Assembly: GCF_002940685.1 (NCBI RefSeq) | Contig: NZ_PNFP01000006.1 | Location: 62,001 to 126,000, forward strand | Direction: 5' to 3' | DNA: 64,000 nucleotides | DNA from: Ensifer adhaerens | GTDB lineage: Bacteria; Pseudomonadota; Alphaproteobacteria; Rhizobiales; Rhizobiaceae | Shown: piece after piece, positions 1 to 64,000 of the stretch | How the letters are laid out: every line of letters begins with the position of its first letter | Numbering within the stretch: the first letter of the stretch is position 1 | Notes under the pieces: model-generated | Database searches by the model: none | What the model saw: only the letters and a program-made list of their open reading frames with translations | What the model was told of the DNA's origin: nothing | Translations under genes and position numbers: made by a program

Positions 1-331
1 TCCTCTGGGGCGCCGAACGCTTGAGTTCGGGCAGCGTATGCCCTTCCCAGTCGCCGAAGGAAACTTCCTTCAGCCGCTCGTCGGTCCGGTAGGCCTCGGG
101 CGCAAGGCCCATGGCCAACCTGACGCGCTCCATGGTCTCGCGCGTGCGGCCAAGCGGACTGGCGACGAAATCGAAATGCCGGGCATCGGCGCCGAGGATG
201 CCTCCAAGCGCCGCGCCGTTGCCGGTCGCCTGCTGGCGACCGAAATCATTCAAAGGGATATCCTTTTGCCCCTGGAGCCGGCTTTCGGCATTCCAGTCGG
301 TCTGTCCGTGACGGATCACATAGATCAGCAC
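1..331 (-). CDS. Histidine phosphatase family protein (phosphoglycerate-mutase-like), 3' end cut by window
   Basis: Partial gene running off the left edge. The reading frame begins at a GTG (331-329) with GGAG 8 nt upstream and starts M-L-I-Y-V-I-R-H-G-Q-T-D-W-N. The RHG motif at residues 7-9 holds the phospho-accepting histidine of this superfamily. Later residues (SPLGRTRETMERV, then FGDWEGH) fit the same fold, in which a second arginine and a glutamate complete the phosphate pocket. About 110 residues are visible of a family usually near 200, so the second catalytic histidine is off-window. It follows fabI on the same strand after 47 nt and may be co-transcribed. The substrate cannot be predicted. 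Confidence 0.85.
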   Translation of the reverse strand, partial: MLIYVIRHGQTDWNAESRLQGQKDIPLNDFGRQQATGNGAALGGILGADARHFDFVASPLGRTRETMERVRLAMGLAPEAYRTDERLKEVSFGDWEGHTLPELKRSAPQR

Positions 332-355
332 AACGTGTCTCCGGGCAGCTGGCTG

Positions 356-378
356 CCGAACCGGTCCCTACGGTTCGG
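356..378 (-). terminator. Weak stem-loop between fabI and the histidine phosphatase gene
   Basis: Seven-base-pair perfect arms (CCGAACC at 356-362 and GGTTCGG at 372-378) with a 9-nt loop lie directly after the fabI stop codon. There is no U-run on the minus-strand side, so it may be an attenuator or mRNA-stabilising hairpin rather than a true terminator. Confidence 0.3.
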
Positions 379-1197
379 TCAGTCCTTGATCACGGAGATA
401 TCGGGCGCGTCCACGGCCTTCATGCCGACGACATGATAGCCGCTGTCGGCGTGGTGCACTTCGCCGGTAACCGAGCGCGAAAGGTCCGAGAGCATGTAGA
501 GGCCGACGTCGCCGACTTCCTCGATGGTGACGGTGCGGCGCAGCGGCGCGTTGTACTCGTTCCACTTGAGGATATAGCGGAAGTCGCCGATGCCGGAGGC
601 TGCCAACGTCTTGATCGGGCCGGCGGAAATCGCGTTGACGCGGATGTTCTTCGGGCCAAGGTCAACGGCCAGGTACTTGACGCTGGCTTCGAGGGCCGCC
701 TTGGCGACACCCATGACGTTGTAGTTCGGCATGACCTTTTCGGCGCCGTAGTAGGTCAGCGTCAGCATCGAGCCGCCGTCGGTCATCAGCTTTTCAGCGC
801 GACGGGCAACCGAGGTGAAGGAGTAGACCGAGATCTGCATCGTCTTGGCGAAGTTGTCGGGCGTCGTGTCGACGTAGCGGCCGGTCAGTTCGTCCTTGTC
901 GGAGAAACCGATCGCGTGCACCACGAAGTCGATCTTGCCCCACTTCTGCTCGAGCGTATCAAAAACGGCGTCGATGGTGGCTTCGTCGCTGACGTCGCAG
1001 TGGCCGGCCAGGAAGCCGTCGATTTCAGCGAGCAGCGGCTCGACACGCTTCTTCAGCGCGTCGCCTTGATAGGTCAACGCAACTTCACCACCCTGCGCGT
1101 GGATGGCCTTGGCAATGCCCCATGCGATGGAACGGTTGTTTGCAACGCCCATGATGACGCCGCGCTTGCCCTTCATCAGACCGGATGCCTGAGCCAT
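379..1197 (-). CDS. fabI: Enoyl-[acyl-carrier-protein] reductase FabI (NADH)
   Basis: Catalyses the last reductive step of each fatty-acid elongation cycle in the cytoplasm, trans-2-enoyl-ACP to acyl-ACP. The 272-residue protein has the usual FabI length. The atypical short-chain-dehydrogenase nucleotide motif GVANNRSIAWGIA is at residues 17-29 and the active-site set Y149/Y150, Y159 and K166 (YYGAEKVMPNYNVMGVAK) is intact, as in the diazaborine/triclosan-sensitive family. The start ATG is kept because the N-terminus M-A-Q-A-S-G-L-M-K-G-K-R matches the family. Rhizobia often carry a second FabI paralogue, so the number suffix cannot be decided here. Confidence 0.96.
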   Translation of the reverse strand: MAQASGLMKGKRGVIMGVANNRSIAWGIAKAIHAQGGEVALTYQGDALKKRVEPLLAEIDGFLAGHCDVSDEATIDAVFDTLEQKWGKIDFVVHAIGFSDKDELTGRYVDTTPDNFAKTMQISVYSFTSVARRAEKLMTDGGSMLTLTYYGAEKVMPNYNVMGVAKAALEASVKYLAVDLGPKNIRVNAISAGPIKTLAASGIGDFRYILKWNEYNAPLRRTVTIEEVGDVGLYMLSDLSRSVTGEVHHADSGYHVVGMKAVDAPDISVIKD

Positions 1198-1406
1198 GGT
1201 AAGTCCCCAATACTATTTCCAGCATCGGCCGGCGCCGGTGCCAAAGATCAAAAATGTCACAGACGCCCCACGAGAACGGGTGCGGCAAAATGTCGAGAAT
1301 TGCCTATGGCATAGCCGCAAGGGTGGTTCAAGCACGGCTGAGATCAGGAACTGTTAGTCCCCGTAATATTGCTTCAGTGTGTCAGCGAACTGTCACAAAC
1401 GGCCTC

Positions 1407-2498
1407 TCACAGATAGAGACCGTCCCGTTGCGACTTCATCAGGTCGGTAATTTTGTCGTCCGGCGCGTCGGGCAGAACCAGCCGCAGCTCGACCAGCAGG
1501 TCGCCATGAGTCCCGTAAGCCCCGGGCATCCCCCTGCCCGCAAGCCGGATGACCTTGTCCGAGCCGGACCAGGCCGGCACGACCACCGTGACCGGCCCGA
1601 TTGGCGTATCGAGAACCTGCTCGCAGCCGAGAACCGCGCCCTGCAGGTCGATCGGCAAGGTGGTCATGAGATCGAGACCGCGGGTGCGGAAGGTGCCGCC
1701 CTGGTCGACCCTGAGCGTGACGACGACGTCGCCCCGCGTCATGCCGGTGACCCGGTAGCCCTGCTCCGCCAGGCGAATGGTCTGGCCGTCAACGGCGCCC
1801 GGGGGAATTTGAACCTTCAGGCTCTCGCCGTCGGGAAGCTCGACGGTGAGGCGGTGGCGGTTGATCAGGTCGTCAATGCTGACGGCGAGATCCACGGGCA
1901 GGTCCGGCACCTTTTCAGTGGTCTTTGCCGCACGGCCGCGGATGCGCCGGACGATCGCCGCCACGAGCTCGGCTGCCGGCGCCGCAGCGCGCTGCATGAG
2001 CGGCGTCTCGGTCCTGACGGCACCTTCCTGCTGCGGCTCGGGCGCCGGTTCCGGCTTGCTTTCCGCGGTCTGTGCCGGCCGTTCCGGCTCCTTCGCCGCC
2101 GCGGCCGGCTTCGGGGCCGGCTTGGGTGATGGCTTCGGCGTCGGCTGCGGCGATGGCCGGGCCGACTTGGTGCGGGCCTCCGCACCGAAGATCTGCGAAA
2201 TCGCGTCCTCGGCGGTCTCGGCGTCGACCGGCGCCTCTTCCTGAGGCCGCATCTTCGCCTTCATCGCCTCCATGCGGCGAAGCTCGGCCTCGCGGCGCGC
2301 ATAGTCATAGCGGCTTCTGAGTTTCGGATCGCGCAGGAGTTCATAGGCCTTGCCGGCCTCGGCAAAACGCTCGGCGGCGCTTGGGTCGTCCTGGTTATGG
2401 TCCGGATGCACGGCCTTTGCCAGCGAACGCCAGGCCGCCTTGATTTCGTCCTGCCCGGCGTTGCGCCGGACCCCGAGGATCACATAGGGATCACGCAT
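1407..2498 (-). CDS. J-domain co-chaperone, type B (DnaJ/CbpA-like, no zinc finger)
   Basis: Predicted DnaK partner that stimulates its ATPase through an N-terminal J-domain (residues 1-65) with the HPD tripeptide at 31-33. A charged and proline/lysine/alanine-rich linker follows (about 105-185), then a C-terminal region (about 195-350) resembling the DnaJ/CbpA substrate-binding beta domains (VQIPPGAVDGQTIRLAEQG, then the LRVDQGGTFRTRGLDLMTTL part). The CxxCxGxG zinc repeats of DnaJ are absent. Two in-frame ATGs are possible (2510 and 2498); 2498 gives M-R-D-P-Y-V-I-L-G-V, the usual J-domain beginning, but 2510 has the closer purine-rich stretch. The 208 bp between this gene and fabI should hold the fabI promoter. 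Confidence 0.88.
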   Translation of the reverse strand: MRDPYVILGVRRNAGQDEIKAAWRSLAKAVHPDHNQDDPSAAERFAEAGKAYELLRDPKLRSRYDYARREAELRRMEAMKAKMRPQEEAPVDAETAEDAISQIFGAEARTKSARPSPQPTPKPSPKPAPKPAAAAKEPERPAQTAESKPEPAPEPQQEGAVRTETPLMQRAAAPAAELVAAIVRRIRGRAAKTTEKVPDLPVDLAVSIDDLINRHRLTVELPDGESLKVQIPPGAVDGQTIRLAEQGYRVTGMTRGDVVVTLRVDQGGTFRTRGLDLMTTLPIDLQGAVLGCEQVLDTPIGPVTVVVPAWSGSDKVIRLAGRGMPGAYGTHGDLLVELRLVLPDAPDDKITDLMKSQRDGLYL

Positions 2499-2717
2499 GG
2501 GTTCTACCATCTTCTCTGATCGGCGACCGCTCCCTGACGCCCGCCATTGCCCCGATTGAAGGCGCCATCGTCGCCCGTCCATTGAACGCCGATGATCCGG
2601 AGAAGTTGCTAAATAGTGGTTAGCCACGAGACCGCCGGCGGCCATTGAGGCGGCATCGCCGGCCATCATGCGCGCATTTGCCGAAACGTGGTTAATCGCG
2701 AATTTCCGCGCCTGATC

Positions 2718-3170
2718 TCAGGCGCGCGGGCCGAAGCTCGTCAGATACCAGGCCCCGTCGCCACCCTGGCAGGTGCTGCCGTCGAACTTGGCGATGCCTT
2801 CGTAGGAATGACGTGTCGTGGTGAAGCGGCGGCAAAGCATGCCGCTCGCGCGGTCTTCCTGGATGCTGCTGATGACACCGGCGCTGCCCGAGGTCGCATT
2901 GGCCCAGGGGATCGGATTGATCGTGCCGCCACCGAGCTCGGCCGTTGTCACGGCGTTGCGAACCATCACTGCGTCGGAAAGGCCATCGGAGGTCTTGGCG
3001 ACGGGAACGGTGCCCGTCGAAACCGTGCGGTCGACGCCGCTGCCGAAAAGGTCAAGCCCAGCTCCCATGCAGCCGGACAGCACCAGGACCGGCAGGCAAA
3101 TTGCCGCGCTACGCAGCAAGGCGAAGGAATACCCCTTCTTGGCATCGATCCACTTTGCTATGTCTTGCAC
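2718..3170 (-). CDS. Surface lipoprotein, RT0821/17-kDa-antigen type
   Basis: A 150-residue exported protein. The N-terminal hydrophobic segment (about 16-33) ends in a lipobox, L-V-L-S-G-C, so C34 is the predicted lipidation site and the mature protein is anchored in a membrane, probably the outer one. The rest ([20 protein letters not shown], then [19 protein letters not shown], then [10 protein letters not shown]) resembles the RT0821/Lpp0805 surface-protein family described in Rickettsiales and Rhizobiales. Function is unknown. It is divergent from pdxH; the 140-bp gap would hold both promoters. Confidence 0.8.
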
Positions 3171-3310
3171 GGCAATCCTGTCAGACTCGCTGGAGCCGCA
3201 CGTTTCTCGACAAGGTCAACATACAGGCTCCGACATTTTCGATGCGGAAACACCGGTCGGGCTCATCCCGAAGCATTTCCGCGCCAGACATCACGGCATT
3301 GGAACGCAAT

Positions 3311-3931
3311 ATGGCGGCGAATGAGTTAACAAGCGGTGACTTCACCGAATCAAATGAACCCTTTTCCCTGTTTGGCACATGGCTGAAGGACGCGGAAGGC
3401 AGCGAGATCAACGACCCGAACGCGGTCGCGCTCGCAACCGTCGATGCGGACGGACTGCCGAACGTGCGCATGGTGCTGCTGAAGGGCTTCGACGAGCGCG
3501 GATTCGTTTTCTACACGAATTTCGAAAGTCAGAAGGGCCAGGAAATCCTTGGTGCCCGCAAGGCGGCCATGTGCTTCCACTGGAAGTCGCTGCGGCGGCA
3601 GGTGCGCGTGCGCGGCCCGGTCGAGATCGTCACCGACGCCGAGGCCGACGAATATTTCAAGAGCCGCCCGCGCGGCAGTCGCATCGGCGCCTGGGCTTCG
3701 AAGCAGTCGCGGCCGCTTGAAGGTCGTTTCGCGCTCGAAAAGGCCGTTGCCGAGTACACGGCCCGCCACGCGCTCGGCGAAATCCCGCGCCCGAGCTACT
3801 GGTCGGGCTTCCGCATCCGCCCGACGTCGATCGAGTTCTGGCACGACCGCCCGTTCCGGCTGCATGACCGAATGGAGTTTCGCCGCGAAACACCCGAAGG
3901 CGGCTGGGAAAAGGTGCGCATGTACCCTTGA
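3311..3931 (+). CDS. pdxH: Pyridoxine/pyridoxamine 5'-phosphate oxidase
   Basis: FMN enzyme that oxidises pyridoxine or pyridoxamine 5'-phosphate to pyridoxal 5'-phosphate, the final step of B6 cofactor synthesis. The 206-residue protein has family length and all hallmark blocks: [19 protein letters not shown] near the FMN phosphate, [19 protein letters not shown], and the C-terminal [11 protein letters not shown] and W-E-K-V-R-M-Y-P end. The start at 3311 (M-A-A-N-E-L-T) fits the family; the longer upstream open frame has no family similarity and runs antisense into the lipoprotein gene. Confidence 0.96.
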
Positions 3932-3980
3932 GATACGGCCGCCTGCCTCTGAGGGGCCGGGCGCCGATGCAAACCCAATA

Positions 3981-4002
3981 CTCGGCCATGCGCATGGCCG
4001 AG
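3981..4002. repeat. 22-bp perfect palindrome between pdxH and a GNAT gene
   Basis: CTCGGCCATGC is followed immediately by its exact reverse complement, giving 11-bp arms with no spacer. It has no U-run, so it is not a standard terminator. It may be an operator, a cruciform-prone site or a fragment of a dispersed palindromic element. Confidence 0.6.
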
Positions 4003-4055
4003 ATTGAACCGCGCCCTCTGCCGACCGGGCTGAACGTTTCCGTTGAGCGCTTTTG

Positions 4056-4547
4056 ATGACAGTAGATGTTCGTGATGCGACACTCGACGATATCGCCGGC
4101 TGTCACCATTGCCTCGATGACGTCGCGAAGGAGGGCCGGTGGCTTTCCCGGCTGAACGCCCCTCCCCTTGGCGGCTTTGCCGCATACATGGCCGACCTGC
4201 ATCACGCCCGGGCGCCGCAAATCGTTGCGGTCGACGATAAAGTCGTCGGCTGGTGCGATATCAGGCTGGATGCCTCACCGGTTCGAGCCCATGTCGGGAT
4301 CTTGGGCATGGGGCTCTTGCGTGCCTATCGCGGCAAGGGGATCGGCAGCCGTCTCCTGCAGATGGCCATGCACCGTGCGCGCGAACGCGGATTGGAACGC
4401 CTCGAGTTGTCGCTCCTTCACGAAAACAGCGCCGCCCGGGCGCTTTACGCGCAGTTCGGTTTTCAGATCGAAGGCCGCCGCCTTCGCGACTGGAAACATG
4501 ACGGCGTCTATCAGGACAGCATTCTCATGGCTTTTGTCTTCGATTGA
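4056..4547 (+). CDS. GNAT-family N-acetyltransferase
   Basis: A 163-residue single-domain acetyltransferase. The acetyl-CoA pyrophosphate loop is clear as L-R-A-Y-R-G-K-G-I-G-S-R-L-L (motif A, Q/RxxGxG/A) around residues 88-101, followed by the C-terminal motif B region L-E-L-S-L-L-H-E-N-S-A-A-R-A-L-Y and the ending GFQIEGRRLRDW, which resembles ribosomal-protein and small-molecule N-acetyltransferases. The substrate cannot be named. An in-frame TTG at 4053 precedes the ATG at 4056; the ATG is preferred. The gene is preceded by the 22-bp palindrome. Confidence 0.85.
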   Translation: MTVDVRDATLDDIAGCHHCLDDVAKEGRWLSRLNAPPLGGFAAYMADLHHARAPQIVAVDDKVVGWCDIRLDASPVRAHVGILGMGLLRAYRGKGIGSRLLQMAMHRARERGLERLELSLLHENSAARALYAQFGFQIEGRRLRDWKHDGVYQDSILMAFVFD

Positions 4548-4579
4548 CGTCGGAGCCTGGCTGCACCAACTCGTCCGTT

Positions 4580-5611
4580 CTAACCGGTCTTCAGCCGGAA
4601 GGGGATGCCCGATGCCAGAGCCGAGACGTAGCGGGAACGCTGGAAATGGCCGTTCAGCGATATGCGCGGCAACGCATGGAGGCCGGATTGCATCCACGCG
4701 GCGAGCGTGCCGGGTTGAGTGGTGACGGCCAGGGTGAAACCCAGGTCGGCAGCGATACCATGGTCGCGTGGGGATACCGCCGGCGCGTCGCCATAGGGAT
4801 AGGCGAAGGTCAGGGGCCGCCTTCCGGTGATCGCCTCAACGCGCCGCAGCGATTCCTCAATCTCCCGCCTCGCCTCGGCATCTGTGAGACGCGCGACCGA
4901 CCGGTGGCTGATCGTGTGGGCGCCGAGGCTTGCGAGAGGACTTTCATCCAAGCGCCGCAACCCAGCCTCATCCAGCGTCAGCCGTTCGGTGATCGCCAGG
5001 GGATCGATGCCGTGGTCAAGCGCTGCGGCATTCAGGCAAGCGATCGCCTTCGCCTCGTCATGGCTGTGAATGAAAGCCGCGATGCGGTTGAAGACCGCCT
5101 GTCGTTGTGCCGTGGCAGACACGTGCAGTGTCTCCAAACCGCGGCCGAAGTCAAAGCGCAGCGTCTCGTTCGTTGCGAGCAGGTCGGCAAGCGTCTCCCA
5201 CCAAAGCGTATGGGTGCGATCGACGAAGCCGCCAGCAACAAACACCGTGAATGGCGCCTGGTGGCGTTCGAAGATCGGCCGCGCATGTTCGAGATTGTTC
5301 CGGTAGCCGTCGTCGAGGGTAAAACAGGCGACCGGTCCGCCTTTGGTGGCCAACGCCTCCGGCAAGTGTTCGAGCGCGACGAAGCGATAGCCGTCGCGCT
5401 TCAGCGTCGTCAGCGCGACATCAAGGAAATCCGGCGTGATCTCCAGATGCGCGTTCGGATCGAAGGCACGGGCAGGTTTCGGCCGGACATGGTGCAGGGT
5501 AAAGATCGCGCCCCGCCCGCGCGCACCGGCCATCAGCCCGGCGCGGCTCAGCCCCCCGGCGACTTCCAGTCCGCCGGCGATCGCGGCGCGGCGGACGATT
5601 GTCCTGATCAT
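4580..5611 (-). CDS. Polysaccharide deacetylase (NodB-homology / CE4) family protein
   Basis: Predicted carbohydrate esterase removing acetyl groups from an N- or O-acetylated glycan. Within 343 residues the sequence shows FTLHHVRP, the metal/catalytic block C-F-T-L-D-D-G-Y-R-N-N (TFDDG motif), a later S-H-R-S/H-T-I-S-H-R-S histidine pair (H-x3-H) and FAYPYGD. These are CE4 motifs 1 to 3. The start at 5611 (M-I-R-T-I-V-R-R) has AAGAG upstream; a longer frame to 5725 has no support. No clear signal peptide is seen, so location is uncertain. It is divergent from the carboxypeptidase gene at 5854. Confidence 0.85.
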   Translation of the reverse strand: MIRTIVRRAAIAGGLEVAGGLSRAGLMAGARGRGAIFTLHHVRPKPARAFDPNAHLEITPDFLDVALTTLKRDGYRFVALEHLPEALATKGGPVACFTLDDGYRNNLEHARPIFERHQAPFTVFVAGGFVDRTHTLWWETLADLLATNETLRFDFGRGLETLHVSATAQRQAVFNRIAAFIHSHDEAKAIACLNAAALDHGIDPLAITERLTLDEAGLRRLDESPLASLGAHTISHRSVARLTDAEARREIEESLRRVEAITGRRPLTFAYPYGDAPAVSPRDHGIAADLGFTLAVTTQPGTLAAWMQSGLHALPRISLNGHFQRSRYVSALASGIPFRLKTG

Positions 5612-5853
5612 GCTCTTGATGGTCGGCCCCCAATCTGACCCGCGGGTTCCCGCAGCGTACGAGCCTGGAAAGTTAACGGCGAGGGCGTTAAACCTTGTTG
5701 AACGGGGAGAGCGTTCATCGGCCATTTACCACAACCCCGAAAACAAGGTCGAATCGCCACATTCCGCCCTAAAGTTGCAGCAAAGACACGGATCTTGTCA
5801 CAAAACGAAACAGCTTTGCGCCTGGGCGACGGCGCTCTTCGACGGGGATCGAC

Positions 5854-7131
5854 ATGAAAACTTTGCGCTGCCTGCTGCTGGCGACCTTTGCACTGGCGCT
5901 CGGGACCGCCACGGCCGTCGCCGGAAGCGCGTCGCTGGTGCTCGACGCGCGCACCGGCAAGGTCCTTTCTGCGGAAAATCCTGATGTGCTCAACCATCCG
6001 GCATCCCTGACGAAGATGATGACGGTCTACATGGCCTTCGAGGCGCTGAAGAGCGGAAAGCTATCCTGGGACAGCAAGATCAAGGTTTCGAAGGCGGCGG
6101 CGGCCAAACCGCCGATGCGCCTGGGCCTGAAGTCCGGCATGACGATCACGGTGCGCGAGGCGGTGCTCGGCATGATCGTGCGCTCCGGCAACGACGCGGC
6201 AGCCGCGATGGCCGAGAAGTTGGGTGGCTCCGAGGCGAATTTCGCCCGGATGATGACCGCCAAGGCACGTCAGCTCGGCATGAGCAAGACCGTCTTCATC
6301 AATTCTTCCGGTCTGCCGGCAAGCAAGCAAGTGACGACGGCGCGCGAAATGTCGACGCTCGCCGTTGCGCTGATGCGCGATTTCCCCAGGGAGTACCGGC
6401 TGTTTGCGACCGAGAGCTTCAACTTCCGCGGACGCAAGGTGCGGGGGCATAACAATCTGATGTACCGCTACGATGGCATGGACGGCATCAAGACCGGCTA
6501 TACCAATGCTTCCGGCTTCAACCTCGTCAGCGCCGTCAAAGACGGCAATCGCCGGGTGGTCGGCGTCGTGCTCGGCGGCAAGACGGCACGCAGCCGCGAC
6601 GCCAAGATGGCAGCACTCCTCGACCGCCATGTCGGCAAGGCGGCAAAGGGCGGCCGGCAACTGGTCGCGTCGACGCGCGGCGGCAAAGCGGTCGAAGCCC
6701 CCGTCGAAGTGGCAGCGGTCGCGACGTCAGAAGTCCCGATGCCCTACTCCGCCCCTCAGAAGTCAAAACAGGATTCCGTTGCTGCGCTGATTGCGGCGAC
6801 GGCCACCACCGCGATCCCGGCCGAACGCCCCACCGAATTGGCTGAAATTGAAACGACGGCCGCGGTGCCGGCTGCCAGCGGCGGCTGGCAGATCCAGATT
6901 TCTGCGGCCCCTTCGGCCGAGGCCGCACGCATGCTGCTTGAGCAGGCCCGCTCTGAAGCCGGCGCTCCGCTCGCAGGCGCCAAGCCCTACACCGAAGCGG
7001 TCGGCAAGGGTGCCAAGGCGATCTACCGCGCCCGCTTCGTCGGCTTTTCAGACCGCGACGCTGCCGCCGCCGCCTGCGACGCCCTCAAGCGGCGCTCCTA
7101 TGATTGCATGATGCTGCCGTCACGCGGCTGA
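5854..7131 (+). CDS. D-alanyl-D-alanine carboxypeptidase (S11) with C-terminal SPOR domain
   Basis: Periplasmic penicillin-binding protein that trims the terminal D-Ala from peptidoglycan stem peptides. A signal peptide (1-23, cleaving near A-V-A-G) is followed by the three serine-hydrolase motifs: S51-L-T-K54, S111-G-N113 and K213-T-G215. An alanine/proline-rich linker (about 270-345) leads to a C-terminal SPOR-like repeat (about 347-425, GGWQIQISAAPSAEAARMLL), which in other proteins binds denuded septal peptidoglycan. Its 425 residues are longer than E. coli DacA because of this tail and there is no DacA-type amphipathic anchor. It converges with the gene at 7153, leaving only 21 bp. Confidence 0.93.
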   Translation: MKTLRCLLLATFALALGTATAVAGSASLVLDARTGKVLSAENPDVLNHPASLTKMMTVYMAFEALKSGKLSWDSKIKVSKAAAAKPPMRLGLKSGMTITVREAVLGMIVRSGNDAAAAMAEKLGGSEANFARMMTAKARQLGMSKTVFINSSGLPASKQVTTAREMSTLAVALMRDFPREYRLFATESFNFRGRKVRGHNNLMYRYDGMDGIKTGYTNASGFNLVSAVKDGNRRVVGVVLGGKTARSRDAKMAALLDRHVGKAAKGGRQLVASTRGGKAVEAPVEVAAVATSEVPMPYSAPQKSKQDSVAALIAATATTAIPAERPTELAEIETTAAVPAASGGWQIQISAAPSAEAARMLLEQARSEAGAPLAGAKPYTEAVGKGAKAIYRARFVGFSDRDAAAAACDALKRRSYDCMMLPSRG

Positions 7132-7152
7132 CGTCGCTCAGTCCGGCGTCAA

Positions 7153-7809
7153 TCAGGCTTCGGTGACGGGTTTACGGAAGCGGTTTTCAAGCCACCAGTC
7201 GCATTGCTCCTCGGTGTAGCCAAGAAGCAGTCCTTCCTCGCGCTCGTCTTCGTCAGTCCATGGGCGCCAGTTGTTAAAAAGCCGGTGGCAGCGCTGCCTG
7301 AAGCGCTCGAAACGCCACCTTTCACCCGGCAGCGCATAGGCGAGATAAATGATGCGCTGCTCTTTCTCGCCCCCTGTTGTCGTCGGACACATCCTCGATA
7401 ACTCGAAGGTATCGAGAAGGAAGGTTCCCGCGTCCACGTGCGGTGCAAACAGCGCTCGCGTTTCCGCAAGAATAGGGGATTTAGGATCATCGCTGAAGAA
7501 TGCAAAGGGTTTTCGCCCTTCAAGCATCAGCGGAAGCTCATAGTTGGTGTGAACCAGGTAAGGGGTCGTATCGATTGCGTGTGGCCGTCGAAGCAGAGCC
7601 TCTTCGTCGGACGCGGGCAAGGCGAACCCGAACACCGACGACAGGATCGTCAGACCCTTGCGATCCAGCCGGTAGTACGCATGGTCTGGAACAACGGCGT
7701 CCCGCAGCCCCAGCGCCCGAGCAATCTCGCCCGCATCCCCGTCGAACCTGAGTTCGTGGCTTGGCGTGTTGGTCTCCGGCGACAGAAACGAGAGCTTGAA
7801 GACCGCCAT
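7153..7809 (-). CDS. Conserved-looking hypothetical protein downstream of tldD
   Basis: A 218-residue protein that I do not recognise. It has no signal peptide or membrane segment. Visible traits are a tryptophan-rich, acidic C-terminus (FNNWRPWTDEDEREEG, then EQCDWWLENRFRKP) and central FAFFSDDPKSPILAETR. The gene begins 6 nt after the tldD stop codon on the same strand, so the two are almost surely co-transcribed and perhaps translationally coupled, since no good ribosome-binding site precedes its ATG. This suggests a role near the TldD protease or its substrate, but that is inference only. Confidence 0.75.
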   Translation of the reverse strand: MAVFKLSFLSPETNTPSHELRFDGDAGEIARALGLRDAVVPDHAYYRLDRKGLTILSSVFGFALPASDEEALLRRPHAIDTTPYLVHTNYELPLMLEGRKPFAFFSDDPKSPILAETRALFAPHVDAGTFLLDTFELSRMCPTTTGGEKEQRIIYLAYALPGERWRFERFRQRCHRLFNNWRPWTDEDEREEGLLLGYTEEQCDWWLENRFRKPVTEA

Positions 7810-7815
7810 CCAATC

Positions 7816-9231
7816 TTACGCCTGCGTGCCGCCCACCGTGATCTGATCCATGCGCAGGTGCGGCTGGCCGACACCGACCGGCACCCACTGCCCGGCCTTG
7901 CCGCAATTGCCGATGCCGGTGTCGAGCTTGGTGTCGTTGCCGACCATGGTCACGCGCTTCATCGCATCCGGGCCGTTACCGATCAGCATGGCCCCCTTCA
8001 CCGGTGCGCCGATCGTGCCGTTTTCGATCAGGTAGGCCTCGGTGCAGCCGAAGACGAACTTGCCCGAGGTGATGTCCACCTGGCCGCCGCCGAAGGAAAC
8101 GGCATAGATGCCTTTCTTCACCGAGGCGATGATTTCGTCCGGCGTTTTGTCGCCCGAGAGCATGTAGGTGTTGGTCATGCGCGGCATCGGCACATGGGCA
8201 TAACCCTGGCGGCGGCCGTTGCCGGTCGGCTGCATACCCATCAGCCGCGCGTTCTGCCGGTCCTGCATGTAGCCGACGAGCTTGCCGTCCTCGATCAGCA
8301 CGTTGTAGCCGGACGGCGTGCCTTCGTCGTCGATCGAAATGGAACCACGGCGCGCCTCGATGGTGCCGTCGTCGACGACGGTCACGCCTTTCGCGGCCAC
8401 CTGCTCGCCCATCAGGCCGGCGAAGGCCGAGGTCTTCTTGCGGTTGAAATCGCCTTCCAGCCCATGACCAACGGCTTCGTGCAGCATGACGCCCGGCCAG
8501 CCGGAGGCAAGCACCACGTCCATGGTGCCGGCCGGCGCATCGATCGCCTCGAGATTGACGAGCGCCTGGCGCAGCGCCTCGTCGGCGCCGATCTTCCAGT
8601 TTTCTTGGGTAACGAAGTCGCCGAAGCCACGGCGTCCGCCGGTGCCGAAGGAGCCGCTTTCCTGGCGGTCGCCTTCGCCGGTGACGACGGAGATGTTGAT
8701 GCGGGTCATCGGGCGGATGTCATGCACCCGATGGCCGTCGGCTCGAAGGATATCGACGACCTGCCAGCTTGCGGCGATGGTCGCCGTCACCTGGCGGACC
8801 TTCGGATCCTTGGCGCGCAGATAGGCGTCGATTTCCTGGAGCAGAGCGACCTTCGCCTCGAAGCTTGGCTCGCCGATCGGGTTCTCGTCGCCATAGAGCT
8901 TCTTGTTGGTGCGCTGCGGGGCTGCGGCATAGGAGCCGGCATAGCCGCGCGTCACCTGCGCCACCGCGTCGGAAGCGCGGCGAAGCGCCGACAGGGAAAG
9001 CTCGCCGGAATGGGCGTAGCCGACCGCTTCGCCGGCAACGGCACGCAGGCCAAAGCCCTGGTCGGTGTCGAAGCTGCCGCCCTTCAGGCGCCCGTTGTCG
9101 AAGGACAGCACCTCGGCCTGGGCATGTTCGAGAAACAGTTCGCCGTCGTCGGCACCGGCAAGCGTCTCCGAGAGAACCTTGCGGATCGCTGCCTCGTCGG
9201 CATCGAAGAGGCTCATCAGATCGGTGTTCAT
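7816..9231 (-). CDS. tldD: Metalloprotease TldD
   Basis: TldD forms with TldE/PmbA a zinc protease that unfolds and degrades small peptides, including microcin B17 leader and the CcdA antitoxin in E. coli. The 471-residue protein has the TldD zinc motif H251-E-x3-H256 (HEAVGHGLEGD), and the C-terminal G-C-T-E-A-Y-L-I-E-N and KAGQWVPVGVGQPHLRMDQI blocks that include the third ligand region. Length matches the family. No tldE/pmbA lies in this window. The unknown gene at 7153 follows after 6 nt. Confidence 0.94.
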   Translation of the reverse strand: MNTDLMSLFDADEAAIRKVLSETLAGADDGELFLEHAQAEVLSFDNGRLKGGSFDTDQGFGLRAVAGEAVGYAHSGELSLSALRRASDAVAQVTRGYAGSYAAAPQRTNKKLYGDENPIGEPSFEAKVALLQEIDAYLRAKDPKVRQVTATIAASWQVVDILRADGHRVHDIRPMTRINISVVTGEGDRQESGSFGTGGRRGFGDFVTQENWKIGADEALRQALVNLEAIDAPAGTMDVVLASGWPGVMLHEAVGHGLEGDFNRKKTSAFAGLMGEQVAAKGVTVVDDGTIEARRGSISIDDEGTPSGYNVLIEDGKLVGYMQDRQNARLMGMQPTGNGRRQGYAHVPMPRMTNTYMLSGDKTPDEIIASVKKGIYAVSFGGGQVDITSGKFVFGCTEAYLIENGTIGAPVKGAMLIGNGPDAMKRVTMVGNDTKLDTGIGNCGKAGQWVPVGVGQPHLRMDQITVGGTQA

Positions 9232-9367
9232 ATTGGCACGCTCCCGCGTCAGGAATTTCTATCGCCTCCATTTAGGAAGGCGGCGGGTTCAAGCCAAGGA
9301 AAATATCACAGGCCGCATGTTTCCTCGATCCTCATCGATCGACGGAGACCTGCAGCGGCGCAGGTCG

Positions 9368-10564
9368 CTACAGCGACGCGTTCCACCCGTCGAGGTGCTC
9401 CACCTTTTCGACGCCGGCAAAGCGGGCGACCCGCTCAAGCTCGGCATCGATGCGCTCCAGGCGGCCGGCCGATGCCCTGACACCCTTTTCGAGCCAGAGC
9501 CTGCGGACATCGAGGCTGCCGCGCTTGCGGTCGGCCTTCATGTCGATGCGGCCGATCAGCCGGTCGCCCTCGATCAATGGAAAGACGTAGTAGCCGTATT
9601 CGCGCTTGGCCTCCGGCACGAAGATCTCGATACGGTAGTAGAACCCGAACAGACGCTCCGTGCGGTTGCGGTCGCGCAGGAGCGGATCGAATGGGCTGAG
9701 GACCCGCACCCGGCCGGGCGGCTCGGGGATGTCACCAAGCGTTCCCGGAAAGCCGGCAAAGGCATAGGCCAGACGCGGCCGCCCGCCATCGATCGCTTCG
9801 ATCTGCACCTCCACAAGCTCGCCGCGATGCTCGGCCACCCAGGTCTTGGCCTCTTCGGGCGACACAAGGTCCCAGAAGGCGGCGATCTCGCCATGGGTGG
9901 CAAACCCCAGTCGCTCCAGCGCGCTGCGGCAGGCCCAGTCAACGAATTCCGGGTGGCTGACATCGCCCTCGTGGTGATGCGACGGGATCACCCTTTCCGT
10001 GAGGTCGTAGACCTTCTGGAAGTTCTCCCGCCTTGCGATCGCCAGCTTGCCGGTCCGCCACAACACTTCCAGCGCCGTCTTCGACGGATGCCAGTTCCAC
10101 CAGCCGCCGGATTCGTGCTCGGCTTCCTTCAGATCGCGGGCGAGCACCGGGCCGCCCTCGGCGATGCGCTGATAGGTGTCGTCGCAGCCCTTCTCGAAGC
10201 CTTCGCCACGCCACGCCTTCCAGCGCTCCACGATCGTCTCGCCTTCCCACTTGAAGCGGTGCTTCCAGTAGCGGAAGAAGCTGCTTGGGATGATCGAGGC
10301 GTCGTGCGTCCAATGTTCGAACAGGTCGCGGTCATCCTCCAGCAGCGCCGTCAGATGTTCGCGGCGATAGGTCTGGTTGCGGGAAAACAGGATCTGGTGA
10401 TGGGCGCGCTCCACCGTTGAGATGCTGTCGACCTGCACGAAGCCGATGTCATGGATGAGCTTCAGCAGTCCTTCCTTGCCGAGCGCGCGGTTGGGCGCGC
10501 CTGAAAGGCCCTGCTTGGCGAGGAAGATGCGACGGGCGTCGCTGTTGGAGAGGCGAATCGTCAT
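9368..10564 (-). CDS. YcaQ/AlkX-type DNA glycosylase (HTH_42 family)
   Basis: A 398-residue protein of the winged-helix HTH_42 family, whose members excise alkylated bases and unhook DNA interstrand crosslinks. Family features are RRIFLAKQGL near the N-terminus, the block G-F-V-Q-V-D-S-I-S-T-V-E-R-A-H-H at 41-56, and the C-terminal R-V-R-V-L-S-P-F-D-P-L-L-R-D-R-N-R-T. Residues Q44-V-D46 form a Q-x-D catalytic pair, which as I recall is typical of the AlkX (YcaQ) branch, whereas AlkZ enzymes have Q-x-Q. It is divergent from bioM with about 130 bp between starts. Confidence 0.85.
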   Translation of the reverse strand: MTIRLSNSDARRIFLAKQGLSGAPNRALGKEGLLKLIHDIGFVQVDSISTVERAHHQILFSRNQTYRREHLTALLEDDRDLFEHWTHDASIIPSSFFRYWKHRFKWEGETIVERWKAWRGEGFEKGCDDTYQRIAEGGPVLARDLKEAEHESGGWWNWHPSKTALEVLWRTGKLAIARRENFQKVYDLTERVIPSHHHEGDVSHPEFVDWACRSALERLGFATHGEIAAFWDLVSPEEAKTWVAEHRGELVEVQIEAIDGGRPRLAYAFAGFPGTLGDIPEPPGRVRVLSPFDPLLRDRNRTERLFGFYYRIEIFVPEAKREYGYYVFPLIEGDRLIGRIDMKADRKRGSLDVRRLWLEKGVRASAGRLERIDAELERVARFAGVEKVEHLDGWNASL

Positions 10565-10696
10565 GGCCAGAAGAATAGGCTTTTATTCCCATAATTCAAA
10601 TAGAGCATCGGTCCCCGGACCGCATTGCCCTAGTTGGCGCTCTTGGCCTATAGAGCAACGCGAAAATGGCGCAGACCGAAGATGACGAGGAACGGA

Positions 10697-11377
10697 ATGG
10701 ACATCCGCTTTACCGATTGCGCGGTCCGCTTCGGCGAGCGGGTGGCTTTGCACCCCCTGACGCTCACCCTCAACGAAAAGCGCATCGGCATCATCGGCCT
10801 CAACGGTTCGGGCAAGACGACCTTCGCCCGATTGATCAACGGTCTGGTCAAACCCTCCTCCGGCCACGTCACGGTCAACGGCCTCGATACCGTCAAAGAT
10901 GATCGCGCCGTGCTTTCGGAGGCCGGCTTCATCTTCCAGAACCCGCAGCACCAGCTGATCATGCCCATCGTCGCCGAGGACATCGCCTTCGGCCTGAAGA
11001 ACCGCGGCCTTGCCCGCGACGAGATCGACCGCCGCATGCAGGCGGCACTCTCGCGCTTCGGCATCGAGCACCTGGCAAGACGCCGCGTGCATGAGCTTTC
11101 GGGCGGCGAGACCCAGCTCGTCGCCATGGCGAGCGTCGTCGTCACCGATCCGAAGATCCTGATCCTCGACGAGCCGACGAACCAGCTCGACCTCAAGAAC
11201 CGCCGCCGCGTCGCCGCCGCGATCGACGACCTGCCCGAAGACACGGTCGTCATCACCCACGATCTCGGGCTCGTCGAACATGTCGATCGGCTGTTGCTCT
11301 TTAACGAGGGCCGGCTTGCTGCTGACGGCAATCCAGGCGAGACCATCCGCCATTACCACGAGATCGCCGGATGCTGA
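10697..11377 (+). CDS. bioM: Biotin ECF transporter ATPase BioM
   Basis: Energising ATPase of the BioMNY energy-coupling-factor biotin importer, a peripheral protein on the cytoplasmic face. The 226-residue chain has Walker A G-L-N-G-S-G-K-T-T, a Q-loop (FIFQNPQHQLI), the signature H-E-L-S-G-G-E-T-Q, Walker B K-I-L-I-L-D-E-P-T-N-Q and the switch histidine V-I-T-H-D-L. The start at 10697 (M-D-I-R-F-T-D) is chosen because GAGGAACGGA lies just upstream; ATGs at 10682 and farther are possible. It overlaps bioN by 7 nt, showing an operon. I find no convincing BioR operator upstream. Confidence 0.93.
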   Translation: MDIRFTDCAVRFGERVALHPLTLTLNEKRIGIIGLNGSGKTTFARLINGLVKPSSGHVTVNGLDTVKDDRAVLSEAGFIFQNPQHQLIMPIVAEDIAFGLKNRGLARDEIDRRMQAALSRFGIEHLARRRVHELSGGETQLVAMASVVVTDPKILILDEPTNQLDLKNRRRVAAAIDDLPEDTVVITHDLGLVEHVDRLLLFNEGRLAADGNPGETIRHYHEIAGC

Positions 11378-11976
11378 CGAGCCTGCACATCGAGGGTGAC
11401 AGCTTCATGCACCGGCTGCCGGTCAGGGCGAAACTCGTTGCGCTCGTCGTGCTGAGTGTCGGCCTTTTTCTCAGTGCCTCGCTCGCGGTTCAGGCGATCG
11501 CCTTTGTGATTGCCGCCGCCCTCTATCTCTCCGTCGGTCTCTCACTGAAAGAGGCGCTGAAGCGCGTCGGATTCGTGTTCCTGACGATCTTCTTCCTGGC
11601 CGCCGTCAATCTCTTCTACCTGTCCGTTGCCGAGGTCGCGACCTTGACCTTACGGCTGATGGCGCTGGTGCTGTTTGCAGCCGCCGTCACCGCGACGACG
11701 ACGATCAGCGCCTTCATGGACGAGATCGCGATCCTCTTGCTGCCGCTCGAACGGCTTGGATGGCTGAAGGCGGCCGATGTCAGCCTGGCGCTCGGGCTGG
11801 TCCTGCGCTTCGTCCCCGATATCTTTGCGCGCTATGAGGCGATCCGCGAGGCGCATCGCGCCCGCGGACTGCCCGTGAGGCCGTTGACCATCATCGGGCC
11901 GCTGATCATCCTGACGCTCAAGGACGCCGATACCATTGCGGCGGCGATTGACGCGCGTGGATTTCGCCGTCAATAG
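11371..11976 (+). CDS. bioN: Biotin ECF transporter transmembrane protein BioN
   Basis: EcfT-type membrane coupling subunit that links BioM to the substrate-binding BioY. The 201 residues contain about five hydrophobic stretches and the two short coupling motifs with the Ala-Arg-Gly signature, here R-A-R-G-L-P (about residue 166) and the C-terminal D-A-R-G-F-R-R-Q. Its start overlaps the end of bioM (ATG inside GGATGCTGA), indicating translational coupling. The family is the compact BioN rather than the longer shared EcfT. Confidence 0.92.
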   Translation: MLTSLHIEGDSFMHRLPVRAKLVALVVLSVGLFLSASLAVQAIAFVIAAALYLSVGLSLKEALKRVGFVFLTIFFLAAVNLFYLSVAEVATLTLRLMALVLFAAAVTATTTISAFMDEIAILLLPLERLGWLKAADVSLALGLVLRFVPDIFARYEAIREAHRARGLPVRPLTIIGPLIILTLKDADTIAAAIDARGFRRQ

Positions 11977-12012
11977 ATGCGAAAATTCTAATAGACAGGG
12001 AACCGGAACTTC

Positions 12013-12576
12013 ATGAATACCAGAGATCTCGTCCTCATCGCCCTCTTCGCCGCGATCGTCGTCGTGCTCGGCCTCATCCCGCCGATCACGCTCGGATTCA
12101 TTCCGGTCCCGATCACGGCGCAGTCCATGGGCGTCATGCTTGCCGGCTGCATTCTCGGCGCCAAGCGCGGCGCGCTCGCCTTCCTCCTGTTCCTGCTTTT
12201 GGTCGCCATCGGCCTGCCGGTGCTTTCGGGCGGCCGCGGTGGCCTTGCCGTCCTTGCCGGCCCGTCGGGCGGCTTCATCATCGGCTGGGTCGTCGCCACC
12301 TTCGTCACCGGCCTGATCGCCGAGCGCACGGTGCGCGAAGGCCAGGCGGAAACGCGCCAGTTCATCGGCTTCTTCCTCGCCTCCGTCCTCGGCGGCATCG
12401 TCGTGCTCTATGCGATCGGCATGCCCTGGGTCTCGGCCGTTACCGGTACGCCGCTCCTGACGGTCGCAACCGGTTCGCTCGCCTTCATCCCGGGCGACCT
12501 GCTCAAGGCTGCGATCGCGACACTTGCCGCACGCGCCGTCTACGCCGGCTATCCGCTGCTGCCGGCCCGCGCCTGA
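12013..12576 (+). CDS. bioY: Biotin transporter substrate-binding subunit BioY
   Basis: Integral membrane S-component that captures biotin with high affinity. The 187-residue protein has about six membrane segments and typical BioY blocks: an N-terminal F-I-P-V-P-I-T-A-Q-S-M-G-V-M-L-A-G, a central L-P-V-L-S-G-G-R-G-G and L-A-G-P-S-G-G-F-I-I-G, and the C-terminal F-I-P-G-D-L-L-K-A. It follows bioN after 36 nt; the acyl-CoA ligase starts 4 nt after its stop codon, so these are one transcription unit. Confidence 0.95.
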   Translation: MNTRDLVLIALFAAIVVVLGLIPPITLGFIPVPITAQSMGVMLAGCILGAKRGALAFLLFLLLVAIGLPVLSGGRGGLAVLAGPSGGFIIGWVVATFVTGLIAERTVREGQAETRQFIGFFLASVLGGIVVLYAIGMPWVSAVTGTPLLTVATGSLAFIPGDLLKAAIATLAARAVYAGYPLLPARA

Positions 12577-12580
12577 ACCG

Positions 12581-14083
12581 ATGCCGTTTGGCGCCGCGAT
12601 CCATCGCCACGCGGACGAACATCCGCATGCCCCGGCCTTCCAAATCGACGGCCGGGTTTTCACTTTCGGTGAACTCGCGCGCATCGCCGGCAGGCTTGCC
12701 GCCTTGTTCGAGGATTTGGCCGGAAACCATGAGCGCCGCAGCGTGCTTGGCGACGGGGCGCGCCTGATCGCACTGGAGGCTGGCAATCATCCGCTCTTCG
12801 CCGCCGCCTTCCTTGCCGCCACCAGCGGCGGCAACTGTGTCGCGCTGATCGACCCGCATCTGCCGGAAGCGACACGCCGGACGATGCGCGACTGCCTGTC
12901 TCCCGACATTATCGTCAGCGCCAACAGCGACGGACTTGTTCTCCATGCCCCGGCAAGCGGCGAGACCCGGTCCTTCGATGAGAGCGATGCCGGCGAGCGC
13001 GTGCGGCTCGCAATCGGAAATGACAGGGAGCCGTTTCTGGTCGTCTTCACCTCGGGCACGACGGGAACGCCAAAGGCGATCATCCGCGATCGCGGCTCGT
13101 GGCGGAGAAGTCTCGCGACGGGCGAACGCTTCTTCGGCATCGACAGCAACACCCGCACCTTTGCCCCCGGTCCTCTCGCGCACGGGCTGACGCTCTATGC
13201 GCTTGCCGAAACGCTCGTTGCCGGCGCCGAGTTCATCGGGGCCGCGCATTTCGAGGCGACTGGGGCGATATCCATCATCGAGACGAAAGAGGTTCAGCGC
13301 CTGGTGCTGGTGCCGACGATGTTGCGGCGGCTCTGCACGGCAGCCGCCAGCCGGCCGCAAACATCGGTCACGCAGATCACCGTCGCCGGCGCCAAGCTGA
13401 CGGCGAGCGACCGTGCCAGCGCTGCCCGCGCCTTCCCGAAGGCGGATGTCATCGAATATTACGGCGCCTCGGAACTGGGCTTCGTCAGCGTCGCAACCAA
13501 CACCGACACCGCTTCGGCAACGGCTGTCGGCCGGGCTTTTCCGGGCGTCACGCTCAGCGTTCGCGACGACAACGGGCGCGAAATGCCGACCGGCGAGACT
13601 GGCACGATCTTCGTCGGCAGCACGCTCATCTCCGACGGCTATGTCGGCAGCGCGGATGGCGCCGGCTTTCGTCGTCTCGGATCGCTGGCGACCGTCGGCG
13701 ATCTCGGTTTCCTCGATCAGGACAGCACCCTGCATCTGCTTGGCCGTGCTGGCGGCATGGTGCTGTCGGGCGGCAACAACATCTACCCGCAGGAGGTGGA
13801 AGCGGTGCTCGTTGCCGATGCCGGCGTGCATGCAGCCCTCGTCCTTGGCCTCGACCATCCGGATCTCGGCAGCGAACTCGTCGCCGTCATCGAGCCGGAG
13901 AGCAATGAATTTGATCGGAAAGCGCTCGACCGTCATCTCGCCGCCCATCTGCCGCGTTACAAGCATCCGCGTCGCATCTGGCTTTGCCTGAACATGCCGA
14001 TGACGCAGTCGGGCAAGGTGGCGGCGGGCACCCTCAGGCAATGGATCGCGGATGGAAACGATGTCCTCGAACTCATCGACTGA
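12581..14083 (+). CDS. AMP-dependent acyl-CoA synthetase/ligase
   Basis: Member of the acyl-adenylate-forming (ANL) superfamily, expected to activate a carboxylic acid with ATP and join it to CoA. The 500-residue protein shows the phosphate loop T157-S-G-T-T-G-T-P-K-A166, the A5-like block I-E-Y-Y-G-A-S-E-L, the T-V-G-D-L-G hinge region and, near the end, the lysine block M-T-Q-S-G-K-V. The start at 12581 is 4 nt after bioY, without a strong ribosome-binding site, suggesting coupling. The gene end overlaps the thiolase by 32 nt. Linkage to a biotin importer hints that the substrate may be biotin, pimelate or another biotin-related acid; this is inference. Confidence 0.88.
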   Translation: MPFGAAIHRHADEHPHAPAFQIDGRVFTFGELARIAGRLAALFEDLAGNHERRSVLGDGARLIALEAGNHPLFAAAFLAATSGGNCVALIDPHLPEATRRTMRDCLSPDIIVSANSDGLVLHAPASGETRSFDESDAGERVRLAIGNDREPFLVVFTSGTTGTPKAIIRDRGSWRRSLATGERFFGIDSNTRTFAPGPLAHGLTLYALAETLVAGAEFIGAAHFEATGAISIIETKEVQRLVLVPTMLRRLCTAAASRPQTSVTQITVAGAKLTASDRASAARAFPKADVIEYYGASELGFVSVATNTDTASATAVGRAFPGVTLSVRDDNGREMPTGETGTIFVGSTLISDGYVGSADGAGFRRLGSLATVGDLGFLDQDSTLHLLGRAGGMVLSGGNNIYPQEVEAVLVADAGVHAALVLGLDHPDLGSELVAVIEPESNEFDRKALDRHLAAHLPRYKHPRRIWLCLNMPMTQSGKVAAGTLRQWIADGNDVLELID

Positions 14084-15242
14084 CCCGACACGGGTACCGG
14101 TCATCATCGCGGCCTTGCGGACGCCGATCGGCCGGGTCAACGGCGTGCTTCGGGACATCGAGCCCTCACAACTCGCGGCACCCCTGATCGCCCGCATTCT
14201 CGCCGATGCAATGCTGGAGGCGAGCGAGATCGACGACGTCATCCTCGGCAATGCCGCCAACAGCGCCGGCAATCTCGCCCGGCTCGCAGCCCTCGAAGCC
14301 GGCCTGCCCGTCTCGACGCCGGGTGTCACTGTCGACCGCCAATGCGGCTCCGGCCTGGAGGCGATCACCCTTGCCGCGCGCATGATCCAGGCAGGTGCCG
14401 GCCGCTTCTATCTTGCCGGCGGCACGGAGAGCGCCAGCCGCGCCCATGTCCGCCTGAGGCCGCCGCTGGAACGCGGCGGCGAGCTCGCGCCGGTCAAACG
14501 CGCCCGCATGGCGCCCGACGAGATCGGTGATCCGGACATGGGCGTTGCCGCCGAAAACGTCGCGAGCGCCTGTGGCATCTCTCGCGAGCGGCAGGATGCC
14601 TTTGCCCTTCAAAGCCATCGCCGCGCGGTCGAGGCCGCACTTGCCGGCCGCTTTTCCCGCGAAATCGTGCCGATCGAAACGGCGGCGGGCCCCGTCCTGC
14701 AAGACGAATGCCCCCGCGCCAATGCCTCGATGGAAACGCTGCAGCGGCTGAAGCCGGTCTTCGTCGAGGGCGGCACGGTGACCGCCGGCAACGCCTGCCC
14801 GATCAACGACGGCGCGGCGGTGGTGCTGGTGACGAGCCTTGCCGAGGCGCAGCTGCGTGGCGTTGCCTTCGCGCTCGAATTCGTCGACGCGGCGACCGCC
14901 GGCGTCGATCCCAATCTGCTCGGCCTCGGCCCGGTTCCGGCAATGCAGAAGCTGAAAGCGCGGCAACCCGCGCTCGACCCGGCGAAGGTCGATTTCATCG
15001 AATTCAACGAAGCCTTCGCCTCGCAGGTTCTCGGCAGTCTCGACCAGTTGGACATTCGCGCGGAGAGAGTCAACCGCGACGGCGGCGCCATCGCGCTCGG
15101 CCATCCCTACGGTGCCTCCGGGGCGATCCTCACGGTCCGGCTGTTCTCGCAGATGATAGACGCCCCTGCCGGCGCGGAAGGGCTGGCAATGATGGGCGTC
15201 GGCGGCGGCATGGGCATCGTCGCGCTGTTTCGTGCGGTTTAA
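14052..15242 (+). CDS. Thiolase-family protein lacking the second catalytic cysteine
   Basis: A 396-residue thiolase-like enzyme that would cleave or form 3-ketoacyl-CoA. The nucleophile C98 (DRQCGSGLEA), the N-E-A-F block and H351 (ALGHPYGASGA) are present. The C-terminal block that normally reads C-x-G-G-G-M-G is G-L-A-M-M-G382-V-G-G-G-M-G here, with a GGC codon, so the general acid/base cysteine is replaced by glycine. The enzyme may have altered or lost thiolysis. The start overlaps the ligase gene by 32 nt; an alternative ATG lies at 14061. It ends the bioMNY-ligase-thiolase unit. Confidence 0.88.
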   Translation: METMSSNSSTDPTRVPVIIAALRTPIGRVNGVLRDIEPSQLAAPLIARILADAMLEASEIDDVILGNAANSAGNLARLAALEAGLPVSTPGVTVDRQCGSGLEAITLAARMIQAGAGRFYLAGGTESASRAHVRLRPPLERGGELAPVKRARMAPDEIGDPDMGVAAENVASACGISRERQDAFALQSHRRAVEAALAGRFSREIVPIETAAGPVLQDECPRANASMETLQRLKPVFVEGGTVTAGNACPINDGAAVVLVTSLAEAQLRGVAFALEFVDAATAGVDPNLLGLGPVPAMQKLKARQPALDPAKVDFIEFNEAFASQVLGSLDQLDIRAERVNRDGGAIALGHPYGASGAILTVRLFSQMIDAPAGAEGLAMMGVGGGMGIVALFRAV

Positions 15243-15246
15243 GCGG

Positions 15247-15292
15247 CGCAATTCCGGGCGGAAAACCGCTTCGCACTTTTCCTGGAATTGCT
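15247..15292. repeat. Palindromic intergenic element, copy 1
   Basis: A 46-nt unit that begins CGCAATTCC and ends GGAATTGCT, with an inner GGCGGAAAACCGC-type stem, so the RNA would fold into a long interrupted hairpin. An identical copy lies 56 nt downstream. The same general motif recurs in intergenic regions of Rhizobiaceae as I recall. It sits 5 nt after the thiolase stop codon. Confidence 0.75.
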
Positions 15293-15302
15293 CTCGAAGG
15301 CA

Positions 15303-15348
15303 CGCAATTCCGGGCGGAAAACCGCTTCGCACTTTTCCTGGAATTGCT
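15303..15348. repeat. Palindromic intergenic element, copy 2
   Basis: This is a 46/46 match to the copy at 15247-15292, in the same orientation, separated by only 10 nt. The pair fills the convergent space between the thiolase and thioesterase genes, where it could end transcription from both sides. Confidence 0.75.
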
Positions 15349-15352
15349 TTGG

Positions 15353-15754
15353 CTAAACAGAATAGGCCGCCAGCCACTCTCGCGTCGCCGTCGGCACCGG
15401 CAACGGCGTATGGCGTTGCGGATCGACTGCGACCCAGACGACCTCGACTTCCGCCGCGAGCTGCCCGCGGGCTTCGACCTTCACGGCAAAGCTGATCGAG
15501 CTGCCGCCGACCTTCGCGACGTTGACGGTGAAACGGGCCGGCTCGTCATAGCGCAGGCCCCGGTGATAGACACAGGCCGAGCGGCGCACGAGATAGCTCG
15601 GCTCGTTCACCACATGCGGGCGATGGCGCCAGAGGCTGGAGAGCGCAGCCTCCGCATGGGCATAATAGGCGGCATTGTGCATATGGCCGTGCATGTCTAT
15701 ATCGCGAAACGGAACACGGATTTCCGTGACGTTCTCCAGCTCCCTGCCGTCCAT
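15353..15754 (-). CDS. Acyl-CoA thioesterase, hotdog fold (YbgC/4-hydroxybenzoyl-CoA type)
   Basis: A 133-residue protein with the hotdog thioesterase signature F-R-D-I-D-M-H-G-H-M-H-N-A-A-Y-Y, where the D-x-D-x3-H-x3-N-x3-Y spacing marks the YbgC/FadM branch and the aspartate is the catalytic residue. It would hydrolyse a cytoplasmic acyl-CoA or acyl-ACP; substrate is unknown. The start at 15754 (M-D-G-R-E-L-E-N) is used because the longer frame would run through the divergent gene that starts at 15771. Its stop codon abuts the tandem palindromic repeats. Confidence 0.86.
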   Translation of the reverse strand: MDGRELENVTEIRVPFRDIDMHGHMHNAAYYAHAEAALSSLWRHRPHVVNEPSYLVRRSACVYHRGLRYDEPARFTVNVAKVGGSSISFAVKVEARGQLAAEVEVVWVAVDPQRHTPLPVPTATREWLAAYSV

Positions 15755-15770
15755 GCGAGGCTCCCTGACG

Positions 15771-16742
15771 ATGCGCTCCACCCTCGTTAGCCAGTTCGGC
15801 GATCCCCGGCAAGTGATTGCGCTGGTGGAAGCGGACCGCGTGGCGCCCGGCCCCGGCGAAGTCGAAGTGGCGTTGTCGCTCGCCTCAATCAACCCGTCCG
15901 ATCTGATCCCGGTGACAGGCGCCTACAGCGCCCGCACCACGCTGCCCTTCGTGCCGGGCTTCGAGGGCTTCGGCACGGTGACGCGCGTCGGCACCGGCGT
16001 GGCGGCGCTGAAGCCCGGCGACCGTGTCGTGCCGATCGGCGCCAGCGGCCTGTGGCAGGAGTATCTGATCAGGCCGGCCGCATGGTGCTTCACCCTGCCC
16101 GACGACATCGGCGAGACCGATGCGGCAACCTGCTACGTCAACCCCCTGACGGCGCTGCAACTGATCGAGGCACTGCGCGCGCATTTCGGCTCGCTTGACC
16201 GGCGTCGCATCGGCGTCACCGCGGCGAGATCGGCCATCGGCGGCATGCTGATGAAGCTTCTGGCCGGCGAAGGCGCCGATGCCACCGGCATCGTTCGCAG
16301 CGAGCGTAGCGCGGACCGGCTTGCGACCGAGGTTCCCGGTCGGGTCGTGCTCGGCGACGAGGACCGTATGCCGCAGCTTCGCCTCGATGCGATCATCGAT
16401 GCCGTCGGTGGTCCCTTCGCTGGCGATCTCATCCTGCGCACGCTCGAACCCGGCGGCGCCTTCATCCAGTATGGCGCGCTTAGCGGCGTGCCGGTGCCGC
16501 AGGCGGCGATCCAGACACGGCCGGACATCCGCTTCTCCTTCCTGTGGTTGCGGACCTGGGTGCATTCGGCAGGGCGCGCGGCGATCGAAGCGGCCTTTGC
16601 GAGAAGTTTCGACGGCCTCAGAAGCGGCCTGTTTTCGGGCAGGATCGCCGAGATCTATCCGCTAAGCCAGCTCGACGCGGCGCTCGCGCACCAGGCGGAT
16701 CCGCGCCGCGACGGCAAGCTGCTCATCGATCCGCGTTGTTGA
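15771..16742 (+). CDS. Zinc-independent MDR-family oxidoreductase (quinone reductase / trans-2-enoyl reductase-like)
   Basis: A 323-residue medium-chain dehydrogenase/reductase. The N-terminal GroES-like domain (I-N-P-S-D, then F-V-P-G-F-E-G-F-G-T-V and P-G-D-R-V-V-P) and the block T-C-Y-V-N-P-L-T-A-L resemble the quinone oxidoreductase and mitochondrial enoyl-CoA reductase branches, which use NADPH and lack the catalytic and structural zinc cysteines. The expected Rossmann G-x-G-x2-G appears degraded as T-A-A-R-S-A-I-G-G-M. The ATG at 15771 has GAGG 9 nt upstream and leaves only 16 bp to the divergent thioesterase start. Confidence 0.82.
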   Translation: MRSTLVSQFGDPRQVIALVEADRVAPGPGEVEVALSLASINPSDLIPVTGAYSARTTLPFVPGFEGFGTVTRVGTGVAALKPGDRVVPIGASGLWQEYLIRPAAWCFTLPDDIGETDAATCYVNPLTALQLIEALRAHFGSLDRRRIGVTAARSAIGGMLMKLLAGEGADATGIVRSERSADRLATEVPGRVVLGDEDRMPQLRLDAIIDAVGGPFAGDLILRTLEPGGAFIQYGALSGVPVPQAAIQTRPDIRFSFLWLRTWVHSAGRAAIEAAFARSFDGLRSGLFSGRIAEIYPLSQLDAALAHQADPRRDGKLLIDPRC

Positions 16743-16804
16743 AAATTCCGCCTTTCGGCGGCGTCAGCATGGACCTTCAGGGGTGGGCGCACTAGGTTTG
16801 CGCC

Positions 16805-17734
16805 ATGACCACGTTCCTCTATGAAAATCCGGTCTTTCTGGAACACGAGGTTCCGGAGGGGCATCCCGAACGGCCGGACCGGCTGAAGGCGCTGAACCTC
16901 GCGCTCGAGCATCCGAACTTCGCCGACCTCAAGCGGATCGAAGCGAAAAAGGGAAGCGAAGACCTCGTGTTGCTTGCCCACCCGGAAGAGCACCTGCGTG
17001 ACGTCAAGCGCGCCATTCCCGAGGAAGGGCTCAACCATTTCGAGGCGGATACCTATGCCAGCCCCTTGAGCCTCGACGCGGCGCTGACCGGGATCGGCGG
17101 GGCGACCGCTGCGGTCGACGCCGTCTTTACCGGCGAAACCGACAACGCCTTCGTCGCGGCGCGGCCGCCGGGGCACCACGCCGAGAAGAACAAGGCGATG
17201 GGCTTCTGTCTCTTCAACACTGTGGCGATCGCCGCGCGCTATGCCCAGAAGGTCCACGGCGCAGAACGCGTCGCGATCGTCGACTGGGACGTGCACCATG
17301 GCAACGGCACGCAGGACATCTTCTGGGACGACCCCTCGGTGCTCTTCTGCTCGACCCATCAGATGCCGCTCTATCCCGGCACCGGCGCCAAGGACGAGAC
17401 GGGCATCAAGGGCAACATCGTCAACGCGCCGCTGTCGCCGAACATGGGCAGCGACCATTTCCGCGAGGCGTTCCGCAGCCGCGTGCTTTCGGCGCTCACC
17501 AACTTCCGCCCGGATTTCATCCTGATCTCCGCCGGCTTCGACGCCCATCACCGCGATCCGCTGGCGCAGATCAATCTTGTCGCCGAGGATTTCGACTGGG
17601 CGACCGGTCGCCTGCACGAGATCGCCGATCGCAGCGCCGGCAACCGCATGGTCAGCCTGCTCGAAGGCGGCTATGACCTTCAGGGTCTGGCCGAATCGGC
17701 CGGCCTGCACATTTTGAGACTGATGAGAGGGTAA
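16805..17734 (+). CDS. Histone-deacetylase-family amidohydrolase (AcuC/acetylpolyamine amidohydrolase-like)
   Basis: Zinc amidohydrolase expected to remove acetyl groups from acetylated amines or protein lysines. The 309-residue protein retains all active-site parts: H124-H125 in R-P-P-G-H-H-A-E, zinc ligands D162 and H164 in [12 protein letters not shown]246 in [13 protein letters not shown], and the transition-state tyrosine Y290 in L-E-G-G-Y-D-L. The start M-T-T-F-L-Y-E-N-P is typical of the bacterial class II-like group. xseB starts 2 nt after its stop codon, so the two are co-transcribed. The true substrate is unknown. Confidence 0.92.
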
Positions 17735-17736
17735 GC

Positions 17737-17988
17737 ATGAACACCACGACGCAACCGGACGTTTCCGCCCTCTCCTTCGAGCAGGCCGTCGAGGAACTGG
17801 AGCGGATCGTCTCGGCGCTGGAGCGCGGCGATGTCGCCCTCGACAAGTCGATCGAGATCTACGAGCGCGGCGAAGCGCTGAAGAAGCATTGCGAGGCGCT
17901 GTTGAAGGCAGCCGAAGACCGCATCGAGAAGATCCGCCTCGACCGCGCCGGCAAGCCGCAGGGCGTGGAGCCGCTGGACGCCGACTGA
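17737..17988 (+). CDS. xseB: Exodeoxyribonuclease VII small subunit
   Basis: Small subunit of the single-strand-specific exonuclease VII, which wraps several XseB copies on one XseA. The 83-residue chain has the family core [14 protein letters not shown] followed by [12 protein letters not shown] and a helical [10 protein letters not shown] segment. It lies 2 nt after the HDAC-like gene. xseA is not in this window. Confidence 0.93.
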
Positions 17989-18134
17989 GGCGCCGGAGCG
18001 CCCAGCCGTAGGCGTGAAGGAAGCTCCTGGAGATTGATCGTCGCGCGGAAACGCTGCGTCCTTGCTTCGCCCCTACCCGGCTGATGTTCCAGGCGTTAGT
18101 ACTTGATGCGACAGCAAAAACGGGAGCACGCGCC

Positions 18135-19058
18135 ATGTCCTTCTTTCCAGGCCCCGACCCGCTCGCCGGCGACAAGCCCGCCTGCGATGCCATCGAACAT
18201 CTGATCGTTCCACGCACCAGCGACATCGGCGGCCTGCAGGTTCGTCGCGCCCTGCCGACGGCCAAGCGTCGCCTGGTCGGCCCCTTCATCTTCTTCGATC
18301 GCATGGGCCCGGCGCTGCTTCGCGCCGGCGAGGCGATCGACGTGCGCCCGCACCCGCATATCGGCCTTTCAACCGTCACCTATCTCTTCGACGGCGAGAT
18401 CAAGCACCGCGACAGCCTCGGCACCGAGATGGTCATCCGTCCCGGCGACGTGAACCTGATGACCGCCGGCCGCGGCATCGTGCATTCCGAGCGTTCGCCG
18501 GAAAACCAGCGCGGCCACGACCGCTCGATCTCCGGTCTGCAGACCTGGCTGGCGCTGCCCGACCACAAGGAAGAAATCGACCCGATCTTCAGCCACACCG
18601 AAGAACGCATGCTGCCGCATATGAGCGACGACGGCATCAAGGCGCGGGTGGTGATCGGCAACTTCGAAGGTGCGAAGTCACCGGTCTCGGTGTTCAGCGA
18701 CACGATCTATGTCGACCTCGCCATCGCGCCTGGCAAAAGCGCTCCCTTTGCCGCGCAATGGGAAGAGCGTGCGCTCTACATCCTCTCGGGCGAGGCGATC
18801 ATTGCCGGCGACCATTTCGCCGACAACCAGCTGCTCGTCTTCCGCGCCGGCGACGAGATCACGGTGACGGCGGGATCGCAAGGCTGTCACGTCATGCTCT
18901 TCGGCGGCGCTGCCCTCGGGTCTGCCCGCCACATCTGGTGGAACTTCGTGTCCTCGTCCAAGGAGCGCATCGACAAGGCCAAGGAAGAGTGGCGCACCGG
19001 CCGCTTCGACATCGTGCCCGGCGACGAGGAAGAGTTCGTTCCGCTGCCCGAAGGCTGA
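18135..19058 (+). CDS. Pirin-family bicupin protein
   Basis: A 307-residue pirin homologue. The metal site of pirins is present: H73 and H75 in R-P-H-P-H-I-G-L, then H117 and E119 in G-I-V-H-S-E-R-S. Bacterial pirins are iron proteins; some are quercetin 2,3-dioxygenases and others regulate metabolism, so the role is open. The ATG at 18135 has GGGAG 9 nt upstream; a longer frame from 18084 has less support. No clear operon partner; dxs begins 223 bp later. Confidence 0.9.
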   Translation: MSFFPGPDPLAGDKPACDAIEHLIVPRTSDIGGLQVRRALPTAKRRLVGPFIFFDRMGPALLRAGEAIDVRPHPHIGLSTVTYLFDGEIKHRDSLGTEMVIRPGDVNLMTAGRGIVHSERSPENQRGHDRSISGLQTWLALPDHKEEIDPIFSHTEERMLPHMSDDGIKARVVIGNFEGAKSPVSVFSDTIYVDLAIAPGKSAPFAAQWEERALYILSGEAIIAGDHFADNQLLVFRAGDEITVTAGSQGCHVMLFGGAALGSARHIWWNFVSSSKERIDKAKEEWRTGRFDIVPGDEEEFVPLPEG

Positions 19059-19120
19059 TTTCGACCTAAAGTGGAACAGAATGCCTGCAGAAAACCGCGC
19101 AACATTGCCTCATGGCGCTT

Positions 19121-19136
19121 GAATCGATTTCGATTC
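19121..19136. promoter_or_regulatory. 16-bp palindrome in the pirin-dxs gap
   Basis: GAATCGA-TT-TCGATTC is a perfect inverted repeat, and a further half-site GAATC follows at 19140. The location 145 bp upstream of the dxs start would suit an operator, but it may equally be part of a dispersed repeat. Confidence 0.35.
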
Positions 19137-19281
19137 ACAGAATCATGCGCTAGTCTCTTGGTCTGTGACGCAGGAATGCCTAGTTTTGCATTCAGCAACG
19201 ATTGCGTCTAAAGAGCCGCTTCGACGGTACCCACCAACTATCGCGCGCCCGGCCTTTTGGGGCGCGCATGAGGCATGCAGC

Positions 19282-21219
19282 GTGACACAACTGCCAACCA
19301 ATCCGATGCCGGCTACTCCCTTGCTCGACAAGGTGACCTATCCCGACGATCTGAAGAAGGTCGACGACAAGGATCTGCCGCAGCTTGCCGGAGAAGTCCG
19401 GGCGGAGATGATCGACGCAGTGTCACGCACCGGCGGCCATCTCGGCGCGGGCCTTGGCGTCGTCGAGCTGACGATCGCCATCCACAAGGTCTTCAACACC
19501 CCGCATGACCGGCTGATCTTCGATGTCGGCCACCAGTGCTATCCGCACAAGATCCTGACCGGCCGGCGCGACCGCATCCGCACGCTCCGCCAGGAAGGCG
19601 GCCTGTCGGGCTTCACCCGCCGCGCCGAGAGCGAATACGACCCCTTTGGTGCGGCCCATTCCTCGACCTCGATTTCCGCCGGTCTCGGCATGGCGGTCGC
19701 AGCCGACCTCGACGGCAAGAACCGCAACGTGATTGCCGTCATCGGCGACGGCGCGCTTTCGGCGGGCATGGCCTATGAGGCGCTGAACAATGCCGGCGCG
19801 CTCGACGCGCGGCTGATCGTCATCCTCAACGACAATGACATGTCGATCGCGCCGCCGACAGGCGCCATGAGCGCCTATCTGGCGCGCCTTGCCTCCGGTC
19901 GCACCTATATGGGCATCCGGGAGGTCGGCAAGAAGCTGACCGCCTATCTCGGCAAGACCGTCGACCGCGCGATCACCCGCGCCGTCGAGCATGCCCGCGG
20001 CTACGTCACCGGCGGCACGCTCTTCGAAGAGATGGGCTTCTACCATATCGGTCCGATCGACGGCCATTCCTTCGACCACCTGCTGCCGGTGCTGCGCAAC
20101 GTGCGCGACAACGCCAAGGGCCCGGTGCTGATCCATGTGGTGACGCAGAAGGGCAAGGGCTATCCGCCGGCCGAGGCCGCCGCCGACAAGTATCACGGCG
20201 TCAACAAGTTCGATGTCATCACCGGCGCCCAGGCGAAGGCCAAGCCGAACGCGCCCGCCTATACCTCCGTCTTTGCCGATGCGCTGACGCAGGAAGCGGG
20301 CTTCGACGACAAGATCGTCGCCGTCACCGCCGCCATGCCGTCCGGCACCGGCCTCGACAGGTTCGCCAAGGTACACCCGTCGCGCTGCTTCGATGTCGGC
20401 ATTGCCGAACAGCACGCCGTCACCTTTGCTGCCGGCCTTGCCGCCGAAGGCTACAAGCCTTTCGCAGCCCTCTATTCGACCTTCCTGCAGCGTGGTTACG
20501 ACCAGGTGGTACACGACGTGGCGATCCAGGGTCTGCCGGTGCGCTTCCCGATCGACCGCGCCGGTTTCGTCGGCGCCGACGGGCCGACGCATGCGGGTTC
20601 GTTCGATACGACCTATCTCGCCACACTTCCGGGCTTCGTGGTGATGGCGGCTGCCGACGAGGCGGAACTGAAGCACATGGTGCGCACCGCTGCTGCCTAT
20701 GACGCCGGCCCGATCTCGTTCCGCTACCCGCGCGGCGAAGGTGTGGGCGTCGAAATGCCGGAACGCGGCGAGATCCTCGAAATCGGCAAAGGTCGCCTCA
20801 TCAAGCAGGGCTCCAAGGTGGCGCTGCTTTCCTTCGGCACCCGCCTTGCCGACTGTCTGGCGGCTGCCGAAGACCTCGACGCCGCCGGGCTTTCGACCAC
20901 CGTTGCAGACGCCCGCTTCGCGAAGCCCCTTGACCATGACCTCATCCGTGAGCTTGCGCGCAACCACGAGGTGCTGATCACCATCGAGGAAGGTGCCGTC
21001 GGCGGCTTTGCCAGTCACGTCCTGCAGTTCCTCGCCGAAGACGGCCTGCTCGACGGCGACCTCAAGGTTCGCCCGATGGTCATGCCCGACATCTGGATGG
21101 AACAGGCCAAGCCCGAGGCGATGTACGCCGCCGCCGGCCTCGACCGCGCCGGCATCGTGTCGACCGTCTTCAAGGCGCTCGGCCAGAAGCAGGATATCGG
21201 CATCGGCGCCGCCGGCTGA
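19282..21219 (+). CDS. dxs: 1-Deoxy-D-xylulose-5-phosphate synthase
   Basis: Thiamine-diphosphate enzyme joining pyruvate and glyceraldehyde 3-phosphate, the first and flux-controlling step of the MEP isoprenoid pathway, and a source for thiamine and pyridoxal. The 645-residue protein shows the N-terminal [10 protein letters not shown], the ThDP motif [16 protein letters not shown], and the second-domain F-D-V-G-I-A-E-Q-H and R-Y-P-R-G. The GTG at 19282 is chosen because GAGG lies 8 nt before it; the ATG at 19306 has no ribosome-binding site. A strong terminator follows the stop codon. Confidence 0.95.
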
Positions 21220-21246
21220 CACGAACGGCGCCTCGCTTAAAAAACG

Positions 21247-21271
21247 AAACCCCGGCTCTGGTCGGGGTTTT
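21247..21271 (+). terminator. Rho-independent terminator of dxs
   Basis: AAACCCCG and CGGGGTTT form an 8-bp stem with an 8-nt loop, followed by TTGCTTT, 28 nt after the dxs stop codon. Confidence 0.85.
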
Positions 21272-21499
21272 GCTTTATGCGGCTACCGTTGGAGACCCCG
21301 CCTGCGCCATTGCTCTGTTGCCACGAGACAAAGGCCGCGGGGTTGAACCGCTCGGCGGGGGCGACTGGTGTAGCGCGGGCCAGGCGGACGGTAGGTATTC
21401 CCAGATTTCTTGGGTTTCCTGGCTATTAAGCCCTAAGCGCATCGTCGCTCAGACCATGGGGGGCTTGCCATTGCGGCGGCAAGTCGCCATGAGAAACAC

Positions 21500-22270
21500 A
21501 TGTCAGAAGATCGCCAGAACGAAGAACACAAGAACCGGGTCCGTCTCGACCAGCTGCTGCTGAACTCAGGACTGGTCGCCAGCCGTGCCCGCGCCCGTGA
21601 CGCCATCCAGCGCGGCACCGTCAAGGTCGACGGCCGCACGGTCACCAAGGCCGCGTCGATGTTTGCCGAGAGCGTGACGATCACCATCGACGATCCGGCG
21701 CAGGACTATGTCTCGCGCGCCGCGCTGAAGCTGGTCGCAGCGCTCGATCATTTCGGGCTCGATCCCTCAGGCGCAAGCTGTCTCGATATCGGCGCCTCGA
21801 CCGGCGGCTTTACCGAGGTGCTGTTGAAGCGCGGCGCCGATCACGTCGTTGCCGTCGACGTCGGCCATGGCCAGATCCATCCGCGTATCGAGGGCGACGA
21901 GCGCGTCACCAGTATCGAGGGCCTCAATGCCCGCGCGATGACCGAGGAGGATATCGACGACCGCGAAGTTACCTTCGTCGTCTCCGACGTTTCCTTCATC
22001 TCGCTGAAACTCGCGCTGCCCCCGGCGCTCGACATGGCGCTGCCCGGTTCGCACTGCATCCTGCTCGTAAAGCCGCAGTTCGAGGCGGGGCGTGACGCGA
22101 TCAGCAAGGCCGGCCTGCTGAAGGACCCCGACAGCGCACCTGATGTCGCCGCCGAACTCGAGCGCTGGCTTGTCGAAGACATGGGCTGGCAGAGCCTTGG
22201 GCTCATCCCCTCGCCTATTGCCGGCGGCGACGGCAATGTCGAGTTTCTGCTGGCAGGCAAGAAGCCATGA
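21500..22270 (+). CDS. tlyA: TlyA-family rRNA 2'-O-methyltransferase
   Basis: A 256-residue protein with an N-terminal S4 RNA-binding domain (about 15-75, V-R-L-D-Q-L-L-L-N-S-G-L-V) and a FtsJ/RrmJ-type methyltransferase domain. The SAM site is L-D-I-G-A-S-T-G-G-F-T-E-V-L-L, and catalytic K-D-K-E candidates are in R-A-A-L-K-L-V, V-V-S-D-V-S-F, L-V-K-P-Q-F-E and N-V-E-F-L-L. TlyA methylates 16S and/or 23S rRNA and affects capreomycin sensitivity in mycobacteria; older hemolysin naming is unlikely to apply. The next gene overlaps it by 4 nt (ATGA), so they form an RNA-modification operon. Confidence 0.92.
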   Translation: MSEDRQNEEHKNRVRLDQLLLNSGLVASRARARDAIQRGTVKVDGRTVTKAASMFAESVTITIDDPAQDYVSRAALKLVAALDHFGLDPSGASCLDIGASTGGFTEVLLKRGADHVVAVDVGHGQIHPRIEGDERVTSIEGLNARAMTEEDIDDREVTFVVSDVSFISLKLALPPALDMALPGSHCILLVKPQFEAGRDAISKAGLLKDPDSAPDVAAELERWLVEDMGWQSLGLIPSPIAGGDGNVEFLLAGKKP

Positions 22271-23517
22271 GCACCGAAGCCGTCACCATCAAACGGCTGG
22301 GCGCGCAGGGCGACGGCATTGCCGACGGTCCGGACGGGCCGGTCTACGCACCCTTCACCCTGCCCGGCGAGAGCGTGGCGCTCGCCGTCAACAAGTCGCA
22401 CGGCACGCTGATTTCGCTGCGAGAAGCATCCCCCGAGCGCATCGAACCACACTGTCGGCACTTCGGGCCTGACGGTGTCAACGGCACCTGCGGTGGCTGT
22501 ACGATGCAGCATGCCTCGGACACACTCTACCACGGCTTCAAGCGCGATCTCGTCATCGCCGCGCTGAAGTCGAAGGGGCTGACGCCCGATGTCGCGCCGC
22601 TCGTCACCGCTGCGCCTGGCCAGCGCCGCCGCGCGGTCTTCACCGCCCGCAAGACCGAGAAGGAGCTGCTCCTCGGCTTCAACCAGGCAGAAAGTCACCA
22701 TATCGTCGCGATTTCGGAATGTCCGATCGCGAGCCCGGGCATCGTCTCGAAGCTCGCGACCATCGCCAAGATCGGCGCGGCCATGGCCGTCAACGCCGAA
22801 CCGTTCCGCATCACCGTGCTCGAAACGCTCTCCGGTCTCGACCTCTCGGTCGACGGCATCAAGAAGCTCGACGACCGCGAACGCCGCCGCACGGTCGAAG
22901 CCGTGCTCGGCGAGCGCGGGATTGCCCGCGTCAGCCTCAACGGCGAAATCATCGTCGAGCCGGTAAAGCCTGTGATCGATTTCGGTGGCGTCTCGGTTTC
23001 GCCGCCGCCCGGCAGCTTCACCCAGGCGACGGCGGAGGCCGAAGAGGCGATGGCGAAGCTGGTGCTCGATCATCTCGGCAAGGCCAAGCGCGTCGCCGAT
23101 CTCTTTGCCGGCTGCGGCACCTTCGCGCTGCGGATCGCCCGCAAGGCGCGCGTGCATGCGGTCGAAGGCGAGGACACGGCGCTGAAGGCCCTCGATCTGG
23201 CGGCGCGCAATACGCAGGGGCTCAAGCCCGTCACCATCGAGAAGCGTGACCTTTTCCGCCGCCCGCTGATGGCACAGGAACTGAAGGTCTTCGATGCCAT
23301 CGTCTTCGATCCACCGCGCGCCGGTGCGGAAGTCCAATGTCACGAGATTGCCCGCTCCGGCGTCAAGAAGGTCGTTGCCGTCTCCTGCAATCCGGTGACG
23401 CTTGCGCGCGATCTATCGATCCTTGTCGCCGCCGGATACCGCATCACCTCCGTGACGCCGATCGATCAGTTCCTCTGGTCGGCCCATGTCGAGGCAGTGG
23501 TCACGCTTGAGAAATGA
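22267..23517 (+). CDS. Class I SAM-dependent RNA (uracil-5-)-methyltransferase, RumA/RlmD-like
   Basis: A 416-residue m5U methyltransferase. An N-terminal TRAM-like beta domain (about 5-55) is followed by candidate 4Fe-4S ligands C63, C75, C78 and C152. The SAM site is V-A-D-L-F-A-G-C-G-T-F, the F-D-P-P-R-A-G motif is present, and the catalytic nucleophile is C374 in V-A-V-S-C-N-P-V-T-L. The target nucleotide in rRNA or tRNA is not predictable. It is coupled to tlyA by an ATGA overlap and ends 3 nt before a bidirectional hairpin. Confidence 0.92.
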   Translation: MSTEAVTIKRLGAQGDGIADGPDGPVYAPFTLPGESVALAVNKSHGTLISLREASPERIEPHCRHFGPDGVNGTCGGCTMQHASDTLYHGFKRDLVIAALKSKGLTPDVAPLVTAAPGQRRRAVFTARKTEKELLLGFNQAESHHIVAISECPIASPGIVSKLATIAKIGAAMAVNAEPFRITVLETLSGLDLSVDGIKKLDDRERRRTVEAVLGERGIARVSLNGEIIVEPVKPVIDFGGVSVSPPPGSFTQATAEAEEAMAKLVLDHLGKAKRVADLFAGCGTFALRIARKARVHAVEGEDTALKALDLAARNTQGLKPVTIEKRDLFRRPLMAQELKVFDAIVFDPPRAGAEVQCHEIARSGVKKVVAVSCNPVTLARDLSILVAAGYRITSVTPIDQFLWSAHVEAVVTLEK

Positions 23518-23520
23518 GAA

Positions 23521-23542
23521 AGGCCCGGTTTTCCGGGCCCTT
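23521..23542. terminator. Bidirectional terminator between convergent genes
   Basis: AGGCCCGG-TTTT-CCGGGCCCT forms a GC-rich stem with a tetraloop between the RNA methyltransferase (plus) and the first chemoreceptor (minus). The minus side is followed by CTTTCTC. Confidence 0.75.
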
Positions 23543-23616
23543 CCGTTTGACTTGAAGCGTTTGTCAGATCGATTCACGCAGGCGCGCTATCTATCTGTTC
23601 TATATTCCTTTTCGGC

Positions 23617-25833
23617 TCATGCTGCGCGGCGGCGGTGTCCGCCGCCGCCCGCGCGAGCGCCCTGCCCGTCCGCGAGGTTGAACTGGGCGAGCAGCGCGTT
23701 GAGCGAGGCGGCTTCGGAGGCAAGGCCGTGGCTTGCCGCCGTCTGCTCCTCGACCATGGCGGCGTTCTGCTGCGTGCCCTGGTCCATGGTGTTGACGGCC
23801 GTGTTGATCTCCTGAAGACCGGTCGACTGTTCGCGCGTTGCCGTCACGATCGCGCTGACATGCCTGTTGATCTCCTGCACCTCGGCAACGATCGTCTCCA
23901 GCGCCTTGCCGGTGTCGCCAACCAGGCTCACGCCGCTCCGGACCTGGTTGCCCGAGGTGGTGATCAGCGCCTTGATCTCCTTGGCCGCCTGCGCAGAGCG
24001 CTGGGCGAGTTCACGCACTTCCTGGGCGACGACGGCAAAACCCTTGCCGGCTTCACCCGCGCGAGCCGCCTCGACCCCGGCGTTCAACGCCAGCAGGTTC
24101 GTCTGGAAGGCGATGTCGTCGATGACGCCGATGATGTTGGAGATCTCGCCCGAGGACTTTTCGATCGCGTGCATGGCATCGACGGCATTGGCAACGACTT
24201 CACCGGACTTTTCCGCACCGGCACGGGTGCGGGCAACGAGCGCGCCGACCTCCTCGGCCCGGCGGGCGGAGTCCTTGACGGTGGTGGTGATTTCCTCAAG
24301 GGCTGCGGCGGTCTCTTCGACCGAGGCGGCCTGCTGCTCGGTGCGGCGGGCAAGATCGTCGGCGGCCGAGCGGATCTCGGAGGCACCGGCATCGATGCCG
24401 CGGGCGTTGGCACCGACGGCGCAGAGCGTGTCGTGGAGCTTGGCGACCGAGTTGTTGAAGTCGGCGCGCAGGCGATCGAGACGATCGGCGAAGGGATTGT
24501 CGATGCGGTAGGCGAGATCGCCGTCGGCCAGACGGCCGAGGCCTGCCGCAAGACCGTCGACGGCCTGCTGGATCTCGGCTGCGTCGCGCGCCTTCTGCGC
24601 CTCGCGCTCCAGACGCTCGCGCTCCGACAGCGAGCGGTTCGCGTCCGCTTCGTTTTCGAGCTGCATCTTGGCGATCGTCGCATCGCGCAGGACTCGCAGC
24701 GACCGGGCAAGATCGCCGATCTCGTCCTTGCGCTCGGCTTCCGACAGGTCAACGTCGGTTTCACCGGCGGCGATCTGGCCGGTGACACCGATGACAGCAG
24801 CGACACGCTTGCGGAAGCGGCTGGCAAGCGTCCAGCCGACCAGGATCATGATGGCCGCCGCAACGGCGATGACGGCGATCGAAATCATCGCGAGCTGTGA
24901 AAGGCCGGCAAAAACGGTCGCTTCCGGAACGGAGACGACCACGTACCAGACGGTGTCCGGCAGCAGATTGACGGACACGGCGACCGCGAGATGGGCGCTG
25001 CCATCGGTGTGCTTCAACGCGAAGGCCTGGCCGGTGTGGTTCAAGAGGTCGCCCCAGCCCTCGCCTTGCAGAGGCGTGTCCTTCAGCACCTTGCCAAGCA
25101 CCTTGGCGTCCGGGTGGCTGATGATGCTGCCGTCCTTGCTCAAGAGCGACACGAAACCGGTGCCGAAGGGCTTCAGCTTGGCAAGTTCGGTCGAGAGTTC
25201 GCCGAGCGCCATGTCGACGCCGACCACACCGATGAAGGCGCCGTCCTTCTTGAGCGGCACCATGATCGAGGTCATCAGCACGTCCTTGCCGTTGATCGGG
25301 TAGACATAGGGCTCGGTGACCATGTCGAGACCGGTCTTCTTCGGGATCTGGTAGTAGTCGCCGGGGCCAGGCTTGTCGTAGTCGGCGAGCGCCTCGTGGA
25401 TCACCTTGTCGCCGGAGCGGGCGATATAGGGAACGAAGCGGCCGGTCGCATCATGGCCCGGCTTGCCGACGAACTCGGCATCCTTGCCGTCGAAGGCGTT
25501 GGGCTCCCAACCGGTGCTCATTCCGACGGCAAGCGGATTGTCGACGATCCAGCGTTTCATCAGGATTTCGATTTCGGCGCGCGACGGCTCGCCGGTGCCT
25601 TTCACCGCATAGAGGGCGGAGCGGATGTTGTTCGCCAGCGTCTTCCCTTCGGCGAACTTGGTCTCGACGCTGCGCGCGCTTGCAGAAGCCGCGTTGGTCA
25701 TCTCGGCAATGCTGCGCTCGCGCAGTTGCTGATAGGAGAGCCAGAAGACGACGGCGGCGGTGACCATCGAGGTCAAAAGGCCGGTCATCACGATGGCGAA
25801 CATGTTTCTTGCCGTTGCAGTCTTTAGGATCAC
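23617..25833 (-). CDS. Methyl-accepting chemotaxis protein with periplasmic Cache sensor
   Basis: A 738-residue chemoreceptor: membrane helix about 10-35, a long periplasmic Cache domain (about 40-310, with [40 protein letters not shown]), second membrane helix about 320-345, HAMP, a second HAMP-like linker and the cytoplasmic signalling hairpin ([20 protein letters not shown]). The Cache lacks the amino-acid motif seen in its neighbour, so the ligand is different and unknown. The GTG at 25833 is chosen because GAGGGGAG lies 7 nt upstream. From [10 protein letters not shown] to near the end it is almost identical to the next receptor, including a 146-nt block without any difference. No CheR-docking pentapeptide is seen at the end. 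Confidence 0.92.
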
Positions 25834-26075
25834 CGTATGTCTCCCCTCGCGCTTCAACCGTTCCGGTCGTGCGCGGCCAAATCATCGTTTGCGAGCATTG
25901 GGACAGGTGTCTGGAACACATCGCGATGATGAATGCCTGAAGGCGACGTGCGGGGCGAAGTCATTTCGCGGCGAGGAAACGGTATGCGCGACCGCTTTAT
26001 CAAAGCTTAAGAAACAAGGAGATGAATCGCGATCCTGCAGTGAAAAGCGAGAATCCTGATGCAGTGCGCAAAGAA

Positions 26076-26097
26076 AAGGCCCGGTCTCCCGGGCCTT
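26076..26097 (-). terminator. Terminator of the second chemoreceptor gene
   Basis: AAGGCCCGG and CCGGGCCTT form a 9-bp perfect stem with a tetraloop, 25 nt beyond the stop codon; on the minus strand it runs into TTCTTTGCG. It is nearly the same hairpin as at 23521, fitting duplication of the whole gene with its terminator. Confidence 0.85.
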
Positions 26098-26121
26098 CTG
26101 CTTGTCGAATAACGGCGAGGA

Positions 26122-28221
26122 CTAGGCTGCCCGGCGACGATGGTTGGTCGCGGCCGCGTAAACCCCTTGCGTATCGCCGAGATTGAACTGGGCAAGCAGC
26201 GCATTGAGCGAGGCTGCTTCGGAGGCAAGGCCGTGGCTTGCCGCCGTCTGCTCCTCGACCATGGCAGCATTCTGCTGCGTGCCCTGGTCCATGGTGTTGA
26301 CCGCCGTGTTGATCTCCTGGAGACCCGTCGACTGTTCGCGCGTCGCCGTCACGATCGCGCTGACATGCTTGTTGATCTCCTGCACTTCGGCGACGATCGT
26401 CTCCAGTGCCTTGCCGGTATCGCCGACCAGCGTCACGCCGTTCCGGACCTGGTTGCCGGAGGTGGTGATCAGTGCCTTGATCTCCTTGGCGGCATTGGCC
26501 GAGCGCTGGGCGAGTTCACGCACTTCCTGGGCGACAACGGCAAAACCCTTGCCGGCTTCACCCGCGCGGGCCGCCTCGACGCCGGCATTGAGCGCAAGCA
26601 GGTTCGTCTGGAAGGCGATGTCGTCGATGACGCCGATGATGTTGGAGATCTCGCCCGAGGACTTCTCGATCGCATGCATCGCGTCCACGGCGTTGGCTAC
26701 GACCTCGCCGGACTTCTCGGCACCGGCACGGGTGCGGGCAACGAGAGCGCCGACTTCCTCGGCACGGCGGGCCGAGTCCTTGACGGTCGTGGTGATTTCC
26801 TCAAGCGCTGCGGCAGTCTCTTCGACCGAAGCTGCCTGCTGCTCGGTGCGGCGGGCGAGATCGTCGGCGGCCGAGCGGATTTCCATCGCACCGGCATCGA
26901 TGCCGCGAGCGTTGGCGCCAACGGCGCAGAGCGTGTCATGCAGCTTGGCGACCGAGTTGTTGAAGTCGGCGCGCAGGCGATCGAGGCGATCAGCGAAGGG
27001 ATTGTCGATGCGGTAGGCGAGATCGCCGTCGGCCAGACGGCCGAGGCCTGCCGCAAGACCGTCGACGGCCTGCTGGATCTCGGCTGCGTCGCGCGCCTTC
27101 TGCGCCTCGCGCTCCAGACGCTCGCGCTCCGACAGCGAACGGTTGGCGTCCGCTTCGTTTTCGAGACGGGCGCGTTCAACGGCATTGGCCTTGAAGACGG
27201 CGACGGCAGCGGCCATTGAGCCGATCTGGTCGGTGCGCTCTTCGCCGGGGATTTCAACGTTGTGATTGCCCGAAGCGAGCTTTTCCATCGCGCCGGTCAT
27301 GTCGGTGACCGGACGGATGACCAGGCGATTGAGGAAGGTCGCGAGGAAGACGAGCATCACGCCGACCGCAAGGATGGTGGCGATGGTGGCTGCGATGCGG
27401 AACTGGTCGATCGCGGAGTAAGCGGCATCGGCGTCGATGACGAAGCCGACATACCATTCGACCGAAGGCAGACCCTGAACCGGAACGAAGCTTACCAGCA
27501 TCGGCTTGCCGCCGAGTTCGGTGTTCATGATGCCCGAGCCGATAGTCGGCGTGTCGATCGGGAAAGCGTCTGCCAGCGTCTTGGTGACGAGCTTGGAATC
27601 GGGGTGGACGAGGATCTGGCCGTCCTTGCTGGCGAGGAAGGCAAAACCTTCGCCGCCGACATCGACGCCCTTGATCATCGTGACCAGTGTGTCGAGTGAG
27701 AAGTCGCTGGCCGCGACGCCATAGAGCTTGCCGTCCCGCTTGACGGGAACGGCCGCACTGATGATCAGCGCACCGCTGGAGGCGTCGACATAGGGCTCGG
27801 TCAGGACACGGGCATCAGCCTTGACGGCCTGCTGGTACCAAGGGCGCTGGCGCGGATCGTAGCCGGCCGGCATCGGGTTGTCGGGCCAGGTGATGAACTT
27901 GCCGCTTTCGTTGCCGACATAGGTCGACATGAATTCGCTGGTGAGCACGTCGTTCTTCAGGATCGGCTGGATGGCGCCGTCATCAGCGACGTTGCCGGTG
28001 GCGTCGGCCACCATCGCCGTCAGCGTGACGCGGCCGTTCAGCCACTTGGCGACGCTCTGGGCGGCCTGCGTGCCGGAGGATGAAATGTTCTCCTCGACGG
28101 CCTTGGTGGTGGTACCACGCTGCAGCGTGTCGATGTAAACGGAAAAGCCGGCAAAGGCGCCGACGACGACACAGGACGCAGCAACGAGAATGCGCGTCAT
28201 GAGGTTCGATCGCTTGGACAA
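26122..28221 (-). CDS. mcpU: Methyl-accepting chemotaxis protein, McpU-like amino-acid receptor
   Basis: A 699-residue chemoreceptor with a dCache sensor (about 35-280), two membrane helices, HAMP and signalling domain. Counting from a TTG start at 28221 (GGGAG 6 nt upstream), the sensor has Y121, R126, W128, Y129, Y144, D146 and D173 ([25 protein letters not shown]), the known amino-acid-binding dCache pattern. D146 and D173 are 27 apart, as are the reported ligand residues D155 and D182 of S. meliloti McpU, which senses proline and other plant-derived amino acids. An alternative ATG is at 28200. The C-terminal half is almost identical to the neighbouring receptor. Confidence 0.9.
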
Positions 28222-28530
28222 GATGGGCTCCCAGAAGGTGCCGGCGCTCTTTCGCCGGACACGAGCTCTTGATGATTTTCGCGCGGCATCCTTCGTCCGC
28301 CGGAAGGGCGGTGCGCAGAGGCTGACGGGAAAACGTTGAACATGCCAGAAGGCGGGGCCAGCCATGCTTCATGCGGCTGGGGCCATCCCAAAATAGGGAT
28401 AGGCCTATCGCGCAGGACGCTAGCGACCGGTATTTAAGAACAAATTAAAATTGATCTATGCAAGTTCGCGATGGCGGCGGCAACGGGATCTTTACCGCCG
28501 GACGGGTAAGAGCTTGCCCCCGAATGCAAA
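28222..28530. other. Intergenic region upstream of mcpU-like gene
   Basis: This stretch holds the promoter region of the chemoreceptor. It includes an AT-rich patch at about 28430-28460 (TATTTAAGAACAAATTAAAA). I see no gene, repeat or defined operator in it. Confidence 0.5.
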
Positions 28531-28552
28531 ACGGGTGCACAGCGGCACCCGT
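28531..28552 (-). terminator. Terminator of the acyl-CoA dehydrogenase / enoyl-CoA hydratase operon
   Basis: ACGGGTGC and GCACCCGT form an 8-bp stem with a 6-nt loop; on the minus strand it is followed by TTTTGC, 26 nt past the hydratase stop codon. Confidence 0.75.
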
Positions 28553-28578
28553 CTCACCCATCACAAATCCAAACTGGT

Positions 28579-29331
28579 TTAGCGGCGCATGAAGGCCTCG
28601 AAAGCGGCCCGCGCCTCGGCACTCTTCAATTGCGCGGCGAAGTGCTTCGCCTCTTCGTCGATCCGTGCCAGCACATCGCTGCGGTCACCGCGCACGAGAT
28701 CGCGGGCGATGCGCAGCGCCTCCGGCGGCTTCCTGGCAAGACGGCCAGCAAGCGCCAGCGTCTCGCTCTCGACGGCATCCGCGCCGACGACCTTCCAGAT
28801 CAGCCCGGCCTCCAGCGCGCCCTTGGCATCGAGCGGTTCACCGGCGGCAAGCAGTGCGAAGGCACGCTGGTGACCCATGATGCGCGGAGCGATCAGGCTC
28901 GAGGCGGCCTCCGGCACCAACGCCAGGTCGACGAAGGGCGTCTTGAAGACCGAGCGCCCGGAGGAAACAGTCAGGTCGCAATGGAGATGGATCGTCGTGC
29001 CGATACCGATCGCGAGACCATCGACGCCCGAAACGATCGGCTTGGCGGCGGTCGCGAGCGCCTTCAGGAACTCGATCACCTCCGTGCCCATGGAGCCACC
29101 CATGGCGAAGGCGAGGAAATCGGCCATGTCGTTGCCGGCCGAGAAGCACCCCTCGGTACCGAGAAATGCTGTCGCGCGCACGGCCGGATCGCTTGAAGCG
29201 ACCGTCAGCGCGTTGGTCATCTTCGCGTACATGTCGCGGGTGATGGCGTTCTTCTTTTCCGGCCGGTTGAAGCGGATCACCTGGACGCCGGGATGGGCTT
29301 CCGGCCGTTCGATGAGCACGTGGTCGGTCAT
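28579..29331 (-). CDS. Enoyl-CoA hydratase/isomerase (crotonase) family protein
   Basis: A 250-residue crotonase-fold enzyme that would hydrate or isomerise enoyl-CoA in beta-oxidation. The first oxyanion-hole region is A-F-L-G-T-E-G-C-F-S-A-G-N-D-M-A-D-F and the second is G-V-D-G-L-A-I-G-I-G-T-T. The second block lacks the usual catalytic glutamates of canonical hydratase (F-V-D-L-A-L-V-P-E-A-A-S-S has one at the isomerase position), so isomerase activity is possible. The start at 29331 has GAGAGGA 7 nt upstream and lies 11 nt after the acyl-CoA dehydrogenase stop codon, showing an operon. Confidence 0.88.
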   Translation of the reverse strand: MTDHVLIERPEAHPGVQVIRFNRPEKKNAITRDMYAKMTNALTVASSDPAVRATAFLGTEGCFSAGNDMADFLAFAMGGSMGTEVIEFLKALATAAKPIVSGVDGLAIGIGTTIHLHCDLTVSSGRSVFKTPFVDLALVPEAASSLIAPRIMGHQRAFALLAAGEPLDAKGALEAGLIWKVVGADAVESETLALAGRLARKPPEALRIARDLVRGDRSDVLARIDEEAKHFAAQLKSAEARAAFEAFMRR

Positions 29332-29342
29332 GGGTTTTCCTC

Positions 29343-31124
29343 TCAAGCCAGCACGGCGCGGGCGACAGCCAAGCTGTCGGCGCCGGTAACGACACGATCC
29401 TTCAGGGCGGCGGTTTCCGCCAGAAGGTTTTCTGCGGTGAAGCGGCAGAGCGCGATGCGCTGGTCTTGCTTGCCGTCGCCGGCTTCAGCAAGGCCGCCCT
29501 TGGCGAGGTAGGCACCGGTCAGCGCCAGTCCGAAGAGGCGTTGGTAGGCGGTGGCGCCGGCGAGCGCTTCGGCGAGCTTGCCACCGGCAACGGCTGCGAT
29601 CAGCCACTCCGTCGCATCGGAAAGGTCGTCGAGCGCCGCGTCGAGACGCGCGGCCGTCTCGCCAAAACCGTCGCGGTTCGAGGCGCGAACCGTCGCAGCG
29701 ATCTCGCGCAACTCGGCAATGAAGCCGCGCACATGACCACCGTCGGAAAGTGGCAGCTTGCGGGTGACGAGATCGATCGCCTGGATGCCGTTGGTGCCCT
29801 CGTAGATCGGCGCGATGCGGGCGTCGCGCAGGTAGCGGGCAGCCCCGGTTTCCTCGATGAAGCCCATGCCGCCGTGCACCTGGATGCACATCGAGGCTAC
29901 ATCGACGCCGGCGTCGGTCGAGAAGGACTTGGCGATCGGCGTCAGCAGGCTGGAGCGCTCCTGCCAGAACTTCACCTTTTCACCTTCGGCCACATGCCCC
30001 ATGTCGACGGCGTGGGCGCAGGCATAGGAGATCGCGCGCGCGCCTTGCGTCAGCGCCTTCATCGTCAGAAGCGTGCGGGCGACATCGGGATGCTCGATGA
30101 TCGGGCTCATGCCCTGTCCCGTCCAGCCGGGCGCCTTGCCCTGGGTACGCTCCTTGGCAAAGGCGATCGCCTTTTGGGTCGCGGCATCGGCAATGGCCAC
30201 GCCCTGCATGCCGACGGCAAGACGGGCGTTGTTCATCATCGTGAACATGCAGGCAAGTCCACGGTTTTCCTCGCCGATCAGGTAGCCGATCGCGCCCTTT
30301 TCGGCGCCGAACCTGCCGTCGCCATAGATCATTGTGCAGGTCGGCGAACCATGGATGCCGAGCTTGTGTTCGAGCGAATGGCAGAAGAGATCGTTGCGCT
30401 CGCCGAGCGAACCATCCGATTTGACCATGAACTTAGGCACGAGGAACAGCGAGATTCCGCGGGTGCCCGCCGGCGCATCGGGAAGTCGGGCGAGAACGAG
30501 GTGGATGATATTGTCGGTGAAGTCGTGTTCGCCCCAGGTGATGAAGATCTTCTGGCCGAAGATGCGGTAGGTGCCGTCGTCGCGGCGCTCGGCACGAGTC
30601 TTCAGCACCCCGAGGTCGGAGCCGGCATGCGGCTCGGTCAGGTTCATCGTACCGGTCCATTCGCCGGAAACCATCTTCGGCAGGTAGGTGGCCTTGAGCG
30701 CCTCGGAGCCATGCTTTTCCAGCGCCTCGACAGCACCCATGGTCAGCGTGGGGCCGAGCGCGAAAGCCATGGAGCCGGCGTTCCACATCTCCATGGCGGC
30801 GACATGCAGCATGTGCGGCAGGTTCTGGCCGCCGAATTCTTCCGGCGCCGTCAGCCCGTTCCAGCCGCCGGCAATCCAGTTGTGATAGAGGTCGCGCCAG
30901 CCGTCCGGCGTCTCGACCTTGCCCTCGACCAGGCGCGAGCCCTGTCTGTCACCGATATCGCCGAGCGGCGCGACTTCGTCCGTCGCGAATCGGCCGGCTT
31001 CCGAAAGAATGGCATCGACCAGGTCTTCGCCGAGTTCGCCGAGCGCGCCCGATTGCAGCGCGTCGCCCATGCCTGCCACGTGCTTCAGCGTGAACGCGAT
31101 CTCGTCGACGGGTGCCTTGTACAT
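29343..31124 (-). CDS. Acyl-CoA dehydrogenase, long C-terminal-domain (DmdC-like) type
   Basis: A 593-residue FAD flavoprotein that introduces the alpha-beta double bond in acyl-CoA. It has the FAD/substrate blocks M-N-L-T-E-P-H-A-G-S-D-L and F-I-T-W-G-E-H-D, and the catalytic-glutamate segment P-I-Y-E-G-T-N-G-I-Q-A-I-D-L. The extra C-terminal domain and length near 590 place it with the branch that includes 3-methylmercaptopropionyl-CoA dehydrogenase DmdC and many broad acyl-CoA dehydrogenases. The ATG at 31124 follows GGGAGGATC. A MerR-type inverted motif lies about 65-80 bp upstream. Confidence 0.92.
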   Translation of the reverse strand: MYKAPVDEIAFTLKHVAGMGDALQSGALGELGEDLVDAILSEAGRFATDEVAPLGDIGDRQGSRLVEGKVETPDGWRDLYHNWIAGGWNGLTAPEEFGGQNLPHMLHVAAMEMWNAGSMAFALGPTLTMGAVEALEKHGSEALKATYLPKMVSGEWTGTMNLTEPHAGSDLGVLKTRAERRDDGTYRIFGQKIFITWGEHDFTDNIIHLVLARLPDAPAGTRGISLFLVPKFMVKSDGSLGERNDLFCHSLEHKLGIHGSPTCTMIYGDGRFGAEKGAIGYLIGEENRGLACMFTMMNNARLAVGMQGVAIADAATQKAIAFAKERTQGKAPGWTGQGMSPIIEHPDVARTLLTMKALTQGARAISYACAHAVDMGHVAEGEKVKFWQERSSLLTPIAKSFSTDAGVDVASMCIQVHGGMGFIEETGAARYLRDARIAPIYEGTNGIQAIDLVTRKLPLSDGGHVRGFIAELREIAATVRASNRDGFGETAARLDAALDDLSDATEWLIAAVAGGKLAEALAGATAYQRLFGLALTGAYLAKGGLAEAGDGKQDQRIALCRFTAENLLAETAALKDRVVTGADSLAVARAVLA

Positions 31125-31188
31125 GATGATCCTCCCAGATAGCCAGGTCGCGCCGGGCGCAGCCTCGTTGCGCGGAACACTATTGATT

Positions 31189-31210
31189 TTTACGTAAACG
31201 TCAACGTCAA
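31189..31210 (-). promoter_or_regulatory. Putative MerR-family (LiuR-like) operator for the acyl-CoA dehydrogenase operon
   Basis: TTTACGTAAACGTCAA at 31189-31204, extended by a further CGTCAA, resembles the MerR-family operator described for LiuR, the regulator of branched-chain amino acid and fatty acid degradation in proteobacteria. The position 65 bp before the ATG fits a promoter spacer. The assignment is from memory of the motif. Confidence 0.5.
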
Positions 31211-31413
31211 TTGCCGCACGCATCCCGAACGTCAGGCTACCGCTGCCTGTAACAAAACTGTCATCAACGGCGCATAGAAGCCAAGGCAGACAGGGCCGCG
31301 CGCGGTTGCTGGACGCGCGAAGGTCACTGTAGCACTTTGAATGGCTGCATGTTCCTCCCTCCGATCGCCGCCAATGGAAGGGAACTGCAGTGGACCCTGG
31401 CCAAGGCGTTCAG

Positions 31414-32403
31414 ATGAACCTGATTTCCCCCGAAATTCCCGGCATCGTCTGGGCCTATCGTTTCCTGCCGGGCGAAAGCCGCTGCCAGCGCATCGCCACC
31501 GACGCCTCGATCGACAGCCTGCTTGAGGGCGAAGGATGGGTCTGGGTTCATCTGGCGCTCTCCGATGCGCGAACGCCCGCGCTCATCGAGCGGATCGGCA
31601 ACCTGCCGCCCCACGCCGTTGCCACACTGACGAGCCACGACACGCAGGCGGCGATCACGGTCTCCGACGATATCGTGCACGGCACCCTTGTCGATTTCGA
31701 GCGCACCTTTGACGCGGTGACGAAGACGATCGGCTGGCTGCATTTCGCCGTCAGCGACCGCATCATCATCACCACGCGCCTGCATCCGTTGCGCAGCATC
31801 GACCGCGTCAAGGCAGCGGTGGAAAAGAGCACGAAATGCGCACGTCCGATCGACCTCTTCGAGATGATCGTCGTCGAATTCCAGCGCACGCTGATTTCGC
31901 TGGTTCTGGAGCTGACCGAGGATCTGAACGTCATCGAGGACCATGTCTACGGCGAGGCGGGGCACCGGCAGCAGCCGGGGCTTGCGCCGCTGCGCCGGAC
32001 GGTGGTGCGGCTGCACCGGCACCTGCGCACGATCCTTGCGCTTCTGCGGCGCGCGGGCGCATCGGACGAGGATGAAGTGCCGCCCGGTTTCATCGATGCC
32101 GCCGAGCGGCTTTCCGACCGGCTCGAAGCGGTCGATCGCGACGTCTTTGCGCTGCAGGAACGGGCGCGGCTGCTGCACGAGGAGATCGACAGCAAGATCT
32201 CGTCGGAGACCAACCGGCATCTCTACATCCTGTCGCTGATGACCGCCTTCCTCTTGCCGCCGACGCTCGTCACCGGCTTCTTCGGCATGAACACCGGGGC
32301 GCTGCCCTTCGCCGACGGCACCGGCACGCTCTATGCGGCGCTGTTCATCGCGCTCTCCATGGGTTTTGCCTGGTGGATTCTCCGGCGGATCGGCATTCTC
32401 TGA
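31414..32403 (+). CDS. CorA/ZntB-family metal-ion transporter
   Basis: Pentameric inner-membrane transporter of divalent cations. The 329-residue protein has a large cytoplasmic N-terminal domain rich in helices (V-V-E-F-Q-R-T-L, then R-D-V-F-A-L-Q-E-R-A-R-L-L-H-E-E-I) and two C-terminal membrane helices (about 270-290 and 302-322) separated by the signature G-F-F-G-M-N-T-G. The opening G-I-V-W-A-Y-R-F and the absence of other Mg-type features point to the ZntB side of the family, so zinc is as likely as magnesium. GTG at 31390 with AAGGGAA upstream is an alternative start. Confidence 0.9.
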   Translation: MNLISPEIPGIVWAYRFLPGESRCQRIATDASIDSLLEGEGWVWVHLALSDARTPALIERIGNLPPHAVATLTSHDTQAAITVSDDIVHGTLVDFERTFDAVTKTIGWLHFAVSDRIIITTRLHPLRSIDRVKAAVEKSTKCARPIDLFEMIVVEFQRTLISLVLELTEDLNVIEDHVYGEAGHRQQPGLAPLRRTVVRLHRHLRTILALLRRAGASDEDEVPPGFIDAAERLSDRLEAVDRDVFALQERARLLHEEIDSKISSETNRHLYILSLMTAFLLPPTLVTGFFGMNTGALPFADGTGTLYAALFIALSMGFAWWILRRIGIL

Positions 32404-32490
32404 GACGCCGTTCGGAACTCTCCCCAAGCGTTCGGTGTTGATTGGAGCGACGTCCCCGTAGACCGGAACGACACCGTGGAGATTGGAAAC

Positions 32491-32925
32491 ATGGCGCTCA
32501 AGCGAATGGACAACATAGGCATCGTCGTCGAAGACCTCGAAGAGACGGTCGATTTCTTCCGCGAACTTGGCCTTGAGCTCGAAGGGCGGGCGACGATCGA
32601 CGCGGAATGGGCCGGGCGTGTCACCGGGCTCGGCGATCAACATGTCGAAATTGCCATGATGCGCACGCCGGATGGCCACGGCAGGCTCGAGCTTTCCCGC
32701 TTCCTCGCACCACCAGTCGTCGCCGATCACCGCACTGCCCCGGTCAATGCGCTTGGCTACCTTCGCGTCATGTTCGCCGTCGACGACGTCGACGAGACGC
32801 TCGAGCGACTCCGCAAGCGCGGCGCGCTGTTGGTCGGCGAAGTGGTCCAGTACAAGGATGCCTATCGGCTTTGCTACATCCGCGGTCCCGAGGGCCTGCT
32901 CATAGGGCTCGCCCAAGAACTTTAG
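32491..32925 (+). CDS. VOC (glyoxalase/bleomycin-resistance) family protein
   Basis: A 144-residue protein with two beta-alpha-beta-beta-beta modules of the vicinal oxygen chelate superfamily: M-D-N-I-G-I-V-V-E-D-L-E-E-T-V-D-F-F in the first and L-R-V-M-F-A-V-D-D-V-D-E-T-L in the second, ending in Y-I-R-G-P-E-G-L-L-I-G-L-A-Q. The E in the last block is typical of a metal ligand, but the first-module histidine is missing. Substrate unknown. The ATG at 32491 has GGAG upstream. Confidence 0.85.
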   Translation: MALKRMDNIGIVVEDLEETVDFFRELGLELEGRATIDAEWAGRVTGLGDQHVEIAMMRTPDGHGRLELSRFLAPPVVADHRTAPVNALGYLRVMFAVDDVDETLERLRKRGALLVGEVVQYKDAYRLCYIRGPEGLLIGLAQEL

Positions 32926-33054
32926 CCACTGCAGGACAAGTTCTCGCGAGACACGGCGCAATCATCGGCCAGCCCATCGCTCGCGGCTATGGCGGCCTCA
33001 ATGATCGCAGGCGAAAAAGGGCCAGGAGCGGAAACGCCCGGCCCTGCCTCCCCT

Positions 33055-33507
33055 TTAGCTATAGGGCGAATAGCACTGGCGGCGAGGGCCGCCATAGGGC
33101 TGATAGGTATTGTCGTAGGCCCGGTATGAGCGGTAGCGGTCGTAGCACCACTGCACATGGCGACTGCCATAAACGGGGGCAGGACGCGTGTAGCGCGGCG
33201 GCTGAGCGATCGCTCCACCGATAATCACTCCGGTGCCGAAGGCTGCCATCGGATACCACCAGCCATTGTAGTAGCGATAGCCCGGGCGGCGATAGTTATA
33301 ACCACGGTAGCCATTGTAGTAGTAATAGCCGCCACGACGCTCCATGCCCGGCCGGCGATACTGGACGTTCTGCGCGTCGCTCTGTCGCTCGACGCGCGGC
33401 GGTGTCGGCGTGAAGGCCTGCGTCGGGGCGGCCGACGTCACCAGCACCGCCGCCGCGACGGCCATGGAAAACCACCTGATCATCCCGGACTTCAGCAAAT
33501 ACGTCAT
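33055..33507 (-). CDS. BA14K-family secreted protein
   Basis: A 150-residue exported protein with a signal peptide (about 1-31, ending A-P-T-Q-A), a Tyr/Arg/Gly-rich middle, a hydrophobic glycine-rich stretch ([11 protein letters not shown]) and a C-terminal BA14K motif ([12 protein letters not shown], then C-Y-S-P-Y). BA14K proteins are immunoreactive, lectin-like surface proteins first described in Brucella and common in Rhizobiales. The ATG at 33507 is 4 nt after GGAGGGA; a TTG just before it is in frame. Confidence 0.88.
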
Positions 33508-33887
33508 CAAATCCCTCCATCACCGAAAGCATGTTGCGCGGCCCGGTTTCCAGCAGCCGCGACATTTCAACCTCTGCATGATTTCACCCGAACCGAGGCC
33601 GATACGGGTATGTCCCTCAGCCGGGAAATCCGAAATCGACCGGTAACGCATAAGTCACCGGTTTTGTTCCATCTTCCGCCTCCCACGGGGAGCGAGCGAC
33701 GCCGTCCGCGATGTTGCTAGCGAATGCGCTGCCGCATCGCCGACCGGCAATCGTCACAGCACGAACAAGAAAGCGATTGCTTATATACAGCCGCAGGTCG
33801 GTATACATTCGCGCGCCGCTCCCGCACAGTCCCGCACGGGGGCTGGGATTTACGATGCGTTAACGATACTGTCGGCAATCTCAGAGA
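33508..33887. other. Intergenic region between divergent BA14K and GH25 genes
   Basis: The gap of 380 bp should hold two divergent promoters. An AT-rich patch near 33778-33810 (TTATATACAG, then GGTATACATTC) and TTTACGATGCGTTAACG near 33852 are the only notable sequences. I see no gene, repeat or RNA. Confidence 0.45.
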
Positions 33888-35039
33888 ATGGCAAAGCGGT
33901 GTATCTCCACGACAGGGATGATTCTGCGCCTCGCGACCTTCATCGGTCTGGCTTTCGCGGCGGCGATCGCACGCGCCGGTGAACTGGAGCCCTGGAAGAC
34001 CAAGTCGAACGCCATCATCGTCGATGCCTACGAGATGAACAGCATCGACTGGGAGACGATGCTTGAAGACAAGCGCGTTTCCGGCTTCATCGCCAAGGCC
34101 TCCGACGGCCTGCCCGAAAGCTTCTCCTGCACCGGCGACCACAACGGCGACACCTACGCCCACTGCAAGACGATGTGGCGCAAATACGCCGTCAGCCGCG
34201 AGCTCTACCAGACGCGCCGGATGATCGCCCGCTCGCACGGGCTGCTCTGGGGCGCCTATCATCTCGCCCGTCCCGGCAACCCCGTCGACCAGGCGAACCA
34301 TTTTCTCGACTATGCGGAGCCGCGCGACGACGAGCTGATGGTGCTCGATATCGAGGGCATCGACCGGGAAAAATACATGTCGCTCGAGGATGCCGCCATC
34401 TTCGCCGGGCACATCAAGACCCGGACCGGGCGCTACCCGATCCTCTACACCAACCACATTACCGCCAAATACATCGCCGCGCACCGCGCCAAGCACCGGC
34501 TGCTGTCGCGCCTGCCGCTCTGGTACGCCCGTTACAAGCCGGATATCCGCCAGGTCTTTCCCATGGGCAACTGGGACAGCTACGCGCTGTGGCAGTTCTC
34601 CTCGGGCATCAACTGCGGCAAGCGGCGCTGCCCCTACCGCGTGCCTGGAACGCTCGACGACATCGATGTGAATGTGGCCGCGATGTCGCCGCTGGCGCTG
34701 AAGGCGATCTGGGCGCAGGGCGCCTTGCTGCCGGAAAAACCGCTGCCGCTCACTCTCGTCGCCGAGGCCGAGCGGGGAACGGGCGTGTACGCGGCCGCAC
34801 GGGCGACCGCAATCTTCAGCGCGCCGCTGCTCGTCAGCCGGGCCGACGCCACGAGCCGCGCCGGCAGCGGCGTCGACATGCTGGTGACCGGCTCGATCGA
34901 TTTCGCCCGTCAGGAGCGCGCCCTGCAGGTGGCGATTGCCGGCAAGGAGACCGCACAGGGCGCATGCCCGAAAGCGGCCGCCGGTACCGATGCGCCCGGA
35001 GGCGTTTCGGCCAATCCGATCGCCTGCACCGCGCCCTAA
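33888..35039 (+). CDS. GH25-family lysozyme-like secreted protein
   Basis: A 383-residue protein with a signal peptide (hydrophobic 11-28, ending A-R-A) and a glycoside hydrolase 25 barrel, the N,O-diacetylmuramidase fold. Candidate catalytic residues are D46 (A-I-I-V-D-A-Y), D154 and E156 (V-L-D-I-E-G-I-D), with the later Y-T-N-H and L-P-L-W-Y-A-R-Y plus A-L-W-Q-F-S-S blocks typical of the family. A C-terminal low-complexity tail of about 100 residues follows. It would cut peptidoglycan in the periplasm or outside. Start could also be the ATG at 33918; neither has a good ribosome-binding site. Confidence 0.87.
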   Translation: MAKRCISTTGMILRLATFIGLAFAAAIARAGELEPWKTKSNAIIVDAYEMNSIDWETMLEDKRVSGFIAKASDGLPESFSCTGDHNGDTYAHCKTMWRKYAVSRELYQTRRMIARSHGLLWGAYHLARPGNPVDQANHFLDYAEPRDDELMVLDIEGIDREKYMSLEDAAIFAGHIKTRTGRYPILYTNHITAKYIAAHRAKHRLLSRLPLWYARYKPDIRQVFPMGNWDSYALWQFSSGINCGKRRCPYRVPGTLDDIDVNVAAMSPLALKAIWAQGALLPEKPLPLTLVAEAERGTGVYAAARATAIFSAPLLVSRADATSRAGSGVDMLVTGSIDFARQERALQVAIAGKETAQGACPKAAAGTDAPGGVSANPIACTAP

Positions 35040-35139
35040 AGCATCTTAAGTGTGCAGCGGCTTGCGGTAGCGCATGCACAAAACAAGAGCCTAACGCCCG
35101 GCGCGTGAACCTTTTTCACCCGCCGGCGCTAGCGTCTCT

Positions 35140-36234
35140 TCACGCCTCGATCTGGACGTCGCCGAGCGGTCGCGAGCAGCAGGCGAGGATGTAGCCCTCG
35201 TCGATCTCGTCGTCGAGAATGCCGCCATTGTGGTTCATCTCCACCTCGCCGGCGACCTTCATCACCCGGCAGGTGCCGCAGATGCCGCCTTCGCAGGCGG
35301 CGCCGATCCGGACACCATTGGCGCGTGCTGCCTGGAGGATCGTCTGGCCGGGCTTGGCCTCGATCTCCTTGCCGCTCATGGTGAAGGCGATCTTGGCCGC
35401 CTGGACGTCGCCGTCGTCGCCGCCACCGGCGCGCACGGCGATCTCCTCCGCGGCGGGTGCCGCCGCCGGCTGGAAGCTCTCTTCATGATAGCGGCTCATG
35501 TCGAAACCGGCCGACGTCAGCATCTCGCGCACACCGCGCATGAACGGCTCCGGACCGCAGCAGAAGACGGTGCGCTCCATGTAGTCCGGGGCAAGCAGCG
35601 GCAGTTTGGCGCCGTCGATGCGGCCGCGCAGGCCGTGCCAGCCGTGGCGCGCCTCGTGCCCCTCGACGATGAAGCCGAGGTTCAGCCCGGACATCTGGGT
35701 GGCCAGAACCTCCAGCTCCGAGCGGAACAGCAGGTCTTCCGGTCGGCGCGCACAGGAGATGAAGGTCACATCGGTTTCCGGCACGCAGTCTGCCATCCAG
35801 CGCGTCATCGACATCATCGGCGTGACGCCGGAGCCCGCCGAGATGAACAGATACTTGTCGCCGGGATGGCGCACGAAACTGAAATCGCCGAGCGGACCGA
35901 AGGCGCGGAGCTTCATGCCTGGCTTCAGGTGCTCGAACATCCAGCGCGTGCCGATGCTGTCGACCTGTGCCTTCACCGTCACGGCGATCGAGAGCGGCCG
36001 CGATGGCGTCGATGAGAGCGTGTAGGTGCGCATCACCGGCTCGTCGGCGACCGGCAGTTCGAGGGTGACGAACTGGCCGGGCAGATAGCGGAACCAGGCC
36101 GGCTTTTCGGCCCGGAAGGTGAAGGTCATGACATCGGCGGTTTCGACCACCGCCGACGTGCATTCGAGCATCTGCTGCCGGTCGATCCAGACATGCAGCG
36201 CATCGAAGTGATGGAAGGAGGATGCCATCTGCAT
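35140..36234 (-). CDS. gbcB: Glycine betaine monooxygenase reductase-like subunit (FAD/NADH, 2Fe-2S)
   Basis: Electron-transfer partner of the Rieske oxygenase encoded just upstream. The 364-residue protein has an FAD domain (M-R-T-Y-T-L-S-S-T-P), an NAD domain (F-I-S-A-G-S-G-V-T-P-M-M, then F-C-C-G-P-E-P-F-M) and a C-terminal plant-type ferredoxin domain (C-E-G-G-I-C-G-T-C, with the distal C-C). This order, reductase then C-terminal ferredoxin, is that of GbcB, and of carnitine and stachydrine oxygenase reductases. The start at 36234 is 1 nt after the gbcA stop codon, so translation is coupled. Confidence 0.88.
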   Translation of the reverse strand: MQMASSFHHFDALHVWIDRQQMLECTSAVVETADVMTFTFRAEKPAWFRYLPGQFVTLELPVADEPVMRTYTLSSTPSRPLSIAVTVKAQVDSIGTRWMFEHLKPGMKLRAFGPLGDFSFVRHPGDKYLFISAGSGVTPMMSMTRWMADCVPETDVTFISCARRPEDLLFRSELEVLATQMSGLNLGFIVEGHEARHGWHGLRGRIDGAKLPLLAPDYMERTVFCCGPEPFMRGVREMLTSAGFDMSRYHEESFQPAAAPAAEEIAVRAGGGDDGDVQAAKIAFTMSGKEIEAKPGQTILQAARANGVRIGAACEGGICGTCRVMKVAGEVEMNHNGGILDDEIDEGYILACCSRPLGDVQIEA

Positions 36235-36235
36235 G

Positions 36236-37480
36236 TCAGGCGACCCGTGAAAGCGGAGTCGCATCGCCCTGCAGGCGTTGCTCCATGAATTTGCAATACC
36301 ACTCGACGAACTGCATCACGCCGCCTTCGTGCTCGGGCGAGTAGGGTCCGGGCTCATAGGCAGGCGAGCGGATTCCGAAGGCATTTTCCTCGACGATCTG
36401 GCGATCCTGATCGTTGGTCTCGGTCCAGACATGGGTCAGGTCCTCGAGGTTGTAATCGACGCCCTCGACCGCGTCCTTGTTGACCAGCCACTTCGTCGTC
36501 ACCTGGGTGAGTTCGGGGCCGAGCGGCAGCACGCGGAAGGTGATGGCGTGGTCGGCGAGCACATGGTTCCAGGTGGTGGGATAATGGAACATCAGGAGCG
36601 TGCCGATCTGCTTCTGGAGGACATCGGCCGATAGTGCCCGCTTCACCGCGCGCGCCCCCGACATGGTGTAGCTTTCGGCATTGTCGACGAGCGGCATGCG
36701 GGCGGCGCGGAACTGGCCGGTCGGCGACATCCTGAATTCGCTCGGCAGGCCCTCCGCCTCGCACTTCGCCCAGTGCTCGGCGATGACAGGATCGTCCTTG
36801 GCGCCCTGAACGCCGGTTGCCGTCGGCGCTTCCGGATAGGTGCGGCAGAGTTCCGGGTGATTGGCGGCGCAATGGTAGCACTCGCGGTTGTTTTCCCAGA
36901 CGAGCTTCCAGTTGCCCTTTTCGACGATCGTGCTTTCGAAGGCGACCTTGGTTTCGCCGAGGCGATGCGGCGCGAGATAGGGCGTGACCAGCTCACGGAA
37001 CGCGGCGAAGTCCGCGGGCTTGTCCGAAAGATTGATGAAGATGTAGCCGCCGACCGTCTCGCAGTGGATCGGCTTCAGGCTGTGGGCCGCCTTGTCGAAA
37101 TCCTCGCCCATCTGGCGGGCAAAGAGCAGCGAGCCGTCGAGTTCGTAGGTCCACTGGTGATAGGGACAGACGAGTTTTGCCGACGAGCCCTTTGCCTGCG
37201 TGCAGACGCGGGAGCCGCGGTGGCGGCAGGCGTTGTGCAGGGCGCGGATCGTGCCCTGGCGGTCACGGGTGATAACCACAGGATAGTCGCCGACCTGGAC
37301 GGTGAAGTAATTGCCGGCCCGCGGGATTTCGCAGTCATGGCCGATGAACAGCCAATCCCTGTACCAGATGTTTTCCAGATCCTGCCGATAGTAGTCGGGA
37401 TCGATGTAGAAGGCCCGATCGAGGCTGTAGCCGTCGCGCCGACCCTTCAGCTTTCGAAGCATATCGTTTCTGGTGTCCAT
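36236..37480 (-). CDS. gbcA: Rieske non-heme iron oxygenase, glycine betaine demethylase-like
   Basis: Oxygenase that, if it is GbcA, converts glycine betaine to dimethylglycine with release of formaldehyde. The 414-residue protein has the Rieske ligands C85-x-H87 and C105-x2-H108, and the mononuclear iron site E200-C-Y-H203-x4-H208 in N-N-R-E-C-Y-H-C-A-A-N-H, with the later N-D-Q-D-R-Q-I-V-E-E-N block supplying the aspartate. Length and the N-R-E-C-Y-H-C block fit GbcA better than carnitine CntA; stachydrine demethylase remains possible. It is preceded by a cobalamin riboswitch and an SD-masking hairpin. gbcB overlaps its end. Confidence 0.87.
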   Translation of the reverse strand: MDTRNDMLRKLKGRRDGYSLDRAFYIDPDYYRQDLENIWYRDWLFIGHDCEIPRAGNYFTVQVGDYPVVITRDRQGTIRALHNACRHRGSRVCTQAKGSSAKLVCPYHQWTYELDGSLLFARQMGEDFDKAAHSLKPIHCETVGGYIFINLSDKPADFAAFRELVTPYLAPHRLGETKVAFESTIVEKGNWKLVWENNRECYHCAANHPELCRTYPEAPTATGVQGAKDDPVIAEHWAKCEAEGLPSEFRMSPTGQFRAARMPLVDNAESYTMSGARAVKRALSADVLQKQIGTLLMFHYPTTWNHVLADHAITFRVLPLGPELTQVTTKWLVNKDAVEGVDYNLEDLTHVWTETNDQDRQIVEENAFGIRSPAYEPGPYSPEHEGGVMQFVEWYCKFMEQRLQGDATPLSRVA

Positions 37481-37481
37481 G

Positions 37482-37522
37482 TCCTGTCCTCATGCGCCAT
37501 GTTTCGGAGAGGCAGGACAGGA
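37482..37522 (-). promoter_or_regulatory. Shine-Dalgarno-sequestering hairpin before gbcA
   Basis: On the minus strand the ribosome-binding site GAGGACAGGAC abuts the gbcA ATG. Twenty-three nt upstream is TCCTGTCCT, the perfect 9-nt complement of AGGACAGGA. Pairing would hide the ribosome-binding site. This suits the expression platform of a translational riboswitch. Confidence 0.7.
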
Positions 37523-37591
37523 ACCCGCACGGGCGCACGCCCATGCGTTCTCGGCTCCGATCCGGCTGCCCGCCGCAACCCGTTACGGTTA

Positions 37592-37775
37592 TGTCCGTCA
37601 AGGCTGGTTTCCGGGCTCAGGAGCCGTCCGTTCGGACCAGCCCGGCGCCTTCCCGGACGAACCCGTCCAGTGGCCTTTGCCGAGGCTTTCGCTCCACCAC
37701 CGTTGCGGGGGCAGCGCCGGGATTTGACCGGCTTCCCAATTCTCCGTCCCCTCTTCGAAGACGGCACCTTGAGTA
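37592..37775 (-). promoter_or_regulatory. Cobalamin (AdoCbl) riboswitch upstream of gbcAB
   Basis: Read on the minus strand, the conserved blocks occur in order: AAGGTGCC at the 5' end, GGGAAGCCGGTC-AAATCCCGGC, GCTGCCCCCGCAACGGT, GGCCACTGG, GGGAAGGCGCCGG, and a B12-box-like GAGCCCGGAAACCAGCC. These match the P3-P6 core of the cobalamin riboswitch class, including the GCCACTG and CCGCAAC signatures. The element ends about 110 nt before the gbcA ATG, with no other gene between, so the regulated gene should be gbcA. Confidence 0.9.
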
Positions 37776-38103
37776 AGGATATGTAAGCTTGGAACCCCGC
37801 CCGAGAGCTGCCGGATAGCGACATCCGATTCCAGAATGACGACACGGATAATTCGGATGAGAACGACCAGGAATTTATGTTTTATGCATTATAAACAGAT
37901 GGATAGATTAATTATTGGGCACTTGCCGCCTTTTGCGCCCGGTCTGTCGCCGGCGCGTGAAGACTTCGCCCGTTTGCGACATCTGCCTCATGGGCAGGCC
38001 ATGATGTCCGCACCGGATCGAAATCTTTCGTTAACCATGAGGCGTTAGCTTTGCGCGGCGGACGACAGGTCCGGCAAGGCAGGCAGATGGCGCGCTGACG
38101 ATC
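37776..38103. other. Intergenic region with promoter of the riboswitch transcript and of the downstream plus-strand gene
   Basis: This stretch of 328 bp contains a marked AT-rich part at 37850-37915 (AATTTATGTTTTATGCATTA, then GATTAATTATTGGGC), likely promoter DNA for divergent transcripts. I see no gene, repeat or RNA motif in it. Confidence 0.5.
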
Positions 38104-38703
38104 ATGGCAAAGCTCAGATACTACGACGCGGCGGCCGAGAAGCCGCCGGCGACGCCGCCGAAGGCGGCAGTCCATACCGAATTCCTGCGCACCGGCCGGA
38201 TCAATCGCCGGCAATGGGTGCCGAGCGAACGCCGCTATCTCAGCTATGAAGAAGTGGCGGAACGAACGGCCAAGAAGCTCTCCACCGCCGGCGATACCAC
38301 GCACAAGAGGATCAACGGCTTTCACGCCTCGATCCAGTTTCCGAAGATGATCTTCCACCGCACGCTCGCCGGCCGGCCGCATCTCGGCTACTGTCACGTG
38401 ACGGCGGCGCGCACGCCGGTGGCTCCGTCCAAGGATATCACCTGGTCGTTCTACTTCGCCAATTTCTATTGCGACCTCGGCGACGAGACGCATTTCTTCG
38501 AGCGCATCCAGACCGGCTACTCCCGCATGTACTTTGCCGTCGCGATCGAGCCGAACAGCGACGGCGGACAGATGGTCATCAACCGCAACGTGAGCGACAA
38601 CGGGCTCCTCTTTCGCACCGAAGATCCCAAGGTTGCGCTGAAGAACGTCCTGATGCTCGGCGCCAAGGACAATGCGTTGCGTCGCATCATCCGCAGCCTC
38701 TGA
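38104..38703 (+). CDS. Conserved-looking hypothetical protein (possibly DUF6656 type)
   Basis: A 199-residue soluble protein without signal peptide or membrane segment. It has a basic N-terminal half (R-T-G-R-I-N-R-R-Q-W, then E-R-R-Y-L-S-Y-E-E-V-A-E-R) and an aromatic central part (W-S-F-Y-F-A-N-F-Y-C-D-L-G-D-E-T-H-F-F-E). I cannot assign a function; I have a weak recollection of a rhizobial family DUF6656 with similar sequence. It is transcribed away from the riboswitch-gbcAB unit and 77 bp before the Sua5/YrdC gene. Confidence 0.7.
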   Translation: MAKLRYYDAAAEKPPATPPKAAVHTEFLRTGRINRRQWVPSERRYLSYEEVAERTAKKLSTAGDTTHKRINGFHASIQFPKMIFHRTLAGRPHLGYCHVTAARTPVAPSKDITWSFYFANFYCDLGDETHFFERIQTGYSRMYFAVAIEPNSDGGQMVINRNVSDNGLLFRTEDPKVALKNVLMLGAKDNALRRIIRSL

Positions 38704-38780
38704 GCCGGATCCGGTTCCACAAAGAAAATCGTTCTGTTTTTCCGCCACGTCCGTTAAGGAAGCGTCGGAAAGGAAACGGC

Positions 38781-39755
38781 ATGGCTGAGATCATCGACAC
38801 GGAGAAGGAACCGGACCGCGCGATCGAGCGCGCTTGCGCCGTTCTCGCCGAAGGTGAGCCGGTCGCCATTCCGACCGAAACCGTCTATGGCCTTGCCGCC
38901 GACGCCACCAATCCCGATGCGATCAGCCGCATCTACGAGATGAAGGGGCGGCCGCGCTTCAATCCGCTGATCTCGCATGTCTCGGATATGGCAATGGCCG
39001 AAGCCCATGTGCGCTTCGACCCTCTGTCCCGCCGCCTGGCGGAAGCCTTCTGGCCGGGACCGCTGACGCTGATCCTGCCGCAACGGCCCGACAGCACCGT
39101 GCATGCGCTGGCGTCTGCCGGCCTCGACACGCTTGGCATCCGCATGCCCGACGGTTTCTCGCGCCGGGTGATCGCCCGCTTCGGCCGGCCGCTCGCCGCG
39201 CCGAGCGCCAATACCTCCGGCAAGATCAGCCCGACCAGCGCGGCTCATGTGGAGGCCGATCTCGGGGACAAGCTCAAGCTGATCCTCGATGCCGGCCCGG
39301 CGCAAATTGGGCTTGAATCGACGATCATCAAGGTCGATGGCGACGAGATCCGCCTGCTTCGCCCGGGCGGCCTCGATGCCGCCGCGATCGAACGCCTGCT
39401 CGATCGTCCGGTGATCCGGCTGGAGACCGCAGGGGCAACGATCGAGGCTCCGGGGATGCTCGCTTCACATTATGCGCCCGGCGCTGCCGTCCGGCTCGAT
39501 GCCGTGGACGTGCGCGCCGGCGAAGCCTTGATCCGCTTCGGCGGCGGCCGGATCGCCGGCGAGGAACAGGCTGTGGTCGTTCTCGACCTCAGTCCGAGCG
39601 GAAGTCTGCGCGAAGCGGCAGCCAACCTCTTCGACTACATGAAGCGGGCGGACGGCAGCGGGGCTCAGGCGATCGCCTTCGGTCCGATCCCTTCGGAAGG
39701 ATTGGGCGAAGCCATCGTCGACCGGCTGCAGCGGGCGGCGGCACCACGAGGGTAA
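38781..39755 (+). CDS. L-threonylcarbamoyladenylate synthase (Sua5/YrdC/YciO family)
   Basis: Forms threonylcarbamoyl-AMP from threonine, bicarbonate and ATP, the first step of t6A37 tRNA modification. At 324 residues it is the longer Sua5 form: the YrdC domain (about 10-205, with P-I-P-T-E-T-V-Y-G-L-A-A-D, K-G-R-P-R-F-N-P-L, W-P-G-P-L-T-L and A-P-S-A-N-T-S-G) and a C-terminal Sua5 domain joined by the S-H-Y-A-P linker motif. The start has GGAAAGGAAACGGC upstream. Confidence 0.92.
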   Translation: MAEIIDTEKEPDRAIERACAVLAEGEPVAIPTETVYGLAADATNPDAISRIYEMKGRPRFNPLISHVSDMAMAEAHVRFDPLSRRLAEAFWPGPLTLILPQRPDSTVHALASAGLDTLGIRMPDGFSRRVIARFGRPLAAPSANTSGKISPTSAAHVEADLGDKLKLILDAGPAQIGLESTIIKVDGDEIRLLRPGGLDAAAIERLLDRPVIRLETAGATIEAPGMLASHYAPGAAVRLDAVDVRAGEALIRFGGGRIAGEEQAVVVLDLSPSGSLREAAANLFDYMKRADGSGAQAIAFGPIPSEGLGEAIVDRLQRAAAPRG

Positions 39756-39899
39756 GACTGTGTGCGGCATCTTCTCCGCACCCAGGTCTCACCGACCGGC
39801 AGCAATTGCGATTATGATCGCAGCCGACACGAACCGAGGATCATGTCTTCCGATCGACCGATCCGAAAGCGCGCGCGAGCGCAATGTGAAGTGAGGCCC

Positions 39900-41333
39900 A
39901 TGACCACCCTTCCCTCTCCCGAACTCATCGCTTCCTTCGTCGAGATCGTCGGCAGCGCCAACGCGCTGACGGCCGAAACGGACACGGCGCGCTACCTCGT
40001 CGAATCCCGCGGCCTCTACCGTGGCACGACGCCGATGGTGCTGCGCCCCGGCTCGGTCGACGAGGTTTCGCGTATCATGAAGCTCGCAAGCGCCACCCGC
40101 ACGGCGATCGTTCCGCAGGGCGGCAACACCGGCCACGTCGCCGGGCAGATCCCGCGCGAAGGCAAGGCGGATATCGTGCTGTCGCTGGAGCGGCTCACCC
40201 GCATTCGCGACGTCGATCCGATCGGTAACGTTATCGTGGCCGACGCCGGCTGCATTCTCGCCGACGTCCAGAAGGCGGCGGACGAGCACAACAGGCTGTT
40301 CCCGCTGTCGCTCGGATCCGAGGGCTCGGCCCGGATCGGCGGCAATCTCTCCACCAATGCCGGCGGCACCGCCGTGCTTGCCTATGGCAACATGCGCCAG
40401 CTCTGCCTCGGGCTCGAAGTGGTGCTGCCGACCGGCGAGATCTGGGACGGGCTGCGCCGGCTGAAGAAGGACAATACCGGCTACGACCTGCGCGATCTCT
40501 TCATCGGTGCCGAGGGTACGCTCGGCGTCATCACCGGCGCGGTGCTGAAGCTGTTCCCCAGGCCGCTCGGGCATCAGGTTGCCTTTGCCGGCGTCGGCAG
40601 CGTCGAGCATGCGCTCGCGCTGTTCGAAAAGGCGTCCAGCCTCTGCGGGCCGGCGCTGACCGGCTTCGAACTGATGCCACGGCTCGGCGTCGAGTTCACC
40701 ACCAGACACATTCCCGGCGTTCGCGACCCGATGGAGACGATCCACCCCTGGTACGCGCTGATCGATATCTCGACGTCCGATAGCGCCGAGAGCGCTGAGC
40801 GGATGGTGCAGGATCTGCTGGAACAGGGATTTGCAGCCGGTCTCGTAGAAAATGCCGTGATCGCTGCCAACGAGACGCAGGCCAAGGCGCTGTGGCACAT
40901 GCGCGAGAGCATGTCGCCGGCGCAGAAGCCCGAGGGGGGGTCCATCAAGCACGATGTCTCCGTGCCCGTTTCCAGCATTCCGGCCTTCATGCAGGAGGCG
41001 GATGCCGCCGTCATGAAGGCGATCCCCGGCGCGCGCATCTGCTCGTTCGGCCACATGGGCGACGGCAACATCCACTACAACATCTCGCAGCCGGTAGGCG
41101 CCGACAAACAGGCGTTCCTTGACCGCTGGCGCGAAATCAACGCGATCGTCCACGGCATCGTCCTGCGCTACAACGGCTCGATCTCGGCCGAACACGGCAT
41201 CGGCCAGCTGAAGCGCGACGAGCTCGCCGAGGTACGGTCGCCGATCGAGATCGAGCTGATGCAACGGATCAAACACGCGTTCGATCCCGCAGGCATCATG
41301 AATCCGGACAAGGTTCTGCGCGCCGAAGGGTGA
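39900..41333 (+). CDS. FAD-linked 2-hydroxyacid dehydrogenase (D-lactate / D-2-hydroxyglutarate type)
   Basis: A 477-residue flavoprotein of the VAO/PCMH type that oxidises a D-2-hydroxyacid. The PCMH FAD-binding domain shows V-P-Q-G-G-N-T-G and G-G-N-L-S-T-N-A-G-G-T, and the C-terminal cap has the metal-binding F-G-H-M-G-D-G-N-I-H-Y-N and the ending S-A-E-H-G-I-G plus K-x4-D-P-x-G-I-M-N-P. This is the D2HGDH/DLD branch; the exact substrate (2-hydroxyglutarate, D-lactate or glycolate-like) is not decided. GAGG is 7 nt before the ATG. Confidence 0.9.
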   Translation: MTTLPSPELIASFVEIVGSANALTAETDTARYLVESRGLYRGTTPMVLRPGSVDEVSRIMKLASATRTAIVPQGGNTGHVAGQIPREGKADIVLSLERLTRIRDVDPIGNVIVADAGCILADVQKAADEHNRLFPLSLGSEGSARIGGNLSTNAGGTAVLAYGNMRQLCLGLEVVLPTGEIWDGLRRLKKDNTGYDLRDLFIGAEGTLGVITGAVLKLFPRPLGHQVAFAGVGSVEHALALFEKASSLCGPALTGFELMPRLGVEFTTRHIPGVRDPMETIHPWYALIDISTSDSAESAERMVQDLLEQGFAAGLVENAVIAANETQAKALWHMRESMSPAQKPEGGSIKHDVSVPVSSIPAFMQEADAAVMKAIPGARICSFGHMGDGNIHYNISQPVGADKQAFLDRWREINAIVHGIVLRYNGSISAEHGIGQLKRDELAEVRSPIEIELMQRIKHAFDPAGIMNPDKVLRAEG

Positions 41334-41406
41334 TGGCGGCCGGCCCTACGTGGCCGGCTACAGCCCCACCGGGACGCGATCGAGCTCAACCATCGGGTGG
41401 CCTCGA

Positions 41407-43881
41407 TCAGCGGCCGCCGGCGCGCAACTGCGAGAGCGACATCAGCGTCTCGGCGCTGACGCCGCCACCGCCGCCGCCGGTGAGGATAGCAAGACCGGCC
41501 GAGACATCCGTGTTGTTTTCGACGTCATAGAGCGCCGTGAAGCGCTGCAGGAGCTTTTCGAGCTTGCCGGGCTCCTGCAGTTCCTTGATGTTGACGGTGC
41601 GCTCGATATAGGCCGCCTGCGCTTCGATCTTGGCGTTCTGCAGGCCCTCGGGCATGCTGTAGGCCGTCTTGATGACCTCGGACAGGGCGCGGTCGGCCAG
41701 GATGTCGTAGGCCGTATTGATTTCCGGGGCCTTGCGCTTGAAGTAGAGCGCCAGGCGAACGCCACCGTTATCGGCGCCTTCCTTCTCCTCGAGCGACTGG
41801 TTGAGGAAGAGATCGACCGTGGTGATGAGACCGCGGCGGGTCTGGATCTGCCCTGCCTCGCCCCTGACGATCTTGCCGTCCTTGTCGAAATTGAAGGAAG
41901 CGACGATCTCGCGATACTTCAGCCCGTTCGGATCCTTGTTGATGAAGCTCTTCGGATCGTCGAGGTCCGACGTAAACATATCCCTGAGATAATCGGTCTT
42001 GACCGTCGCCGGGTCGATGCCCGAGCCGACAAGAACAAGGTCGACCAGCCGCCGGTTCTTGAGGAAGGCATCCAGCGTTTCGATCTTTGCGATCTCGGCG
42101 GTGTAATATTTGGCTTCGTCCTGGGCCTTTTCCTTGGCGACCTTCTTCTCCTCGTCCGTGCCGAAGCGGGACTTGGCAATGATATAATCCCTCGCCGTGC
42201 TCATGATGTCGGCGTCGCTCTGTGCGAGCTTCGGCGCGCCGAGCGTTCCGTCCGGATTGAAGTTGAATGCCTTCACGAGCTTGACGTAGCGCTCGTCGCG
42301 CAGCGTGTTGGCGTAGCTCTTGGGATCGTTGAGATCGCTGGTCAGGATGCGCTTCAGTTCGCGCGCGCTCAGGTCCTCGCCTTCGAGCCCGAAAGCGCTC
42401 AGCGTGAATTTCAGTACGCCCTTGTCGGCGAGCAGCTTGTCGACCGACTCCATCGAATTGACCAGGAGCTTGAATCTCCTGACCACGGCTTCGTCTTCGG
42501 CATCGCCCTTGTCGTTGTAGCGCACCATGTAGCTGTCGGACGTCTTCTTCAGCTGATCGGCGTCCTGGGCCGTCTTGCCCGGCTGCAGCGTGCCGTCAGG
42601 CCGGAAGTTGAAAGCCTTGTGCAGCTCCTTGAAGGCGGCATTGTACTCGCCGCCCTGTGTGTTGACGTAGCTGTTCGGGTCGTTGATGTCGCTGGTGAGG
42701 ATGTTTTCAATCGTCGACGGCATCGTCGTCGACGCCTTGAGACCGAAGGCCGTGACGATGTAATTGAACAGCCGGGTTTCGCTTGTCAGCTCGGCGATGG
42801 TGGTGATGCCGGCGATCTTCTGTTCGTAGTATTCCTTGTTGAGCAGCGCCCCGGCGCCCGTCAGGCGCGCGCCCCCCAACGGCGTCTCCCCGGGTTTCTT
42901 GAAGACGTAGATGTTGTTGAGTTCCGTCTTCTTTGCGTCGCTGATCGCCTTCCCGCCAGCCGGCACGCTGCCGTCGGGGTTGAAGTTGAAGAAATTCTTC
43001 ATGGCGATATAGGTGTCGAGATTGCGGATGCGTCCGTTCAGCGTGTTCAATTCCTGTCCGAGCGACGTCATCAGCGCCGGCGCCTGGTCGCGTGGCGGCA
43101 GCTTGGCATCGAGATCGGCGACGATCGCGTTCTGTTCGTCGATCTTCGCCTGAATCGCCGGCTTGTCGGCAGCGGGCGCCGCCGCCAGTTCGGCGGTCAG
43201 CTTGTCGATTGCCCCGAGAGTCTTGATCCGCGTGTCGAGATCCGTATACAGCTTGAGCGCTTCATCCCGTCTCGTCGCTGCGGCGAGCCTGGCGTTGCCC
43301 AGGTCCGCAGAACTGGTGGTCAGCCCGTCGCGAACTTCCGTGTAGTTGAATGTCTTCGGGTCCAGGTCGAAAACCGTAAACGCAAACGAGCGCAGCCTTT
43401 CGTTGCCGAGGAATTGATCGACATCGGTGACGAGGTCCATGGCCGCGCCAAAATAGGCCATCTCGCCCCGCATGACCGTGTCGAGACTGGCGATGCGCTC
43501 GTTGTAGAGACCGATCAGTGCATCCTGCTGTGCGTTGGTTTGAGCCATCGGCTTCGACGAACTGAAGCTGAAGGCCTGCGCGAAGTTGCGATAGCGTTCA
43601 TCGGTGAGACGGTTGGCAAAGCTGTTTTCGTCGGAAAGATCGCTTTCCAGGACCTTGCGCATGAAGGCCTTGGCATAGGTCATGTCCTCGAGGCCATGCG
43701 CCTTCATCGCGTAGGAGTAGAGACGATAGTCGCCCAGAAACTCCTCGACAGTTTTCACGTTGCCGATGTTCTCTTTATAATACTCGGCTTCACGCGCGAT
43801 CTGCGGCTGCTGGGCGACGCGGTTTAGGCTGCTCCTCATGTCCCGCGTGATGCGACTGTAGTCGAGATAGGTCGATACCAT
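41407..43881 (-). CDS. Large DUF1217 protein with five internal repeats
   Basis: An 824-residue soluble protein built from about five copies of a DUF1217-type module. Module starts are near residues 33 (E-Y-Y-K-E-N-I), 150, 345 (E-Y-Y-E-Q-K-I), 460 and 590 (K-Y-Y-T-A-E-I). Three show I/L-x2-I/L-L-T/F-S-D-x2-D-P, then N-S/K-x-Y/F-x-N, then a Y-x3-V/L-x-x-F-N-F end. Spacers are charged and sometimes coiled-coil-like. DUF1217 proteins in rhizobia are otherwise found in flagellar clusters, but no flagellar gene is nearby. No signal peptide; a flagellar or envelope secreted substrate is possible. Function unknown. Confidence 0.85.
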   Translation of the reverse strand: MVSTYLDYSRITRDMRSSLNRVAQQPQIAREAEYYKENIGNVKTVEEFLGDYRLYSYAMKAHGLEDMTYAKAFMRKVLESDLSDENSFANRLTDERYRNFAQAFSFSSSKPMAQTNAQQDALIGLYNERIASLDTVMRGEMAYFGAAMDLVTDVDQFLGNERLRSFAFTVFDLDPKTFNYTEVRDGLTTSSADLGNARLAAATRRDEALKLYTDLDTRIKTLGAIDKLTAELAAAPAADKPAIQAKIDEQNAIVADLDAKLPPRDQAPALMTSLGQELNTLNGRIRNLDTYIAMKNFFNFNPDGSVPAGGKAISDAKKTELNNIYVFKKPGETPLGGARLTGAGALLNKEYYEQKIAGITTIAELTSETRLFNYIVTAFGLKASTTMPSTIENILTSDINDPNSYVNTQGGEYNAAFKELHKAFNFRPDGTLQPGKTAQDADQLKKTSDSYMVRYNDKGDAEDEAVVRRFKLLVNSMESVDKLLADKGVLKFTLSAFGLEGEDLSARELKRILTSDLNDPKSYANTLRDERYVKLVKAFNFNPDGTLGAPKLAQSDADIMSTARDYIIAKSRFGTDEEKKVAKEKAQDEAKYYTAEIAKIETLDAFLKNRRLVDLVLVGSGIDPATVKTDYLRDMFTSDLDDPKSFINKDPNGLKYREIVASFNFDKDGKIVRGEAGQIQTRRGLITTVDLFLNQSLEEKEGADNGGVRLALYFKRKAPEINTAYDILADRALSEVIKTAYSMPEGLQNAKIEAQAAYIERTVNIKELQEPGKLEKLLQRFTALYDVENNTDVSAGLAILTGGGGGGVSAETLMSLSQLRAGGR

Positions 43882-44224
43882 GCCCTGGCGCCTCGTCGGT
43901 TACCCAAGGGGAAAGGCCGGATCCGATCCCCGAAACAGAATTCTGACGCGTCATGATTGCAGGACTGGCTTGCGTGTGGCTTTTGCCCGCAACCCGGGCG
44001 TCGGCGCAGTTGCGCCTGATCGGAACGAACCCGCCGGCGGCGTTGACGAAACGGAAACCCTGACCGGTCGGCTTTTGCTAACCATCGAAAAACGCAAAGT
44101 TTTCTTAACCGCGAATTTTAAGTCGTTCGGAAAGGGCGCCGCCTATTCTCCCGCACATAGAGGACGAAAAGTCCCGACGAGAAGACCGGAAACCGGCTCT
44201 CAAGGAAAAACAAGGGCGATTGAA
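43882..44224. other. Intergenic region upstream of DUF1217 and DUF6101-like genes
   Basis: The 343-bp divergent gap has an AT-rich part at about 44085-44125 (AAAACGCAAAGTTTTCTTAA and AATTTTAAG), a probable promoter. I see no gene or repeat. Confidence 0.45.
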
Positions 44225-44791
44225 ATGCGCAACACACTCTCTCAACCCGCATGGGTCGAAAACACGCTCCGTCTTGATCCGCAGCGCTTTCCACAGCAGG
44301 CAAGCTACGCATTGCGTGGTCACACGGGTAATGTCACGATCAGCCTGGACGAGCGTGGCGCAGTTCTGCGCAAGGTGCTACCATCGAGCGGCCTGCCGCT
44401 TTCGATCGCATTGCCGGCGCGGGCATTCAAAGGGGTCGCGGCTCGCGCGATCGATCACGGCGACGGAGACGTTACAGTGACGCTGGAACTTCATCACGAC
44501 GACCCGGACCTCTGCGTCCCGCTGCTCGTCGCACACGATCTGTCCGACATCGCAGCCGACTGGCGCGCCTGGGCAGAAGCCTACCGCATTCCGATGCTGA
44601 TGGTCGAAGCGGACGGCGTGGCAAGGCCGCTCGAAGAGCATCTCGGTGACGTGCGCACGGCGCCCGTCAAGCCGCGCCGCCGCCACTCCTTCTTCGCAGA
44701 GCGCCGGCCGCGTTTCCTCGTGCGCCGTTCCACCGGCACGCTTGGCGTTCACATGAAGATCGACGGGCGCGAAATCATCGCCCGCAGTTAA
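44225..44791 (+). CDS. Hypothetical protein, DUF6101-like
   Basis: A 188-residue soluble protein with no signal peptide or membrane segment. The N-terminal part A-W-V-E-N-T-L-R-L-D-P-Q-R-F-P-Q and the C-terminal basic block R-R-R-H-S-F-F-A-E-R-R-P-R-F-L, then E-I-I-A-R-S, resemble a rhizobial family listed as DUF6101, as I recall. It has no known function. The ATG at 44225 has AAGG about 10 nt before. A 12-bp stem terminator follows 23 nt after the stop codon. Confidence 0.78.
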   Translation: MRNTLSQPAWVENTLRLDPQRFPQQASYALRGHTGNVTISLDERGAVLRKVLPSSGLPLSIALPARAFKGVAARAIDHGDGDVTVTLELHHDDPDLCVPLLVAHDLSDIAADWRAWAEAYRIPMLMVEADGVARPLEEHLGDVRTAPVKPRRRHSFFAERRPRFLVRRSTGTLGVHMKIDGREIIARS

Positions 44792-44814
44792 TTCCTGAAG
44801 CATACCTCCAGCAC

Positions 44815-44845
44815 AACAGCCGGCCGTTCCCTGCGGCCGGCTGTT
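44815..44845 (+). terminator. Terminator-like hairpin after the DUF6101-like gene
   Basis: AACAGCCGGCCG and its exact reverse complement form a 12-bp stem with a 7-nt loop (TTCCCTG), 23 nt past the stop codon. The U-run is weak (GGCGTTTGG). Confidence 0.7.
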
Positions 44846-45041
44846 GGCGTTTGGCGCCGACGCCACATCTGTCGGGGAAGCTGGGCGCGGCGCATCGCGC
44901 GCATAACCTTCGCGCTCCCACGGCGCGGGGCAACTTTCGCCTCCGCGGAGAATTGCCGGGATGTTCCCACGGAAACAGCCGCACCGCCTTCTTCGTGCCA
45001 TATCGGGTTCATAGCCAAGACCACGAAGAAGGAGAAACCCG

Positions 45042-45146
45042 ATGCGCAAGCACATCGCCTCAGCCGTTGCCGCCGTCCTGTCCAGCTTCCGTGCACGTCA
45101 CGAGGCAAAGAAGCGCAAGGCCGCCCGCGAGATCAGCTGGGCGTGA
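45042..45146 (+). CDS. Small basic protein of 34 residues
   Basis: A short frame with a near-consensus ribosome-binding site, AAGGAG, 8 nt before the ATG, encoding M-R-K-H-I-A-S-A-V-A-A-V-L-S-S-F-R, then A-R-H-E-A-K-K-R-K-A-A-R-E-I-S-W-A. It begins with a small hydrophobic helix and ends basic with a tryptophan. A terminator with U-run follows 49 nt after its stop. ATCGGGTT at 45002 pairs with AACCCGAT at 45036-45043, which covers the start codon, so the ribosome-binding site may lie in a loop. The function is unknown; conservation is untested. Confidence 0.6.
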   Translation: MRKHIASAVAAVLSSFRARHEAKKRKAAREISWA

Positions 45147-45195
45147 CACCTAGGCGGCCCGCCAAGGGCTAAACTGACGGTAAGACATGAAGACG

Positions 45196-45222
45196 ATCCT
45201 CCGCCGCGACGGAGGATTTTTC
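45196..45222 (+). terminator. Rho-independent terminator of the 34-residue gene
   Basis: ATCCTCCG and CGGAGGAT form an 8-bp stem with a 6-nt loop, followed by TTTT. It ends beside the ubiA stop codon on the opposite strand. Confidence 0.8.
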
Positions 45223-46180
45223 ATATCAGGCGCAGGAGAAGCGCCAGCACCAGCCCGGCAAAGACAATCAGGCCGACGATGCCGTTGAACTTGAACAGCG
45301 CCAGGCACTGCGCGGCATCGTGGATGTTCAACACCAGGATCTGATAGGTCAGCATCGCGGCTGCAACCACAAGGCCGAGATAGGCGAAGGCCCCTGCCCC
45401 GGCCGCAAGGAACGACAGGAAGACAAGCAGCGTCGCGATGCCATAGAGGCCGATCAGCCATGGCCGCGGATTTTCACCGAACCGGCGCGCCGTCGAGCGC
45501 ACGCCGATCAGTTCGTCGTCTTCCTTGTCCTGGTAGGCATAGATCGTGTCGTAGCCGATCGTCCAGGCGATGGCCGCGCCGTAAAGCAGAACGGCGGCAA
45601 GCGACAGCGTGCCGAATTCGGCAGTCCACCCCATCAATGCCCCCCACGAAAAGGCGAGCCCCAGGAAGAACTGCGGCCAATCGGTAAAGCGCTTGGCGAA
45701 GGGATAGATCGCGACGATTGCCAGCGACAGGATGCCGAGCACGATCGAGAAAGAGTTGAACTGTAGCAGCACGACGAGACCGGCGAGCGCCTGCAGCACC
45801 ATGAACACCTTGGCCTGAAGGCGCGAGACGCGGCCCGACGGCAGCGGCCGCGAGCGCGTGCGGGCCACTTCCATATCGATGTCGTGATCGACGATGTCGT
45901 TGTAGGTGCAGCCGGCGCCGCGCATGGCGATGGCGCCGACGGTGAAGAGGAAACAATGGAACAGGAAGCGGCCGAACGAGAAGGTACCGGCGCTTGCCGC
46001 TGCGCCCGATGCCAGGGCCACCGACCAGAGGCAGGGCAACAGCAGCAGTTGCCAGCCGATCGGGCGGTCCCAACGGGCCAGCTGCGCATAGGGCCAAAGC
46101 GCGCGCGGCAGCACGCGATAGACCCAATTGTTGGACGGCGCGTCCTGAACGCGGCCGGAATCGGCAGAGATTGTGTTCAT
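45221..46180 (-). CDS. ubiA: 4-Hydroxybenzoate polyprenyltransferase UbiA
   Basis: Integral membrane prenyltransferase that attaches the polyprenyl tail to 4-hydroxybenzoate in ubiquinone synthesis. The 319-residue protein has about eight to nine membrane helices and both aspartate-rich motifs: N94-D-I-V-D-H-D-I-D102 and Y-Q-D218-K-E-D-D222. R-S-R-P-L-P-S-G-R-V-S after motif 1 is typical. It converges with the small gene and its terminator. No other ubi gene is near. Confidence 0.95.
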   Translation of the reverse strand: MNTISADSGRVQDAPSNNWVYRVLPRALWPYAQLARWDRPIGWQLLLLPCLWSVALASGAAASAGTFSFGRFLFHCFLFTVGAIAMRGAGCTYNDIVDHDIDMEVARTRSRPLPSGRVSRLQAKVFMVLQALAGLVVLLQFNSFSIVLGILSLAIVAIYPFAKRFTDWPQFFLGLAFSWGALMGWTAEFGTLSLAAVLLYGAAIAWTIGYDTIYAYQDKEDDELIGVRSTARRFGENPRPWLIGLYGIATLLVFLSFLAAGAGAFAYLGLVVAAAMLTYQILVLNIHDAAQCLALFKFNGIVGLIVFAGLVLALLLRLI

Positions 46181-46254
46181 GTCCCTGTTTGACCCCGCAG
46201 GCCCGGCCGGTCAAGCGGCGAGATCGCCGCAGACCATGGGGCCCAAGCGCCAAA

Positions 46255-47061
46255 TCAGGGGAGCGTGAAGTCGAAGCGGTAGGTGGCCGACAGACCGACG
46301 AGCACCTGGTTGCGGCTGCCGCGCTCGCGAACGAGGCTGGAATCGGCCGCCGGACCAAGCAGGCGCTTGTATTCGGCATAGGCGCTGGTCTCGAGCTTTT
46401 CCGTCGCCTGCCAGGTGATCGCAGCACCGACGCCGGCGGAGCCGACGCCGCCATGCGGCGAGTATTCGTTGAGGCCCGAGGCTGCAGCCTCGCGGCCATT
46501 CACGCCGTAATAGGCCGTGTAATAGCCGCTGGTAGCCGCCGACAGGCGCGGGCCGCCGGAAATGCGCACATTGCTGCTGACATCGGTAAACGCGTCGGCC
46601 GCGACATCGGCAACGACGCCGTGGTGACTGCGAATGCCCTGGCGGACCTCGGCGCGCACACGCAGCCAGTCGGTCGGGTAGACTTCGGCAAAGCCGCCGG
46701 CTTCGCCGCCGAACTTGACCGGATCAAGTCCCTTGAGATCGCTGGACGTGTCGGCATCGCGCTCGAAGATCAGCTTGCCGACGAGACCGGCGCGGAAGCT
46801 GCCCTGGTCGACCAGCGCATAGGACATGTTGTCGTTGCGCGAGGAAAAGCGGACCGTGCTGCCGGCCTTTCCGAGCGAGATCAGCGGTGCCGCCTGGAAC
46901 ATGCGCTTGGAGGCGCCTTCGTATTTCGGGCCGTAGAAGCCGGTGGCGCCAACCTTCAGATACCAGTCTCCGGACCAGAAATACTGGCCGTCGCCGGCGG
47001 AGGCGGCATTTGCCGACAGAAAAAGGGTTCCAGAAAGGAGGAGAAGAGAACGGATACGCAA
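46255..47061 (-). CDS. MipA/OmpV-family outer-membrane protein
   Basis: A 268-residue beta-barrel protein with a signal peptide (1-22, ending A-S-A) and MipA/OmpV features: an N-terminal G-D-W-Y-L-K-V-G-A-T-G-F-Y-G-P-K-Y-E-G, and many alternating amphipathic strands ending near the C-terminus with Y-R-F-D-F-T-L-P. MipA was described as a scaffold for murein enzymes and OmpV as an immunogenic porin. The start is a TTG at 47061 with GGAG 7 nt before it. It lies 74 bp upstream of ubiA on the same strand. Confidence 0.85.
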   Translation of the reverse strand: MRIRSLLLLSGTLFLSANAASAGDGQYFWSGDWYLKVGATGFYGPKYEGASKRMFQAAPLISLGKAGSTVRFSSRNDNMSYALVDQGSFRAGLVGKLIFERDADTSSDLKGLDPVKFGGEAGGFAEVYPTDWLRVRAEVRQGIRSHHGVVADVAADAFTDVSSNVRISGGPRLSAATSGYYTAYYGVNGREAAASGLNEYSPHGGVGSAGVGAAITWQATEKLETSAYAEYKRLLGPAADSSLVRERGSRNQVLVGLSATYRFDFTLP

Positions 47062-47230
47062 GAAACAACTCCGGAAGATACATTCGCCGGGGCGAAATTG
47101 GCCGTGCCGTCGGGCCGAGGGAGGGAGATGGCAGGAACGGCACAGGGCGAGTTATTGCCCCTTGTTCCTACGATTCCGTTAACCAGGTCAATTCAGCCTT
47201 CGTTTCCCATGAGGGCCCGAGTGCCCTTGG

Positions 47231-48046
47231 TCACTGGCCGAGATAGGTCCTGAGATAGACGCTCGGCGGGCTGCCGAGCATGCGGCGAAACATGGTCGTA
47301 AAGGCCGCGACGTTCTCATAGCCGGCGTCGAGCGCCACGTTGATGATCGGCTCGCCGTCGGCAAGGAGTGGCAGCGAGGCGAAGATGCAGGCCTGCTGGC
47401 GCCAGGTGACGAAGCTGACGCCGGTCTCGTTGCGAAACAGCCGCGTGAACGACCGCCGGCTGAGGCTGAGCCGGTCCGCCCATTGATCGATGCTCGCCGA
47501 CGCCGACGGCGCCTGCAGGAACTGCCGGCAGAGCGCCGCCAGCCTCTCGTCGCGCGGGAACGGCAGGCCGAGCGGGCGCTCCTTCAGCCGCCCGATTTCC
47601 TCGAGCAGCAGATCCGTGACCAGTCGCTCACGCCGCTCCGACATGGTTTCGTTCTCGACGCTGACGAGGGCGTCGACAAGACTGCCGGCGAGCGGGTTGA
47701 TTTCCATGACCATCGGCCGCTCGGCGCGCAACAGGTCCGGCGCGAAGTAGATCGAATGCATGCGCACGTCGCTGATCATCTCGGCCGAATGCTCCATGCC
47801 GGCCGGGATCAGCAGTGCGTGGCCGGGCGGCACCATCCAGCGCCCGCGCTCGGTGCGCATCAGCACGACGCCGCCCCGCGCCCACCAGAGCTGGGTACGG
47901 GTGTGCTTGTGAAAGGGGACGAGCAGACCGGCATTGTAGTCCCGTCCGAGTGCGAGCACGGGGGCATTGCCTGTCTCGACCCAGTCGAGATTGCGGAAAT
48001 GGTCCTCGTCGGGAAGCTGCGGCAGCGGAAATCGGCGGATCGGCAT
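47231..48046 (-). CDS. AraC-family transcriptional regulator
   Basis: A 271-residue regulator with an N-terminal cupin sensor (F-H-K-H-T-R-T-Q-L-W-W-A, then P-P-G-H-A-L-L-I-P) and a C-terminal double helix-turn-helix (A-D-R-L-S-L-S-R-R-S-F-T-R-L-F, then V-A-L-D-A-G-Y-E-N-V-A-A-F). ATG 48046 is preferred to GTG 48055. It is divergent from the MFS exporter gene with 108 bp between starts, the usual arrangement for a regulator of that exporter. Effector unknown. Confidence 0.9.
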   Translation of the reverse strand: MPIRRFPLPQLPDEDHFRNLDWVETGNAPVLALGRDYNAGLLVPFHKHTRTQLWWARGGVVLMRTERGRWMVPPGHALLIPAGMEHSAEMISDVRMHSIYFAPDLLRAERPMVMEINPLAGSLVDALVSVENETMSERRERLVTDLLLEEIGRLKERPLGLPFPRDERLAALCRQFLQAPSASASIDQWADRLSLSRRSFTRLFRNETGVSFVTWRQQACIFASLPLLADGEPIINVALDAGYENVAAFTTMFRRMLGSPPSVYLRTYLGQ

Positions 48047-48154
48047 TTGGCCCACTCACGAAAGAATTCGACCAGATCACAAAAGCAGGCCAATCGCAAC
48101 CTCAGTACAGATAGCCACGCCGCATACAACCTTCGAGACGGCAAGGAATCTCCC

Positions 48155-49351
48155 ATGTCTACCGTGACCTCAACTTCCGGGATCTCCCCGGAAAAGACGG
48201 CCTTCTCCGTCATCCTCGCCGTCAGCTTCTGCCATATGCTGAACGACATCATGCAGTCGCTGCTGACAGCGCTCTATCCGCTGCTGAAAGCGAACTACTC
48301 GCTCGATTTCGTGCAGATCGGTCTCCTGACCTTCACCTTCCAGCTGACGGCATCGATGCTGCAGCCGGCCGTCGGTATCGTCACCGACCGCTGGGCGCTG
48401 CCCTATTCGTTGCCGCTCGCCATGTTGTCGACCTGCAGCGGCCTGATCCTGCTCGCCAATGCCCATGACTTCTGGGTGCTGCTCGTTGCCGCAAGCCTGA
48501 TCGGCGTCGGCTCGGCGATCTTCCATCCGGAATCCTCGCGCATCGCGCGCCTTGCCTCCGGCGGCCGCCACGGTCTGGCGCAGTCGCTGTTCCAGGTGGG
48601 CGGCAATGCCGGCAGCGCCATGGGCCCGCTGCTCGCCGCCTTCATCGTCATTCCCTTCGGCCAGGGCAGCCTCAGCTGGTTCTCGATCGTCGCGATCATC
48701 GGCTTCTTCGTGCTCTCCTGGGTCAGCACCTGGTATGTGCGCCATCGCCGCACCACCATGAGCCGTGCTGCACCGAGCCGCGCCCTGCCTCTGCCGAAGG
48801 GTCGGGTGATGTGGGCGGTTGCCGTGCTCGTGCTCTTGACGGCCACCAAGAACGTCTACATGGCGAGCATCTCCAGCTACTTCACCTTCTTCGTCATCGA
48901 GAAGTTCGGCATCGACGTGCAGCAGGCGCAGCTGATGCTGTTCCTGTTCCTCGGCGCAGCCGCTGCCGGCACCTTCCTCGGCGGCCCGATCGGCGACCGC
49001 TACGGTGCCCGCTTCGTCATCTGGTTCTCGATCCTCGGCGTCATCCCCTTCGCCCTGATCCTTCCCTATGCGAACCTCTTCTGGACCGGCGTGCTCTCCG
49101 TCGTCATCGGCCTGATCTTCTCCTCGGCCTTCTCGGCGATCGTCGTCTTCGCCCAGGAACTGGTGCCGGGCCGGGTCGGCCTGATCGCCGGCGTCTTCTT
49201 CGGTTTCGCCTTCGGCTTCGGCGGCATGGGGGCTGCCGTGCTCGGCATCTTCGCCGACCGGCAGGGCATCGAGTTCGTCTACACGATCTGCTCCTATCTG
49301 CCGCTGCTCGGCATCCTCACGATCCTCCTGCCGAAGATCCCGGCGCGCTAG
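48155..49351 (+). CDS. MFS exporter of the fosmidomycin-resistance (Fsr) type
   Basis: A 398-residue twelve-helix major-facilitator protein. The N-terminal V-S-F-C-H-M-L-N-D-I-M-Q-S-L-L-T-A-L-Y-P block, G-S-A-I-F-H-P-E-S-S-R and the C-terminal G-G-P-I-G-D-R-Y-G-A-R are hallmarks of the Fsr family, which exports fosmidomycin and other compounds. Natural substrates are unknown. The ATG at 48155 follows AAGGAA by 7 nt. The divergent AraC gene is a likely regulator. A 12-bp terminator stem follows. Confidence 0.88.
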   Translation: MSTVTSTSGISPEKTAFSVILAVSFCHMLNDIMQSLLTALYPLLKANYSLDFVQIGLLTFTFQLTASMLQPAVGIVTDRWALPYSLPLAMLSTCSGLILLANAHDFWVLLVAASLIGVGSAIFHPESSRIARLASGGRHGLAQSLFQVGGNAGSAMGPLLAAFIVIPFGQGSLSWFSIVAIIGFFVLSWVSTWYVRHRRTTMSRAAPSRALPLPKGRVMWAVAVLVLLTATKNVYMASISSYFTFFVIEKFGIDVQQAQLMLFLFLGAAAAGTFLGGPIGDRYGARFVIWFSILGVIPFALILPYANLFWTGVLSVVIGLIFSSAFSAIVVFAQELVPGRVGLIAGVFFGFAFGFGGMGAAVLGIFADRQGIEFVYTICSYLPLLGILTILLPKIPAR

Positions 49352-49381
49352 CATCTGAGGCCGAAGATATCCGGCAAACGC

Positions 49382-49411
49382 ACCGGGCGCCGCCATGCGG
49401 CGCCCGGTTTT
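49382..49411 (+). terminator. Rho-independent terminator of the MFS gene
   Basis: ACCGGGCGCCGC and GCGGCGCCCGGT form a 12-bp perfect stem with a 3-nt loop, ending in TTTTCGTTT, 30 nt after the stop codon. Confidence 0.85.
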
Positions 49412-49524
49412 CGTTTGCGCGGCGAACAGCACTTGGCACCCCCGTCACTCGTCGCAGCCCTACGTAATCATTCATCAATTTTTGCGCGCTACGGTCGTCT
49501 GCAGGGCTTGGGCAGGGGTATACA

Positions 49525-50565
49525 ATGCAGGGGCGAACGGCGATTCCGGCCTTACTGGCGACGTTGCTATTCGCAACGGCGGTAAAGGCCGAGACCCTGA
49601 ACCTGCTCATCTGGGAATCCTATATCGACCAGAAGATCCTCGACCGCTGGACGTCGATCACCGGCGTTTCGGTACACCAGGTCTATTACGACAGCGGCGA
49701 TACCCGCGACGAGGTGCTGGCCGATCCGAACAGTCGGGTCGATCTTGTCGTGACGGGCGAAAACAGCGCCGCCCTCTTCGGCCGCAAGGGCGTGCTCGAA
49801 AAGCTCGACGAGAGCAACGTCGCCTCGCTCAGGGACTATGACGAAAGCTGGCGCAAGCGCTGCTCCGGCCGGGGCCTGCCCTATCTCTGGGGCACGATGG
49901 GCATTCTCTACCGGTCGGATGTCGTGCCCGAAGCACCGACCTCCTGGCAGGACCTCATGCGTCCCACGCCCGCACTCGCCAAGCATGTGGCCATGTACGA
50001 CGACCACAACGAGGCCTTCGTCGCACCTTTGATGCTGCTTGGGCATTCGATCAACACCAACGACAGCGCCACGCTGAAAGCCGCCTTCACACTGATGAAG
50101 GAACAGGCCCCTTCCGTGCTCACCTACGAATACGTCATCAGCTCGATCCAGAACCCAACCGTCAGCAAGGACATCTACATGGCGCTCGGCTATAGCGGCG
50201 ACCAGCATGTCCTGAACGACAAGGCCGGAACGCCGGGCGTGTGGCGCTACGCCGTGCCCAAGGAGGGCACGCTTTCCTGGCTCGACTGCATGTCCGTCGT
50301 CGCCAATTCGCAAAACAAGGATCGGGCGCTGGCGTTGCTCGACTATCTCGGCTCGCCGGGAAGTGCGGCCGCCAACGCGCTCGCACTCAACATGCCGACG
50401 GCAAGCCGGGCGGCCCATGCACTGCTGCCGGAAGCTGTCCGCTCCGATCCGGCAATCTATCCCTCGCCCGACATTCTGGCCAAGAGCCAGTATCAACAGG
50501 AACTGTCCACAGAGTCGGTGCAGCTGCGCCGGCGCATCATCAGCACATTGGCGAATTTCCAGTGA
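49525..50565 (+). CDS. PotD-like periplasmic solute-binding protein (candidate NspS-type polyamine sensor)
   Basis: A 346-residue exported protein with a signal peptide (1-22, ending V-K-A) and the PotD/extracellular solute-binding fold: L-N-L-L-I-W-E-S-Y-I-D at the start of the mature chain, S-G-D-T-R-D-E-V, G-L-P-Y-L-W-G-T-M-G-I-L-Y-R and the N-K-D-R-A-L-A-L-L-D-Y-L block. No permease genes are near; instead it overlaps the next gene by 4 nt (GTGA). In Vibrio, NspS is such a stand-alone PotD homologue that controls the partner MbaA by binding norspermidine. The polyamine assignment is inference from this arrangement. Confidence 0.87.
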   Translation: MQGRTAIPALLATLLFATAVKAETLNLLIWESYIDQKILDRWTSITGVSVHQVYYDSGDTRDEVLADPNSRVDLVVTGENSAALFGRKGVLEKLDESNVASLRDYDESWRKRCSGRGLPYLWGTMGILYRSDVVPEAPTSWQDLMRPTPALAKHVAMYDDHNEAFVAPLMLLGHSINTNDSATLKAAFTLMKEQAPSVLTYEYVISSIQNPTVSKDIYMALGYSGDQHVLNDKAGTPGVWRYAVPKEGTLSWLDCMSVVANSQNKDRALALLDYLGSPGSAAANALALNMPTASRAAHALLPEAVRSDPAIYPSPDILAKSQYQQELSTESVQLRRRIISTLANFQ

Positions 50566-52931
50566 ACCTCGGCAAACGCGCGCTCATCCTGATCTTTCCC
50601 GTGGTGCTTGCCGGCTATCTGCTGGCGGCCGTCTCGGTCCACGTCACGCAGAGCCGCTCCATTCGCGCGCTCGAACATGCCAAGCTGTCGCAACGACTTG
50701 AACATGCGGCCGCTGTCTTCCAGAACGAGATCGGCCGCAGCAAAGGCTTTCTCAATGCGCTCTTGAACGGCAATTCGCTGCGCCAGTACGTTTCCGAAAC
50801 CGATTCGAGTTACCGGGCCAATGCGCTCGGCGTCCGGCTGCAGGAAAGCGTCAAGTCGCTGCTCGACGATCCGACGGGCTACGTTTCGCTGGCACTTCTG
50901 AGTTCGGAACTCAAGTCGGAATACTACTTCGAAAACAGCTGGGATCCGTTCGCCGAGATCGACGAGGCTCAGCTCAACCTCGCCCGCCGGCTGATCCGGG
51001 AAGACAAACTCGCTGACTGGACCTATCTCTACGAAGCCGGCCAGAGACCGCGCATCGTCTATTCCTTCTTCCTCGATCCCATCGCCTTTACCCGGCCGCT
51101 GCCGAGCAAGAAATCGAGCGCCCTGCTCGTTCAGGTCGCGATCCAGCCCGATCGTTTCCTCGACATGCAGCAGGCGCTGAAGAAGGAATACGGCTCCGAC
51201 ATCGTTCTGCAGCCCTGGCCGCAGGCGATTACCGACGACCTTTCGGCAAGCGTGCATCTCGGGCCATCGCTCTACGCGACGCTGACCGTTTCGAGCGAGC
51301 ATTTCGACGCGCTGATGGCGCGGCAGAAGTTCCTGCTGGCGCTCGGCGCCGTCGCCATGAGCCTGTTCTCGATCTGGCTGATCATCATGCTGATCCGCCG
51401 TTTCATCACCGATCCGATCGCCACGCTCGACGCCAATGTGATGGCGGTCATGGTGGGCGCGCGCGATGAAATCCGCGACATGGAAGAAAAGGGCGAAATC
51501 GGGCGGCTCACCGAAAACATTCGCGAACTGCACCGCCAGTCGGTGCAATCGCTGAAGCTCGTGCAGCGCAGCTCCTGGACCGATACGCTGACCGGGATCA
51601 GCAACCGCGGCCACTTCAATGCGCTTGCCGCCGGCGTCGTGCGCGAGGCGATCGCGGCCGGCGAGAAATGCAGCCTGCTGTTCATCGACATCGACAACTT
51701 CAAGTTCGTCAACGACAAGCACGGCCACGAGATCGGCGACGAACTCCTGAAGACACTGGCGACCCGTATCGCCGAGCGGGTCGACGCGATCACCGAACGG
51801 CGCGGCCAGAAGCCGGCCATCCTCGCCCGCCTCTCGGGCGACGAGTTTGCCGTGCTGGTGCGCTCGCGGCCGGGCGACGGGACGGTCCGGGAGATTTCGG
51901 CAGCCATTCTTTCGCTGTTCGAGGATGGCTTCGAAGTGTCGGACAAGCGCTATCCGGTGACGGCCAGCATCGGGGCTGCAATCTGCCCTGATGACGCCAC
52001 CAACCTCGCCGAACTGATCTCGAACGCCGATGCCGCGATGTATCAGGCCAAGACCAGCGGGAAGAACCGTTCGGCCCGCTACTCGCGCGCGCTTCACGAC
52101 AAGCGCACGCGGCTGCGCCAGATCCAGGACGAACTGCGTTCGCTCGATCCGGACGAGCAGTTCCATCTCGTCTACATGCCAATGGTCGATACCGAGGGCC
52201 GGGTCACCGGCTGCGAGGCGTTGCTGCGCTGGTACTCGCCGGTGCTTGGCAACGTCACCCCGGACGAATTCGTGCCGATCGCCGAAAGCTCGGGGCTGTT
52301 CACCAAGATCGATTGGTGGGTGATCAACAAGGCGATGTCCGATTGCCGCCAATTGAAAGCCCTGTTCGGCCCGGAAACGGTGCTCGCCATCAACATTTCC
52401 TCGGCCGAACTGCATTCCAAGGCGATCGCCGACCATTTCGCCGATTGCCTCGCGCGGCACGGCCTCGAGGCGCGATCGATCGAGATCGAACTCACCGAAA
52501 CCTTCGCCGTCAAGTTCAGCGACCAGCTTCGTCGCAACATCGATGCGCTGCGCCAGAACGGCTTCCGCCTTTCGATCGACGATTTCGGCGCCGGGTACAC
52601 GTCCGTGCAGCAGATCATCGAGTACACGGCCGACACCATCAAGCTCGACCGGGCGCTGGTGTCGAACCTCACCGCGTCGCAGTCGCTGCCGGTGTTGAAG
52701 GCGCTGATTGCGCTCTGCCACGCCAAGGACGTCGCGGTCGTCGGAGAGGGCATCGACACGCCGGAGAAGCTCTCCATGCTGACGGCCGCCGGCTGCGATC
52801 TGTTCCAGGGCTACCTCATCAGCAAGCCGCTGCCGATCGAGGATCTGGCAATCTGGGCGCTGACGCGCACCGCCCGCTACGCGCACGACGACGGACAGGA
52901 CGATCATCACGGCCGTCAGGCCATCGCCTGA
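50562..52931 (+). CDS. Membrane GGDEF-EAL protein (candidate MbaA-type c-di-GMP enzyme)
   Basis: A 789-residue sensor: membrane helix 8-28, periplasmic domain 30-260, second helix about 263-287, HAMP-like linker, GGDEF domain (about 340-500) and EAL domain (about 520-775). The GGDEF site reads L-S-G-D-E-F with D-I-D-N-F-K-F-V-N-D; no upstream R-x-x-D inhibitory site is seen. The EAL site is G-C-E-A-L-L-R-W with E-L-T-E-T, D-D-F-G-A-G-Y-T-S and K-L-D-R, so both enzymes look intact. The GTG start overlaps the upstream solute-binding gene. Likely output is biofilm or motility control. Confidence 0.92.
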   Translation: MNLGKRALILIFPVVLAGYLLAAVSVHVTQSRSIRALEHAKLSQRLEHAAAVFQNEIGRSKGFLNALLNGNSLRQYVSETDSSYRANALGVRLQESVKSLLDDPTGYVSLALLSSELKSEYYFENSWDPFAEIDEAQLNLARRLIREDKLADWTYLYEAGQRPRIVYSFFLDPIAFTRPLPSKKSSALLVQVAIQPDRFLDMQQALKKEYGSDIVLQPWPQAITDDLSASVHLGPSLYATLTVSSEHFDALMARQKFLLALGAVAMSLFSIWLIIMLIRRFITDPIATLDANVMAVMVGARDEIRDMEEKGEIGRLTENIRELHRQSVQSLKLVQRSSWTDTLTGISNRGHFNALAAGVVREAIAAGEKCSLLFIDIDNFKFVNDKHGHEIGDELLKTLATRIAERVDAITERRGQKPAILARLSGDEFAVLVRSRPGDGTVREISAAILSLFEDGFEVSDKRYPVTASIGAAICPDDATNLAELISNADAAMYQAKTSGKNRSARYSRALHDKRTRLRQIQDELRSLDPDEQFHLVYMPMVDTEGRVTGCEALLRWYSPVLGNVTPDEFVPIAESSGLFTKIDWWVINKAMSDCRQLKALFGPETVLAINISSAELHSKAIADHFADCLARHGLEARSIEIELTETFAVKFSDQLRRNIDALRQNGFRLSIDDFGAGYTSVQQIIEYTADTIKLDRALVSNLTASQSLPVLKALIALCHAKDVAVVGEGIDTPEKLSMLTAAGCDLFQGYLISKPLPIEDLAIWALTRTARYAHDDGQDDHHGRQAIA

Positions 52932-52933
52932 AT

Positions 52934-52958
52934 GGTGGCGATTGCGAGAATCGCCACC
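52934..52958 (+). terminator. Hairpin after the GGDEF-EAL gene
   Basis: GGTGGCGATT and AATCGCCACC form a 10-bp perfect stem with a 5-nt loop just past the stop codon. No U-run follows immediately. Confidence 0.6.
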
Positions 52959-53037
52959 TCAACTCCCGTTTTCCCTTGACCTTGCCGCCCTGCCGTCCTA
53001 ACCGCAGCGCAACATTTTCGGGATATCGGGGGCTCAA

Positions 53038-54309
53038 ATGAAGGTTCTTCTGATCGGTTCGGGTGGGCGCGAACACGCCCTTGCATGGAAGATCGCACAG
53101 TCGCCGAAACTGACGAAGCTCTACGCCGCGCCGGGCAATCCCGGTATCGCCGAGGAAGCTGAAATCGTCGCCCTCGACACCGACGACCATGCGGCCGTCG
53201 CCGAATTCTGCCTGAAGAAAAAGATCGATTTCGTCGTGGTCGGCCCTGAGGGACCGCTGGTCGCAGGCCTCGCCGACGTCCTGCGGGCAGCCGGCATCGC
53301 CGTCTTCGGCCCCTCGGCCGCCGCCGCCCAGCTCGAAGGCTCCAAGGGCTTCACCAAGGATCTCTGCGCCCGCTACCACATTCCGACCGGTGCCTATGGC
53401 CGCTTCACCGATGCTAAGAGCGCCAAGGCCTATGTGCGCGCGCAGGGTGCGCCGATCGTCATCAAGGCCGACGGCCTCGCCGCCGGCAAGGGTGTCACCG
53501 TCGCCATGACGCTCGACGAGGCGCTCGCCGCCGTCGAGGATTGCTTTGCCGGCGCCTTTGGCGCTGCTGGCGCCGAAGTGGTGGTGGAGGCCTATCTCGA
53601 TGGCGAGGAAGCAAGCTTCTTCTGCCTCTCGGACGGCAAGACGGCGCTGGCTCTCGCGTCCGCCCAGGACCACAAGCGCGTCGGCGACGGCGACACCGGA
53701 CCGAACACCGGCGGCATGGGCGCCTACTCGCCGGCCCCGGTGATGACGTCAGAGATGATCGAGCGCACGATGAAGGAAATCATCGAGCCGACCATGCGCG
53801 GCATGGCGGAAAGCGGCCATCCCTTCTCCGGCGTCTTCTTTGCCGGGCTGATGATCACCGCCAAGGGGCCGGAACTCATCGAATACAACGTCCGCTTCGG
53901 CGACCCGGAATGCCAGGTGCTGATGATGCGGATGAAGAGCGACCTTCTGCCGCTGCTCTACGCCGCGGCGACCGGCACGCTCGCCGGCATGGCCATAGAG
54001 TGGCGCGACGAAACGGCGCTGACCGTCGTGATGGCCTCCAAGGGCTATCCGGGCAGCTATGCCAAGAACACGCCAATTCAGGCGCTTCCCACAGCCTCGG
54101 CCACCACCAAGGTGTTTCATGCCGGTACAGCGATGAAGGACGGAGGCCTGGTCGCAACCGGTGGCCGCGTGCTCAACATCACCGCAACGGGAGCAAGCGC
54201 CGGCGCCGCCAAGGATGGGGCCTATGCCGCCGTTTCCGCGGTCGCCTGGGATAACGGCTTCTACCGGCACGATATCGGCTGGCGCGCGGTCGCACGCGAG
54301 AAGGCGTGA
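53038..54309 (+). CDS. purD: Phosphoribosylamine-glycine ligase
   Basis: ATP-grasp enzyme (GAR synthetase) that joins glycine to phosphoribosylamine in step two of purine synthesis. The 423-residue protein has all family blocks: [14 protein letters not shown] at the start, [30 protein letters not shown] and [11 protein letters not shown]. It is a single gene, with no other pur gene near. Confidence 0.97.
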
Positions 54310-54413
54310 CCGGAAACCGGTAGTTCGCGGATCATTCTATTTTTACCAATTCTCCTGACGGGAAAGTAAGGGAGCGCGCATATTCTTGCCGGTAACGATC
54401 CGGGAGAAAAACG

Positions 54414-54935
54414 ATGCGCCTGTTGCTGATCACCACCGTGCTTGGGCTTGCCGCAGGCAACGCGGCGGCGTCGTCGATCGAAGCGATCGCGTCCGGAACG
54501 ACCGACAATGCCAGTGTCTCCTTGGTCTCCTGCGCCGGCTGCCCGCCGCTGCAGTCGAGAAAGAAAGTGACCTATGTCGTCCCCACGATCGCGGCGGGCG
54601 ACCAAACGGTCGAGTTCAAGAAAATCAACGGCGAGACGAAGATGGTGCGCACCGAAGCCTGGCTCGGGGGCTCGCCGGTCGTCTTCGTCAGCAGGCCGTC
54701 GCAAGAGAAAATCCAGTCGGCCGCAGCGGCACCGGACGACGCGGCAACCGTAACGGTCTCGAACATCGCGAACGACCAGAACCCGCAGGCTTCCAAGCCG
54801 GAGTTTCTTTCCATCGATCAGACCGCAAAGACCGCCGCGGTAACCCCGATCGGCGCCTCCATGGCGGCTTCGCCGGCCGCCGACGAGGGCTCACAGGATT
54901 TTGATCCGGCCGCGCTCGAACTTCGGCTAAACTGA
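54414..54935 (+). CDS. Small exported protein, possibly of the HPE1-like family
   Basis: A 173-residue secreted protein with a signal peptide (1-19, A-A-A-S), a C-A-G-C-P-P cysteine pair near residue 40, the segment T-Y-V-V-P-T-I-A-A-G-D-Q-T-V-E and M-V-R-T-E-A-W-L-G-G-S-P-V-V-F-V-S. It resembles rhizobial proteins named after a plant-virulence effector domain HPE1; this is a recollection. A Ser/Ala/Asp-rich tail follows. No functional data are apparent. It precedes the strong 14-bp terminator stem at 55016. Confidence 0.7.
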   Translation: MRLLLITTVLGLAAGNAAASSIEAIASGTTDNASVSLVSCAGCPPLQSRKKVTYVVPTIAAGDQTVEFKKINGETKMVRTEAWLGGSPVVFVSRPSQEKIQSAAAAPDDAATVTVSNIANDQNPQASKPEFLSIDQTAKTAAVTPIGASMAASPAADEGSQDFDPAALELRLN

Positions 54936-55015
54936 GTACCTATCGGGAAAGTTCCCTGCCCCGCTCAGCCGTCCCCTGCATCTAAAGGCTGACGGGCGTT
55001 TCGCTGCATAGCGAG

Positions 55016-55052
55016 AGATTACGCCCCTGAGAGAAGCAGGGGCGTAATCTTT
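55016..55052 (+). terminator. Strong rho-independent terminator
   Basis: AGATTACGCCCCTG and CAGGGGCGTAATCT form a 14-bp perfect stem with a 7-nt loop, then TTTTATT. It ends the transcript of the small exported protein and abuts the stop of the DUF523 gene on the other strand. Confidence 0.85.
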
Positions 55053-55555
55053 TATTGCGGGCCTTCCAACTCTTCGATCCGCGCGATCAGTGCGTCGATC
55101 TGCCTGTCCGAATAGACCTCGATGCCGTTGGCGGCGAGCAACGCGGCCGTGACGCCCTCCCCCGGATGGCGCGCGCCGGAAAAGCTGCCGTCATAGACGA
55201 AACCGGATCCGCAGGACGGGCTGCCATCGATCAGCAGCGCGAAGTGGCAGGCGGCCTCCCTTGCGAGCGAAAGCGCGTTTTCCGCCGCCTGCACGAAATC
55301 GCCGGTCACGTCGCGGCCGTTGATCTCCACCACCCTTGCGTTGCCGGCCAGCACGTCCTTGCCGCCGGCGCCGGCGGCGATTTCGGCCGGCGGCCGCGGC
55401 ACCGGCATGCCTGCCGACATTTCCGGACAGATGGTCACGAGGCGGCCTTCGGCCCGCCAGCGGTCGATCGCCGGGTGAACAAGCGGTTTCGACTGGCCAT
55501 CATAGCGGACGGCGTGGCCCATGAGACAGGCGCTGACGAGGATTTTTGCGGGCAT
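55052..55555 (-). CDS. DUF523 (YbbK-type) protein
   Basis: A 167-residue cytoplasmic protein. Typical DUF523 blocks are V-S-A-C-L-M-G-H-A-V-R-Y-D-G, V-T-I-C-P-E-M-S-A-G-M-P-V-P-R and L-I-D-G-S-P-S-C-G-S-G-F-V-Y-D-G-S-F. Two conserved cysteine sites suggest a metal or Fe-S role, but the function is not known. The start at 55555 (M-P-A-K-I-L-V) follows AGGGAG. Confidence 0.88.
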   Translation of the reverse strand: MPAKILVSACLMGHAVRYDGQSKPLVHPAIDRWRAEGRLVTICPEMSAGMPVPRPPAEIAAGAGGKDVLAGNARVVEINGRDVTGDFVQAAENALSLAREAACHFALLIDGSPSCGSGFVYDGSFSGARHPGEGVTAALLAANGIEVYSDRQIDALIARIEELEGPQ

Positions 55556-55621
55556 GTCTCCCTCTACTCCGGTGCCATGCCAGTGAGCAAGCGCGATCAT
55601 GGGGATCGCTGGCCCAAAACC

Positions 55622-56002
55622 TCAGATCCAGCGATCGTTTGCGGCGGTTCGCTCACCGCCCTCGTGGCCGGTGTTGAGCGTGCCGCGCGGCTCGATCAAC
55701 AGCATCTTCACCTCGCGCTCGGCATAGGGCTTGTGCTCGACGCCCTTCGGCACGACGTACATTTCGCCGGGGCCGAGCGTCACGGACCCGTCGCGAAAAT
55801 CGATCCGCAACGTGCCTTCAATGACGATGAAGGCCTCGTCGGTATCCTGGTGGTCGTGCCAGATGAAGTCGCCCTCGATGCGCACGATCTTGAACTGGTA
55901 GTCGTTGAGCTCGGCAATGACGCGCGGCTGCCACTGATCGCTGAAGAGCGCGAGCTTTTCAGTGAAATTGATCGGCTTGTAGGTCTTCGTCGCGATGTTC
56001 AT
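55622..56002 (-). CDS. Cupin-domain protein
   Basis: A 126-residue single-cupin protein with the metal-ligand pattern H-D-H-x3-D-E ([11 protein letters not shown]) and the second motif P-K-G-V-E-H-K-P. Such small mannose-isomerase-like cupins may bind a metal and a small ligand; no substrate is predictable. The ATG at 56002 has GGAGACA upstream. Confidence 0.85.
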
Positions 56003-56115
56003 CGGCTGTCTCCATCTTGATGATGGAGACAGCATATAGGGCGCCAACTCGCAGCGAGCTTGAACGTTTGTGCGAGAGCAACTGCCGCCAGCGAGCCGGC
56101 GGCAGGCAACTCAGC

Positions 56116-58281
56116 TTAGCCGGCGATCTTGGAGAAGTCGGCGACGGTGCCGGTGGCCGAGCGGATGAGACCCAGCAACGCCAGGCGGTTGGCCCGGATC
56201 GCCGCATCGTCGTCATTGACCAGCACGTCGTTGAAGAACTGGTCGACCGGCTGGCGCAGCTTTGCCAGAGCTTCCATGGCCGAACGGAAGTCCTCCTTGG
56301 CGATCGCCTCGCGCGCCTCGCCCGAACCGGCTTCGACGGCCTGGTGCAGCGTCTTTTCGGCATCGAGACGGAAGAGGCCGGCATCGACGGCGTCGGCGAC
56401 GGTCGTGCCCTTCTTCTCTTCGGCTGCCAGGATCTGCGTCGCGCGCTTGGTGCCGGCCAAGAGATTGCGGCCTTCCTCGTCGGTGATGAAGGCGGTCAGC
56501 GCCTCGACGCGGCGGGCGATCATCAGAAGATCATCCGAATCCGGCGTCAGCACCGCGTCGATCAAATCGTGGCGGGCGCCGAGATCGCGCAGATAGACCT
56601 TGAGGCGGTCATGGAAGAAGGAGAGCAGATCGACGGAAACGTCGGCCGACAGTTCCGGCTTCTGCGCGCGAAGGGTCACGAGCGCCGTTTCGAAAGCGGG
56701 CAGCAGCGCCAGGCGCGCCTTGCCTTCCAGGATCAGGCGGATGACGCCGAGTGCGGCACGGCGCAGCGCGTAAGGGTCCTTCGAGCCGGTCGGCTTTTCG
56801 TCGATCGCCCAGAAGCCGACGAGCGTGTCGAGCTTGTCGGCAAGCGCGACGGTGACCGCCACCGGATCGGTTGGCGCGCGGTCGGAGGGGCCGTTCGGCT
56901 TCCAGTGGTCTTCGATTGCGGTCGCGACAGAATCCTTTTCACCCTGAAGCAGCGCATATTTGTGCCCCATGATGCCCTGAAGCTCCGGGAATTCGCCGAC
57001 GGCTTCGGTCCGAAGGTCCGCCTTCGCGAGCACGACGGCGCGGTCGACGAGCTTGGCGTCGGCGCCGGTGACCTTGGCGAGTTCGGCAGCCAGCGCCCGG
57101 ATGCGGGCGACACGTTCGCCCTGCGTGCCAAGCTTGGCATGGAAGGTCACGTTCAGCGCGTCAAGCTTGGCCATACGCTGGTCGAGCGGCTTCTTCAGAT
57201 CGAGATCGAACTTCCTGGCCGAGGCTTCCAGCGTTTCGAGGTCCGGCAGGTTGCCCTGGTCGCGGTGCCAGAAATGCGCGGCGTCCGAAAGGCGGGCACG
57301 CACGACCTTGCCGTTGCCGTGCACGATTTCCTTGCCGCCATCCTTCGCCTCGATGTTCGAGACCAGGATGAACTTGTTGGAGAGCGTGTCTGCGCCCGGC
57401 GCGCGGGTGACGAAGCACTTCTGGTTGGTCTTGATCGTCAACCGGATGATTTCCGAGGGAATTTCGAGATAGGCGTCCTCGAAGCTGCCCATCAGCACCT
57501 GCGGCCACTCGACGAGGCCGGAGACCTCTTCAAGCAGGCCTTCGTCCTCGACCAGCTCGAGACCGTTGGCGAAGGCGACATTGCGCGCATCCGCAAGGAT
57601 CATCTCCTTGCGGCGCTCGCCGTCGAGCACGACCTTCGCCTTTTCGAGCTTCTCGGCGTAGTCGGCAAAGCGACGGACCGTGATCGCTTCCGGCGCGTGG
57701 AAGCGGTGACCATAAGTGACGTTTGAGGCGACGATGCCGTCGACTTCGAACGGGATCACATGGGTTTCCTCGGTTTCCGAGCCGAAGGTGCAGACGATCG
57801 ACTGCAGCGGGCGGACCCAGCGCAGCGCGCCTGGCTTGGCGGATGCGGCGCCAGAGCGCATCGGCTTCGGCCAGGGGAAGTTGCGGATGATCTCGGGCAT
57901 CGCCTCGGCGATGATCTCTTCGGCGGGGCGGCCCGGCTTGACGATGTGGGCGACATAGAAATCGCCCTTCTTCGGGTCGCTATGGACGTGTGCCTCGCTG
58001 ATCGAGGAAAGGCCGGCGCCGCGCAGGAAGCCTTCGATCGCCTTCTCGTTGGCGTCGGTGCGCGGGCCCTTGCGCTCTTCGCGAATGTCGGCGGAGCGGG
58101 CGTTGAGGCCGCGAATATCGAGCGTCAGCCGGCGCGGCGTCCAGTATTCGCGCGCACCCTCATAGGTCAGGCCCGCTTCGACCAGGGCATCGGTCAGCAG
58201 CTTCTTGAGGTCGCCGGCCGCCTTGCGCTGCAGGCGGGCAGGAATTTCCTCGGAGCGGAGTTCGATAAGAAGATCGGGCAT
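56116..58281 (-). CDS. glyS: Glycine-tRNA ligase beta subunit
   Basis: Beta subunit of the heterotetrameric glycyl-tRNA synthetase. The 721-residue chain opens with [13 protein letters not shown] and has the S-G-L-V-E-W-P and L-V-S-N-I-E blocks of the family, and a C-terminal anticodon-binding region. The start at 58281 is chosen because the earlier ATG frame adds an unlikely extension. The alpha subunit gene glyQ is 5 kb away on the same strand, split off by lemA, an EPSP synthase, a DUF2207 gene and others. Confidence 0.95.
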
Positions 58282-58393
58282 GGGAGTGACTTTTTCTGTT
58301 CCTGACGGTTGCGGCGGACTTAGCAATCTCTGGCAAGATTGTCACCAAGCGCCGCGATGAATTTGGTTTTCCAAGGGCAAGTGCGAGGCGGAT

Positions 58394-60334
58394 TTACCAG
58401 CCGCCGCCACCACCGCCACCACCGCCGCCACCGGAGAAGCCGCCGCCGGAGGAAAAGCCCGACGAGGACGATTTGGGTGGGGGCGGCAGCGACGAGGTCA
58501 TCGTATCGGCCATGGACCCGGCGAAGCCGCCGATGCGATCGCCGAAGGTACTGGAACCGAAACCGTCGCCCTGATACCAGCCCGGCTGATAGGCGGCGGC
58601 CGCAGCGGCCCCGGCAGCGGCTGCCAGCAGCCAGCGATCGAAGGTCGCAGTCCAGGGCTTCTCGACGCCGAGTGCCACCGCATAGGGCAGCAACGTCTCG
58701 AAATGCCGGGGCGACATTTCGGGGGCGCCCTGCATGTTCATCCGGTCCTTCTCGGCGAGCGTCATGTATTGCCTGAGCCCATCGATGCCATCCATCATCC
58801 GCGTTCCGAGCGGCGTCGGCGCGCCCATCAGGAAGAAGAACAGCACGTTGACGAGAACGATCGCGCCGATGACGAAGAGCAAGGGCAGTTCATCGGTCTC
58901 GGCTGCCGAATAGAAGACGGCGGCAAGAATGGTGGAGAAGATCGTGAAGGCGACGAAGCCGATGAAGGCGACGACCACGATCGACATGATGCGGCTCATC
59001 AGGCTCCTCTCGCGCCGCAGCGACTTGCCGAAGGACACGGCGAGGATCGACACGAAGAAGGCGATGAAGACGGGAACGATCGCCAGCGGCAGGCTGTCCT
59101 CGCTGAGATCGCCGAACAGGAAGACCGCCGCAACCGCCAGCACCGACAGCACGACGCCGGCGACAATATAACCGCTGTTGGCGTGGTAGTACTTGCCGCG
59201 ATGCTCGCGCTCCATGGCGCTGCGGAAATCGGCGCCGGTCGCCTGCACCCGGGTGCCGTGGGCACGATCGATGGTCAGCTTGCCGCCGCTAGCATTGACC
59301 GCCTTCATCACCGCCGCCTCCCCGGTCGGCAGCTTCTCGTCACCCCTCTTGCCGGTTGCGGCAATGACGATGGCGTTCTTCAGGTCTTCCAGCACCACGT
59401 GACCCTTGACGGCCAGATTGAGGGCCGCCGCCGAAAGCGCCGTCCAGCCCTCGCCGGAAAAGCCCTTGTTGTCGATATAATTGACCAGCGCCGGCGAGAT
59501 GCCCTCCGGTGGATCCCAGCGCGGCACCATGACGCCGCGGTCCGGATCACGGCCGACCCTGAGCCAGGCCTGGCTGTAATAGAGAAGGACGACCGCCAGT
59601 CCGGCACCGGCGATCACGAGCGCCAGATGGTCGCGCAGCCACCAGGCATTCTCCTGGCTGGAGGACGGGCTGTCGATGCTGCCCTTCGGCATCTTGATGG
59701 CGATGGTCAGCCCCTCGCGCGGGCCGAGGCGGCGGGTGGTGGCAAAGAAGATCTCGCGGCCATCCCGCGACGCCCGGGCGTCCTTACCGGTCGCGCCATA
59801 GCTGCCGGTGAAGAAATCCAGCGCTTCGGCCCGCACGCCCTCCGGTAGCGTCACCGTCGCGCTCGCCTCGCCGATCGGGAAATCCCATTCGGTACCGGTG
59901 ACGTTCCAGTAGAGTTCGTCGTGATCGTCGAAGAAACGGATCTGCCTGCCGGTCTCGTAGGTGAACTGGAAGGTATGTTCGCCGGGCTCCAGGAAAACCT
60001 CGGCCGAGCCGGTGTAGATGCGGATGCCGCCGCTGATCGTCTCGGTGCGGTAGGGTTCCTCCTCGCCGTCGCGCTCGACCGAAAGGAGCTTGAAGTCGAC
60101 CTTGCTCCGCTTGCCCTTCGCATCGGTGAAGGTCAAGGGCATGTCGCGATAGATGCCGCGGCGGATCTTGTTGCCCTCGACCGTCGCCGTGATCGTCTCC
60201 GTCACCGTCATCGTGCCGTCCTTGGCGACGTCGATGACGGAGCGGTAGGCGGAGAAGACCTCCTCCGCCCGCCCGACGCTCGCCGTTGCCAGCAAAAAGA
60301 CCAGGAAGGCAAATGCGGCAGCGAGACGGACCAT
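58394..60334 (-). CDS. DUF2207 membrane protein
   Basis: A 646-residue protein with a signal peptide (1-23), an N-terminal extracytoplasmic DUF2207 domain ([16 protein letters not shown], then [11 protein letters not shown]), three or more membrane helices (about 231, 395-440, 465-510) and a C-terminal G/S-rich tail ending in a run of glycines and W. Homologues often sit next to LemA genes and are linked to envelope functions. Here lemA lies upstream but an EPSP synthase gene separates them. Function unknown. Confidence 0.87.
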
Positions 60335-60382
60335 GCGGTTCAGGCTTTCCTGTCGTTGAGGCTCAAGGCGCGGCGGCGGGCG

Positions 60383-61654
60383 CTAGGGCCGGTCGCCGGT
60401 GAATTCGACGCCGAGCGAGGCGAGCGCGTCCCAATAGGCCGGATAGGTCTTGGCGACGCAGCCGGGATCCTCGATCGAGATGCCGTGGATCTTGAGACCC
60501 GCAAGCGCAAAGCTCATGGCAATACGATGGTCGGCGAAAGTGTCGATCGAGGCCGGCAGCGTCTGGCCAGCAAGCCCGGGATCGGACGAGACAATCAGGT
60601 CGTCGCCTTCCTCATGTGCAAGGCCCGGCCGGATCGCCGTCAGACCGAGCGACAGCGCACGCACGCGGTCGCATTCCTTGACGCGCAGGTTTGCGAGACC
60701 GACGAAGCGCACCGGCGTGTTGTTGAAGGCCGCAAGCACGGCGATCGTCGGGATCGCGTCCTGCATCTGCGAACCGTCGATGACATCAGGCAAATTCGGG
60801 AAGCTTGCGATCACAGCGTGCGCCCGCGCATCCGGCTGCGAGAAGGTGGTCGCCGGAACGCCGAGATCGATGGCACCACCGGTCAGCACTTCCGCCGCCC
60901 AGAGATAGGTGGCTGCCGAAGCGTCCGGCTCGATGACATAGTCGGCTGCACGGTAACCGGTCGGCGCGACTTTCCAGACGGACGGGCTCACCTGCTCCAC
61001 CTCTGCACCGAAGGCGCGCATGGCGGCAACCGTCAGGTCGATATAGCCGCGCGCGCCGATCTCGTCGCCGGCAAGTTCGATGCTGACCGGTCCCTTGGCG
61101 CCGGGAGCCGCCATCAGGAGGGCCGAGACGTACTGGCTCGAAAGGCCGGCATCGATGACGACGCGACCGGCCGGGAAACCGCCCGTGCCTTTGACGGTGA
61201 CCGGCGGGCAGCCGGTCTCGGAGGAGACTTCGACGCCGAGCGTGCCGAGCGCTTCCACCAGCGGCTTGATCGGCCGCTTGCGCATATGCTGGTCGCCATC
61301 GACGACGACCGTGCCGTCAACAAGGGCGGCGGCGGCCGTCAGGAAGCGCGTCGCAGTTCCGGCGTTGCCGAGGAACAGGGGCGCGGCAGGCGGGTTGAGC
61401 TTGCCGGTGCTGGTGACGACGAAGGTCGTATCGTCAGGTTCGCTGACCTCGACGCCCATCGCGCGTAGCGCTTCCGCCATATAGCGCGTGTCGTCGCTCT
61501 TCAAGGCGCCGGTCAGCCGGCTCGTGCCCTTTGCAAGGCCGGCCAGAAGCAGCGCGCGGTTGGTGATCGACTTCGAGCCCGGCGGGCGGACATGGCCGTT
61601 GAGCGGATGGTCGGTCGGCAGGATGGTCAGCTTCTTCATGCTATCGGTGGTCAT
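60383..61654 (-). CDS. aroA: 3-Phosphoshikimate 1-carboxyvinyltransferase (EPSP synthase)
   Basis: Transfers the enolpyruvyl group from PEP to shikimate 3-phosphate. The 423-residue protein has R-P-P-G-S-K-S-I-T-N-R-A-L-L-L-A at the start, F-L-G-N-A-G-T-A-T-R-F (G99 at the position where glyphosate-tolerant class II enzymes have Ala), and late E-C-D-R-V-R-A and F-A-D-H-R-I-A-M. It is therefore of the glyphosate-sensitive-looking type. Rhizobia usually carry a class II enzyme elsewhere, so this may be a second copy. It lies between lemA and DUF2207. Start alternatives are 61654 or 61639. Confidence 0.9.
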   Translation of the reverse strand: MTTDSMKKLTILPTDHPLNGHVRPPGSKSITNRALLLAGLAKGTSRLTGALKSDDTRYMAEALRAMGVEVSEPDDTTFVVTSTGKLNPPAAPLFLGNAGTATRFLTAAAALVDGTVVVDGDQHMRKRPIKPLVEALGTLGVEVSSETGCPPVTVKGTGGFPAGRVVIDAGLSSQYVSALLMAAPGAKGPVSIELAGDEIGARGYIDLTVAAMRAFGAEVEQVSPSVWKVAPTGYRAADYVIEPDASAATYLWAAEVLTGGAIDLGVPATTFSQPDARAHAVIASFPNLPDVIDGSQMQDAIPTIAVLAAFNNTPVRFVGLANLRVKECDRVRALSLGLTAIRPGLAHEEGDDLIVSSDPGLAGQTLPASIDTFADHRIAMSFALAGLKIHGISIEDPGCVAKTYPAYWDALASLGVEFTGDRP

Positions 61655-61734
61655 CGGATAGGTCTCTTGATGCGAATGGCGCCGCGGCGGGATCCCGCGG
61701 CGAGGAATGTTCGGGGACGCCTTTGCGTGGATAG

Positions 61735-62283
61735 TCAGAACTTGACCTGCGGCACCGCGCGGTCGGCTTCATTGGTGATTTCGAAGTAGCCGGCCTTTAC
61801 GAAGCGGAAGGCGTTGGCAATGAGGTTCGAGGGGAAGCTCTCGACCTTGACGTTCAAGTCACGGGCAGCGCCGTTGTAATAGCGGCGCGACATCTGAATC
61901 TCGCCTTCGATCGTTTCCAGCGAGCGCTGCAGCTCGGCAAAATTCTCGTTGGCCTTCAGGTCCGGATAGGCTTCCGCCAGCGCAAACAGCTTGCCGAGCG
62001 CCTGGGAGAGCGCGCCTTCCGCCTGGGCACGGCCCTCGACGTCGCCCGCCGGCACCGCCTGCGCGCGGTTGCGCATGGCAATCACTTCTTCCAGCGTCGA
62101 CTTTTCGTGCGCGGCGTAGCCCTTCACGGTCTCGATCAGGTTCGGGATCAGATCCGCGCGGCGCTTCAACTGCACGTCGATGCCCGACCAGGCCTCCTCA
62201 GCGATCTGCCGCGCCTTGACGAGACCGTTATAGACGAAAACCAGATACAGGATCACCACAACGGCGATTGCCAGACCGATCAT
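61735..62283 (-). CDS. lemA: LemA-family protein
   Basis: A 182-residue envelope protein with an N-terminal membrane helix (about 1-20) and a helical-bundle domain. The family blocks are Q-L-K-R-R-A-D-L-I-P-N-L-I-E-T-V-K-G-Y, Y-P-D-L-K-A-N-E-N-F-A-E-L-Q and S-R-R-Y-Y-N-G-A-A-R-D-L-N. Function is unknown; LemA is often encoded with TPM or DUF2207 proteins, as is roughly true here. Confidence 0.93.
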   Translation of the reverse strand: MIGLAIAVVVILYLVFVYNGLVKARQIAEEAWSGIDVQLKRRADLIPNLIETVKGYAAHEKSTLEEVIAMRNRAQAVPAGDVEGRAQAEGALSQALGKLFALAEAYPDLKANENFAELQRSLETIEGEIQMSRRYYNGAARDLNVKVESFPSNLIANAFRFVKAGYFEITNEADRAVPQVKF

Positions 62284-62530
62284 AGGGCACCCTCCAAAAA
62301 ACTCGCGCAGAGATTAGCATTCGCTTCTCAGCTTCATAGCGCTTTCTGCAGCATTCGGGCCGAGAAACGCATTGCTCCCCAATTGCCATTTGCAGCGTGA
62401 ACACACTGTTCACCGCATCAGCGCCCGATCAGACGAAAACCTCTCGATTCCTGTTCCAATGGTAACGGCGAGCCCGGCGGCGATCGGCGATAGTCGCTTC
62501 ATCGAACAACCCGGAACCGAAGTGAAGACC

Positions 62531-62728
62531 ATGAAAACGCTCGCAACTCTCATCAACGTGATCGCCTTTACGGCGCTCTTCGTTGCCTATGCGAGCGCCC
62601 ATTCGCCCGAACGGCCGACCGGTGTTCGCCGCGCCCTGCAGACCTATTCCGGTCAAGTCTATACCGGTGCCTACCCGACGATGAAACCGTTCTGCAAGAA
62701 CGATATCAGCGCCACCCGGATCATCTGA
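62531..62728 (+). CDS. Short exported peptide of 65 residues
   Basis: The frame starts at ATG 62531 with a hydrophobic N-terminus (I-N-V-I-A-F-T-A-L-F-V-A-Y-A-S-A) that looks like a signal peptide cleaved at A-S-A. The mature part is about 40 residues with one cysteine and no known motif. It is the only plus-strand gene in a minus-strand run and ends 7 bp before, or overlaps, the end of the P-loop gene at 62721. Reality is likely but unproven. Confidence 0.5.
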   Translation: MKTLATLINVIAFTALFVAYASAHSPERPTGVRRALQTYSGQVYTGAYPTMKPFCKNDISATRII

Positions 62729-63278
62729 CAGCGGGAATGGCAATCGCTGACATGATCGCTTCTGCCGCCTCATCCGCACCGAGTGTCGTCACGTCGATCT
62801 CGACCAGAAGATCGCCGTTGCCGCGCAGCAGCCTGTGGGCGCGACGCAATCCCAGGAGAACTTCGGGGTCGGTCAGCTTGTGCAGCTTGCTGCGACCGGC
62901 GCGTGTGAGACGCTTCAGATTTTCCTCGATATCACAGTCGATCACGACCGCAATGAAGCGCGCACCGCGCTGTCGGGCGAGCGCGGCGCAGTCCTCGAAG
63001 GCGCGCGCATCGGCGGCATCGTCCGAGAGCGCGTCGGTAAAGACGAAGGATTGTTCAGCCGGCGCCTTTGCGAGATGTTCGAACACGCTTTTACGCACTG
63101 CAGACCGCAGCGAGCGATAGAGCGGGTCGCCGCGCGCAAACAGCGCTTCTGCCGGATTGATCAGCGTGTGGTTGTCGGCGAGCCGCGCGCCGAGCCTTTC
63201 GGCCAGATGGCGCGCGATTGTGAGCTTGCCGGAGCCCGGCCAGCCGTTGATGTGAACGACGAGGTCGGACGGTTCCAC
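62721..63278 (-). CDS. P-loop (AAA/shikimate-kinase-like) nucleotide-binding protein
   Basis: A 185-residue protein with Walker A I-N-G-W-P-G-S-G-K-L-T and a later D-A-L-S-D-D-A-A segment, resembling small kinases such as shikimate kinase or chloramphenicol phosphotransferase. Function not known. The start is probably the GTG at 63278, two nt after the glyQ stop codon (TGAGGGTG), so it is translationally coupled to glyQ; a TTG at 63284 overlapping glyQ is also possible. Confidence 0.8.
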   Translation of the reverse strand: MEPSDLVVHINGWPGSGKLTIARHLAERLGARLADNHTLINPAEALFARGDPLYRSLRSAVRKSVFEHLAKAPAEQSFVFTDALSDDAADARAFEDCAALARQRGARFIAVVIDCDIEENLKRLTRAGRSKLHKLTDPEVLLGLRRAHRLLRGNGDLLVEIDVTTLGADEAAEAIMSAIAIPAVR

Positions 63279-63280
63279 CC

Positions 63281-64000
63281 TCAAGCGGCGTCCCGGTTGA
63301 GGTTCGCGCCGCCGGCGTCGGTCAGGAGGAAGGCTTCGCCGCAGGCTTTCGCCAGCGTACGCACGCGCAGGATGTAGCTCTGGCGCTCGGTGACCGAGAT
63401 CACCCCGCGGGCATCGAGCAGGTTGAACACATGGCTCGCCTTGATGCACTGGTCATAGGCGGGGAAGACGCACTTGTGCAGATGGTTGTTGCTCTCATCA
63501 CCCGGTGCGCCGGCTGCCAGCAGCGCCTGGCACTCCGCTTCCGCGTCGATGAAGTGCTGATGCAGCATCGCGGTGTTGGCGTATTCGAAATTGTAGCGCG
63601 AGTATTCCTGTTCGGCCTGCAGGAAGACGTCGCCATAGCTGATCTTCTCGGCGCCCTCGCGGCCGTTGAAGTTCAGGTCGTAGACGTTGTCGACGCCCTG
63701 CACATACATGGCAAGACGCTCGAGACCATAGGTCAGTTCGCCCGAAACCGGCGAGCATTCGATACCGCAGACCTGCTGGAAGTACGTGAACTGCGACACT
63801 TCCATGCCGTCGCACCAGCATTCCCAGCCGAGCCCCCAGGCGCCGAGCGTCGGGCTTTCCCAGTCGTCCTCGACGAAACGGATATCGTGCAGCAGCGGGT
63901 CGAGGCCGATCGCCTCGAGCGAGCCGAGATAGAGCTCCTGCAGGTTCGACGGGTTCGGCTTCAGGATCACCTGGTACTGATAGTAATGCTGCAGGCGGTT
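63281..64000 (-). CDS. glyQ: Glycine-tRNA ligase alpha subunit, 5' end beyond the window
   Basis: Catalytic alpha subunit of glycyl-tRNA synthetase. The visible 239 residues start [15 protein letters not shown] and contain [26 protein letters not shown] and [12 protein letters not shown], which are near-invariant in GlyQ. About 70 N-terminal residues lie off-window. The next gene, the P-loop kinase, starts 2 nt after its stop codon; glyS is about 5 kb further. Confidence 0.96.

Follow-up and report, generated by a model that had tools for sequence, protein, structure and literature searches.

The locus described here raises the question of why a cobalamin riboswitch should stand in front of a Rieske oxygenase gene and its reductase partner. 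In S. meliloti, Rfam cobalamin riboswitches, one of them before smc00982, have been in print since 2007 (PMC2245857), this copy lying between the divergent genes SMc00983 and SMc00982 (PMC2573895); SMc00982 likely encodes a dioxygenase (PMC2848018) and SMc00981 is described as a putative ferredoxin protein (PMC12542648). Judged by the riboswitch, the gene pair and the divergent neighbour, SMc00982-SMc00981 is probably the orthologue of the operon studied here. The SMc00982 transcript was reported to be decreased in an hfq mutant, as was that of SMc04439, a likely glycine betaine uptake gene (PMC2848018). Isozymes of B12-dependent enzymes constitute one class of riboswitch targets in PMC3766115, the available main text of which mentions neither betaine nor dioxygenase. 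Within the accessible portions of the open-licence literature, we found no explanation of this riboswitch and no description of the operon as a B12-independent isozyme. Rodionov et al. 2003 (J Biol Chem) reportedly list a B12-regulated dioxygenase/ferredoxin pair, ardX-frdX, and the riboswitch-gene pairing may have been noted already in 2003; a search of the open-licence literature for ardX/frdX with B12 gave nothing relevant.

The original prediction, made from the letters of the window (the whole 64 kb stretch of DNA analysed), had placed a cobalamin riboswitch on the minus strand at 37592-37775 and proposed an Infernal search against Rfam. Indeed, cmscan returned RF00174 (Cobalamin) over a slightly longer extent (Table 1), scoring 116.2 bits (gathering score 31.5) with an E value of 1.9e-28. 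The match spans the entire model (1-189 of 189) and is the sole RNA family match at gathering threshold within the window. In an alignment of 31 homologous riboswitches, two-sided changes were observed in 19 of 50 pairs, compared to a shuffled mean of 10.9, with none of 500 shuffles as high, and every covariation measure dropped when the pairing partners were slid by 1-3 columns. The RNA structure in the window is conserved among its homologues, and the leader RNA would be expected to respond to adenosylcobalamin.

Table 1 Features of the riboswitch-controlled oxygenase locus in the window
Feature	Position	Strand	Basis
Cobalamin riboswitch aptamer (RF00174), complete	37585..37786	-	cmscan; covariation in 31 homologues
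Predicted hairpin TCCTGTCCT / AGGACAGGA that would mask the Shine-Dalgarno sequence as far as the start codon	37482..37522	-	RNA fold
Rieske oxygenase, GbcA/Stc2 group (here gbcA), 414 aa	36236..37480	-	Pfam Rieske + Ring_hydroxyl_A; NF058607 below cut-off; Stc2 identity
Ferredoxin-NAD(P)H reductase partner (here gbcB), 364 aa	35140..36234	-	Pfam Fer2, NAD_binding_1, FAD_binding_6; NF058606 below cut-off

Gene calls were based on codon usage, with 12 genes of the window as the training set. The oxygenase is the next gene on the minus strand after the riboswitch, its start lying about 105 bases downstream, and the reductase gene begins one base past the oxygenase stop. No gene was called between riboswitch and oxygenase, in agreement with the earlier view of a riboswitch directly before a two-gene operon. 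Folding of 37455-37600 gave a z score of -3.28, with none of 200 shuffles equally stable, and the TCCTGTCCT/AGGACAGGA helix beat all 30 shuffles, suggesting that the predicted hairpin is a probable translational expression platform. A comparable hairpin, similar in position and different in letters, was predicted in some other genera (L113, L134 and L186). Across the family, where 6 of 81 loci had no usable start, 55 loci with a riboswitch and 20 without showed no difference in the unpaired probability of the Shine-Dalgarno sequence (p 0.15); the helix scored higher in the riboswitch-bearing loci (p 0.011), but this difference disappeared against shuffles (p 0.34). The family-wide test is thus weak, and the hairpin is claimed for the genus of this strain only.

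The oxygenase contains the Pfam domains Rieske (PF00355) and Ring_hydroxyl_A (PF00848), with a C.H...C..H motif from residue 85; it belongs to the Rieske N-demethylase group (GbcA/Stc2), as evidenced by the presence of both the Rieske [2Fe-2S] motif and the ring-hydroxylase catalytic domain. The best NCBIfam model for this protein is the GbcA equivalog NF058607, at 515.7 bits under a cut-off of 670, while the reductase reached 391.3 bits with the GbcB model NF058606, under a cut-off of 500. The oxygenase/reductase operon that had been named gbcA-gbcB is thus real, but both names fall short of the curated cut-offs, and formal naming of the oxygenase as GbcA was not adopted. The protein is 55.8% identical to Stc2 (3vca) and 57.1% to 3n0q, and 45-49% identical to four compared GbcA proteins that exceed the NCBIfam cut-off. 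Stc2 is presumably a stachydrine demethylase; the PDB entries 3vca and 4qup carry the titles dioxygenase and demethylase. In a gene tree, the window clade, a Stc2-like clade and a GbcA clade form three separate groups, the deep order of which is unsure, with paralogues from contigs C12 and C23 of the same genome on very long branches.

Three weaker oxygenase relatives are encoded in the genome of this strain, with identities of 43%, 36% and, for a partial one, 30%. The GbcA model gave 387 bits for the first (408 over a longer frame) and 259 bits for the second; by this model, the window oxygenase is the strongest candidate for a betaine demethylase that the genome offers. The enzyme of the operon is probably a demethylase of betaine-like compounds; its substrate would be glycine betaine or a related molecule, for example stachydrine, and the sequence does not choose between them. 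Two further loci of this genome were observed alongside. On contig C12 (C12:33401-50000, L102), an MTTB protein adjoins, at 1709-9773, a further Rieske oxygenase and two fusions of an FAD-oxidoreductase with GcvT, with a corrinoid-type and an oxygen-type demethylase next to each other. Contig C23 (L104, 9577-18163) carries another pair of Rieske oxygenase and reductase genes (43% identity), neighboured by a zinc alcohol dehydrogenase, an FMN/OYE-type oxidoreductase and, by eye, electron-transfer-flavoprotein-like genes, a locus that resembles catabolic clusters for betaine or stachydrine.

The genome (7.5 Mb, 81 contigs) holds eight cobalamin riboswitches. By gene order, the seven others precede BtuF-like transport genes (two), an nrdHIEF cluster, metE, BluB (297.7 bits, cut-off 150), CbtA and a CobU cluster; nrdH, nrdI, nrdF, cobW and cobN were named by eye. 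Given the riboswitches before metE and the nrdHIEF cluster, two of the seven are thus predicted to control B12-independent isozymes. A stretch of about 15 kb on contig C34 encodes MtgB (PF06253, 773 bits), MtgC (a corrinoid protein with two B12-binding domains), a DUF1638 protein, MetF2 and its C-terminal partner, the pterin-binding MtgD, and RACo. A B12-dependent demethylase of the betaine type (MtgB, MtgC, MtgD, MetF2 and RACo) is encoded in the same genome as gbcAB. Ruegeria pomeroyi demethylates glycine betaine with such a cobalamin-dependent set, as reported from mtgC and mtgD mutants and from proteomics for MtgB, MetF2 and RamA, and the set is colocalised in S. meliloti (PMC12478193). 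The same paper gives formaldehyde as the GbcAB product; in its available text a link between GbcAB and a riboswitch is absent, the word "riboswitch" appearing once, in the reference list.

We propose, with a probability of roughly 80%, that gbcAB encodes a riboswitch-controlled, B12-independent and O2-dependent quaternary-amine N-demethylase serving as backup for the MtgB/MtgC/MtgD set of the same genome, the two systems presumably acting on the same substrate. A variant that shares the backup logic and is not an exclusive rival may be entertained tentatively, in which the operon demethylates another quaternary amine (stachydrine, a carnitine-like compound or other) and stands in for an MttB-family enzyme. 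Such a substrate would suit the greater identity of the oxygenase to Stc2 than to the four compared GbcA proteins, the four MTTB proteins encoded in this genome, and the Eubacterium relatives of MtgB, which use several betaines via one MtgC-type core protein (PMC12478193). However, the GbcA profile ranks the window protein and four other tested members of its clade (502.9-525.0 bits) over four tested Stc2-like sequences (470.3-486.9), all below 670, and the MtgB of the C34 cluster, besides PDB 4yyc (1134.1 bits), matches 9yce, a glycine betaine methyltransferase structure (421.5 bits).

The backup proposal was followed through a survey of 198 genomes of the same family with completeness of at least 95%. 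Oxygenase matches at E 1e-80 or better occur in 105 of them, and a close orthologue (at least 667.9 bits, 66-100% identity) in 81, the genome of this strain included; matches of 40-58% identity, L190-L193 among them, were left out before this count. MtgC was found in 142 of the 198 genomes and MtgB in exactly those 142. For the 80 genomes other than that of this strain, the surroundings of gbcA were searched with a purpose-built covariance model made from the window and 30 of a set of 80 named loci, so that the named loci used in building it match by construction; the survey and named sets overlap in part (e.g. L013/L110, L038/L122 and L053/L123) and their counts are not independent.

A riboswitch precedes the oxygenase on the same strand in 55 of 57 MtgC-bearing genomes, counting that of this strain, and in 2 of the 24 without MtgC (Fisher p 1.9e-15, kinship uncorrected), those two lacking a B12 box; retention of the riboswitch follows that of the B12-dependent enzyme. 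In the 56 fetched loci with a riboswitch, 88-177 bases separate its end from the start of the gene. The two genomes with MtgC but no riboswitch (L157 and L160) belong to one genus, and in the sister clade nearest Stc2 (L190-L193) three of four members come from MtgC-bearing genomes and none has the riboswitch. A joint retention of riboswitch and gbcAB in relatives, which had been put forward as a check, was hence observed in nearly all of these MtgC-bearing genomes and in two of the MtgC-lacking ones. MtgC lies near gbcAB in none of the 80 fetched loci, and the association is therefore not one of linkage. A model of dependent evolution was preferred (LR 41.8, 4 df, p 1.9e-8, a rough value since some rates sat at optimiser bounds). 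The second choice of the original prediction, an oxygenase that takes the place of a B12-dependent methyl transfer, fits a riboswitch that tracks MtgBC.

Among named loci, MtgC was sought in 79 genomes (L060 left out). The riboswitch is present in 67 of the 69 with MtgC, L072 being without it and the contig of L074 ending too early. In the ten without MtgC it is absent from L036, L051, L067 and L085, present as a copy without the B12 box in L037, L038, L041 and L053, and reduced to cut-down relics before gbcA in L083 (5804-5912, Rhizobium lusitanum) and L084 (5806-5914, R. freirei), in which 48 of 58 core positions are gone. The reference for these core positions was a set of 31 copies taken from genomes with MtgC, a set that includes some of the same strains. 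In the survey, 54 fetched copies come from MtgC-bearing genomes; 44 of them are unchanged at all 58 positions and 53 have four or fewer changes, while a relaxed pattern finds the B12 box in 52, the two others being L136, a poor copy with 10 of 58 positions changed, and L186, which differs at only 2 core positions. The two MtgC-lacking survey exceptions have 11 and 12 of the 58 positions changed (12 and 14 in another alignment), in addition to the missing B12 box.

It could be argued that the riboswitch is inherited baggage without a functional tie to MtgBC, both traits having been lost in the same lineages, since close genomes share both states and only four independent pairs sit on well-supported branches (traits together in 3.9 on average, p 0.125). 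We regard this as unlikely, because each trait changes 11 times on the tree, a gene tree and not a species tree, with the dependent model strongly preferred, because other cobalamin riboswitches are kept in the same genomes, and because the core is largely intact in copies with MtgC and broken in those found without it.

The first explanation given in the original prediction was that betaine breakdown feeds corrin synthesis, gbcAB being induced at low B12 as a source of glycine, from which 5-aminolevulinate is made, and of one-carbon units for SAM. A B12 riboswitch does precede the operon, and betaine stimulates industrial B12 production (PMC8123684). CobN was sought in 36 of the 198 survey genomes and found in 19 of the 24 that have the oxygenase and lack MtgC (five of these matches only 40-49% identical), suggesting that many of them may make corrinoids, but the riboswitch before gbcAB is either missing (22) or without a B12 box (2) in these 24 genomes. 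All 24 do have cobalamin riboswitches elsewhere, one to six per genome, and together with CobN these indicate that loss of the gbcAB riboswitch is not loss of B12 biology. CobN was also found in 7 of 10 genomes with MtgC and riboswitch (G034, G119 and G157 gave no match at the threshold used, which again speaks against a corrin-feeding role) and in both genomes with MtgC but no riboswitch; it does not separate the groups. Tested in this way, the explanation was not supported and appears very improbable.

The surroundings of gbcAB were inspected in the 80 loci over a fetched stretch of 8 kb upstream and 3.5 kb downstream of gbcA. Among the 56 riboswitch-bearing loci, nrdAB is present in 6, metE in 4 and the B12-dependent metH in 9 (L148, L152, L143, L163, L177, L183, L133, L186 and L179). 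Either nrdAB or metE, or both, occurs in 8 of these 56 loci against none of the 24 others, and nrdAB, metE or metH in 16 of 56 against none of 24; these loci come from related genera and represent few independent events, and the neighbours of most other loci are unremarkable. A riboswitch precedes nrdA in five of the six nrdAB loci, the stretch of L143 stopping inside nrdA, and metE has a riboswitch close before it in all four cases, three of them known from the genome-wide riboswitch positions, of which the best 150 matches across the 198 genomes were listed. The arrangement in L187 (G119) is riboswitch-nrdAB-riboswitch-gbcAB, followed by metE on the opposite strand with its own riboswitch past the stretch, and L154 (G034) likewise contains nrdAB, gbcAB and metE. 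The B12-independent enzymes of these two loci form a cluster in which every member has a cobalamin riboswitch of its own.

For the proposed backup demethylase, the following course can be envisaged. When B12 is plentiful, adenosylcobalamin would bind the leader RNA and the hairpin over the ribosome-binding site would hold gbcAB translation low, while MtgBCD would transfer the methyl group to tetrahydrofolate. Under a shortage of B12 or cobalt, MtgC would fail and the riboswitch would open, and gbcAB would then take off the methyl group at the expense of O2 with release of formaldehyde. Such a course would extend the metE/metH and nrdAB/nrdJ logic to osmolyte catabolism.

On this basis, it seems somewhat probable that in many root and soil Rhizobiaceae the B12 or cobalt status sets the fate of methyl groups from plant betaines, as methyl-tetrahydrofolate through MtgBCD with B12 and as formaldehyde through the O2-dependent demethylase without it. 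gbcAB would be a third kind of B12-independent backup beside metE and nrd, in some genera within one riboswitch-rich cluster, and selection on its riboswitch would come from MtgBCD, so that the element decays once MtgBCD is lost. If true, osmolyte demethylation would join the short list of steps with a B12-independent spare under a B12 riboswitch, there would be an explanation for the riboswitch on record since 2007 upstream of an S. meliloti gene called only a likely dioxygenase, and the O2-dependent betaine route in rhizobia would acquire a testable role. The riboswitch may also serve as a comparative marker, its pattern of retention and decay pointing to the B12-dependent enzyme that is replaced by the regulated gene.

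Several known systems resemble gbcAB in part. A close regulatory parallel is metE, likewise a B12-free enzyme behind a cobalamin riboswitch with a B12-dependent counterpart (MetH), which occurs with its riboswitch in this genome as well and near gbcAB in four survey loci; it serves methionine synthesis, whereas gbcAB would perform catabolic demethylation of an osmolyte, with the methyl group lost as formaldehyde instead of kept. The B12-independent ribonucleotide reductases nrdAB and nrdHIEF under cobalamin riboswitches follow the same logic, but catalyse another reaction in nucleotide metabolism. In terms of the enzyme itself, the GbcAB glycine betaine monooxygenase of Pseudomonas and Chromohalobacter has the same two-gene Rieske oxygenase/reductase architecture and family, although it falls in a clade separate from the window oxygenase. 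Stc2 (3vca, 4qup) belongs to the same Rieske N-demethylase group and again to a separate clade, the four survey members of which have no riboswitch. MtgBCD, as described in Ruegeria (PMC12478193) and with homologues in this genome, is proposed to achieve the same net demethylation with cobalamin and tetrahydrofolate and without O2; it is unrelated to gbcAB and is the enzyme that gbcAB is proposed to replace.
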